From Solidesulfovibrio sp. (lineage in GTDB: Bacteria; Desulfobacterota; Desulfovibrionia; Desulfovibrionales; Desulfovibrionaceae): a DNA stretch of 42,515 nucleotides. The position numbers were made by a program, and so were the translations under genes. How positions within the stretch are numbered: position 1 is the first letter of the stretch; each line of letters starts with the position of its first letter. Of this stretch, positions 1 to 42,515 are shown piece by piece. The stretch covers positions 1-42,515 of the forward strand of contig NZ_JARKOZ010000145.1 of NCBI RefSeq assembly GCF_029978005.1, written 5' to 3'. The notes under the pieces are model-generated. The model was not told where the DNA came from, searched no databases, and saw only the letters and a program-made list of their open reading frames with translations.

Positions 1-241
1 AAACCACCCAGTAGTGGCCGGGGTCCAGGGCGTGGACCGTCTCGCCGACCACGGCGCGCTTGCTCCCCGTGGCCAGTATGACCACCGAAGGTTCGTAGAG
101 CGCCGGGGCCAGGGGATAGTGGCGCAGAGCCCGGGCGTAGCGCACGCCGGGCAGCGCGGAATCGGAAAAGCCGTCGCACTTCGCCTGGGCCGCGAGCAGG
201 GTGGCTAGGCGCTGCCGGGCGCATTCGGTCGGTTGCGTCAT
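1..241 (-). CDS. AraC-family transcriptional regulator, N-terminal part (cut by window edge)
   Basis: Reading leftward from an ATG at 241, an open frame runs off the window start, giving about 80 residues. It is preceded by AAAGGAG at 250-256, 8 nt from the ATG. The translation has the signature of the AraC_N domain that precedes the two helix-turn-helix motifs in one class of AraC regulators: a segment reading YEPSVVILATGSKRAVVG followed by DPGHYWVV. In that class the N-terminal cupin-like domain senses a small ligand and the C-terminal half binds DNA; the DNA-binding half lies outside the window. It is divergent from the nitroreductase gene at 431, with 189 nt between, a layout typical of a regulator and its target. 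The regulatory link is inference. Confidence 0.8.
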   Translation of the reverse strand, partial: MTQPTECARQRLATLLAAQAKCDGFSDSALPGVRYARALRHYPLAPALYEPSVVILATGSKRAVVGETVHALDPGHYWVV

Positions 242-430
242 TCGTGCCGCTCCTTTCGGTTATCCTGCCGCAAAAGCGCGTCATGCGCAGCCGAAAATCC
301 GGTATTTCGCAGGATCAGGCAAGTCGGCGACAGAAACGGGGCTTGGTGCCGGCCCCGGGACGCGCTAGGACTTTGCGGTGTGGCGCAGGCTGCTGCACCG
401 CCATAACCTTACCAACAAGGAGTCGCGATC

Positions 431-1048
431 ATGAGCATGGGCGTCAAGGAAGCCATTGCCGCGCGCCACAGCGTGCGCGCCTTCGCCAAGAAACCGTTGA
501 CCCAAGACGAGATTCACGAACTGCTGGAAGCGGCCCGCAACGCGCCGTCGAGCCTCAACACGCAGCCGTGGCGCTTCAAGGTGGTGACGGACGCGGCGGA
601 CATCGCCTGGTTCGGCACGAGCGAAGCCTCGCGCAGGCAGGGCTGGCTGGCCGGCGCGGCGGCCGTCTTCATCTGCTGCGCGGACCTCGCCCATTACGTG
701 AAGGATTCCCAGTCCGCGGCTTTTTTTTACCGCGACGGCAAGATCATCACGGGCGAGACCATGGACGGCATCGACGCCTACGTGGCGCGCGAGGCGGCGG
801 CGGCCGAGCAGGCCAGGTTCGGGGCCTGCGCCATGAACACGGCCCTGGCCGAGGCCTTCATGATGCTGCGCGCCGTGGAGATGGGCCTTGGCTCCTGCTG
901 GGTGGGCATGTTCGACGAGGCCAACATCAAGGCCCGCTTCGCCATCCCCGAGGGCATGCGCATCGTCAACATCCTGGCCGTGGGTCGCCCCGACGAGCCG
1001 GAAGTTTATCCGCGCAAGCGCAAGGCCTTGGAAGAGATAGTGTTGTGA
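431..1048 (+). CDS. Nitroreductase-family FMN oxidoreductase
   Basis: A 205-residue protein of the nitroreductase (NfnB/FRase I) fold. Family members bind FMN as homodimers in the cytoplasm and use NAD(P)H to reduce nitroaromatics, quinones or flavins; the physiological substrate here cannot be read from sequence. Visible FMN-binding hallmarks are RHSVRAF at residues 12-18 and APSSLNTQPWRF at 38-49. The C-terminal GLGSCWVGMF and AVGRP segments are also typical. The start is chosen from AAGGAG at 417-422, 8 nt before the ATG; a longer overlapping frame at 244 is a shadow. Length is normal. The divergent AraC-type regulator suggests inducible expression, which is inference. Confidence 0.88.
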   Translation: MSMGVKEAIAARHSVRAFAKKPLTQDEIHELLEAARNAPSSLNTQPWRFKVVTDAADIAWFGTSEASRRQGWLAGAAAVFICCADLAHYVKDSQSAAFFYRDGKIITGETMDGIDAYVAREAAAAEQARFGACAMNTALAEAFMMLRAVEMGLGSCWVGMFDEANIKARFAIPEGMRIVNILAVGRPDEPEVYPRKRKALEEIVL

Positions 1049-1053
1049 CGGAC

Positions 1054-1094
1054 GAGGCCGGGGCGGGCGGCGTGAGTCCCGTTCCCCCGGCCTC
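1054..1094. terminator. Possible hairpin between convergent genes
   Basis: Inverted repeat GAGGCCGGGG (1054-1063) with CCCCCGGCCTC (1084-1094), about 10 bp with a 20-nt loop, lies just after the nitroreductase stop and reaches the stop codon of the convergent Mop gene. No T-run follows on either strand, so intrinsic termination is uncertain. Confidence 0.3.
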
Positions 1095-1518
1095 AGTCGA
1101 TGCTTAAGATGACGTTGAAGGCCTTGAAGAAGAACCAGACCTGATCGTTGACCGTGATATTGAGATTTTCCACCGACTTGGCAGTGATGAGCGCGCACAT
1201 GGGCGTGCCGCCGGAAAGTTCGCCCAGGATTTCCACGGCCACGCCGTCGCCGCGCACGCCGGTGATCCGGCCGGCGAAGTTGTTGCGGGCGCTCGTGAGG
1301 AGCTTGCGGCTGTCCTTGCCGATAAGGATCTCCGGGGGCTTCACCAGCGCCGTCACGGCCAGGCCTTCGGCCAACCCCATCCCTTCGTAGCTTTCGGTGG
1401 TGATGACGGACACCAGCTCGAGGCCGTGCTGGGCGGTCATGGACACTTCCGTCAAAAGCGGCCCCTTGCGGACGCTGGCGACCCTGGAGAAAAAGACGTT
1501 TCTGGCGCTGGACTGCAT
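1093..1518 (-). CDS. Di-Mop (TOBE) molybdate/tungstate-binding protein
   Basis: A 141-residue protein made of two tandem Mop/TOBE repeats: roughly residues 2-68, beginning SARNVFFSRV, and 72-140, beginning SARNNFAGRITGV. Each carries the GxGLAEGLAVTALVKPPEILIG or equivalent strand pattern of molbindins. Tandem-Mop proteins of the ModG/molbindin type store or buffer molybdate or tungstate oxyanions in the cytoplasm. The start is the ATG at 1518 (MQSSARN), with AGGAG upstream at somewhat long spacing. Frames extending to 1623 or 1651 add an arginine/proline-rich leader unlike any Mop protein and are rejected. Relevance to the molybdenum nitrogenase at the other end of the window is possible but unlinked. 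Confidence 0.85.
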   Translation of the reverse strand: MQSSARNVFFSRVASVRKGPLLTEVSMTAQHGLELVSVITTESYEGMGLAEGLAVTALVKPPEILIGKDSRKLLTSARNNFAGRITGVRGDGVAVEILGELSGGTPMCALITAKSVENLNITVNDQVWFFFKAFNVILSID

Positions 1519-1619
1519 GGCGTATCCGTCGCTCCTGGGACTGAAGGTGGGTGGAGGCGGGCGTCGTCGTTCCGCCCGCGAGGGCGGCGAGGTCCTGGCG
1601 GACCGCCTGCGCCTTGCTA

Positions 1620-1828
1620 TCAAGCGATTCCGGGCTTGTCATCCCGGACACGGCGCGTCTTCATGGAGCGTGGGCGCGAACGGCGCGTGCGAAGCTGGCC
1701 TTGGAGCCGCAGCGTGGCGGCCAGCCGCGACGGGCGCAGCGCGCCGTCCACGGCCAGGGCGCCGTTGTAGTCCAGAACCAGATGCCGGGCCTTGATGGGG
1801 GCTGGCCGGGAATGGTGAACAGCGCCAT
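1620..1828 (-). pseudogene. Truncated, frameshifted remnant of a HAD-family hydrolase
   Basis: An ATG at 1828 with a good ribosome site (GGGAAGGA) starts MALFTIPGQP. A one-base shift in a run of five C's then moves the similarity to the neighbouring frame, which reads IKARHLVLDYNGALAVDGAL. This resembles the first strand and DxNGT-like motif of small HAD-superfamily soluble ATPases/phosphatases. After about 60 residues the similarity ends in arginine-rich sequence and a stop near 1620, so the rest of the roughly 150-residue family fold is missing. I read it as a decayed gene between glpQ and the Mop gene. Family assignment is by motif recall. Confidence 0.45.
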
Positions 1829-1867
1829 ATTCCTTCCCTATCGAACTGCCGCCGGGATGCGGCGGGG

Positions 1868-2941
1868 TCAGCGGCCCGCCTCGAAGGCCTTGCGGGCGGC
1901 CGCGGCCGTGCCGGGAAAATCCGAAAACACGCCGTCCACGCCCAGGGCGAAGAACTGCGCGTATTCCTTGGCCGGATCGCCGGCGTAGTCCGGGGCCAGG
2001 AAGCGGGATTCGTTGCGGAAGGTGTAGGGATGGACGAGCAGGCCCACGGCGTGGGCGTCGGCCACCAGGGTCGTGGCCGGGGCAAGGCTCCCGTCCGGGT
2101 TCTGGGGTACGATGAGGCGCTTGTCGGGGCCGATGCCCCGGGCGAAGCCGGCGATGGCCGCAAGCGCGGCCGGGGTCGTCAGGTCGCCGTAGGTGCGCGG
2201 GTCGCCGGCCAGGACCAGGTCGTAGGGCCGTTTGTCCGGCGACTCGTAGAGCAGGATCAGGGGAGCCCGGGTCATGCCGTGAAGTTCCTGGAGGTTTCCC
2301 GGCTCGAAAGACTGGATGAAAACCGGGGCGTCGGGCGCGTCGTAGCCGTTTTCGCGCAGGACGGTCACCAGGCGGGGTTCCAGGGGCAGGCCGATGGAGC
2401 GGAAATAGGAAGGGTGCTTGGTCTCGGGATAGAGCCCGACGACCCGGCCCGTCTCCTTTTCCTTGGCCCTGGCCAGGGCGACGATCTCGTCGAAGGTGGG
2501 GACGGCGTAGAGCCCGTCGTGGCCGTGGTCCCGGAAGGGCAGTCGCTCCCTGGCCCGCAGGGTCTTGATCTCGGCAAGGCTGAAGTCCTCGGTGAAAAAA
2601 CCCGTCACGGGAACGCCGTCGATGACCTTGGTCGTCTTGCGCTCGGGAAATTTGTCCGCCACGTCCGTGGTGTCGGAAATCTCGTTTTCGTGGCGTGCGA
2701 CGAGGATGCCGTCTTGGGTCGCCACGAGGTCGGGCTCGATGAAGTCCGCGCCCATGTCGATGGCAAGCGCGTAGGAGGCGAGCGTGTGTTCGGGCAGGTG
2801 GCCGCTGGCGCCGCGATGGCCGATGACGATGGGGCGGGGCGTGGGAGTTTCGGCCATGGCGGGCGCTCCCTGGGCGAGGGCGGCGCAAAGCGCCGCCAAA
2901 AGGATGCGGGCGAGGTGGGGAAGCGATGCGCGCGCGGACAT
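1868..2941 (-). CDS. glpQ: Periplasmic glycerophosphodiester phosphodiesterase
   Basis: A 357-residue exported enzyme hydrolysing glycerophosphodiesters (deacylated phospholipids) to glycerol-3-phosphate and an alcohol. Residues 1-30 are a classical signal peptide ending PAMA, which places it in the periplasm. The catalytic HRGASGHLPEHT motif is at 42-53 (H42, R43), metal ligands E69 and D71 are in FIEPDL, and H84 is in VARHE. The large insertion between the early strands and the C-terminal GVDGVFSDFPG is typical of the GlpQ rather than UgpQ subgroup, and length agrees with GlpQ. The ATG at 2941 is preceded by GAGGAGG. The usual neighbour, a GlpT transporter, is absent. Confidence 0.9.
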   Translation of the reverse strand: MSARASLPHLARILLAALCAALAQGAPAMAETPTPRPIVIGHRGASGHLPEHTLASYALAIDMGADFIEPDLVATQDGILVARHENEISDTTDVADKFPERKTTKVIDGVPVTGFFTEDFSLAEIKTLRARERLPFRDHGHDGLYAVPTFDEIVALARAKEKETGRVVGLYPETKHPSYFRSIGLPLEPRLVTVLRENGYDAPDAPVFIQSFEPGNLQELHGMTRAPLILLYESPDKRPYDLVLAGDPRTYGDLTTPAALAAIAGFARGIGPDKRLIVPQNPDGSLAPATTLVADAHAVGLLVHPYTFRNESRFLAPDYAGDPAKEYAQFFALGVDGVFSDFPGTAAAARKAFEAGR

Positions 2942-3036
2942 GTCGCCTCCTCGGCGCGCCGTGGCAACCCCGCGGGCGAACGGGCGCGCGAAAAGCGGGA
3001 CGCCGCCCCGGTCGGAGGCGGCGTCCCGCGGATTCC

Positions 3037-3813
3037 CTATTCGGCCGGGCTCTCGGCCGGGGTCTCGACGATCTCGGCCGCTTCCGGAGTCTCTTCCGGG
3101 GTGATGTGGTCGCGCCAGTAGATCAGTCGCTGGCAGTTGGGGCAGCTGAGGATCTGGACGCCCTTTTGCAGCTCGATGAAGGACTGGGGCGGGATGGAGA
3201 TGTGGCAGCCCGAGCAGACGCCGGCGTCCACGGGCACGATGACCGGATTTTTGAGCCGCGAGCGGATGAATTCGTAGCGCTGGAGGATGGGCTTGGGCAC
3301 GGCGGTGCCGGCCACGGCGCGACGGGCGTCCAGCTCGGCCAGCCGGGCCTTGGCCTCGGCGATGCGCTCGTCCAGGCTCTGGCGGGCCACGGCCAGCTCG
3401 GCGTCGAGCTCCGTGCCCTGTTCGTCGATGGACTTGAGTTCCTGGTTCTGGCGAGTGAGCTCGTCGGCCACGGTGATCTTCTCTTCCTCGCGGCCGCGGT
3501 TCTGCTTCTCCAGGTTGTCCATCTCACGCATCATGGCGTGGTATTCCTTGGTGTTGCCGACCTGCATCATCTTGCTTTTGCTTTTTTTCAGCCGCATGGA
3601 GTCGGTCTCGATCTCCGTCTCCAGGCGCTTTTGCTGGTCGTTGAGATACTTGAGCTTGTCGCGAATGATCTCGGCGCTCTCTTCGATCTCCTGGCGGCGC
3701 TTTTCGAGCTCGGTGATGCGCTGGGGAGCCCGTTTGAGTTCGTCCTGGAGGACGACGATCTCGTCGTCCACCTTCTGCAAGACCACCAGTTGCTCGATTT
3801 GTTTCAAATACAT
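3037..3813 (-). CDS. C4-type zinc-ribbon coiled-coil protein
   Basis: A 258-residue protein with a long antiparallel coiled coil (about residues 10-165, rich in E/K/Q heptads) followed by a zinc ribbon with C200-x2-C203 and C224-x2-C227, then an acidic tail rich in E, P and A. This is the COG1579 architecture; members are proposed nucleic-acid or ribosome-associated proteins without an agreed biochemical role. The ATG at 3813 (MYLKQIEQL) has GGAG upstream; an in-frame extension to 3867 is rejected because it reads back towards the upstream gene. It lies 16 nt after the Nif3-like gene, so the two are probably cotranscribed, a pairing that recurs in many bacteria. Confidence 0.85.
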   Translation of the reverse strand: MYLKQIEQLVVLQKVDDEIVVLQDELKRAPQRITELEKRRQEIEESAEIIRDKLKYLNDQQKRLETEIETDSMRLKKSKSKMMQVGNTKEYHAMMREMDNLEKQNRGREEEKITVADELTRQNQELKSIDEQGTELDAELAVARQSLDERIAEAKARLAELDARRAVAGTAVPKPILQRYEFIRSRLKNPVIVPVDAGVCSGCHISIPPQSFIELQKGVQILSCPNCQRLIYWRDHITPEETPEAAEIVETPAESPAE

Positions 3814-3829
3814 GGGGTTCTCCGCGTTG

Positions 3830-4849
3830 TTATTCGGTTCCACGGGCGGCAGGTCCCTGCGGAACATACGCCGAAAACGGATCGTTTCCGGGGAAAAAGC
3901 GCACGGTCGGGCCGTCCTGTCCCAGAGACTCGGCCAGCGATGCGGCGAAACGGCGCATCATGACCTCCTCCAGGCTGAAGTGGCCCACGTCGAGGATGCA
4001 CCGGCCCGGCGGCACGGCCTGGGCTTGATGGTACTTGAGGTCGCCGGTGAGGAACACGTCCGCGCCGGCGGCGAAGGCGCGCCCGGCCATGTCCGCGCCG
4101 GAGCCGGGGCAGTAGGCCAGGCTGGACACGGTCTCGGGCTCCTCGCCGGCCAGGGTGAAGAAGCCGCGCGGCAACAGCGCGGCCAGCCGGCCGAGGAACG
4201 CGCCGAAGGGCAGGGGGACGGGCAGACGGCCCACCAGGCCGTAGCCATAGGCGTCGGCGGGCGCGGCCAGCTCGGTCAGGGAAAAAAGAGACGCCTCGGG
4301 GCAGGCCGCGGCGGCCAGGACCCGGGATTTGCGGCGCGGCGCGAAGACCGCTTCCACGAGTCCCGACTCCGGCGGGGCCAGGGTCACGCCCGGCAGGGCG
4401 GCCAGGGCGTCGCGCAGGGTTTCGGGCGCGGCGGCCGCGAAGCGCGCCGCCAGATGGCGCTCCTCGCCGGCCGGCTCCAGCACGCGCCGCTCGGCAAGGC
4501 CGAGCGCCTCGGCCAGCCAGGCCGGCGGCCCGCCCACGGCCGTGTCCAGGGAGGTGTGGGCGGCGTAGAGCCAGGCGCCGCGAGACAGGACCATGGCCAG
4601 GATGCGGTGGTGGTCGTCCACCCGGTCGGGTAGGCGCGGAGACAGCGTCAGGGGATGGTGGACGAGCAGGAACTGCGCTCCCCAGGCCAGGGCTTCGGAC
4701 ACGAAGGCAGGGGTGGGGTCAAGGGCCACGGCCAGCTTGTCGCAGGCCTCCCGCGTACCGGCGATCTGCACGCCGCTGCGGTCCCAGGAGGCTGCCCGGC
4801 CGGGAACGGCCGTTTCCTCGATTGCGGCGACGAGTTCGGTTACGCGCAT
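3830..4849 (-). CDS. Nif3-like dinuclear metal centre protein
   Basis: A 339-residue member of the Nif3/YbgI/DUF34 family, hexameric proteins binding two metal ions. Some members are annotated GTP cyclohydrolase I type 2, but the true substrate is disputed. Visible metal motifs are LVHHPL at residues 62-67, AHTSLD near 95-100, and C-terminal TGDLKYHQA and VGHFSLE. The roughly 110-residue insertion between the two metal-binding halves is the variable domain of longer members. No strong ribosome site precedes the ATG at 4849. It lies 111 nt downstream of the tRNA on the same strand, so readthrough cotranscription is possible. Despite the family name there is no link to nitrogen fixation. Confidence 0.88.
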   Translation of the reverse strand: MRVTELVAAIEETAVPGRAASWDRSGVQIAGTREACDKLAVALDPTPAFVSEALAWGAQFLLVHHPLTLSPRLPDRVDDHHRILAMVLSRGAWLYAAHTSLDTAVGGPPAWLAEALGLAERRVLEPAGEERHLAARFAAAAPETLRDALAALPGVTLAPPESGLVEAVFAPRRKSRVLAAAACPEASLFSLTELAAPADAYGYGLVGRLPVPLPFGAFLGRLAALLPRGFFTLAGEEPETVSSLAYCPGSGADMAGRAFAAGADVFLTGDLKYHQAQAVPPGRCILDVGHFSLEEVMMRRFAASLAESLGQDGPTVRFFPGNDPFSAYVPQGPAARGTE

Positions 4850-4960
4850 GACGCCGCGGGAAAAGCGCTTGAAGCGGCCGCCGGGCCTTGCCGCGTCGCG
4901 GTCCGGGCCGCGACGGCCGTGTCTTTTTGGGGGAGGGTCTGGGTGGCCATGTATCCTTCG

Positions 4961-5036
4961 TGGTGGGCCTACCAGGATTCGAACCTGGGACCTGCCGGTT
5001 ATGAGCCGGTGGCTCTACCAACTGAGCTATAGGCCC
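4961..5036 (-). tRNA. tRNA with CAU anticodon (probably Ile2, possibly elongator Met)
   Basis: A complete 76-nt cloverleaf on the minus strand with encoded CCA (4961-4963). The acceptor stem GGGCCTA/TAGGCCC pairs perfectly, the D-stem is GCTC/GAGC, the anticodon loop CTCATAA, and the T-arm CCAGG-TTCGAAT-CCTGG. The first anticodon-stem pair (27:43) is A-C and unpaired. G1:C72 and the absence of three G:C pairs before the loop exclude initiator tRNA. C4:G69 and C5:G68 in the acceptor stem are the features used by TilS lysidine synthase in E. coli to pick tRNA-Ile2 over elongator tRNA-Met, which favours Ile2 here. That identity is inference. Confidence 0.93.
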
Positions 5037-5059
5037 ATGCCGTGTTCGCGAACTTGTTT

Positions 5060-5088
5060 TTATAAGCCGCGCCGGCGAAGGCTGTCAA
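5060..5088 (-). promoter_or_regulatory. Sigma-70 type promoter of the CAU tRNA
   Basis: On the minus strand a perfect TTGACA -35 box (5088-5083), a 17-nt spacer and a TTATAA -10 box (5065-5060) lie about 24 nt upstream of the tRNA 5' end. It is one of the two best housekeeping promoters in the window. Confidence 0.8.
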
Positions 5089-5164
5089 GGGGACGGCCGC
5101 CGCCGGCCGGCTGCCGCGTCAAGCGGCGCGCCGTGCGTTCGAAACCGACGGTCGAATGGGCCAT

Positions 5165-5188
5165 CGCCCCGGCAAAAACGCCGGGGCG
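5165..5188 (-). terminator. Hairpin after thioredoxin-reductase-like gene
   Basis: CGCCCCGGC (5165-5173) pairs perfectly with GCCGGGGCG (5180-5188) around a 6-nt loop, immediately after the stop of the flavoprotein gene at 5193. There is no T-run on the minus strand, so it may be a weak or Rho-assisted terminator or an mRNA-stabilising end. Confidence 0.45.
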
Positions 5189-5192
5189 CGCT

Positions 5193-6080
5193 TCACGAAC
5201 CCTTGACGTGGGCGATGGCCGCCCGGCCGGCCTTGGCCCCTTCGCCCACGGCCACGCTGATCTGCATGAAACGCCCCACGCAGTCCCCGGCCGCGAACAC
5301 CCCGGGCACGTTGGTCTTCTGCTCGCTGTCCGCCTCGATGAAGGCTCCGCGCGTCGTCACGCCGAGGGTCTTGGCGAAGTCCAGGGCCGAGGCCTGACCC
5401 ATGGCCACGAAAAGCCCGTCCGCCGCCACCCGCCCGCCGTCCTCCAGCACGGCCTCGGTCATGGCCGGCTCGCCGGCGAGGCTGGCGATCCTGGCGGTCG
5501 AGACCGGGATGCCGGCCGCTTCGAGCTTGGCGGCGAACCCGTCGCCCATGGCCGGTTCCTTGCCCTGGGTGTATACGGCGACGTCCTTGGTGAAGTTGGT
5601 CAGCTCCAAAGCCTGGTTGGCGGCGTAGTTCCCCTCGCCCACCACCAGCACCTTGCGGCCCCGGAAGAAGAAGCCGTCGCAGCTGACGCAGTAGGAGACG
5701 CCCTTGCCCTCGTAGTCGGCGATGTTGCTGATCCCCGGCCGCACCCGGGTCACGCCCGCGGCGATGACCACGGCCTTGGCCTCGTATTCGTCCTGGTCCG
5801 TGGCCACGTGGAAGGAGCCGTCGTCGTTTATGTGCACGGCCAGGGCCCGCTGGCAGAAGATGCGCGCGCCGAAGCGCTCGGCCTGGCGCAGGCCGCGGTC
5901 GATGAGCTCCCGGCCGGAGACGGTCTCCGGGAAACCGAAGTAGTTGTCGATGTCGTAGTCGCCGGCGATTTTGGGTTCGCAGCCGACGACCACGGTGTCC
6001 ATGCCTGCCCGGGCCGTGTAGATGGCGGCCGAAAGTCCGGCCGGGCCCGCGCCGATGATCAGGCATTGCGTGTGCTGCAT
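5193..6080 (-). CDS. Thioredoxin-reductase-like FAD oxidoreductase with atypical NAD(P)H domain
   Basis: A 295-residue flavoprotein of the low-molecular-weight thioredoxin reductase family. FAD-binding GAGPAG is at residues 10-15, the redox-active disulfide CVSC at 131-134, and the C-terminal FAAGDCVGR is the second FAD contact. The pyridine-nucleotide domain has GEGNYA at 148-153 but lacks the HRRxxxR NADPH-phosphate motif; the equivalent region reads YTQGKEPAM (170-178). Family knowledge therefore predicts poor NADPH use and preference for NADH, or a ferredoxin/flavin-dependent reaction like that of some clostridial and sulfate-reducer enzymes. The redox partner, presumably a thioredoxin, is not in the window. 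TGGAGGA precedes the ATG. Confidence 0.85.
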   Translation of the reverse strand: MQHTQCLIIGAGPAGLSAAIYTARAGMDTVVVGCEPKIAGDYDIDNYFGFPETVSGRELIDRGLRQAERFGARIFCQRALAVHINDDGSFHVATDQDEYEAKAVVIAAGVTRVRPGISNIADYEGKGVSYCVSCDGFFFRGRKVLVVGEGNYAANQALELTNFTKDVAVYTQGKEPAMGDGFAAKLEAAGIPVSTARIASLAGEPAMTEAVLEDGGRVAADGLFVAMGQASALDFAKTLGVTTRGAFIEADSEQKTNVPGVFAAGDCVGRFMQISVAVGEGAKAGRAAIAHVKGS

Positions 6081-6264
6081 GTGCGTCCTCCAGAGTGAAA
6101 ACGGGTCGTCGAACGGCCCGGCGAAAGTGTGTTCGAACCGGAACGGCCCTGGGTTGAAGCGCCGTCGCGGAAGCCGGCTGGACGGGCCACGGCGTTGTCA
6201 TCATGCCGCGGCTGGGCTAGAAGAATAAGACAGTTTCCGCGACGCGGGAAGAGGAGTGCGCGAC

Positions 6265-8715
<2,451 letters not shown>

Positions 8716-8737
8716 TTTGTTTGCGGCAGGAGCGGCC

Positions 8738-9756
8738 CTAGCCGGTCACGTCCAGGCAGAAAGCCGCACCGCCGTCGCCGCCGCCGATAAGCCGCCGGCC
8801 GTCGGCCGACCAGGCCAGGCAGACGACGCGCCGGTTTTCCAGCACGAGCAGGGGCGCGGCCGCCTTGCGCTCGGGCATCCCCAGAAAGACCACGCCGCCG
8901 TCGAAGCCCCCGGCCACCAGCGGCAGGGCCGGATGGGCGGCCACAGCCCCGAGCAGGCCGTGCTCGAACGCGCCGAAGACCAGGGCCTCGCGCGCGGCCG
9001 GATCGACCGCGGCGTTCACAGGCCAGCCCACGAAGGCCTGTTCGCCTCCTGTCCACAGCGTGTTCCCGTCCTGGGAGAACGACAGGCAGCGCACCTTGGC
9101 CGGATATCCCTCCAGCAGATAGCCGGCGGCCTGCTCCAGGTCGTAGACGCGCACGCTCTTGTCCTGGGTGGCGCAGGCCATCTTCCCCCCGTCGGGCGAA
9201 AAGGCCAGAGTCAGGTTGGCGCCGGGGCCGTCGAAAGCGTTGCCCGGCGCGCCGGGGCGCGGCGGGGCGTAGACCGTGACCCCGTCGTAGTGGGCGGCGG
9301 CCAGGGCGCGTCCGTCGGGGGGCATGGCCAAACCGCCGACCGTGGCCGGCAGTTCGGGCAGCACGGACGGAGTCAGGCTCTCCCCGTCGAAAAGAACCAC
9401 GGCCTTGCCGCGCGAGACGGCCAGCACCGCGCCGTCGCGGCCGGCCGCAGCGTGCTCGATCCACTGCCCGGGGAAGCTCGCCAGTTCCAGACTCTCGCCG
9501 TCGGGGCGGGTGAGGACGGCCTTGCCGTCGTCGCCGCCGGTGAGAAAGCCTTGGGGCGCGGCGGCCAGGCACAGGGCCGCGCCGGCGTGGACAGGGGCGC
9601 GGGTTGTTCCGCCCGAGGCGACGTCGAAAAGGGCCAGCGTGCCGTCGCCCAGGGCGAAGGCGGCCGTGCCCCCGTCCGGACTCAGGGCGCAGGCGCTGAC
9701 GTAGGCGTCGAGGGAGGCGGTGACAAGGCCCGGCAACTGGGGGTCCGGCGAAAAGC

Positions 9757-9760
<4 letters not shown>
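8738..9760 (-). CDS. WD40-repeat beta-propeller protein paired with CobW GTPase
   Basis: A 340-residue protein made of degenerate WD40-type repeats, each with an (A/S)(F/L)SPDG-like turn: [10 protein letters not shown] near 24, [20 protein letters not shown] and [10 protein letters not shown]. It probably forms one seven-bladed propeller. There is no signal peptide, so it is cytoplasmic; propellers of this kind are protein-interaction scaffolds. Its ATG overlaps the stop of the upstream cobW-type gene in an ATGA arrangement (9757-9760), so the two are translationally coupled and presumably act together. WD40 proteins beside COG0523 GTPases recur in proteobacteria, but the joint function is not established. 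Confidence 0.85.
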
Positions 9761-10725
<965 letters not shown>

Positions 10726-10791
10726 GGGAAACCCCCGAAGTCGAAGTCGGCCCCGGGGGTACCATCAAACCGGGCAAAGGGCCAGGGGAGG

Positions 10792-10995
10792 CTATTGCCT
10801 GGGGGCGAAGGCCTCCTCGAAATCGATCCACTCCCGGCCGCGTTCCAGGGCGCGCTCCTCGGTGTTGCCGGCCGTGCCCAGATGGGACACGCGCCCTGAC
10901 GGGTCGCGGATGTCGACGCTGAAGGAGGCGCAGTAGTCGCCCCCGGGGGTGAGTTCGATATGAAAGCCCTTGTAGCTGCTGGTCAGATGTTGCAT
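10792..10995 (-). CDS. Small hypothetical protein (67 aa) behind a Fur-box-like site
   Basis: A 67-residue protein beginning MQHLTSSYKGF, acidic, with no signal peptide or membrane segment; I do not recognise the family. The start is set by a strong ribosome site (CAGGAGGA) 5 nt before the ATG at 10995. In-frame upstream starts at 11055 and 11175 would absorb both that site and the Fur-like operator and are less likely. The gene lies 66 nt upstream of, and on the same strand as, the cobW-type gene. The operator match suggests iron-responsive expression, possibly extending into cobW-WD40. Confidence 0.7.
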   Translation of the reverse strand: MQHLTSSYKGFHIELTPGGDYCASFSVDIRDPSGRVSHLGTAGNTEERALERGREWIDFEEAFAPRQ

Positions 10996-11040
10996 GGCGT
11001 CCTCCTGCGTGTCGTACGCCCAGACTCTCTCTTCTCTTTT

Positions 11041-11059
11041 GAGAAGGATAATCATTGTC
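11041..11059. promoter_or_regulatory. Putative Fur box
   Basis: The 19-mer GAGAAGGATAATCATTGTC matches the classical Fur consensus GATAATGATAATCATTATC at 16 of 19 positions. It lies 45 nt upstream of the ATG of the 67-residue protein, where it could overlap a promoter. Binding by Fur is inference. Confidence 0.5.
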
Positions 11060-11129
11060 CTGCCATTCGCAACCTGGAAAGCGCCTGAGGCTCCGAGAGC
11101 CGTACTCCCAGCCGCATTGTCAAAATTGG

Positions 11130-11166
11130 AAAAAGAGCGCCGCCCCGTGGAGAGGTGGGGCGGCGC
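11130..11166 (-). terminator. Rho-independent terminator of the 82-aa gene
   Basis: GCGCCGCCCC (11137-11146) and GGGGCGGCGC (11157-11166) form a perfect 10-bp stem with a 10-nt loop. On the minus strand it is followed by TCTTTTT, about 90 nt after the stop of the gene at 11259. Confidence 0.8.
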
Positions 11167-11258
11167 CTGATCCACGTCGGGAGAGGGGTGCCGGCGCGGA
11201 CCAAATGCGGTCGAGCCGGGGACGCGATCGGCGGTCGGCCTCCGGCTGACGGGCGTGG

Positions 11259-11507
11259 CTAGTCTTCCACCTTGCCGATGGTAGTCACGCAGCAGATCTT
11301 GTCCCAGGCGTAGTAGGTGTTGCGCGTCTCTTCGCCGACCTTGACGGTGACGCGCACGAATTCGTCGCCGAGAAACAAGGTGGCCCCTTCGAAGACGTTC
11401 CCGTCGTTGACCTGTATTTTCACGCCCTTGCGCAGTTTGCGCGACAGGGTGCCATGCACCGGGGACGAGGCGTATTCAAAGACTTTTTCCAGGGTCTGCT
11501 TTTCCAT
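11259..11507 (-). CDS. Small hypothetical protein (82 aa), possibly LSm-like fold
   Basis: An 82-residue protein starting MEKQTLEKVFEY with AAAGAGGAG just upstream; a longer frame to 11585 is rejected. An N-terminal helix is followed by about five predicted beta strands in a pattern reminiscent of Sm/LSm or other small barrels: KGVKIQVNDGNVFEGATLFL, then EFVRVTV, then NTYYAWDKICCVTTIG. The CC pair near the C-terminus is unusual. It stands alone with its own terminator (11130-11166) and an AT-rich leader, so it is an independently expressed gene. I do not recognise a family; the fold is a guess. Confidence 0.72.
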   Translation of the reverse strand: MEKQTLEKVFEYASSPVHGTLSRKLRKGVKIQVNDGNVFEGATLFLGDEFVRVTVKVGEETRNTYYAWDKICCVTTIGKVED

Positions 11508-11779
11508 GCTGGCTCCTCTTTCACAAAATGGGTAAAATTCGACACCGGTACCACTTAACGCTTCTGGGGCAAAAAGCAACGACAAAAATAATGCCTCGAA
11601 GAGATGGAATTATTGTAATGTTAAAAATTAATAATTACATGTAGTTGAATCAGTGCTTTTGCCGCATTGAAAACAAGGGCGAAACGTGATTTCGGGGCGG
11701 TGCGCATCGGCCGTCGCGGTGGCGAGGCAACGCCAATTGTGTAAGGAGGGTAGAGGCAGCGCAGGCAGACGGGCCGCAG
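11508..11779. other. AT-rich intergenic region
   Basis: This 272-nt gap contains an unusually AT-rich stretch (about 11580-11645) in an otherwise GC-rich window. It probably carries the leftward promoter of the 82-residue gene, but I cannot place -35/-10 boxes with confidence. No coding frame with a ribosome site and no strong hairpin was seen. Confidence 0.5.
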
Positions 11780-12592
11780 TCAGACCTTGACCGGGGCGTC
11801 GTCGGCGCCCAAGGCGGCGGCCAGGGCCCGAAAGAAGGGCTCCCGGGCCTGCCGCTCGCGCCAGGGCGTGTGGCCGCAGCGCGGCAGCACGAGGCAGCGC
11901 AGTCCCGGCAGGCCGGACAGGGGCTCGCGCACGCCGGCCACGGGATGGGGATCGTGGTCGCCGTGCAAGACGATGACAGGGCAGCGCAGGGAGCGCGCCC
12001 GGCGCAGGAGTTCGCCGCTGCGGCGCAGGGCCGCGGCCTCGGGCCAGACGGCGGCGAAGATCGCGGCCTGGGCGTTTGTGGGCGGCATGGCGTCCGCGTT
12101 CTCGTCGCCCGGGGGCAGGGGATCGTAGGCGTCCGCCCGGGCGAAAAGTGCGCCGAGCCTGGCCAGGCCGGCGTCGTCCAGGGCTTCGGCGCGGGCGAGC
12201 AGCCCATGGGCTTCCAGGCGCTCCCCGGCAGGAAGGCGGTCCAGGCGGGTTTGCGTCATGCCTGCGGCGTAGCGTTCTTCGAAGGGGCCGCTCCCGACCA
12301 GGACCAGCCTGTTCACCAGATCGGGATGGCGCGCCGCAGTAAGCACGGCCAGCCAGGCTCCCCAGGAGTGGCCCACGCAGGCTACCGGCGGGGAGGCGGC
12401 CCGGCGCAGGCAGTCGGCCAGCTCCGCGATCTGGCCTTCCACCGAAAGGGCGGTCTGCAGCGGCTCCAGCACGCCGCCGCGCCTCGAGAGGACCCGGGCC
12501 ACGGGGGCCATTTCGCCGGCGGCTCCGGGACCGCCGTGCACGACCGCGATCCGGTACGGGGCGGCGCCGTGTCGCCTGTGGCTATATCCCAT
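11780..12592 (-). CDS. Alpha/beta-fold hydrolase
   Basis: A 270-residue alpha/beta hydrolase. The oxyanion-hole motif HGGPG is at 19-23, the nucleophile elbow GHSWG at 74-78 (S76), the acid D214 in HGDHDPH and the catalytic H241 in CGHTPW, so the triad is complete. A cap region lies about 120-190. HGGPG is typical of proline iminopeptidase-like and related esterases; substrate unknown. No signal peptide. The ATG at 12592 has no Shine-Dalgarno; the upstream DNA is AT-rich with a possible -35 (TTGACT, minus strand, 12623-12618), so the transcript may be nearly leaderless. No later plausible start precedes HGGPG. Confidence 0.85.
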   Translation of the reverse strand: MGYSHRRHGAAPYRIAVVHGGPGAAGEMAPVARVLSRRGGVLEPLQTALSVEGQIAELADCLRRAASPPVACVGHSWGAWLAVLTAARHPDLVNRLVLVGSGPFEERYAAGMTQTRLDRLPAGERLEAHGLLARAEALDDAGLARLGALFARADAYDPLPPGDENADAMPPTNAQAAIFAAVWPEAAALRRSGELLRRARSLRCPVIVLHGDHDPHPVAGVREPLSGLPGLRCLVLPRCGHTPWRERQAREPFFRALAAALGADDAPVKV

Positions 12593-12695
12593 TAAAATAA
12601 TTATTAAAACATGGTAAAGTCAAAAAAGCATGCACATTTCCGAGGACGCGACTCCGGGTTTCCCGCGAGCCGGTCCGCCATGGCGATGGCCGGCC

Positions 12696-12725
12696 CCGAT
12701 CCGGCGGCCGCAGCCGCCGGATCGG
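12696..12725 (-). terminator. Strong hairpin downstream of universal stress gene
   Basis: CCGATCCGGCGGC (12696-12708) and its exact complement (12713-12725) form a perfect 13-bp stem with a 4-nt CGCA loop, 12 nt after the uspA-type stop. No T-run follows, so it may end or protect the transcript rather than be a textbook intrinsic terminator. Confidence 0.55.
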
Positions 12726-12737
12726 CCAGGGGCGGGG

Positions 12738-13190
12738 CTATTCGTCCTTGCCTTCCGGGCGCATGGACAGCACCGGGGCCTTGGCGGTCTTGATGACCTT
12801 CTCGGCCACGGAGCCGAACAGGATCTTGTCGATGCCCTTGCGGCCGTGGGTGCCGAGCACGATGAGGTCCGCCCCCACCTCCTCGGCCACGCTCACGATC
12901 TCCTCGGCCGCGTAGCCCGAGACCACCCGGCTTTCCACAGGCACGCCCGGGAAGTATTCCTTGATGAACGATTCCATGGTGTCCGTGGCGCCGCTGACGA
13001 TGCCGGTCACGAAATCGTCGATGTAGCTGGCCTGGACGTGGAACTCCACATACTGGGTCAGGGACGGGGCCACGTACAGGGCCACGATCCGCGCGCCGCA
13101 CAGCTCGGCCAGGGTTCTGGCGTAATCGGCCACCTTGGGGCTGACTTCGGAGAAATCCAGGGCGCACACGATGGTCTTGATCTGGACCAT
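12738..13190 (-). CDS. Universal stress protein (UspA family)
   Basis: A 150-residue single-domain universal stress protein, cytoplasmic and normally dimeric. The fold is marked by VCALDFSE at 8-15 and the ATP-binding motif GTHGRKGIDKILFGSVAEKV, which fits the G-x2-G-x9-G-(S/T) pattern of ATP-binding members. Length is normal. GAGGAG lies upstream of the ATG at 13190. It is flanked by a leftward acyltransferase gene and a strong downstream hairpin and appears to be a single-gene unit. The physiological role (stress or starvation survival) is inferred from the family. Confidence 0.92.
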   Translation of the reverse strand: MVQIKTIVCALDFSEVSPKVADYARTLAELCGARIVALYVAPSLTQYVEFHVQASYIDDFVTGIVSGATDTMESFIKEYFPGVPVESRVVSGYAAEEIVSVAEEVGADLIVLGTHGRKGIDKILFGSVAEKVIKTAKAPVLSMRPEGKDE

Positions 13191-13283
13191 GACCTTAGCT
13201 CCTCGATGGGGTTGCGGGATGTCGACCCGGACACCCTAGCACGCGCCCGCGGGAAGCGGAAGATGCTTTTTCATGGCGGCCTG

Positions 13284-14357
13284 TTAGCGGCCGCGCAGCA
13301 CGCGCTTTTGCCGGTAGCGCTCGATGGGGTCGGCCACCAGCCGGTTGAGCGCCAGGCAAAAGAGGATGGTGGCGGCCAGGGCGACCACGGGCAGGTGCTT
13401 TTTGCCCAGGAAGTACTCGGCCACCATGATGACGGTCCAGTGGGAGATGTAGATGGGGTAGGACAGCTCGCCCAGCGCCCGGTCGAAACGCATCTTCTTC
13501 GTGAGCAGGAAAAGAAACGGGATGCAGGCCATGGTGGCGGCGTAGAGGTAGAACTCCTTGCCCTTGGCCCCGGGCAGGCACTGGTAGCCGACGATGCCGG
13601 CCAGGTAGAGCGCGGCCACGGCCCACTGCGTGCGCCGGGGGACGCGGACGGCCCGCAGCCGGGCGTAGAGCCGGTAGGACAGGATGCCGCACAGGAAAAA
13701 GCCGCATTCGACCGGAAAGAAGCGCTGCTTCCAGGGGTCGAAGGGGAAGTCCTCGATGTAGACGAAGGACCGCAGCAGCAGGCTCGCGGCGACGCAGCCG
13801 ACCAGAAAAGCGTTGGAGCGGCGCACGAGCCACGGCGCGAGCAGGTAGAAGACCAGCTCCAGGGAGATGGTCCAGGCCTGCGGAATGAGCAGGAAGAACC
13901 AGGCCGGCGTGGCCCGGTGCAGGGCGTCCCAGGCGAAGGACAGGGTTCCGGTCGCTGGGTCGAGGTGGGTGAAGAAAAGGACGTCCTGGCCGAGGATGGT
14001 CAGGTTGGCCCCGGCCAATAGCGCCGCCGTGCCCGGGGAGAGCGCCGGCAGCCAGGTCTGCCAGGGGCCGAGCAAAAGCGCCGTGTGCAGGCCGAACTTG
14101 AAGGCCAGGGACACGGCCAGGGAGAGGAAGAGCACCACCCAGTAGACCGGAAAGAGGCGCAGGAAGCGGTTGGTGTAGAAAAGCCGGCACCGTCCCGGTC
14201 CGGTGTACTTCTCGGACAGGATGAGGGCCATGTAGAAGCCCGAGATGATGAAGAAGACCTTGATCGCCATGTAGGCGTCGGTGAAGACGAGGCCGAAAAG
14301 GGGGCCGGTGTGGTTGATGACCACGGTCACGGCCAGAAGGAAGCGTACAAGACCCAT
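13284..14357 (-). CDS. Acyltransferase 3 family integral membrane protein
   Basis: A 357-residue polytopic protein of the acyltransferase_3 (OafA/NodX-like) family, with about ten hydrophobic helices and the conserved N-terminal VVINHTGPLFG motif whose His (about residue 15) is the proposed catalytic base. These enzymes transfer acetyl or other acyl groups to sugars or exported polysaccharides. The acceptor cannot be told from sequence; a surface glycan is likely. The ATG at 14357 has only a poor ribosome site and lies 16 nt after a very strong hairpin, so translation may be low or structured. It is separated from cimA by 55 nt. Confidence 0.88.
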   Translation of the reverse strand: MGLVRFLLAVTVVINHTGPLFGLVFTDAYMAIKVFFIISGFYMALILSEKYTGPGRCRLFYTNRFLRLFPVYWVVLFLSLAVSLAFKFGLHTALLLGPWQTWLPALSPGTAALLAGANLTILGQDVLFFTHLDPATGTLSFAWDALHRATPAWFFLLIPQAWTISLELVFYLLAPWLVRRSNAFLVGCVAASLLLRSFVYIEDFPFDPWKQRFFPVECGFFLCGILSYRLYARLRAVRVPRRTQWAVAALYLAGIVGYQCLPGAKGKEFYLYAATMACIPFLFLLTKKMRFDRALGELSYPIYISHWTVIMVAEYFLGKKHLPVVALAATILFCLALNRLVADPIERYRQKRVLRGR

Positions 14358-14373
14358 AACGTCATGCCTCGGC

Positions 14374-14407
14374 CGGGGCCGGACCGCGTCGGGGCGGTCC
14401 GGCCCCG
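14374..14407 (-). terminator. Strong hairpin between cimA and the acyltransferase gene
   Basis: A perfect 14-bp stem (14374-14387 with 14394-14407, loop GTCGGG) begins 5 nt after the cimA stop. No T-run follows on the minus strand. It may terminate cimA or act as an intercistronic processing structure. Confidence 0.55.
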
Positions 14408-14412
14408 CCGCG

Positions 14413-16041
<1,629 letters not shown>

Positions 16042-16163
16042 GGTGTGTCCTGAAGCGCCGCCGGCCGCCCCGACGGGGGGAAGGCCGGGGCCGGGTTGCC
16101 CGCGCCGGGGCCGAATGTTCCGGCACGGCGCGGGCCAAGGTTGTCCGGGAGCTTAAGTCCCGG

Positions 16164-17399
16164 TTAGGAGCAGGCTTTGGACGGCGCTTCGGACAGGCCG
16201 AAGGCGTCGTGGAGCGTGCGCACCGCCAGTTCGAGATACTTCTCCTCGATGAGGCAGGTAATCTTGATCTCGGAGGTGGCGATCATGAGGATGTTGATGT
16301 TCTCTTTTTTGAGCAGCGTGAACATGGTCGAGGCCACGCCCGAGTGGCTGCGCATGCCGACGCCGATGACCGAGACCTTGCACACGTGCACGTCGTGCTG
16401 GATGTCCTCGGCCCCGATGTCCGGCTGGAGTTTCTCCAGGATGGCCAGGGTCTGGGGCAGGTTGGCCCGGGAGATGGTGAAGGTCATGTCCGTGCGGCCG
16501 TCGCGACCGGTGTTCTGGATGATCATGTCCACCAGGATGCCGGCTTCGGCGATGGGCGAGAAGATGGCGGCGGCCACCCCGGGGCGGTCCATGACGTTCC
16601 TGACCGTGATGCGGCACTGGTCCTTGTCGTAGGCGATTCCCGAAACCAGGACGTCTTCCATATCCGTATCCTCCGAAGTGACCAGCGTGCCCGGATCGTC
16701 GCTGAAGGTCGAGCGGACCCTGACCGGGACGTTGAATTTCTTGGCGAACTCCACCGAACGGATCTGCAGGACCTTGGCTCCCTGGCTGGAGAGTTCGAGC
16801 ATCTCGTCGTAGGTGATGCGGTCGAGCTTGCGCGCGGTGCGGCACAGGTTGGGGTCGGTGGTGTAGACGCCGTTGACGTCCGTGTAGATCTCGCAGACCT
16901 CGGCTTCGAGGGCGGCGGCCAGGGCCACGCCCGTGGTGTCGGAGCCGCCCCGGCCCAGGGTCGTCACGCGGCCGTGGCAGTCCACACCCTGGAAGCCGGC
17001 CACCACCAGCAGGTCGAAATCCGCCAGCATGGCCTTGATCCGCGGCGCGTCGATCTCCATGATCCGGGCCCGGGTGAAGTTGGAGTTGGTGGTGATGGGG
17101 ATCTGGTGGCCGAGAAGCGACCGGGCGCGCAGGCCCGCGTCCTTGGCCAGCATGGTGAAAAGGGCGACCGAAACCTGTTCGCCCGTGGTGACCAGGACGT
17201 CGAGCTCGGCCGCATCGGGGTCGGCGGAAAATTCCCTGGCCTGGGCCAGGAGCCGGTTGGTCTCGCCGGACATGGCCGAAAGGGCCACCACCATCTTGTA
17301 GCCCAGGGCATGGGACTTCTTGACGCGGTCGAGGACCAGGCGCATGCGCTCGAGGCCCTTGACCGACGTGCCGCCGTATTTCTGCACCATTATTCGCAT
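16164..17399 (-). CDS. lysC: Aspartate kinase
   Basis: A 411-residue cytoplasmic enzyme phosphorylating aspartate, the first step to lysine, methionine, threonine and isoleucine. The N-terminal amino-acid kinase domain has KYGGTSV at 7-13 and GRGGSDTT for nucleotide/aspartate binding. Two C-terminal ACT domains (about 265-405; SVIGVGMRSHSGVA in the second) mediate lysine/threonine feedback. Length matches the monofunctional class, without a homoserine dehydrogenase fusion. TGGAGGA precedes the ATG. Same strand as cimA (122 nt gap) and tsaE (46 nt gap); cimA and lysC both feed branched/aspartate-family amino acids, so cotranscription is plausible. Confidence 0.94.
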   Translation of the reverse strand: MRIMVQKYGGTSVKGLERMRLVLDRVKKSHALGYKMVVALSAMSGETNRLLAQAREFSADPDAAELDVLVTTGEQVSVALFTMLAKDAGLRARSLLGHQIPITTNSNFTRARIMEIDAPRIKAMLADFDLLVVAGFQGVDCHGRVTTLGRGGSDTTGVALAAALEAEVCEIYTDVNGVYTTDPNLCRTARKLDRITYDEMLELSSQGAKVLQIRSVEFAKKFNVPVRVRSTFSDDPGTLVTSEDTDMEDVLVSGIAYDKDQCRITVRNVMDRPGVAAAIFSPIAEAGILVDMIIQNTGRDGRTDMTFTISRANLPQTLAILEKLQPDIGAEDIQHDVHVCKVSVIGVGMRSHSGVASTMFTLLKKENINILMIATSEIKITCLIEEKYLELAVRTLHDAFGLSEAPSKACS

Positions 17400-17445
17400 G
17401 GCTTCCTCCAGATAAGGGGGCGGGGTCGCCTGGCCCGGCCCGCCG

Positions 17446-17961
17446 TCACGATCCGCAATCCGGCATGGCGCGCGTCCGCTGGGCGAGGGCGGCCAGGGCC
17501 AGCCGGCCCCGTTCGCCCGCGGCCGTCAGCCGGCAGCGCCGGCCGGCCTCGGCCGGCAGCCAGTCGATCTCCAGGCGGTCGGCGGGCATGGCCAGGAGGG
17601 GGAGATATTCGGCCCACTCCACGATCACGAGGGCATCGTCGGCCGCCCCGGACTCCAGCTGCTCCTCGACGCAGGGATCGCCGCCCGGGATCCGGTACAG
17701 GTCCACGTGGCGGATCTCCGGCCGGGTGGGGTAGACGTTGACGATGTTGAAGCTGGGGCTGGCGACCTCGGCGTCGTCGCCGCCGGGAAGCGCCCCGGCC
17801 AGTCCCCGGACCAGCGTGGTTTTGCCCGAACCGAGGCCGCCGCGCAAGAGCAGCGCTACACGCGTTTGGGGCGCGATCGCGACCGCCGCCAGGGCGCGGC
17901 CCAGGGCCAGGGTGGACGCCTCGTCCGGAAGCGTCAGGAAAAGGGGTTGGCTCGGGTCCAT
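17446..17961 (-). CDS. tsaE: tRNA threonylcarbamoyladenosine biosynthesis ATPase TsaE
   Basis: A 171-residue P-loop ATPase that, with TsaB and TsaD, installs the t6A37 modification on ANN-decoding tRNAs. Walker A is GGLGSGKTT at 41-49; SPSF and VDLYRI are the conserved TsaE signatures, and VEWAEYLPL near 115 is the Walker B-like region. Length is typical, with a short alanine/arginine-rich C-terminus. The start lies 9 nt after the stop of the CBS gene, without a clear Shine-Dalgarno, suggesting coupling. Partners TsaB/TsaD are not in the window. Confidence 0.9.
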   Translation of the reverse strand: MDPSQPLFLTLPDEASTLALGRALAAVAIAPQTRVALLLRGGLGSGKTTLVRGLAGALPGGDDAEVASPSFNIVNVYPTRPEIRHVDLYRIPGGDPCVEEQLESGAADDALVIVEWAEYLPLLAMPADRLEIDWLPAEAGRRCRLTAAGERGRLALAALAQRTRAMPDCGS

Positions 17962-17970
17962 CGGGCCGGG

Positions 17971-18426
17971 CTATTGCTTCTCCACGAGGGTGCCCAGGAT
18001 GTCCCGCATGCCGATGATGCCGACCACCTTGCCGGCCTCGACCACGGGAACGGTGTGGAAGCCCTTGTCGGTCATGAGCGAGGCCACCTCGTCGATGCCG
18101 GTCTCCGGCGAAACCACCGTGGGGTGCCGGGTCATGGCGTGGGCGGCGGTCAGGGCCGACATCTTCTCCACCTCCCGGTCCAGGTCCTTCATGGAACCCA
18201 GGGGGATGAAGCCGTCCAGGAGGGAGAAGACCGAGGGCAGGGACAGCTTTTTTTGCTGGGCCACCAGATCGGCCTGGCACAGGATGCCGGTGAGCGCGCC
18301 GGAAGCGTCCACCACCGGAACGCCGTTGTAGCCCTGGTCGAAGAGCAGCTTGGCCGCGACGCTTATTTCCGTATCTTCGGTGATGGTGACGACGCCGGTG
18401 GTCATCACGTCCTTGGCTTTGAGCAT
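17971..18426 (-). CDS. Tandem CBS-domain protein
   Basis: A 151-residue protein consisting of two CBS motifs (about 5-60 and 92-147) forming one Bateman module with nothing else attached. Bateman modules bind adenosine nucleotides or other ligands and regulate partners. VMTTGVVTI starts the first repeat and MTRHPTVVSP the second. The start is the ATG at 18426 just after the nnrD stop (2 nt gap), with GGAG upstream; the longer frame to 18531 overlaps nnrD and is rejected. The nnrD-CBS-tsaE order with tiny gaps looks like an operon. Specific ligand or client unknown. Confidence 0.88.
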   Translation of the reverse strand: MLKAKDVMTTGVVTITEDTEISVAAKLLFDQGYNGVPVVDASGALTGILCQADLVAQQKKLSLPSVFSLLDGFIPLGSMKDLDREVEKMSALTAAHAMTRHPTVVSPETGIDEVASLMTDKGFHTVPVVEAGKVVGIIGMRDILGTLVEKQ

Positions 18427-18428
18427 GG

Positions 18429-19985
18429 TCACTCCGTGATCGCCCGGGGCAGCATGTCGGCGATTTCCGACGCCAGATTGCCCCGTCTGGGGTAGGCGGC
18501 GGCAAGTCGTTCGCCGCCGAGCCCATGCCAATACACCGCAAGGCAGGCGGCAAGCAAGGGGGTATGGGGGCCGGCCAAAAGCGCGGCGGCGAGGCCCGAA
18601 AGCACGTCGCCGGAGCCTCCCACAGCCAGGTTGGGGGCGATGATCGGCGAAACGGCCGCCGTGCCGTCCGGCGCGGCCACCACCGTGGCCGGGCCCTTGA
18701 GCACGGCCACGCAGCCGTATTTCGCGGCCAGCTCCCGGGCGCTGGCCAGCCTGTCGGCCTCGATCCCGGGAACGTCGCGGCCGAGCAGCCGGGACGCCTC
18801 GCCTGGATGGGGCGTGATCACCGTTTCGGGCGGCAGCTTGGCGGCCAAGGCCGGCCGTCCGGCCAGGAAATACAGGCCGTCGGCGTCTAGCACCAGCCGG
18901 CAGGGCAGGGGGAGCAGGGCATCCAAAAACGCCCCGGTCTCCTCGTGGCGGCCAAGGCCCGGTCCCAGGGCCACGACGTTGGCCCCCCGGCAGAACTCCC
19001 GCACGGCCTCGGCCTCGGCCGGTGTGAAATGGCCGCCCGCGCCCATGGGCATGGTCATGACGTCCGGAAAGCCGGCCTTGAGCGCCACTTCGGCCGCGCC
19101 GGGACAGGCCACGCTCACCAGCCCCGCGCCGCTTCGAAGCGCCCCCAGCGCGGCCAGAAGCGGCGCGCCGGTCAGCCCCCGGCTGCCGCCGACCACCACC
19201 ACCCGGCCGGCGCTGCCCTTGTGCAGCACCGGCGACACCGGACCGAGCGCCTCCACGATGCCCGGGGCGATGCGAAACGCCCGGCAGGGATGGCGCTCCT
19301 TGACCACGGGCGGGATGCCGATCTCGCGCACCAGCAGCTTGCCCACGTACGGCGCGGCCTCGGCCGTGACGAGCCCGGTCTTGGCCGCCTCGAAGGCGAC
19401 CGTCGCCCGCGCCCGCACGGCCACGGGCGACGGCCGGCCCGTCTCGCCGGAAAGGCCCGAGGGAATGTCCAGGGCGAAGACGTAGGCCCGGTCGGCCAGG
19501 GCGTCGACCGCCTCGACCACCCGGGCGAATTCCGGCCGCAGTTCCCCGGAAAAGCCCGTGCCGAGCAGGCCGTCAACAATGACGTCCGGGACGTCGCGCC
19601 AATCCACCTTGGCCAGCGGCAGCATGGGCAGGCCCAGTTTCGCCGCCAGCCTGGCGTTGTAGCCGGCCGCGCCCTTGTACCGCCCGCGCGGCCGCGCCAG
19701 CGCGATGCGTACCTTCGCGCCGCGACCGGCCAGATGCCGGGCCAGGGCCACGGCGTCGCCGCCGTTGTTGCCCGGACCGGCCAGCAGCAGCACCGATTTG
19801 TCGGAAACGTCGCCGATTTCGCCGAGCAGCGCATGCATGGCCTCGCGGCTGGCGTTCTCCATCAAGGCCAGGAACGACATGCCGCACTCGGCCACGCTGG
19901 CCGCGTCCCAGGCGGCTATTTCGGCCGGGGTAGGGAGTGGGTCGAAGTAGAGGGGATGGTGAGGATGGGGAGGGGAGAAAGACAT
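18429..19985 (-). CDS. nnrD: Bifunctional NAD(P)HX epimerase / ADP-dependent dehydratase
   Basis: A 518-residue repair enzyme restoring NAD(P)H from its hydrated form. The N-terminal YjeF_N epimerase half (about 15-225) has LLLAGPGNNGGDAVALARHL and DGLLGTGFSG; the C-terminal ribokinase-like dehydratase half (about 235-510) has VVVGGSRGLTGAP, HPGEASRLLG and AVGGSGDVLSG with the catalytic Asp. Both halves look intact. The ATG at 19985 lies 11 nt after a GGAGG that belongs to a dispersed repeat (19989-20044), so the repeat supplies the translation signal. Followed closely by the CBS-pair gene and tsaE, a common nnrD-tsaE association. Confidence 0.92.
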   Translation of the reverse strand: MSFSPPHPHHPLYFDPLPTPAEIAAWDAASVAECGMSFLALMENASREAMHALLGEIGDVSDKSVLLLAGPGNNGGDAVALARHLAGRGAKVRIALARPRGRYKGAAGYNARLAAKLGLPMLPLAKVDWRDVPDVIVDGLLGTGFSGELRPEFARVVEAVDALADRAYVFALDIPSGLSGETGRPSPVAVRARATVAFEAAKTGLVTAEAAPYVGKLLVREIGIPPVVKERHPCRAFRIAPGIVEALGPVSPVLHKGSAGRVVVVGGSRGLTGAPLLAALGALRSGAGLVSVACPGAAEVALKAGFPDVMTMPMGAGGHFTPAEAEAVREFCRGANVVALGPGLGRHEETGAFLDALLPLPCRLVLDADGLYFLAGRPALAAKLPPETVITPHPGEASRLLGRDVPGIEADRLASARELAAKYGCVAVLKGPATVVAAPDGTAAVSPIIAPNLAVGGSGDVLSGLAAALLAGPHTPLLAACLAVYWHGLGGERLAAAYPRRGNLASEIADMLPRAITE

Positions 19986-19988
19986 GAT

Positions 19989-20044
19989 AAGATGCCTCCG
20001 GCGGCCGGGGGGAATGATTCCCCCCGGACCCCCTCGACGGGGGG
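19989..20044 (+). repeat. Dispersed palindromic repeat, copy 1
   Basis: The unit reads a GATGCCTCCGGCGGCC side, a 23-bp perfect palindrome centred at 20016 (arms 20005-20015 and 20017-20027), then GACCCCCTCGACGGGG. Copy 2 at 20341-20397 is the same unit inverted, and a diverged copy 3 lies at 31403-31458. The GGAGG of the GCCGCCGGAGGC side serves as ribosome site of nnrD. Confidence 0.8.
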
Positions 20045-20095
20045 CGGATGAGGGTAAGCGGGTGGGGAGGTGTTCCTGTTGGCGGTTGTCCGTCG

Positions 20096-20164
20096 GTGAG
20101 GCCGGAATTTTCCCGGCGATGCCGTCGCTTCGCTCCAGGCTCGCCGTAAAAATTCCGGCCTCAC
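20096..20164. repeat. Long imperfect hairpin
   Basis: GTGAGGCCGGAATTTT (20096-20111) is exactly complementary to 20149-20164, and inner GGCGA (20115-20119) pairs with TCGCC (20141-20145). A transcript would fold into a 69-nt stem-loop with an internal bulge. No known RNA family recognised. Confidence 0.65.
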
Positions 20165-20340
20165 GGGGCCGTCGCCCCTCCGGGGCGAAGTTTAAAGGAA
20201 TTTTACTTTGAAAACCTCTTCAAGACAAATACTTAAAGAAAGTTATCCAAGTTCTTGAAATGCGGCGCTTCGCCGCTGGCCCCCGACCACATGCCCCGAC
20301 GCTCCGCACGACGACTGTCAGCCCCGCCCGCTTGCCGTTT

Positions 20341-20397
20341 CCCCGTCGAGGGGGTCCGGGGGGCATCATGCCCCCTGGCCGCCGGAGGCATCTTCCC
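20341..20397 (-). repeat. Dispersed palindromic repeat, copy 2 (overlaps acpS end)
   Basis: Inverted relative to copy 1: CCCCGTCGAGGGGGTCC, a near-perfect 23-bp palindrome (20356-20378, one G-T mismatch pair), then GCCGCCGGAGGCATCTT. The stop codon and last eight residues of AcpS lie in this copy. Confidence 0.8.
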
Positions 20398-20845
20398 TCT
20401 CCCTGTTCCTCTCCCTTGCCCCCACGTCCTCCTTCCTCTCCCGCTTCCCCTTCCGCCACTTCCCGCATCCGCTCGCCGCTTCCAGCACCACCACCGCCGC
20501 GGCGGTGGCGCGCTCGTGGGTGACGCTGACGTGCCAGGACGTCGCGCCGAGGTTTTGGGCGCGTTCCAGGGCAGGTCCGTGGAGGGTGAGGGTGGGGCGG
20601 CCGAGGGGGTCGGGGAGGATTTCGAGGTGCTGGAAGGTGACGCCTTGGGCGAAGCCGGTGCCGAGCGCCTTGGAGGCGGCTTCCTTGGCGGCGAACAGCC
20701 CGGCCACGCGGCTTGCCGGGCGCGGCGGCAGGGAGGCGCGTTCGGCCGGGGTGAGGATGCGTTCGAGGAAGCGGTCGCCGAAGCGGTCCAGGGCCGAGGC
20801 GATGCGCGGCAGTTCCACGAGGTCGAGGCCGAGGCCGAGAATCAC
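20366..20845 (-). CDS. acpS: Holo-[acyl-carrier-protein] synthase with C-terminal extension
   Basis: A 159-residue 4'-phosphopantetheinyl transferase that activates acyl carrier protein from CoA. The Mg-binding D8 (GLGLDLVEL) and E55 in FAAKEAASKALGTG are present, and SVTHERATAAAVV ends the catalytic core near residue 122. The family is usually about 120-130 residues; here a highly charged tail (about 127-151, K/R/E-rich) and a terminal DASGGQGA follow, the latter encoded by a dispersed repeat. The tail looks like fortuitous readthrough into intergenic repeat sequence. The start lies 11 nt after the pdxJ stop, the classic pdxJ-acpS pairing; an AAGGA around the pdxJ stop could serve as ribosome site. 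Confidence 0.9.
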   Translation of the reverse strand: MILGLGLDLVELPRIASALDRFGDRFLERILTPAERASLPPRPASRVAGLFAAKEAASKALGTGFAQGVTFQHLEILPDPLGRPTLTLHGPALERAQNLGATSWHVSVTHERATAAAVVVLEAASGCGKWRKGKRERKEDVGARERNREREDASGGQGA

Positions 20846-20856
20846 GGCCGGGGTCC

Positions 20857-21582
20857 TTATTCGGGGAAGGCGGCGATGATGCCGGCCATGGTGGAGACGG
20901 CTTCGGTGAGGCCGGTCATGATGGCCCGGGCGATGATGCTGTGGCCGATGGAGTATTCGCTGACGCCGCTGACGTGGGCGAAGGCGTATATGTTGTCGTA
21001 GTCCAGGCCGTGGCCGAGGTTGACGCCGAGTCCGGCCTGGCGGGCGGCGGGGATGGCGGCCAGCAGCCGCTTGAGTTCGGCCTGGCGGGCGAAGGGGGTG
21101 GCGGCGTCGGCGTAGGCCCCGGTGTGCAGTTCGACGAAGGCCGCCCCGGTGGTCACGGCGGCTTCGATCTGGGCCGGTTCGGGGGCGATGAAAAGCGAGG
21201 TGGGGATGCCGGCCGAACGCAGGGCGGCGACGAATTCGCCGAGTTCCTCTTCGCGGCCGGCCACGCCCAGTCCCCCTTCGGTGGTCAGTTCCTGGCGCTT
21301 TTCCGGCACGAGGCAGACCATGTGGGGCCTCAGCTCCAGGGCGATGGCGCGCATCTCGTCGGTGGCGGCCATTTCCAGGTGCAGGCGCGTCTTGACGGTC
21401 TGACGCAGGAGGCGGACGTCGCGGTCCTGGATGTGGCGGCGGTCCTCGCGCAGGTGGACGATGATCGCGCGCGCGCCGGCCAGTTCGGCCAGGGCGGCCG
21501 CGGCCACGGGGTCGGGGCTGGCCGCGAGACGGGCCTGGCGTACGGTGGCCACATGATCGACGTTGACCGCGAGCAGGGGCAT
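20857..21582 (-). CDS. pdxJ: Pyridoxine 5'-phosphate synthase
   Basis: A 241-residue TIM-barrel enzyme condensing 1-deoxyxylulose-5-phosphate with 3-amino-2-oxopropyl phosphate to pyridoxine 5'-phosphate, the last ring-closing step of DXP-dependent vitamin B6 synthesis. Visible residues: N7 and H10 in [14 protein letters not shown]43, R45 and H50 in [14 protein letters not shown]70 in LHLEMA, and the C-terminal LGHGLDYDN phosphate/acid-base motif. Length is standard. AAGGAG precedes the ATG at 21582. It is upstream of acpS with 11 nt between, a conserved bacterial operon. Confidence 0.95.
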
Positions 21583-21802
21583 GGCGAACTCCTTCGAGAA
21601 TGTGTCTTTACGGTATTCCTTTTACAAATCGGAGGCAACGGGGACGGGGCGAAATGGGATTGTTGACAAACGTCGGACCAATCCGTAAGTGCGATTCCAC
21701 CTCATCGATGACGGGGCCAAGCCGCCAGACGGCGTAGCGCGCCCCATCCCCGAGGAAGCCTTCCGCGGCCCGGGGAAAAACCCTAACAACGAGTACACGT
21801 TT

Positions 21803-23143
21803 ATGAATCTTTGTATCGTAGGCACCGGTTACGTCGGTCTGGTGAGCGCCGCTTGCTTCGCCGAAATGGGCAACGACGTCTGCTGTGTGGACATCAACCC
21901 CACCATCGTCGAGAACCTGCGCCAGGGCAAGATCCACATCTACGAGCCGGGACTCGATGAACTGGTCAAGCGCAACGTGGCCGAGGGCCGGTTGCGTTTC
22001 ACCACCAAGGTGTCCGAGGGCATGGAGAACGCGCTGTTCGTGTTCATCACCGTCGGCACGCCCCCGCGCGAGGACGGTTCCTGCGACCTGTCCTTCGTCT
22101 ACCAGGTTGCCCGGGACATCGGCTCCAGCATGACCGACTACAAGATCGTGGTGGACAAATCCACCGTGCCTGTGGGCACCGCCGACGAAGTGCGCAAGCT
22201 CATCGGCGAGGAACTCAAAAAGCGCGGCGAGCTCATCGAGTTCGACGTGGTGTCCAACCCCGAGTTCCTCAAGGAAGGCGACGCCATCAACGACTTCTTC
22301 AAGCCCGACCGGGTGGTGGTGGGCACGGACAACGTGCGCACGGGCGAGCTTCTCAAGGCCCTGTACGCGCCCTACGCCCGCAACCGCGAGAAGGTCATCG
22401 TCATGAGCGTGCGCTCGGCCGAGATGACCAAGTACGCCGCCAACTGCATGCTGGCCACCAAGATCTCGTTCATCAACGAAGTGGCCAACATCTGCGAGCG
22501 CGTCGGGGCCGACGTGCGCGAAGTGCGCATGGGCATCGGTTCGGACAGCCGCATCGGCTACCAGTTCATCTACCCGGGCATGGGCTACGGCGGCTCGTGC
22601 TTCCCCAAGGACGTCAAGGCGCTCATCGACACCGCCCGCCAGTACAAGTTCGAGCCCGAACTGCTGGCTTCGGTGGACGAGGTCAACAAGCGCCAGAAGC
22701 ACACCTTGACCAAGAAGATCGAGGCCTACTTCGAGCCCCAGGGCGGGCTCAAGGGCAAGACCCTGGCCCTGTGGGGACTGGCGTTCAAGGCCAACACCGA
22801 CGACGTGCGCGAGGCCTCGGCCTTCGAGCTCATCAAGGACGTGACGGCCAAGGGCATGAAGGTCGTGGCCTTCGACCCCGTCGCCGGCCCCAACACCCGC
22901 GAGTTCTTCAAGGGCAACGAGCTGCTGACCGTGGTGGACGAGCAGTACGCCGCTCTGGAGAAGGCCGACTGCCTGGCCGTGGTCACGGAGTGGAACCAGT
23001 TCCGCAACCCGGATTTCGGCCGCATCAAGAAGATGCTCAAGGCTCCGCTGATCTTCGACGGCCGCAACCTGTACTCCCCGCAGCTGCTGGCCGACCTTGG
23101 CATGGTCTATTTCTGCATCGGCCGCCCGGCTCCCAAGATCTAG
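21803..23143 (+). CDS. ugd: UDP-glucose 6-dehydrogenase
   Basis: A 446-residue NAD-dependent dehydrogenase oxidising UDP-glucose twice to UDP-glucuronate for exopolysaccharide or lipopolysaccharide synthesis. The N-terminal Rossmann domain starts with CIVGTGYVGLVSA (GTGYVG at 7-12), and the catalytic Cys is C266 in YGGSCFPKD; K210 lies in EMTKYAANCMLATK, and the C-terminal domain has LWGLAFKANTDDVREA. Related nucleotide-sugar dehydrogenases (GDP-mannose) are similar, but overall features fit Ugd. The ATG at 21803 is chosen because the Rossmann strand begins there; the upstream in-frame extension to 21689 is not protein-like. The ribosome site is weak. Monocistronic, with a strong terminator. 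Confidence 0.92.
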   Translation: MNLCIVGTGYVGLVSAACFAEMGNDVCCVDINPTIVENLRQGKIHIYEPGLDELVKRNVAEGRLRFTTKVSEGMENALFVFITVGTPPREDGSCDLSFVYQVARDIGSSMTDYKIVVDKSTVPVGTADEVRKLIGEELKKRGELIEFDVVSNPEFLKEGDAINDFFKPDRVVVGTDNVRTGELLKALYAPYARNREKVIVMSVRSAEMTKYAANCMLATKISFINEVANICERVGADVREVRMGIGSDSRIGYQFIYPGMGYGGSCFPKDVKALIDTARQYKFEPELLASVDEVNKRQKHTLTKKIEAYFEPQGGLKGKTLALWGLAFKANTDDVREASAFELIKDVTAKGMKVVAFDPVAGPNTREFFKGNELLTVVDEQYAALEKADCLAVVTEWNQFRNPDFGRIKKMLKAPLIFDGRNLYSPQLLADLGMVYFCIGRPAPKI

Positions 23144-23164
23144 GCGGCTTTCCAGACACGATGC

Positions 23165-23194
23165 AAAGAGGGCGGGCGACCGCCCTCTTTTTTT
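23165..23194 (+). terminator. Rho-independent terminator of ugd
   Basis: AAAGAGGGCGG (23165-23175) pairs with CCGCCCTCTTT (23180-23190) around a GCGA loop, followed by a T-run to 23194. The leading A's make it potentially bidirectional. From here to 23400 I see no gene. Confidence 0.92.
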
Positions 23195-23401
23195 GTTCTT
23201 TCGGGGAAAGGTGCGGGGCGGGGACGGGAAGGCGGCACGGGACCGCCGGCGCGGCCTGGCGAACACGGACATTGCGCCGAGCGCCGCCGTGTGCGCTGCC
23301 GGGCAGCTGGCGGCCAAGCTGGCGCCGGGCCGACGGCGGGGCCGGTTCCCGGTTCCTGGCGACGTCGCGACAAAGCACCCCAGGACTCGAGGGGAGGCAG
23401 G

Positions 23402-23420
23402 AAAAAAGCGGCTGGACCGC
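23402..23420 (-). terminator. Probable terminator of the 74-aa gene
   Basis: On the minus strand GCGG (23420-23417), a 5-nt loop and CCGC (23411-23408) precede six T's (23407-23402), about 35 nt after the stop at 23455. The stem is short, but a larger outer pairing with the GGCGAA/TTCGCC hairpin near 23440 could extend it. Confidence 0.5.
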
Positions 23421-23454
23421 GGGCGACGGGAAGGGCGAAGGTTCGCCGGGCCGC

Positions 23455-23679
23455 TTAGCGGTCGGCGGCCAGGGTGCGACGGCAGGAACGCAGCATGAGC
23501 TCCTGCAGGATCACACGTTCGTATTCCACGGAATGGTCTTTCTCGGATTCGTCGTCTTCCACGAGCATGCGCTCGAGGTACTGGGTTTCCTCCCAGAAAT
23601 CGAGCAACTCGTCGTCACCGAGGTTCTTGATCTGGTCTTCCAAGGGAAACTGGTCGGCTTCGGGAAAAAACTGGCCCAT
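23455..23679 (-). CDS. Small acidic hypothetical protein (74 aa)
   Basis: A 74-residue, strongly acidic protein starting MGQFFPEADQFPLEDQ, with an amphipathic helical middle (DELLDFWEETQYLERMLVED) and a basic end ending CRRTLAADR. AAGGAG lies 9 nt before the ATG at 23679; the longer frame to 23895 overlaps the bactofilin gene and is rejected. I do not recognise a family. It is downstream of the bactofilin gene on the same strand (73 nt gap) and has its own probable terminator, so it may end that transcription unit. Confidence 0.75.
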   Translation of the reverse strand: MGQFFPEADQFPLEDQIKNLGDDELLDFWEETQYLERMLVEDDESEKDHSVEYERVILQELMLRSCRRTLAADR

Positions 23680-23752
23680 GGGGCGGGACTCCTTGCGCGG
23701 GCGCGCTGCGGCGTTTGTGCCCTGTAAACGGCCGGGCCTGTTTTGGCAATCT

Positions 23753-24181
23753 CTATTTTCCTCGGTCCGTGTCCGTTGCCGCGTCGAGCGCCGCCGGCGG
23801 TCTTCCCGAGACGAGGATCGTCCCCTCGGGCTCGCCCATGCGCACCAGGCCGTTGACGACCGCGCCGTCCTCGATGACCACCGCCGGGGCCACAAGGTTG
23901 CCGCGCAGGTTGGAGCGCTTGTGCAGGGTCACCCGCTTGCTCGCCTCCACATCGCCGACGATGGTGCCGCTGGCCACGAGTTCGGCCACGCGGATGGTGC
24001 CTTCGACATGGCCTTCCTCGCCGAGCACCAGCACGCCGTCGGAAATGATGTCGCCGATGACGCCGCCGTCGATGCGCACGACGCCCTGGAAGTTGAACTG
24101 GCCGTGGTACTGGGTGCCCGCGCCGAGAAAGGCGGTGATGGCGTCGTTGCGGGGTTTTTTCTTCGCGTTGCGTCCGAACAT
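23753..24181 (-). CDS. Bactofilin (polymer-forming cytoskeletal protein)
   Basis: A 142-residue bactofilin (formerly DUF583). A short charged N-terminal tail (MFGRNAKKKPRNDA) precedes a right-handed beta-helix core (about 20-125) built of repeated hydrophobic/glycine rungs such as GVVRIDGGVIGDIISDG and HVEGTIRVAELVASGTIVGD. Bactofilins polymerise without nucleotides, often at the membrane, and organise wall-modifying enzymes, stalks or polarity. The usual M23 peptidase partner is absent; instead a lipoprotein and an MscS channel lie upstream on the same strand. AAGGA precedes the ATG. Confidence 0.92.
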   Translation of the reverse strand: MFGRNAKKKPRNDAITAFLGAGTQYHGQFNFQGVVRIDGGVIGDIISDGVLVLGEEGHVEGTIRVAELVASGTIVGDVEASKRVTLHKRSNLRGNLVAPAVVIEDGAVVNGLVRMGEPEGTILVSGRPPAALDAATDTDRGK

Positions 24182-24221
24182 GGAGCGTCTTTCCTTGAAG
24201 GGGCCGCCATGCGGCCGTGCG

Positions 24222-24497
24222 TTACGGATTCTTCAGGCGTTCGATCTGGATGTTGAGTTCGATGAGCCGGGAGTTGATCTGCTGGATGCGCGCCAGGTTG
24301 TCGCCGTACTGCTCCATGAGGGCGCGTTTTTCTTCTTCCAGTTGATGGCGTTCCACTTCCTGGGCGCTCGCTCCGGGGCCCGGGGCGGGGCTTACGACTT
24401 GGGGCATGGCTGGTGGAACGGCCTTTTTCTGGCAGCCCGCGCCAAGGCTCAGGGCGACGGCGACCAGGCAGGCGCAGGCGATGGCGTGGCGTCTCAT
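24222..24497 (-). CDS. Small putative lipoprotein with coiled-coil segment
   Basis: A 91-residue protein with a short signal peptide ending LSLGAGC (lipidated Cys at 22; the -3 position is Gly, a weak lipobox), a proline-rich linker (about 26-43) and a C-terminal helical/coiled-coil region (EEEKRALMEQYGDNLARIQQ and onward). It is probably anchored in the inner or outer membrane facing the periplasm. No family recognised. A longer frame to 24662 is rejected. It sits 40 nt upstream of the bactofilin gene and about 110 nt downstream of the MscS gene; co-function with the envelope proteins around it is inference. Confidence 0.72.
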   Translation of the reverse strand: MRRHAIACACLVAVALSLGAGCQKKAVPPAMPQVVSPAPGPGASAQEVERHQLEEEKRALMEQYGDNLARIQQINSRLIELNIQIERLKNP

Positions 24498-24609
24498 GGC
24501 GTCCTCTCGGGTTTCGATACCAAAGCTCGGGCCGGCTGTCCCGCGAAAAGGGGTTGCCTGTCCGCTGGCCGGCCGCGAGCTTCCCCTCGCGCGCGGCCGG
24601 CGGGGCCGG

Positions 24610-27126
24610 CTAGTCCCCTCCGGCCGCGGCCGCCGCGGCCAGGGCCTCCGGGGTCTGCGCACCGCCGACGATGCGCACCTCGCGCTGGGGGAAGGGAATC
24701 TCGATGCCTTCCTCGCGAAAGCGCCGGTTGATGTCGAAGCGGATGTTGGATTCGGTCTCCATGCCGTAGGCCACGTTGTCCACCCAGACCATGAGCAGGA
24801 AGTCCAGGGAACTGTCGCCGAAGGCCGAGAACTGCACCACGGGCTGGGGATTCTGCAGGGCGTGGGGCTGGGCCCTGGCCACCTCCAGCAGGATGTCGCG
24901 GACCTTGTCCGTGTCCGTGCCGTAGGCCACGCCCACGGTGATGTCGCGGCGCATGGTCGGGTCGCGGTGGGTCCAGTTGATGAGCTTGCCGGAGATGAGG
25001 TCGGAGTTGGGCACGAACAGGGTGGCGTTCTGGAAGGTGCGCACCACCGTGTTGCGGATGTTGACCTTGGTTACCTTGCCCCAGGTGGCGTCGATCTGGA
25101 TGGTGTCGCCGGCCTGGATGGAGCGGCCGAAGAGCAGGATGAGGCCGGCGATGAAGTTGTTGACGATGTTTTGCAGGCCGAAGCCGATGCCGACGGACAG
25201 GCCGCCCGCGATCACGGCCAGGCTGGTGAAGGAGAAGCCGAGGAGGAAAAGCGAGACCAGGCTGTAGACGCCCCACAGCAGGTACAGCGAAGTGGTCTCC
25301 AGCACGTCGCAAACCCCGGTGTCGATGCCGGGGCTGCGCCGCGGCAGTTCGCGCAGGAAGGAGCGCACGAAAAAAAGCAGGGAGCGGGTGACGAAAAAGC
25401 CGGTGAGGATGAGCGCCAGCCGGCCCAGGGTGAGGCTTAAGCTCCCCACCGTGACCGTGAACGACACGGCCTGGACGAACATGTCCGTGCCGCCGAGTTC
25501 GGTGGAGAACCAGTAGAGCACCAGGAAGAAGAGCGACAGGGAGATCAGGGGGAAGCCGAGGCTCGTGACCAGGGCCCGGCTGACGGCGGACGCGCCCTTG
25601 CCCTCGGCCCGGGCCTGCCAGCGGGCCAGGCGGTCGGCAAGCCCCAGTCCCGTTTGGAGCGCGGCCAGGACCAGAAACCACCCGGCCAGGCACAAAAACG
25701 ACAGGTGCTGCCAGCCGAGGCAGGCCGCCAGGCAAAGAACCACGACCAACGGCCGGGTCAGGCGGCTGCGGGCGAATTCCACCGGGCCGGTCACGACGTT
25801 TTCCCGGCCGCCCGAAGACTGGAAGAAGACGAGCAGGAACACCAGCCAGATGGCGGTCATGGCCGGCTCGGGCGGATCGGCGATCTGCAGCAGCAGGCCC
25901 AGGGAGAAAAGGAACCACAGCCCGCGCAGCGGATTGGGCGGCGTCTTGCCGGCCAGCGCCGCCTCGGGCAGGCGCAGCAGCCAGGAGAAGGCGGCCAGGG
26001 CGGCGGCGAGGAAGATCTCCGAAAGAGCGTTCAAAAGCTCCTGCATGAGCAGCGGCGCGTCGCCGGAGACCCAGTGCGCGATGAGGGCGAGCCCCGCCAG
26101 CAGCCAGACCCGGCGCATCTTGCGCAAAAGCGGCCCGTCGGAAAAGCGCCGGCGCAGGCGCAAGGTGACGACGATGTCGGCAACGACCAGCAGGAGCAGC
26201 CCGACGCCGATGCGGATGGTCGAGGACAGGGCGCGGGCGCTGTCCGTGCCCTTGAGCAGGGAGGCGGCCATGGAGCCGTTGGAGCGCAGCCACAAAAGCG
26301 CCTGGTCGGGCAGGCCGGACCAGGCCTTGACCGAAAAGATTTCCGGGGCGGGGGAGAAGTAGTACTGCTTCCACGCCTGGGGAATGCGCTTTTTGAGGGC
26401 CTCCTCGCTGGCCCCCAGGGACTCCTGGAAGTCCTTGGCCGGCCCGAGTTCCTTGTTTATGGCCGTGCGCACGGAATTGAGGCTCGCGGCCACGCCCTTG
26501 ATGTAGCGCAGGTAGTAGTTGATGGCCTCGGCGATGGGCGCTTCGGGTTCGTCGTCCAGGCGCTTGGCGAAGTCTTCCTTGAGGGAGTCGAGGCGGGAGG
26601 CGATCTTTTCGAGTTCCTCGCGGCTGTCCGTGAACGGGGCCATGAGCGCATCCGCCGAGCGGCGAAGGCGGGCCATGTCGCTTAAGACCGCCCGCATCTC
26701 CCAGGGGTTGCCGCCGGAGAGGCTCAGGATCAGGTTCAGCTCGTCGAGCTTGCCCGACAGGGCCGAAAGGTCGGCCCGGAAGCGGCGCACGTTTTTGGGC
26801 AGAAGCCCTTCCATGGACTTGAAGCGCGCCGCCTGCTGGACCAGGGACTCCTGGTGGATGGACAAGAGCACCTGCCAGTCCTTGGGCTGTTCGGCTTCGG
26901 GCACGGCCGGGTCGGTCTTGGGCTTGTCGGCTTGCGGCTTGGCCGCCGGCTTGTCGGCCGGTTTGTCTGTCGCCTTGTCGGGTTTGGCCGGCGGGGCGGC
27001 CTCGGGCGCGGCTTGGGGCTTGTCCGCCTGGGGCGCGTCCGGGGACTGGGCGGGGCAGGGAACGGCCAGAACCAGCCAGAGACACAGCGTCGCGCCCAGG
27101 GCGCGCAAAAGGATGCGAAAGGGCAT
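24610..27126 (-). CDS. Large MscS-family mechanosensitive channel
   Basis: An 838-residue inner-membrane channel of the MscK/YbdG-like large MscS class. Residues 1-26 are a signal peptide ending PAQS, 27-85 a low-complexity A/P/K/D-rich linker, and 86-250 a periplasmic helical domain. About ten membrane helices follow, then the conserved pore-lining segment GGLSVGIGFGLQNIVNNFIAG and a cytoplasmic beta/alpha-beta MscS domain (about 665-820) with RNTVVRTFQNATLFVPNSDL. Opens on membrane tension to release osmolytes after osmotic downshift. The start has no good Shine-Dalgarno; it lies 13 nt after the citrate-synthase-like gene, suggesting cotranscription with it. Confidence 0.92.
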   Translation of the reverse strand: MPFRILLRALGATLCLWLVLAVPCPAQSPDAPQADKPQAAPEAAPPAKPDKATDKPADKPAAKPQADKPKTDPAVPEAEQPKDWQVLLSIHQESLVQQAARFKSMEGLLPKNVRRFRADLSALSGKLDELNLILSLSGGNPWEMRAVLSDMARLRRSADALMAPFTDSREELEKIASRLDSLKEDFAKRLDDEPEAPIAEAINYYLRYIKGVAASLNSVRTAINKELGPAKDFQESLGASEEALKKRIPQAWKQYYFSPAPEIFSVKAWSGLPDQALLWLRSNGSMAASLLKGTDSARALSSTIRIGVGLLLLVVADIVVTLRLRRRFSDGPLLRKMRRVWLLAGLALIAHWVSGDAPLLMQELLNALSEIFLAAALAAFSWLLRLPEAALAGKTPPNPLRGLWFLFSLGLLLQIADPPEPAMTAIWLVFLLVFFQSSGGRENVVTGPVEFARSRLTRPLVVVLCLAACLGWQHLSFLCLAGWFLVLAALQTGLGLADRLARWQARAEGKGASAVSRALVTSLGFPLISLSLFFLVLYWFSTELGGTDMFVQAVSFTVTVGSLSLTLGRLALILTGFFVTRSLLFFVRSFLRELPRRSPGIDTGVCDVLETTSLYLLWGVYSLVSLFLLGFSFTSLAVIAGGLSVGIGFGLQNIVNNFIAGLILLFGRSIQAGDTIQIDATWGKVTKVNIRNTVVRTFQNATLFVPNSDLISGKLINWTHRDPTMRRDITVGVAYGTDTDKVRDILLEVARAQPHALQNPQPVVQFSAFGDSSLDFLLMVWVDNVAYGMETESNIRFDINRRFREEGIEIPFPQREVRIVGGAQTPEALAAAAAAGGD

Positions 27127-27139
27127 GGGAGAACCGTCG

Positions 27140-28441
27140 TTACGGGCGCGGGGACCGTCTGTCCATTGGGGTGTAGGGATGGCGCTTGCGACCGGTGTAT
27201 ATCTGGCGCGGCCTGTGGATGCGCTGGTCCGGGGAATGGGTTTCCTCGTTCCAGTGGGCGATCCAGCCGGGCATGTTGCCCATGGCCGTGATGACCGGAT
27301 ACATGTTGGGCGGGAAGTTGAGGGCCCGCAGCAGCAGGCTCGAATAGAAGTTGGTGTTGGGCAAAAGCTGGCGCGAGGCGAAGTAGTCGTCCGCGCCGGC
27401 GCGTTCCTCGATCTCCTGGGCGATGTCGTGGAAGGCGTCGCGCTTGGCGTAGCCGGTGGCGACGAGCTTCTGGTAGGTGGCCTTGATGATGCGGGCCCTT
27501 GGGTCCTCCACGTGGAAGACCCGCTGGCCGAAGCCCATGAGCCGGCCGGAGCGGGACTTGGCCGCCTCGATGATGCGCGAGACGGTGGTGCGCCCGGCCT
27601 CCACGTCCTCGAACATGCGGATGGCGGCCGAGCTGGCCCCGCCGTGGTGGCGGCCCCACAGGGCGCAGATGCCCGAGGAGACCGAGGCGAAGAGGTTGGC
27701 CTGGCTGGACCCCACCATGCGCACCGTGGCGCAGGAGGTGTCGAGCGCCTGGTCGGCGTGGCACATCATGAAGATGCTCAGCGCCCGCACGACCGGGTCC
27801 GGGGCCTCGTAGGTCCAGAAAGGCACCGAGAACATCATGTGCAGAAAGTTGCGGCAGTAATCCAGGTTCGGATTGGGGTAGTTGAGCGGCATCCCCTGGG
27901 ACTTGCGGAAGCTGAAGGCGGCGATGGTGCGCACCTTGCTCATGATCTTGGCCGCGGCCAGGCGGAAGTCGTCCTGGGAGCTGATGTCGTAGAGCTCGGG
28001 GTAGTAGCTGCCCATGGCGTTGATCATGGCCGAGAGGATGGCCATGGGGTGGCCGTTGGGCGGAAAGCCGTCGAGGTGGCTCAAGAGATCCTCGTGGAGG
28101 AGCTCCTGGTCGCGCAGCATGACGCGAAACGCCTCGCGTTCGGCCTTGGTCGGCAGCTCGCCGAACATGACGAGCATGGCCGTTTCCACAAAGGTGGCTT
28201 TTTGCGTCAACTCTTCCAGGTCGTAGCCGCGGTAGAGCACCACGCCTTTTTCGCCGTCGATGTGGGTGATGGCGCTTTTGCACACGGCGGTGTTGGCGTA
28301 GCCCGGGTCCAGGGTGATCCAGCCGGTCTGGGCGCGCAGCTTGCGCACGTCGACGGCGTTCTCCACGTGGTCGCCGTGGATGACGGGCAACTCGACGCTC
28401 TGGCCGTCGTAGGTCAGCGTGGCGGTTTCGGGTGTGCTCAT
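27140..28441 (-). CDS. Citrate-synthase homologue with substituted active-site residues
   Basis: A 433-residue homologue colinear with type II (E. coli GltA-like) citrate synthase along its whole length, including the N-terminal beta domain and WIAHW and RPRQIYTG near the end. Aligned by eye with E. coli GltA, the catalytic H264 is kept (H266 in RHHGGAS). However H229 is Q231 (CHADQA), H305 is Q306 (GFGQRVF) and D362 is N364 (PNTNFYSS). Arginines of DPRA and RPRQ remain. Normal condensation of acetyl-CoA with oxaloacetate is therefore doubtful. It may be a specialised, regulatory or inactive paralogue; Desulfovibrio relatives are known to use an unrelated Re-citrate synthase. AAGGAAG precedes the ATG at 28441. 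Confidence 0.85.
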   Translation of the reverse strand: MSTPETATLTYDGQSVELPVIHGDHVENAVDVRKLRAQTGWITLDPGYANTAVCKSAITHIDGEKGVVLYRGYDLEELTQKATFVETAMLVMFGELPTKAEREAFRVMLRDQELLHEDLLSHLDGFPPNGHPMAILSAMINAMGSYYPELYDISSQDDFRLAAAKIMSKVRTIAAFSFRKSQGMPLNYPNPNLDYCRNFLHMMFSVPFWTYEAPDPVVRALSIFMMCHADQALDTSCATVRMVGSSQANLFASVSSGICALWGRHHGGASSAAIRMFEDVEAGRTTVSRIIEAAKSRSGRLMGFGQRVFHVEDPRARIIKATYQKLVATGYAKRDAFHDIAQEIEERAGADDYFASRQLLPNTNFYSSLLLRALNFPPNMYPVITAMGNMPGWIAHWNEETHSPDQRIHRPRQIYTGRKRHPYTPMDRRSPRP

Positions 28442-28498
28442 GCGACTTCCTTATTGGTATAAGCTTTCTTTCTACCCCGGCCGTCATCCTCTGTAAAG

Positions 28499-28514
28499 CC
28501 GGGAGGCCTCCCGG
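28499..28514. promoter_or_regulatory. Perfect 16-bp palindrome between divergent units
   Basis: CCGGGAGGCCTCCCGG is a gapless palindrome in the 132-nt region between the citrate-synthase homologue and lutA. It is followed by GGGGTTGACCCC. It is 59 nt upstream of the lutA start and suits an operator for a dimeric regulator, but could be chance in GC-rich DNA. Confidence 0.35.
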
Positions 28515-28573
28515 GGGTTGACCCCGGCGGGAAGCGGCGTAAGTTCACGCCCCGCCAGCGAAGGAGGTTTTCG

Positions 28574-29296
28574 GTGGATGCCTTTCTGTTCATTCCCTGC
28601 CTGGTGGCCCACGTCATGCCGCAGGTGGGCGAGGCCACGGCCAGGGTCCTGGCCCGGGCCGGCGTGACGCCCCGGCTGCCGGACGGCCAGACCTGCTGCG
28701 GCCAGTTCGCCTACAAACGCGGCCTGCCGGAGGCGGTGCGGCCGCTGGCCCGGCGTTTCGTGGAAATTTTCGAGGACGCCCCGGCTGTGGTCGGGCCGTC
28801 GGGTTCGTGCGTGGCCATGGTGCGACGCTATCCCGAGCTTTTCGACGCGGACGATCCCTTCCGCCGGCGCGCCGGCCGCGTGGCCGCCAAGACCTACGAA
28901 CTGGGCGAGTATCTGGTCGACGTCCTCGGCTGCCCCGACCTCGGGGCGCGTCTGCCGCTTCGGGCCACGCTGCACGCCTCCTGCCAGACCACGCGGGTGC
29001 TCGGCGTGGGCGGGCACACCGAACGGCTGCTGGCCGGGGTGGCGGACCTGATCCTGACGCCGCTGCCCCATCCCGAGCGCTGCTGCGGCTTCGGCGGCGG
29101 GTTCAGCGTGGACTACCCGGAACTGAGCCAGGCCATCCTGGACAAGAAGATCGAGGACATCCTGGCGGCGGACGTCGCGGCCGTCATCGCGGCCGAGCCG
29201 AGCTGCCTGCTCAACATCGGCTCGGCCCTGGCCAGGCGCGGGGCGGCGGTGCGGACCCTGCACCTGGCCGAGGTCCTGGCCGGGGAGGCGGCATGA
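28574..29296 (+). CDS. lutA: Lactate utilization protein LutA, cysteine-rich Fe-S subunit
   Basis: A 240-residue protein with two CCG domains: TCCGQFAYKRG at 40-50 and ERCCGFGGGF in the second half, which bind Fe-S centres as in heterodisulfide reductase and GlpC/GlcF. In the LutABC complex it takes part in L-lactate oxidation to pyruvate. The start is a GTG at 28574, set by AAGGAGG at 28561-28567; no in-frame ATG fits. Its stop overlaps the lutB start (ATGA, 29293-29296). It is first gene of a compact lutABC operon. No lactate permease is adjacent. Confidence 0.92.
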   Translation: MDAFLFIPCLVAHVMPQVGEATARVLARAGVTPRLPDGQTCCGQFAYKRGLPEAVRPLARRFVEIFEDAPAVVGPSGSCVAMVRRYPELFDADDPFRRRAGRVAAKTYELGEYLVDVLGCPDLGARLPLRATLHASCQTTRVLGVGGHTERLLAGVADLILTPLPHPERCCGFGGGFSVDYPELSQAILDKKIEDILAADVAAVIAAEPSCLLNIGSALARRGAAVRTLHLAEVLAGEAA

Positions 29297-30687
29297 GCGC
29301 GGCAAAACACGATTTCGCCAAGGCGGCGGCCAAGGCCCTGGACGACCGGGAGAGCCGGGCCATCCTTGATAGGGCCATCTTCCACATCGACGTGCTGCGG
29401 CAGCGTTCGGTCAAGGCCATGCCGGATTTCGCCGAGCGCCGGGCCCGGGCCGTGGCCGTGCGCGAAAAGACGCTGGCACGGCTGCCCGAGCTGCTCGAGA
29501 CCCTGGAGGCGCGGGTGACCGCCGCCGGCGGCCGGGTGCACTACGCCGAGGACGCGGCCCAGGCCGCCGCGACCGTCACGGACATCCTCACGGCCGCGGG
29601 CGCGAAGCTCGTGGTCAAGGGCAAGTCCATGGTGAGCGAGGAGATCGGGCTCAACGACGCGCTGGCCGCGGCCGGCATCGAAGCCGTGGAGACGGATCTC
29701 GGCGAATACATCATCCAGCTCGCCGGCCAGCGGCCTTCGCACATCCTGGCCCCGGCCCTGCACGTGTCCAAGGAGCAGGTCTCGGCCCTTTTTCAGGAGA
29801 AGCTCGGCCGCACCAGCGCCGACATTCCGGAGATGACCCGCATCGCCCGCGACAGCCTGCGCGAGAAGTTCCTGGCCGCCGACGCCGGCATCACCGGCTG
29901 CAACATCGCCGTGGCCAGGACCGGCACGGTCACGGTGCTGGAAAACGAGGGCAACATCCGCTTCTCCGCCTCCTGCCCGCCCGTGCACGTGGCGCTCATG
30001 ACCCTGGAGAAGGTGGTGGAGACGCTTGCCGACGCGGCCGCCATCCTCGACATCCTGCCGCCTTCGGCCACGGGGCAGACCCTGCCCGTGCACCTGTCCT
30101 TTTTCACCGGCGCGCGCCGGGACGGGGAGCGCGACGGCCCGCGCGAGATGCACCTGGTCGTCGTGGACAACGGCCGCTCGGCCGTGTTGGCCGACCCCGT
30201 CCTGCGCGACATCCTGCGCTGCATCCGCTGCGGGGCCTGCCTCAACGTCTGCCCGGTCTACCAGGCCGTGGGCGGCCACGCCTACGGCTCGGTCTACCCC
30301 GGCCCCATGGGCTCGGTGCTCTCGTCCGTGCTGGCGGGCGGCGAGGGTGATCCGCGCCAGCCCTTCGCCTGCACCCACTGCGCCGCCTGCGCCGGGGCCT
30401 GCCCGGCCGGCATCGACCATCCGGCCCTGCTCCAGGAGCTGCGCCGCCGCCTGGCCGCGACCGAGCCCGATCCGGCGGCCAGGGCCTTCGCCGCCCTGGC
30501 CCGCCATCCCTGGCTCTTCGACGGCCTGGCCGCCGTCGCCCGGACCGTGGACCCGCGCCTGACCAAGACGGCCGCATTGGCCCCGGATTCGCCGGTGGGG
30601 CGTTTTCTGCGCGGCCGGCGCTTCCCGGGCCTGGCCCGGCCGTTCGCCCGGCGTTTTCGCAAGATGGGCCAGGGAGGAAAATCATGA
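29293..30687 (+). CDS. lutB: Lactate utilization protein LutB (LUD domain plus 2x[4Fe-4S])
   Basis: A 464-residue iron-sulfur subunit. The LUD domain (about 65-300) contains VVKGKSMVSEEIGLN and TGCNIAVARTGTVT; two [4Fe-4S] motifs follow at C310-C313-C316-C320 and C360-C363-C366-C370. The C-terminal region after 380 is the usual DUF3390-like tail, arginine-rich at the end. It carries electrons in lactate oxidation to an unknown acceptor, probably at the membrane menaquinone pool. The ATG overlaps the lutA stop and its own TGA overlaps the lutC ATG, giving translational coupling throughout. Upstream frame extension to 28807 lies inside lutA and is rejected. Confidence 0.93.
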   Translation: MSAAKHDFAKAAAKALDDRESRAILDRAIFHIDVLRQRSVKAMPDFAERRARAVAVREKTLARLPELLETLEARVTAAGGRVHYAEDAAQAAATVTDILTAAGAKLVVKGKSMVSEEIGLNDALAAAGIEAVETDLGEYIIQLAGQRPSHILAPALHVSKEQVSALFQEKLGRTSADIPEMTRIARDSLREKFLAADAGITGCNIAVARTGTVTVLENEGNIRFSASCPPVHVALMTLEKVVETLADAAAILDILPPSATGQTLPVHLSFFTGARRDGERDGPREMHLVVVDNGRSAVLADPVLRDILRCIRCGACLNVCPVYQAVGGHAYGSVYPGPMGSVLSSVLAGGEGDPRQPFACTHCAACAGACPAGIDHPALLQELRRRLAATEPDPAARAFAALARHPWLFDGLAAVARTVDPRLTKTAALAPDSPVGRFLRGRRFPGLARPFARRFRKMGQGGKS

Positions 30688-31355
30688 ACGCGTGCGCCAA
30701 GATGGCGATTCTCGGGCGGCTCCGCGCCGCCGTGGAAGGCGTCGGACCGGCCGGATTTCCCCGGCCCGCGCCCGCGCAAGGCCTTCGCCGGGCCGGAGCC
30801 GGGGCGGCGGATTTCGCGGTCTTCGCCGGGGCGCTGACCGCCCTGGGGCCGACCTTCGAGCTGGCCCGCACCCCGGACGAGGCCCGGGCGGCCGTCGCCG
30901 GGGCCGTGGCCCGCCACGAGGTGCGCACCGCCGTGGCCTGGGACCATCCCGACCTGGCCGCCGTGGGGGCCGTTGCCGTCATCGAGGGGGCCGGGGCTTC
31001 GGTGCTTTCCCCGGACGATCTGCCCGGGCGGGCCTGTCCTTCCCTGGCCGCCGTGGACATGGGCATAACCGGCGTGGCCTACGCCCTGGGGGCCACAGGC
31101 AGCCTGATCCTGACCGCCGGTCCTTCCATGCCGCGAAGCGCCGCCCTGGTGCCGCGCCTGCACCTGGCGCTGGTCGCCCGGTCGCGGCTGCTGCCCGACC
31201 TGCCGGCGCTGTGCGACCGGCTGGCCGGCGGGCCCATGCCGAGCGCCGTCAACTGTGTGACGGGCGTCTCCAGCACGGGCGACATCGAATTCGTCTACGT
31301 GCGCGGCGTGCACGGCCCGCTCGCCGTGCACGTCATCGGCCTCGACTGGCTCTAG
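30684..31355 (+). CDS. lutC: Lactate utilization protein LutC (LUD domain)
   Basis: A 223-residue LUD-domain protein, the third LutABC subunit. Characteristic elements are the central strand region (VAWDHPDL, AVGAVAVIEGAG) and the conserved C-terminal GITGVAYALGATGSLIL and NCVTGVSSTGDIE with the final HGPLAVHVI. Length fits the family (200-240). The ATG overlaps the lutB stop (30684-30687); GGGAGG lies just upstream in lutB. It ends the operon; 48 nt after it lies a palindromic repeat that may act as 3' end structure. Confidence 0.9.
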   Translation: MNACAKMAILGRLRAAVEGVGPAGFPRPAPAQGLRRAGAGAADFAVFAGALTALGPTFELARTPDEARAAVAGAVARHEVRTAVAWDHPDLAAVGAVAVIEGAGASVLSPDDLPGRACPSLAAVDMGITGVAYALGATGSLILTAGPSMPRSAALVPRLHLALVARSRLLPDLPALCDRLAGGPMPSAVNCVTGVSSTGDIEFVYVRGVHGPLAVHVIGLDWL

Positions 31356-31402
31356 TCTGAATTTTCCACGCTCATTTTAAGTCTTCGCGACATCGTCTCT
31401 TC

Positions 31403-31458
31403 CCTCGGCGGGGAGGTCCAGGAGGGGCTCAGCCCCTCCTGGCCGCCGGAGGCGTTCC
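31403..31458. repeat. Dispersed palindromic repeat, copy 3
   Basis: Between the convergent lutC and FecR-like genes. CGGCGGGGAGGTCC, a perfect 25-bp palindrome centred at 31430 (arms 31418-31429 and 31431-31442), then GCCGCCGGAGGCGTTCCC. It has the same layout as copies 1 and 2, with the palindrome sequence changed but self-complementarity kept. Confidence 0.75.
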
Positions 31459-31466
31459 CCCGTCCT

Positions 31467-32132
31467 TCATTGCTGCTCGCCCCAGGCGGCCAGGGCGGCG
31501 TTGTCGGGGTGGGCTTCGCGCAGCCGGCGCAGTTCCTCGTTTACGCGGCGTTGCTGGCCCAGGCGCGAGAGTTCCTCCAGGAGCACGATGTCCGGCGACA
31601 CGTCGCCGGGCGCGACCGCCGCGCGCATGGCGGCGACCTGCTGCTCCACGGCGGCCAGTTCCGCGCGCTCCTCGTCGCTTAGGGTCTTGTCCTCGGGCAC
31701 GGCCACCTCGCGGGTCTTCACCTGGGCCGTGGCCTGCTCGCCGGCTTCGGTCAGGATGGACGAGGCCGCGCCGCCGGCGGGGCGGGCGCGCAGGGGCAGC
31801 TTTTCCACGGCGGGCGGCGCTTCGCTGTCCGCGCTCTGGCCGCCGGCGGCGGTGATGACCACCGTGGCCGGACCGGTCCAGGTCTCTCGCACGCCCTTTT
31901 GCAGGAAGGCGAGCTGGGCCTCGGCCCCCCGGGCCAGATCGATGCGCTCGCCTTCGCGCAGCCGGGTGAAGACCTCGAGGGGCTTCCTGCCGCCTTCGGC
32001 CGGGGAGAGGGTGGCCTGGCCGGAAAGGGCCGAGACGAGGCAGACCAGGCGCGGAGCCTCGGCCAGGGCCGGGGCGCTGCCGGCGAGGGCGGCCAGGGTC
32101 AGGCTCAGAAAAAGGAAAACGGACCGAAACAT
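31467..32132 (-). CDS. Exported FecR-like protein next to CHASE2 cyclase
   Basis: A 221-residue exported protein: signal peptide 1-24 ending ALAEA, then a beta-rich region (about 28-110) resembling a FecR domain (RLREGERIDLARGAEAQLAFL), and a C-terminal helical region (about 150-221). FecR domains are extracytoplasmic sensory or structural modules. AAAGGAG precedes the ATG at 32132; a longer frame to 32486 lies inside the cyclase gene. It is 13 nt downstream of the CHASE2 cyclase gene; FecR and CHASE2-cyclase genes are frequent neighbours, which suggests the two act in one periplasmic signalling unit. The domain call is moderate. Confidence 0.68.
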   Translation of the reverse strand: MFRSVFLFLSLTLAALAGSAPALAEAPRLVCLVSALSGQATLSPAEGGRKPLEVFTRLREGERIDLARGAEAQLAFLQKGVRETWTGPATVVITAAGGQSADSEAPPAVEKLPLRARPAGGAASSILTEAGEQATAQVKTREVAVPEDKTLSDEERAELAAVEQQVAAMRAAVAPGDVSPDIVLLEELSRLGQQRRVNEELRRLREAHPDNAALAAWGEQQ

Positions 32133-32145
32133 GACGGCTCCTTTG

Positions 32146-33990
32146 TTACGTATCGGATAGCCCCAGGATCTCCAGGGCAGGTACGGGTTCGCTCTTGCCC
32201 TTGACCTGGGCGTTCTCGCTCTTGCCCGTGCGTACGCCCGGACCGGCCAGTTCCACAACCGTGCGGCTGGCCACCACCGACGCGCCCATGACCTTGGTGA
32301 AGCCCTCCAGGCGCGAGGCCGTGTTGACCGTGTCGCCGATGACCGTGAAGTCCAGGCGCTGGCGCGAGCCGATGTTGCCGACGACGGCCGGTCCGGCGTG
32401 CAGGCCCACGCCGATACGGAAGTCCCAGTCGTCGAGCTGCGGAAATCTTTGGCGCATCCAACCCTCGAATTCCTTTGAGGCATCAATCATGCCAAGGGCC
32501 GTGGCCAGGGCTTGCCGGGCATGGTGGGGGTCGGCCAGGGGCGCGCCGAATACGGCCATGACCGCGTCGCCGATGAATTTGTCGATCATGCCGCCGTGGG
32601 CCAGGATGATGTCGCAGACCTTGGAAAAATAGGCGTTTAAGAGCTCGACCACTTCCTGAGCCGAAAGCTTTTCACTTAATGTCGTGAAATTGCGGATATC
32701 GGAAAAAAGGATGGTGACCGTGGCCAGGGAGCCGCCCGGGGCCGGCGGCTGGCCGCTTTCCAGGATGCCGGCGATGGCCGCCTCGGACACGTACTTGCCG
32801 AAGGCGTGGCGGATGTGGGCCTTTTCCCGCTCGCCGCGCGTGAGGCGCACGGCGTTGGCCCCGGACCAGATGAGGCCCAGGCCCAGGTCGCAGCCGGCCA
32901 GGGGCAGGACCCGGCCGCCGAGGAAAAGCAGGTAGCCGAGACCGAAGGAGCCCAGCAGGCAGGCCAGGGCGGCCAGGGCCGAGGGCCCGGGATGGAGCCG
33001 GGCGCAGGCCAGGGCGCACAGGCCGAGAAGCGGCAGCCAGGCCAGGGCCGCCACGCCGTTTCCGGCCACGGCGAGCGTGCGGCCGGAAAGCAGGGCTTCC
33101 ACGATGTTGGCGTGGATCTCCGGGCCGGGCATGAATTCCCGTGGCGCGCCGAAAAGGGGCAGGGAGTAGGGCGAGGCCAAGCGGTCGTGGGCCCCGTGGA
33201 TGTCGATGCCGAGGATCACCACCTTGCCGGCCAGGGCCCGCACCTCGGGGTCGTTGGCCGCGTCCGGGGCGAGGAGCCTGGCGAAGCTCAAGTGGCGAAA
33301 GGTCTCGGGCGGCCCGAAAAACGGGATGGGCCGGGGAACGAGGGCGTTTTTGGCGTCGATGTCCTTGATTCCCGGGGCGTTGGGGTCGGCCTTCCTGGCC
33401 AGGGCCGTGGCGAAGGACAGGCGCGGCTCACCCTCGGCGAAAAGGGCCGGGGCGAAGCGGCGCACCACGCCGTCGCGGTCCAGCGGCACGTTGGTGAGCC
33501 CGAGGTCCGCCTCGTGTCCGGGCAGGGCGATGAGGTAGTCCGTGGCCGGCAGGCTGAAGGCCGCCTCGCCGGATTCCGTGGACACGCTGGCGGCCAGGAC
33601 GACCCTGCCCTTGGCCAGTTCCAGCATGAACTGGCGGTCGAAGTCCCGGCTGGCCTCGGCCCCGATCATGTCCATCCAGGTGACCGGGGAAAGGGCCGGC
33701 TGGATGTCCATGCCCACGGCGGCCACGCCCACCTGGCGCAGCACGGCCAGCACCCTGGCGTACAGCGGGCCCCAGAAGACCAGCGGCCGGTCGGGCTCGG
33801 CGGCGAGCGCCTCGTCGTCGAGCAACGCCACGGCCACGCGTTGCGGCTCGGCGCGCCTGCCGGCCAGCACGTGCCACAGGTCGGACGTCCAGGCGTCGAT
33901 GCGCCGGGCGGGGGAGAGCGTCTCGAAAAAAAGGCCGGCGGCCAGGGCGGCCAGGATCAGACAGGTGTAGAAGACGGGTTTGAAGCGCAT
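32146..33990 (-). CDS. CHASE2-domain class III adenylate cyclase
   Basis: A 614-residue membrane-bound cyclase making cyclic AMP from ATP. TM1 (about 7-23) leads to a periplasmic CHASE2 sensor (about 30-310), then hydrophobic helices (about 315-385) and a cytoplasmic class III catalytic domain (about 415-600). Catalytic features: metal Asp in [12 protein letters not shown] and GDAVMAVFG, substrate Lys in IDKFIGDAV, and [15 protein letters not shown] with Asn and Arg transition-state residues. The Lys with Thr in GDT is the adenine-specific arrangement seen in CHASE2 cyclases. The ATG at 33990 (MRFKPVFY) directly precedes TM1; a TTG start at 34065 is less likely. The gene pairs with the FecR-like gene. 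Confidence 0.9.
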
Positions 33991-34239
33991 GGCGGTCTTG
34001 CCCGGGACAGGGCGGCTTGCGGGGTCGGCTCCGGGACGGGCCGGCGGAAGGCGTTTGCGGGCCAACGGGGCATGACGTCCCCGAAATCGCGCCCAGCGTC
34101 AAGCTCTTTCGCCATGCCCCGGCCGCGACGGCCTCCCCCACGGCGGGGATGCGGCCGGGGCGCGAATGCGTTATGCTCATCCGGCCCGGCCGAGGGCGTC
34201 CCCTCGGCCGGGCCGCGAAACCTCGCCAAGGAGCACGCG

Positions 34240-35169
34240 ATGCGCATCGCCGCCGATATGACCGAACTCGTCGGGGCCACGCCCATGGTCTGGCTGACCC
34301 GGCTGGCCGAGGGCTGCCTGGCCCGTGTGGCCGCCAAGCTCGAATCGTTCAACCCCTGCTCGTCGGTCAAGGACCGCATCGGCGTGGCCATGATCCGGGC
34401 CGCCGAGCGCGAGGGCAAGATCGGCCCGGGCGCGATCGTGGTCGAGCCCACCTCGGGCAACACCGGCGTGGGGCTGGCGTTCATGTGCGCCGTGCGCGGC
34501 TACCGGCTCGTCCTCACCATGCCCGAATCCATGAGCGTGGAGCGCCGGGCCCTTCTGCGGGGCTTCGGGGCGGAGCTGGTCCTCACCCCGGCCGCCCAGG
34601 GCATGCGCGGGGCGGTGGAGAAGGCCAAGGCGCTTCTGGCCGAGCTGCCCGGGGCGTTCATGCCCATGCAGTTCTCCAACCCGGCCAACCCCGAGGCCCA
34701 CGCCCGGACCACGGGCCTGGAGATCTGGGAGGACACCGACGGCCTGGTGGATGTGTTCGTGGCCGGCGTCGGCACGGGCGGGACGCTCACGGGCGTGGCC
34801 CGGGCCATCAAGGCCAAAAAAACGGGACTTCGGGCCGTGGCCGTGGAGCCGGCCTCCTCGCCGGTGCTTTCCGGCGGCAAGCCGGGGCTGCACGCCATCC
34901 AGGGCATCGGGGCCGGATTCGTGCCCGAGGTGCTGGACATGAGCCTGGTGGACGAGGTCTTTCCGGTCAAAAACGAGGATGCGCTCGGCACGGCCCGTCG
35001 GCTCATGCGCGAGGAGGGCATCCTGTGCGGCATCTCCTCCGGGGCCAACGCCTTCGCCGCCATCGAGATCGCCAAGCGGCCGGAGAACGCCGGCAAGCTC
35101 GTGGTGTTCGTGGTGTGCGACACGGGCGAGCGCTACCTGTCCACGCCGCTTTTCTCCGAGGAGTCGTGA
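34240..35169 (+). CDS. cysK: Cysteine synthase (O-acetylserine sulfhydrylase)
   Basis: A 309-residue PLP enzyme forming cysteine from O-acetylserine and sulfide, cytoplasmic. The PLP lysine is K44 in [11 protein letters not shown]; the substrate loop TSGNTG is at 71-76 and the phosphate loop GTGGT lies in [22 protein letters not shown] near the C-terminus is also conserved. The ATG at 34240 has AAGGAG at 34228-34233, fixing the start; the long upstream frame is antisense to the cyclase gene. Its TGA overlaps the cysE ATG by one base (35167-35171), so the two enzymes that form the cysteine synthase complex are coupled. Confidence 0.93.
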
Positions 35170-36116
35170 TGACCGCGCAGCACAGCAAGCTTCCCCGGCC
35201 CAGGAAACGCACGGCCGTGGAGTGGGTGGCCGAGATGCTCTGCGAGGAGGCTTCGTACCAGAAGGTCTACCACCGCCCCCTGCACGACGAGCCCATGCCC
35301 TCGATCCCGGTCCTGGCCGAGATCATGCAGCGCCTGCGGGCGGTGATCTTCCCGGGCTATTTCGGCCACTCGGACATCACCCCGGAGAACATGCGCTTCC
35401 ACATCGGGGCCAACCTCGACGCCATCTCGCGCCTGCTCACGGACCAGGTGCGCCGCGGCTACTGCTTTTTCTGCGAGCTCGACCGGGCCGGCAACTGCCA
35501 GGACTGCGAGGAGCGGGCCAAGTCCCTGGCCGGCGACTTCCTCGTGCGCCTGCCCGACATCCGCGAAACCCTGGCCGAGGACGCCCAGGCCGCCTTCGAG
35601 GGCGACCCGGCCTCGCGCAGCCCCGGCGAGACCATCTTCTGCTACCCGAGCCTCACGGCGCTCACCCACTACCGGGTGGCCCACGAGCTTCACCTCCTCG
35701 GCGTGGATCTCATCCCGCGCATCATCACCGAGATGGCCCACTCGGCCACGGGCATCGACATCCACCCCGGCGCGACCATCGGCCGGCGGTTCTTCATCGA
35801 CCACGGCACGGGCACGGTCATCGGCGAGACCTGCATCATCGGCGACGGCGTGCGCCTGTACCAGGGCGTGACGCTGGGGGCGAAAAGCTTCCCCAAGGAC
35901 GCCGAGGGCAAGCTCGTCAAAGGCATTCCCCGCCATCCCGTGGTGGAGGACGACGTGGTCATCTATTCCGGAGCCACGGTGCTCGGGCGCATCACCATCG
36001 GCAAGGGCTCGGTGGTGGGCGGCAACGTCTGGGTCACTTCCGATGTGCCGCCCTATTCGCGGCTGGTGCAGCAAAACCCGGGCGGCGTGCTCATCACGGA
36101 CGGCGGCGGCATCTAA
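35169..36116 (+). CDS. cysE: Serine O-acetyltransferase with four-cysteine insertion
   Basis: A 315-residue enzyme acetylating serine from acetyl-CoA, the step before CysK. The N-terminal helical domain (about 15-165) is followed by the left-handed beta-helix of hexapeptide repeats (about 185-295) with the catalytic HPGATIG and DHGTGTVIGE motifs. Unusual is C99-FF-C102 and C110-QD-C113 in the N-terminal domain, a CxxC-x7-CxxC pattern that could bind zinc or an Fe-S cluster or act as a redox switch. Total length suits the longer EpsC-like class. It ends DGGGI, unlike the CysK-inserting C-terminal Ile peptide only in detail: a terminal Ile is present and may dock into CysK. Confidence 0.92.
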   Translation: MTAQHSKLPRPRKRTAVEWVAEMLCEEASYQKVYHRPLHDEPMPSIPVLAEIMQRLRAVIFPGYFGHSDITPENMRFHIGANLDAISRLLTDQVRRGYCFFCELDRAGNCQDCEERAKSLAGDFLVRLPDIRETLAEDAQAAFEGDPASRSPGETIFCYPSLTALTHYRVAHELHLLGVDLIPRIITEMAHSATGIDIHPGATIGRRFFIDHGTGTVIGETCIIGDGVRLYQGVTLGAKSFPKDAEGKLVKGIPRHPVVEDDVVIYSGATVLGRITIGKGSVVGGNVWVTSDVPPYSRLVQQNPGGVLITDGGGI

Positions 36117-36195
36117 GCCCTCCCTCGTCCGCTACGGCGACCCGCTCCCCCCGCGACTTCGGGCCGGTACGGGGGCGGTTTCCCTTCGCCCTCCC

Positions 36196-36225
36196 TTGAC
36201 GCATTGTCTGGCGCATCACTATAGT
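36196..36225 (+). promoter_or_regulatory. Sigma-70 type promoter of the diguanylate cyclase gene
   Basis: TTGACG (36196-36201), an 18-nt spacer and TATAGT (36220-36225), about 70 nt upstream of the ATG at 36295. Good match to housekeeping promoters. Confidence 0.6.
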
Positions 36226-36294
36226 ACGCCGCAGTACGCCCCTAGCCCGATTGAAAACGATCGCGCCGGCGCAGCAATGCCGTGAAGGTGTCTC

Positions 36295-37311
36295 ATGACC
36301 GCTCCAACAGCCATGTCTACTCTTTCGCCCGATACCTTGTTGCGAATAATAAATTTGCAAACGGATATCGTCAAGCTCGGCCATGACCTCGGCAGCGTGC
36401 TGTCGTTCGTCGCCGAACAGCTGCAGGACCTCACGGGAGCGGCGGGGGCGATCGTGGAATTGCTCGAGGCCGACGAGATGGTCTACCGGGCGGCTTCCGG
36501 CATGGCCCGGGCCCAGCTTGGCCTGCGTCTGGGGCGTCGCGGCAGCCTTTCGGGACTCTGCATCGAAACCTCCTCGATTCTAGAGTGCCGGGACTGCGAA
36601 ACGGACGACCGGGTCGATCGCGAGGCCTGCCGCAAGGTGGGACTGCGCTCCATGGTCGTGGCGCCGCTGTTCCACAATGACATCGTGGTTGGGGTGCTGA
36701 AGATCGCCTCGCCGCGGGTCGGTTTCTTCAGCGACGGCCATGTCGCCATCCTGCGTCTGCTCTCGGAGCTGATCGCGGCCTCGATGTTCCACTGCGCGCG
36801 CTACGAGGCCGACGCCCTCTACCACCGGGCCACCCACGACCTGCTGACCGGGCTGGCCAACCGGGCGCTGTTCTACGACCGGCTGCGCCAGGCTCTGGCC
36901 CTGGCCAGGCGGCAGTCCCGGCCCGTGGGCATCCTCAACCTGGACATGGACGGGCTCAAGGCCATCAACGACACTTTCGGCCACCGGGCGGGAGACGCGG
37001 TGATCCGCGAATTCGCCCAGCGCATCCATCGGGCGGCCCGGGAGTCCGACACCGTGGCCCGGCTCGGCGGCGACGAGTTCGGCGTGGTCCTGTCGCAACT
37101 CGAAGGCCGCGACGGCGCGGCCCGGGTGGCGGACCGGATGGCGCTCGAAATCAGCCTGCCTTTCGCCTTCGAGGACGTCGCGCTGCCCATCGAGGCCAGC
37201 ATCGGCCTGGCGCTTTTCCCCGAGGACGCCACGGAGCTCGACGCCCTGGTGGAACAGGCGGACCGGTCCATGTACGCGGTCAAACGCTCCCGCAAGGGCG
37301 AGGTGTCCTGA
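36295..37311 (+). CDS. GAF-GGDEF diguanylate cyclase
   Basis: A 338-residue cytoplasmic protein making cyclic di-GMP from GTP. GAF sensory domain at about 30-165, then a GGDEF domain at about 175-335 with the intact active-site GGDEF at 258-262 and an RxxD inhibitory site (RESD, 249-252) five residues before it, so product inhibition is expected. HDLLTGLANR at 181-190 opens the cyclase domain. No EAL domain or membrane segment. GAAGG lies just upstream of the ATG. It has its own promoter and terminator and so appears monocistronic. The GAF ligand is unknown; a cysteine-rich stretch (C89, C98, C101, C112) in the GAF region could hint at metal or redox sensing. Confidence 0.93.
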   Translation: MTAPTAMSTLSPDTLLRIINLQTDIVKLGHDLGSVLSFVAEQLQDLTGAAGAIVELLEADEMVYRAASGMARAQLGLRLGRRGSLSGLCIETSSILECRDCETDDRVDREACRKVGLRSMVVAPLFHNDIVVGVLKIASPRVGFFSDGHVAILRLLSELIAASMFHCARYEADALYHRATHDLLTGLANRALFYDRLRQALALARRQSRPVGILNLDMDGLKAINDTFGHRAGDAVIREFAQRIHRAARESDTVARLGGDEFGVVLSQLEGRDGAARVADRMALEISLPFAFEDVALPIEASIGLALFPEDATELDALVEQADRSMYAVKRSRKGEVS

Positions 37312-37340
37312 GCCTCGCCGTCCGCGTCCGCGAAAACGAA

Positions 37341-37379
37341 GCCGCCCCGCTGGTCCGTGACAGCGGAGCGGCTTTTTTT
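37341..37379 (+). terminator. Rho-independent terminator of the diguanylate cyclase gene
   Basis: GCCGCCCCGCTG (37341-37352) pairs with CAGCGGAGCGGC (37361-37372; one mismatch) and is followed by seven T's (37373-37379). It may also serve the convergent nif transcript, whose side has a broken T-rich run. Confidence 0.88.
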
Positions 37380-37462
37380 ATGGGAGTCCATCCAAGCGGT
37401 TGGCAAACCGTCGTACGAATCGTGCCGTGCTCCCGAATCCTCGGTGGGAGGAAAGGGGGACG

Positions 37463-37774
37463 CTAGGGCAGCAGGTGGTCCTCGCAGGCTTCCCCGTTCT
37501 CCAGGGCGTCGAGGATCTCGTCGACCTTCTCTTCGCTGTCGATGGCCCGGTACCACCAGTTTTCCGGCATCACCACGATGATCGGGCCTTCCTCGCACTG
37601 CTTCATGCAGCCGGTGCTCACGACCCGGGCGTCGATGTCCCGGTCGAGGATGCCTTCCTCGATGTAGCCGAGCAGGTTGTGCGAGCCCTTCTTGTGGCAG
37701 ATGCCCTTGGCCTCGCCCTTGACGCGAAAGCTCGCGCAGACGTTGATCAGGTATTTGGGCTTTTCGATGGCCAT
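37463..37774 (-). CDS. Thioredoxin-like [2Fe-2S] ferredoxin of the nif cluster
   Basis: A 103-residue thioredoxin-fold [2Fe-2S] ferredoxin of the Shethna-II-like/Clostridium type. Ligand cysteines C13, C26, C56 and C60 give C-x12-C-x29-C-x3-C. It is last in the nif operon, 37 nt after nifK, and probably donates electrons to, or protects, nitrogenase; both roles are known for homologues and cannot be separated here. GGGAG precedes the ATG at 37774. Tryptophan pair in NWWYRA is conserved in this family. Length is normal. Confidence 0.9.
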   Translation of the reverse strand: MAIEKPKYLINVCASFRVKGEAKGICHKKGSHNLLGYIEEGILDRDIDARVVSTGCMKQCEEGPIIVVMPENWWYRAIDSEEKVDEILDALENGEACEDHLLP

Positions 37775-37811
37775 GCGTCACGTCTCCCTTTTCGTTTTCG
37801 CGTGTCGTGGA

Positions 37812-39197
37812 TTACAGCTGGAGTTCGAAGCGGGTTTCGGGGGCGTCGCGGTCCAGGCGGTCCATGATGGCCCCGAGGAACTTGTCCATCAGGCGCATGG
37901 CGCCGGAGTAGCCGACGGACGGGAAGTACTGGTGGCCGACGCGGTCGAGGATCGGGAAGCCGTGGCGGATCAGCGGGATGTCCTCGTCGCGAGCGATGTA
38001 CTTCAGGTAGGTGTTGCCGATGAGCAGATCGACCGGGTCGTTTTTTATCCACTGGTGCAGCAGGTACATGTCGGCCTGTTCGCCGTTTTTGTACTTGCAC
38101 TCGTAGGGCACGTCCTTGACCAGTTCGGCCATGCGCTCGTCGAAGTACTTTCCGGCCGTGCCGGTCACGGTATAGGCCGGGATCATGCCGAGCGTGACGC
38201 AGAATTCGACCAGGGCCAGCAGCTGGTCGGGGTCGCCGGCCAGGGCCACCTTCTTGCCGTAGAAGTACTGGCTGTAGTCGGAAATGACGTCCACGACCTG
38301 GCCGCGCTCGAAGTTGACGGACTCGGGCACGGCGACGCCGGCCAGCTTGCGCAGGGCGTCCACGTAGCGGTCCGTGGCCAGAAGGCCGATGGGCAGGCCG
38401 AGGATGGTCCCCGGCACCTTGAACTCGGCGTCCAGGTAGTTGACGGCGTCGGTGGTGGCCCAGCGGCCCAGGCCGATGCTGGCCTTGCTGTCGCCCATGG
38501 TGGCGATTTCCGCGGGGGCGGCCCCGGCGTTGGGGTACATGTCGTAGTGGCCGGTCAGCGGCCCGTTGAGCACGCCGTTGGTGTCGGGCGCCATGACGAT
38601 GTCGATGCCCATCATATTCGCCAGGCGGCGCATCTCGGCCATGTCCGAGGGCTCGCAGAAGCCCGGGATGATGTTCACCTTCCCGGTGGGGACGCCGGTC
38701 TTTTTGACGAATCCCTTGAGGATGCCCTTGACCATGTTCGAGTAGCCGGTGACGTGGGTGCCGACGTAGCTCGGGGTGCTGGCGTAGACGATGTGCTTGC
38801 CGGCCGGCACCTTGCCGTCGTCCTTGGCCTTCTGGGAGATCTGCAGCAGGTCGTCGCCGATGGTCTCGGACAGGCAGGTGGTGTGGATGGCGATGACGTC
38901 GGGATCGTAGACCGTGAAGATGTTGTCGATGGCCGAGATCAGGTTGGCCTGGCCGCCGAAGACCGAAGAGCCTTCGGTGAACGACGAGGTGCCGGCGATC
39001 ACGGGTTCCTTGTAGTGACGGGTCAGGGCCGAGCGGTGGTAGGCGCAGCAGCCCTGGGAGCCGTGGCTGTGGGGAAAGCAGCCCTTGACGCCGAGGGCGG
39101 CGTACATCGCGCCCACGGGCTGGCAGGTCTTGGCCGGGTTGACGGTGAGCGCCTTGCGTTCCTTGATCTCGCCGGTGGTGTGTCTAAGCAGTGCCAT
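37812..39197 (-). CDS. nifK: Nitrogenase molybdenum-iron protein beta chain
   Basis: A 461-residue beta subunit of the MoFe protein, which with NifD holds the P-cluster. P-cluster cysteines are C25 (KTCQP), C50 (SQGCC) and C108 (HTTCLSE). The N-terminal extension of about 50 residues seen in Azotobacter NifK is absent, as in clostridial and other anaerobe (cluster III-type) proteins. The ATG at 39197 (MALLRHTTGEIK) has AAAGGAA upstream; the long frame extending to 40136 is out of frame inside nifD and is rejected. Separated from nifD by 29 nt. Confidence 0.96.
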   Translation of the reverse strand: MALLRHTTGEIKERKALTVNPAKTCQPVGAMYAALGVKGCFPHSHGSQGCCAYHRSALTRHYKEPVIAGTSSFTEGSSVFGGQANLISAIDNIFTVYDPDVIAIHTTCLSETIGDDLLQISQKAKDDGKVPAGKHIVYASTPSYVGTHVTGYSNMVKGILKGFVKKTGVPTGKVNIIPGFCEPSDMAEMRRLANMMGIDIVMAPDTNGVLNGPLTGHYDMYPNAGAAPAEIATMGDSKASIGLGRWATTDAVNYLDAEFKVPGTILGLPIGLLATDRYVDALRKLAGVAVPESVNFERGQVVDVISDYSQYFYGKKVALAGDPDQLLALVEFCVTLGMIPAYTVTGTAGKYFDERMAELVKDVPYECKYKNGEQADMYLLHQWIKNDPVDLLIGNTYLKYIARDEDIPLIRHGFPILDRVGHQYFPSVGYSGAMRLMDKFLGAIMDRLDRDAPETRFELQL

Positions 39198-39226
39198 GAT
39201 GCGTTCCTTTCTCGTGAAAAGCGGTC

Positions 39227-40846
39227 TTACTGGGCCACGTAGCTGGCTTCGAGCTCGGGACCGTCGGTCTGCCAGGGGGCCTTCATCAGCCGCCAGACCT
39301 TGGTGTTCACCATGCGGTCGATGTCGTGGTACCAGTTGATGGCGCCGTTGAAGCCGGCGTAGGGGCCGCCCATGTCGTAGTTGTGCAGCTGCTTGAGAGG
39401 CACGCCCATCTTCTGGATGATGTACTTTTCCTTGATGCCGGCGCAGAAGATGTCGGGCTTGAGCATCTCGATAAGCTTTTCGGTCTCGTAGTGGTTGATG
39501 TCGTCGATGACCATGGAGTCTTTCTTCATCATGCCCATCATGCCTTCGTAACCCTTGAAGTCCAGGCCCTTGGCGTTGAGCGCCTCGAGCTGTTCGGGGG
39601 TCTTGCGGGGCTTGAAGCGCTCGGGATCGGGCTCGATGTCGAGTTCCTCGATGTTGCGCGAGTCGGCGTCGACCTTGATGGTGGGCAGCACGTGGCGGCC
39701 TTCGTAGTCGTCGCGGTGGGCGAATTCGTAGCCGGCGCCGAGGATTTCCATGCCCAGTTCGCCGAAGAGTTCCTGGTAGTGGTGGGCGCGCGAGCCGCCG
39801 ACGAAGAGCATGGCCGTCTTGCCTTCGGTGCGGGGCCGGATCTCGTCCACCACTTTCTTGACGATCTCGAGCTCCTCGGCGATGACCTTCTCGACCCGGT
39901 CCATGAGCTCCTGGTCCTCGAAATAGGCGGCCATGCGGCGCAGCGACTTGGCCGAGGCCTCGGCGCCGATGAAGTTCACCTTGATCCAGGGGATGCCGAA
40001 CTTGGTCTCCATCATCTCGGCCACGTAGTTGAGCGAGCGGTGGCACATGACGGTGTTGAGGTCGGCGTAGTGGGCCACGCGGAAGTCTTCGACCGTGGAG
40101 TTTCCGGAGAAGGTGGCCACCAGGGTGAAGCCGCACTTTTCCAGGATGCGCTCGATCTCGAAGGCGTCGCCGCCGATGTTGTACTCGCCGAGCATGTTGA
40201 CCTTGAACTTGCCCTCGACCGGGGTGTCGTTGGTGCCGATGACATGCTTCATGATCTGGTTGTTGGCGATGTGGTGGCCGGCGGACTGGGACACGCCCTT
40301 GTAGCCTTCGCAGGAGTTGGCGAAGACGGTGATGCCGAGCTTTTCCTGCATCTGCCGGGCCACGGCGTGGATGTCGTCGCCGATCAGGCCCACCGGGCAG
40401 GTGGAGAAGACCGAAATGGCCTTGGGGTGGAAGTTGTCGTAGGCTTCCTGGATGGCCGCGGCCAGCTTCTTCATGCCGCCGAACACGATGTCGTGCTCGG
40501 TCATGTCCGTGGAGAAGGAGTAGGGGATGAAGTTCTCCCCGTCGGGACCGGCGTCGGTCTGGTTGCGGCGGGTGAGCCAGGAGTAGAAGCCGCAGCCGAT
40601 GGGGCCGTGGGTCAGGTTGACGATGTCCCGGGAGGGTCCCAGAACCACGCCCTTGCAGCCGGCGTAGGTGCAGCCGCGCTGGGTGATGATGCCCGGAATG
40701 GTGCGGACGTTGGCCTGGATTTCAGGAATCTCGCCGCCCTCTCCGCCCGGGGTCATGGCCTTGGCCCGCTTGCGCGCGACCTTGGTGGGCATCTTGGCGA
40801 TCAATTCCTTCTTGATCTCTTCGACATTGGTGGGCTTGGTGCTCAT
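39227..40846 (-). CDS. nifD: Nitrogenase molybdenum-iron protein alpha chain
   Basis: A 539-residue alpha subunit of the MoFe protein. P-cluster ligands are C59 (QRGCTYAGC), C85 (GPIGCGFYSW) and C150 (FSTCPVGLIGDD). FeMo-cofactor ligands are C268 (TVMCHRSLNY) and H488 (LKQLHNYD), all present, so it should be functional. Residues of about 395-440 form the extra insertion typical of anaerobe (cluster III) NifD and absent from Azotobacter. GAGGAAG precedes the ATG. The genes on either side, nifI2 (54 nt upstream) and nifK, place it in a single nif operon. It is a molybdenum type; no vnf/anf G subunit is present. Confidence 0.97.
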   Translation of the reverse strand: MSTKPTNVEEIKKELIAKMPTKVARKRAKAMTPGGEGGEIPEIQANVRTIPGIITQRGCTYAGCKGVVLGPSRDIVNLTHGPIGCGFYSWLTRRNQTDAGPDGENFIPYSFSTDMTEHDIVFGGMKKLAAAIQEAYDNFHPKAISVFSTCPVGLIGDDIHAVARQMQEKLGITVFANSCEGYKGVSQSAGHHIANNQIMKHVIGTNDTPVEGKFKVNMLGEYNIGGDAFEIERILEKCGFTLVATFSGNSTVEDFRVAHYADLNTVMCHRSLNYVAEMMETKFGIPWIKVNFIGAEASAKSLRRMAAYFEDQELMDRVEKVIAEELEIVKKVVDEIRPRTEGKTAMLFVGGSRAHHYQELFGELGMEILGAGYEFAHRDDYEGRHVLPTIKVDADSRNIEELDIEPDPERFKPRKTPEQLEALNAKGLDFKGYEGMMGMMKKDSMVIDDINHYETEKLIEMLKPDIFCAGIKEKYIIQKMGVPLKQLHNYDMGGPYAGFNGAINWYHDIDRMVNTKVWRLMKAPWQTDGPELEASYVAQ

Positions 40847-40900
40847 CTCAGTGCTTCCTCATTATCTCAGTAACGGTCCGGGGACGTCCGCAACGCACGC

Positions 40901-41275
40901 CTAGACGATGGCCGCGTCGCCGTCTTCGCCGGTCCTGACGCGGATGGAATCGGAGACGGGCATCACGAAGATCTTGCCGTCGCCGGCCTGGCCGGTCTTG
41001 TTGACGGATATGAGGACGTCCACGGCCGGCTGCACCTTGTCGTCGGGCACCACCAGGGAGATGATGCGCTTGGGATACAGACGCCCCTTGGTGCCGAGCA
41101 GGGCGATGGCTTCCTCGTTTCCGGCGGCGGCTCCGTCGAGCACGGCCTGGTTGACCAGGCCCCTGCCGCGACCGTAGCCCTCGCGGGCCACGAAGGCCGG
41201 GATGCCGGCGTCGGCCAGGGCCTTCTTGGTCTGGTTCATCTTGTTCATGCGGATAACCGCCATGATTTCCTTCAT
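40901..41275 (-). CDS. nifI2: Nitrogenase PII-like regulator NifI2
   Basis: A 124-residue PII-family protein. MKEIMAVIRMNKMNQTKKAL is the usual N-terminus, a long T-loop region spans about 38-72, and GKIFVMPVSDSIRVRTGE is the conserved C-terminal ATP-binding segment. In methanogens and anaerobic bacteria NifI1 and NifI2 form a complex that binds and inhibits dinitrogenase when 2-oxoglutarate is low (nitrogen sufficiency) and releases it when 2-oxoglutarate rises. Position between nifI1 and nifD is diagnostic. GGGAGG precedes the ATG; 10 nt from the nifI1 stop. Confidence 0.94.
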   Translation of the reverse strand: MKEIMAVIRMNKMNQTKKALADAGIPAFVAREGYGRGRGLVNQAVLDGAAAGNEEAIALLGTKGRLYPKRIISLVVPDDKVQPAVDVLISVNKTGQAGDGKIFVMPVSDSIRVRTGEDGDAAIV

Positions 41276-41285
41276 GACGCCCTCC

Positions 41286-41615
41286 CTAGGATTCCTTCAC
41301 ACCGGACGAAATGGTGTACATTTCCTCCACGGGGCTGATGAAGATCTTGCCGTCCCCGAAGGCGCCCTTGGACCCGGTGCGGGCGCTTTCCATAATCGTC
41401 TTGACCACGAATTCCTTGTCCTTGTCGTCCACGACGCAGATCAGCATGACCTTGGGAATCTCGTCGTACTGGATCTCGCCGATCTTGATGCCGCGCTGCT
41501 TGCCGCGACCGGCCACGTTGAACTTGGTCACCGCCGGGAAGCCGGCGTCCATCAGGGCGGCCAGGACGTCATCGCATTTCTCGGGACGAACGATGGCTCT
41601 CACCATGGTCTGCAT
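41286..41615 (-). CDS. nifI1: Nitrogenase PII-like regulator NifI1
   Basis: A 109-residue PII-family protein, partner of NifI2 in post-translational control of nitrogenase. MVRAIVRPEKCDDVLAALM opens the ferredoxin-like fold; GRGKQRGIKIG leads into the T-loop, shorter than in NifI2; and GAFGDGKIFISPVEE is the nucleotide-binding segment. Lacks the uridylylated Tyr context of GlnB, as expected. AAGGAG lies 6-7 nt before the ATG. It is 55 nt after nifH. Confidence 0.94.
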   Translation of the reverse strand: MQTMVRAIVRPEKCDDVLAALMDAGFPAVTKFNVAGRGKQRGIKIGEIQYDEIPKVMLICVVDDKDKEFVVKTIMESARTGSKGAFGDGKIFISPVEEMYTISSGVKES

Positions 41616-41670
41616 ATCGGAACTCCTTGTGTCGCGTGCGTTGTTGCGGTGGAAGGTTGCGGGATCGGGC

Positions 41671-42515
<845 letters not shown>

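Follow-up and report, generated by a model that had tools for sequence, protein, structure and literature searches.

A citrate-synthase-like paralogue with a rewritten catalytic pocket in Solidesulfovibrio and a related genus

Citrate synthase is a textbook enzyme, and its active site is nearly invariant in the relatives compared here. The window analysed here, a 42,515-nucleotide stretch of Solidesulfovibrio sp. DNA, encodes a citrate-synthase-like paralogue (CSL) that occurs genus-wide with a rewritten pocket, and a related genus, g41, holds an intermediate form in which H229 is kept. What does such a protein do, if it keeps the fold of a central enzyme and changes the residues that perform its chemistry? 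CSL offers a tractable case of a central enzyme turning into something else, and the label 'citrate synthase' on it would mislead carbon-metabolism models of these sulfate reducers.

CSL is encoded on the minus strand by an uninterrupted open reading frame of 433 residues (Table 1). The citrate synthase fold profile PF00285 matched residues 47–412 with 355.7 bits, and citrate synthases were its top solved relatives (4tvm, 400.9 bits). For reference, CSL and its relatives were aligned with GltA of E. coli MG1655 (L058), whose numbering, without the initial methionine, is used below for the ordinary enzyme. The intact frame aligned colinearly with this protein, which bears out the description of a full-length GltA-colinear homologue in an earlier note on this DNA. 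Like the hexameric type II Si-citrate synthase (GltA, PF00285), CSL has the full-length fold including the N-terminal type II region and retains H264, R314, R407 and K167. Unlike GltA, it has H229, N232, H305, D362, F383 and R387 replaced and falls below both NCBIfam equivalog cut-offs for citrate synthase (NF004126/TIGR01798), with 468.9 bits against 505 and 404.9 bits against 485.15. The 2-methylcitrate synthase profile TIGR01800 was matched with 246.4 bits (cut-off 421.3), and the catalytic triad is broken. Citryl-CoA lyase has the fold in common with CSL, but the match to its profiles (PRK06224-type, about 260–280 positions) was weak, at best 76 bits against a cut-off of 212, and no profile was matched above its cut-off.

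Table 1 Features of the CSL locus, in positions of the window
Feature	Position	Strand	Basis
CSL, citrate-synthase-like paralogue, 433 aa + stop	27140..28441	-	ORF, translation, profile and structure-relative matches
Codon of Q231 (E. coli H229; H in related genus g41)	27749..27751	-	alignment with GltA and paralogues
Codon of D234 (E. coli N232)	27740..27742	-	alignment with GltA and paralogues
Codon of H266 (retained E. coli H264)	27644..27646	-	alignment with GltA and paralogues
Codon of Q306 (E. coli H305)	27524..27526	-	alignment with GltA and paralogues
Codon of R315 (retained E. coli R314)	27497..27499	-	alignment with GltA and paralogues
Codon of N364 (E. coli D362, the catalytic base)	27350..27352	-	alignment with GltA and paralogues
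Codon of T385 (E. coli F383, which contacts the acetyl group); V/I in related genus	27287..27289	-	alignment; role of F383 from PMC11167817
Codon of N389 (E. coli R387)	27275..27277	-	alignment with GltA and paralogues
Codon of R410 (retained E. coli R407)	27212..27214	-	alignment with GltA and paralogues
MscS/MscK-like mechanosensitive channel gene, 838 aa	24610..27126	-	PF00924, PF21082
Bactofilin gene, downstream of CSL	23753..24181	-	PF04519, 83.6 bits
Gap between CSL and divergent lut genes, 132 bases	28442..28573	.	alignment
Divergent lutABC-like L-lactate oxidation genes	28574..31355 (28574-29296, 29293-30687, 30684-31355)	+	CCG, LUD, 4Fe-4S domains

We then compared the pocket residue by residue in an alignment of 92 distinct sequences, comprising 74 ordinary citrate synthases (E. 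coli included), 13 CSL proteins of the window's genus, three CSL proteins of g41 and two fragments (L056 and L057) that were excluded from the ordinary rows. H226, H229, N232, R314, R387 and R407 are taken by us to be active-site residues of citrate synthase. The positions H229, N232, H264, H305, R314, D362, R387 and R407 showed no exception in the 74 ordinary sequences; at the same eight positions the 13 CSL proteins of the window's genus read Q-D-H-Q-R-N-N-R and the three of g41 read H-D-H-Q-R-N-N-R. In all 16 CSL proteins, the catalytic base D362 is thus N, H305, which serves the oxaloacetate carbonyl, is Q, and R387 is N, and the catalytic H264 on the acetyl-CoA side is present (H266). F383, which contacts the acetyl group, is T in 13 of them and V or I in the other three. 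The HADHEQN motif reads HADQALD in the CSL row of the alignment.

These comparisons agree with the earlier note in placing Q231, Q306 and N364 at H229, H305 and D362, and H266 at H264. Its statement that the substrate arginines are kept held for R314 (R315) and R407 (R410) and failed for R387, which is N389 in CSL. It had also called all replacements near-isosteric amides; R387N, F383T and N232D are not, and two of these changes, F383 to T385 and N232 to D234, had escaped it. The Q/Q/N set is conserved in all 13 CSL proteins of the window's genus, but g41 keeps H229.

Could CSL still be a weak or altered citrate or methylcitrate synthase? In favour, the whole fold is kept together with H264, R314 and R407, but five to six active-site residues that are invariant in the 74 ordinary enzymes have been replaced, and CSL scores under the cut-offs of both citrate synthase equivalogs and of TIGR01800. 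According to the E. coli study, F383, D362 and H264 are important in citrate synthase and F383A loses 97% of kcat (PMC11167817). According to the Caulobacter study, single substitutions of the CitA residue equivalent to H305 (H306-equivalent) abolish complementation (PMC7083601). A residual synthase is therefore very improbable.

The departure of CSL from the ordinary enzyme is concentrated in the pocket. Among the 74 ordinary sequences, 75 columns are invariant; eight of these (E. coli 230, 231, 232, 268, 305, 362, 383 and 387) are altered in all 16 CSL proteins, and all eight lie in catalytic motifs, namely the H229–N232 loop, four residues past H264, H305, D362 and F383–R387, which indicates that the pocket is where CSL departs. 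Five of the eight fall among ten active-site residues (hypergeometric p = 0.0007), a list drawn up after part of the alignment had been seen. L233, D234, Q306, N364 and N389 are identical in all 16 CSL proteins across about 37% divergence and are therefore unlike what a drifting pocket would show. Part of the pocket is not fixed, since the residues at E230 (A/G), N268 (S/G) and F383 (T/V/I) differ between the CSL proteins of the two genera, and the retention of H229 in g41 indicates that the rewriting was stepwise.

New ionisable residues common to the 16 CSL proteins (classes D/E, H, K/R, C and Y) are H60, R110, D194, D234, Y323 and R/K418, and D234 is the sole one inside the substrate-site motifs. 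We also considered a neighbour that could supply the missing groups, a new histidine at 265, and rejected it: this residue is H in nine, Q in three and R in one of the genus proteins and L in all three of g41, and so provides no conserved substitute. Because an AlphaFold2 model built from seven sequences was poor (mean pLDDT 44.6), the pocket geometry described here rests on the sequence alignment.

The genome has one other PF00285 gene (contig C161, locus L001), on a different contig from CSL. Its product, which the earlier note did not mention, keeps all canonical catalytic residues, scores above the two NCBIfam citrate synthase cut-offs (567 bits against 505 and 505.6 against 485.15) and is 57.8% identical to CSL. 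A canonical paralogue in the same genome would therefore leave CSL freed from citrate synthesis. The earlier note had argued from the unrelated Re-citrate synthase of Desulfovibrio relatives; with an ordinary Si-type gene in the genome this argument is not needed, and Re-citrate synthase is moot as an explanation for CSL. PF00682 had four matches in the genome: one citramalate synthase, one LeuA, L090 and one match of 24.5 bits under the cut-off. L090 (G000 C14), the third HMGL-like gene, passed no NCBIfam cut-off among its 25 best matches and might be homocitrate synthase-like or a Re-citrate synthase. A citramalate synthase gene for the alternative isoleucine route lies in the window at 14413–16041 on the minus strand (TIGR00977, 711.9 bits over 450).

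CSL accompanies the ordinary gene in all 14 genomes of Solidesulfovibrio examined and in all three of g41; in one of these genomes (G109) both genes lie in pieces over several contigs, and in G690 and G691 CSL was assigned by score alone. In the order sample, with at most five candidates scored per genome, 113 of 297 genomes matched the CSL profile. Fourteen of these carry CSL, 13 full-length at at least 867 bits in addition to the pieces of G109, and the other 99 gave nothing above 677 bits. The phylum sample yielded matches in 183 of 395 genomes, of which only that of the window and the three of g41 exceeded 700 bits, and across these 297 order and 395 phylum genomes CSL was found in no other genus. 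In a scan of named species, CSL proteins of 83–92% identity came from Solidesulfovibrio alcoholivorans, S. aerotolerans, two records under the name Desulfovibrio and two MAGs of S. magneticus, in one of which CSL is split into two pieces; a MAG of a delta-proteobacterium gave an ordinary citrate synthase (55%). No description of CSL was found among the literature matches listed.

Within the genus (eight genomes, 28 pairs; Nei–Gojobori counts), dN/dS was 0.049–0.200 for CSL and 0.013–0.263 for the ordinary gene. CSL is thus under strong purifying selection within the genus, constrained like the ordinary enzyme. Thirteen distinct full-length proteins of the genus, that of the window among them, share the same pocket residues, which are therefore no assembly slip; together with the low dN/dS, this excludes a pseudogene or an assembly error as their origin. 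Between the two genera, CSL is 61.7–65.0% identical and the ordinary gene 76.3–80.8%, with dN/dS of 0.29–0.56 and 0.18–0.33, respectively. The higher values for CSL also fit a spell of relaxed constraint.

In the tree, CSL forms a single clade (100/100) on a long stem, and the ordinary genes of the two genera form a separate clade (100/99). CSL stands in an open fork of the full tree; joining it with the GltA of the same two genera costs 0.12 log-likelihood (p-AU 0.414), and a duplication in their common ancestor is not rejected. We propose that CSL is a GltA paralogue whose origin lies in, or predates, the common ancestor of the two related genera, and that the oxaloacetate/acetyl end of its active site was rebuilt later. 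D362N (base), H305Q (acid), R387N, F383T/V/I and N232D are replacements present in both genera; H229 is replaced only in the window's genus.

Judged by its residues and their conservation, CSL appears to be a neofunctionalised paralogue, neither decaying nor an ordinary citrate synthase, because its pocket is rewritten, its gene is intact and constrained and a normal enzyme is present in the same genome. It very probably no longer makes citrate. The earlier note had likewise expected ordinary Si-citrate synthase chemistry to be lost and the fold kept, and the replacement of the base, the acid, an oxaloacetate arginine and the acetyl-contact phenylalanine, together with the missed cut-offs, gives this strong support from the sequence. 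The combination found here, of catalytic residues gone, an open reading frame intact and constrained and an active-type paralogue present, is that of a pseudoenzyme paralogue.

We tentatively favour the reading that CSL would be a ligand-binding, metabolite-responsive regulator that makes no citrate, because amides have replaced the base and the acid, CSL retains H264, R314 and R407, and the two genera agree in most of the new residues. The amides would keep hydrogen bonds in the pocket and lose its acid–base groups. In its re-charged pocket CSL might bind, with no turnover, either a CoA thioester or some mono- or amino-carboxylate metabolite, and it might act as an oligomeric metabolite-responsive regulator in the acetyl-CoA/lactate economy of the cell.

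The retained H264 and the otherwise invariant N232, which has become D in 16 of 16 CSL proteins, also suit a new enzyme. Such an enzyme would perform another acyl-CoA thioester reaction (condensation, lysis or hydrolysis) on a substrate minus one oxaloacetate carboxylate; H266 would hold the carbonyl of the thioester, and D234 would be the new acid or base. R387N and N232D would together make a locally positive charge negative, the kind of shift that a different substrate would require, and the tight constraint on CSL within the genus fits as well. But the classical acid and base are lost, the substrate-site motifs contain no new ionisable residue common to the 16 CSL proteins other than D234, and no biosynthetic cluster was seen among the neighbours examined, so that we regard a new enzyme as possible, if on the unlikely side. 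The new ionisable group of D234 could be catalytic, which would favour the enzyme. A more specific version, a charge-swapped pocket (R387N with N232D) that has lost the ordinary base and acid and in which D234 would serve as the new acid/base for an acyl-CoA and its mono- or amino-carboxylate partner, in a reaction that this fold is not known to catalyse, seems slightly more doubtful still.

Known citrate synthases donate R407 across the dimer, where it acts on the partner subunit. CSL keeps this residue, shares more than half of its positions with the GltA of the same genome and co-occurs with the ordinary gene in 17 of 17 genomes of the two genera, all of which would suit a regulatory subunit that co-assembles with GltA and lends it R407 while its own site is silent. 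We consider this unlikely: H264 and R314 of CSL itself are also kept, and in this genome the genes sit on separate contigs.

The earlier note had placed CSL upstream of an MscS channel, and an MscS-family gene indeed follows it on the same strand in all 16 loci that reach there, each of which has the bactofilin gene as well; the 16 include the same genome under two identifiers (for example, L006 and L043). In the window the channel starts 13 bases past the CSL stop. Going by predicted starts, a possible channel start lies at most 22 bases from the CSL stop in most other loci and further downstream in the rest. The channel matched the MscK model with 197 bits over its C-terminal part, far below the model's cut-off; the protein consists of this MscK-like C-terminal part and a long, unassigned N-terminal part. 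In 59 sampled genomes of the family, channel relatives scored above 700 bits in four alone: that of the window, those of two congeners and one of g41. All four carry CSL. Channel homologues at a greater distance were also inspected, in four stretches of other genera and as second copies in the window's genome and in one g41 genome, and no CSL, bactofilin or lut gene was found beside them at E 1e-5. The linkage to the channel is confined to the two related genera.

On the other side of CSL, the lutABC-like genes adjoin it in 12 of the 16 loci that reach upstream and are absent in L006, L043, L041 and L042; the LutB/LldF homologue scored 416.1 bits, just below the NCBIfam cut-off of 444.8. The sequence GCTTTACA upstream of CSL is conserved in 12 of 12 genus rows of the alignment, and a promoter and terminator scan of 28380–28640 gave no match at threshold. 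As to the role of CSL, the channel and lactate genes give no more than hints from their position. An RNA element was rejected as a candidate, the sole Rfam match in the window at gathering score being a tRNA (4964–5036, minus strand).

The bactofilin and channel genes downstream would be in keeping with a moonlighting or structural protein whose pocket is irrelevant, a role with a precedent: in the Caulobacter study, CitA controls the cell cycle without its catalytic activity, and CitC failed to complement an E. coli gltA deletion (PMC7083601). Like CitA and CitC, CSL would be a citrate synthase paralogue with a role beyond, or without, citrate synthesis, but unlike CSL, CitA is itself an active enzyme, and the accessible part of that study does not describe CSL-type residues for CitA or CitC (PMC7083601). 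Identical new pocket residues in both genera would not be expected of a protein with an irrelevant pocket, and we hold this role to be quite improbable.

Finally, we extended the alignment with 40 hand-picked, mostly more divergent citrate synthases of the phylum (39 from the phylum sample and one from the order sample). The resulting 132 rows comprised 110 with all ten active-site residues, two that differ only at H226, the 16 CSL proteins, two fragments and two (L162 and L163) that differ otherwise, so that the full set was present in 110 of the 114 rows that are neither CSL nor fragments. L163 departs only at N232, and L162 lacks H264 and D362. Like CSL, the paralogues L162/L188 (G366), L194 (G706) and L197 (G705), from another order of the phylum, have altered catalytic residues; unlike CSL, they carry N or Y in place of H264 and G or E in place of D362, and keep H229, H305, R314, R387 and R407. 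L194 and L197, which are related to L162, have Y264 and E362. Since these paralogues changed other residues elsewhere in the phylum, such drift may be commoner than apparent. In G366 the altered paralogue lies about 4.3 kb from the ordinary copy. A further locus, L050 (G014:C213:1-1700), has a partial PF00285 match of 69 bits in a genome that also has a stronger match, and is perhaps citryl-CoA lyase-like.
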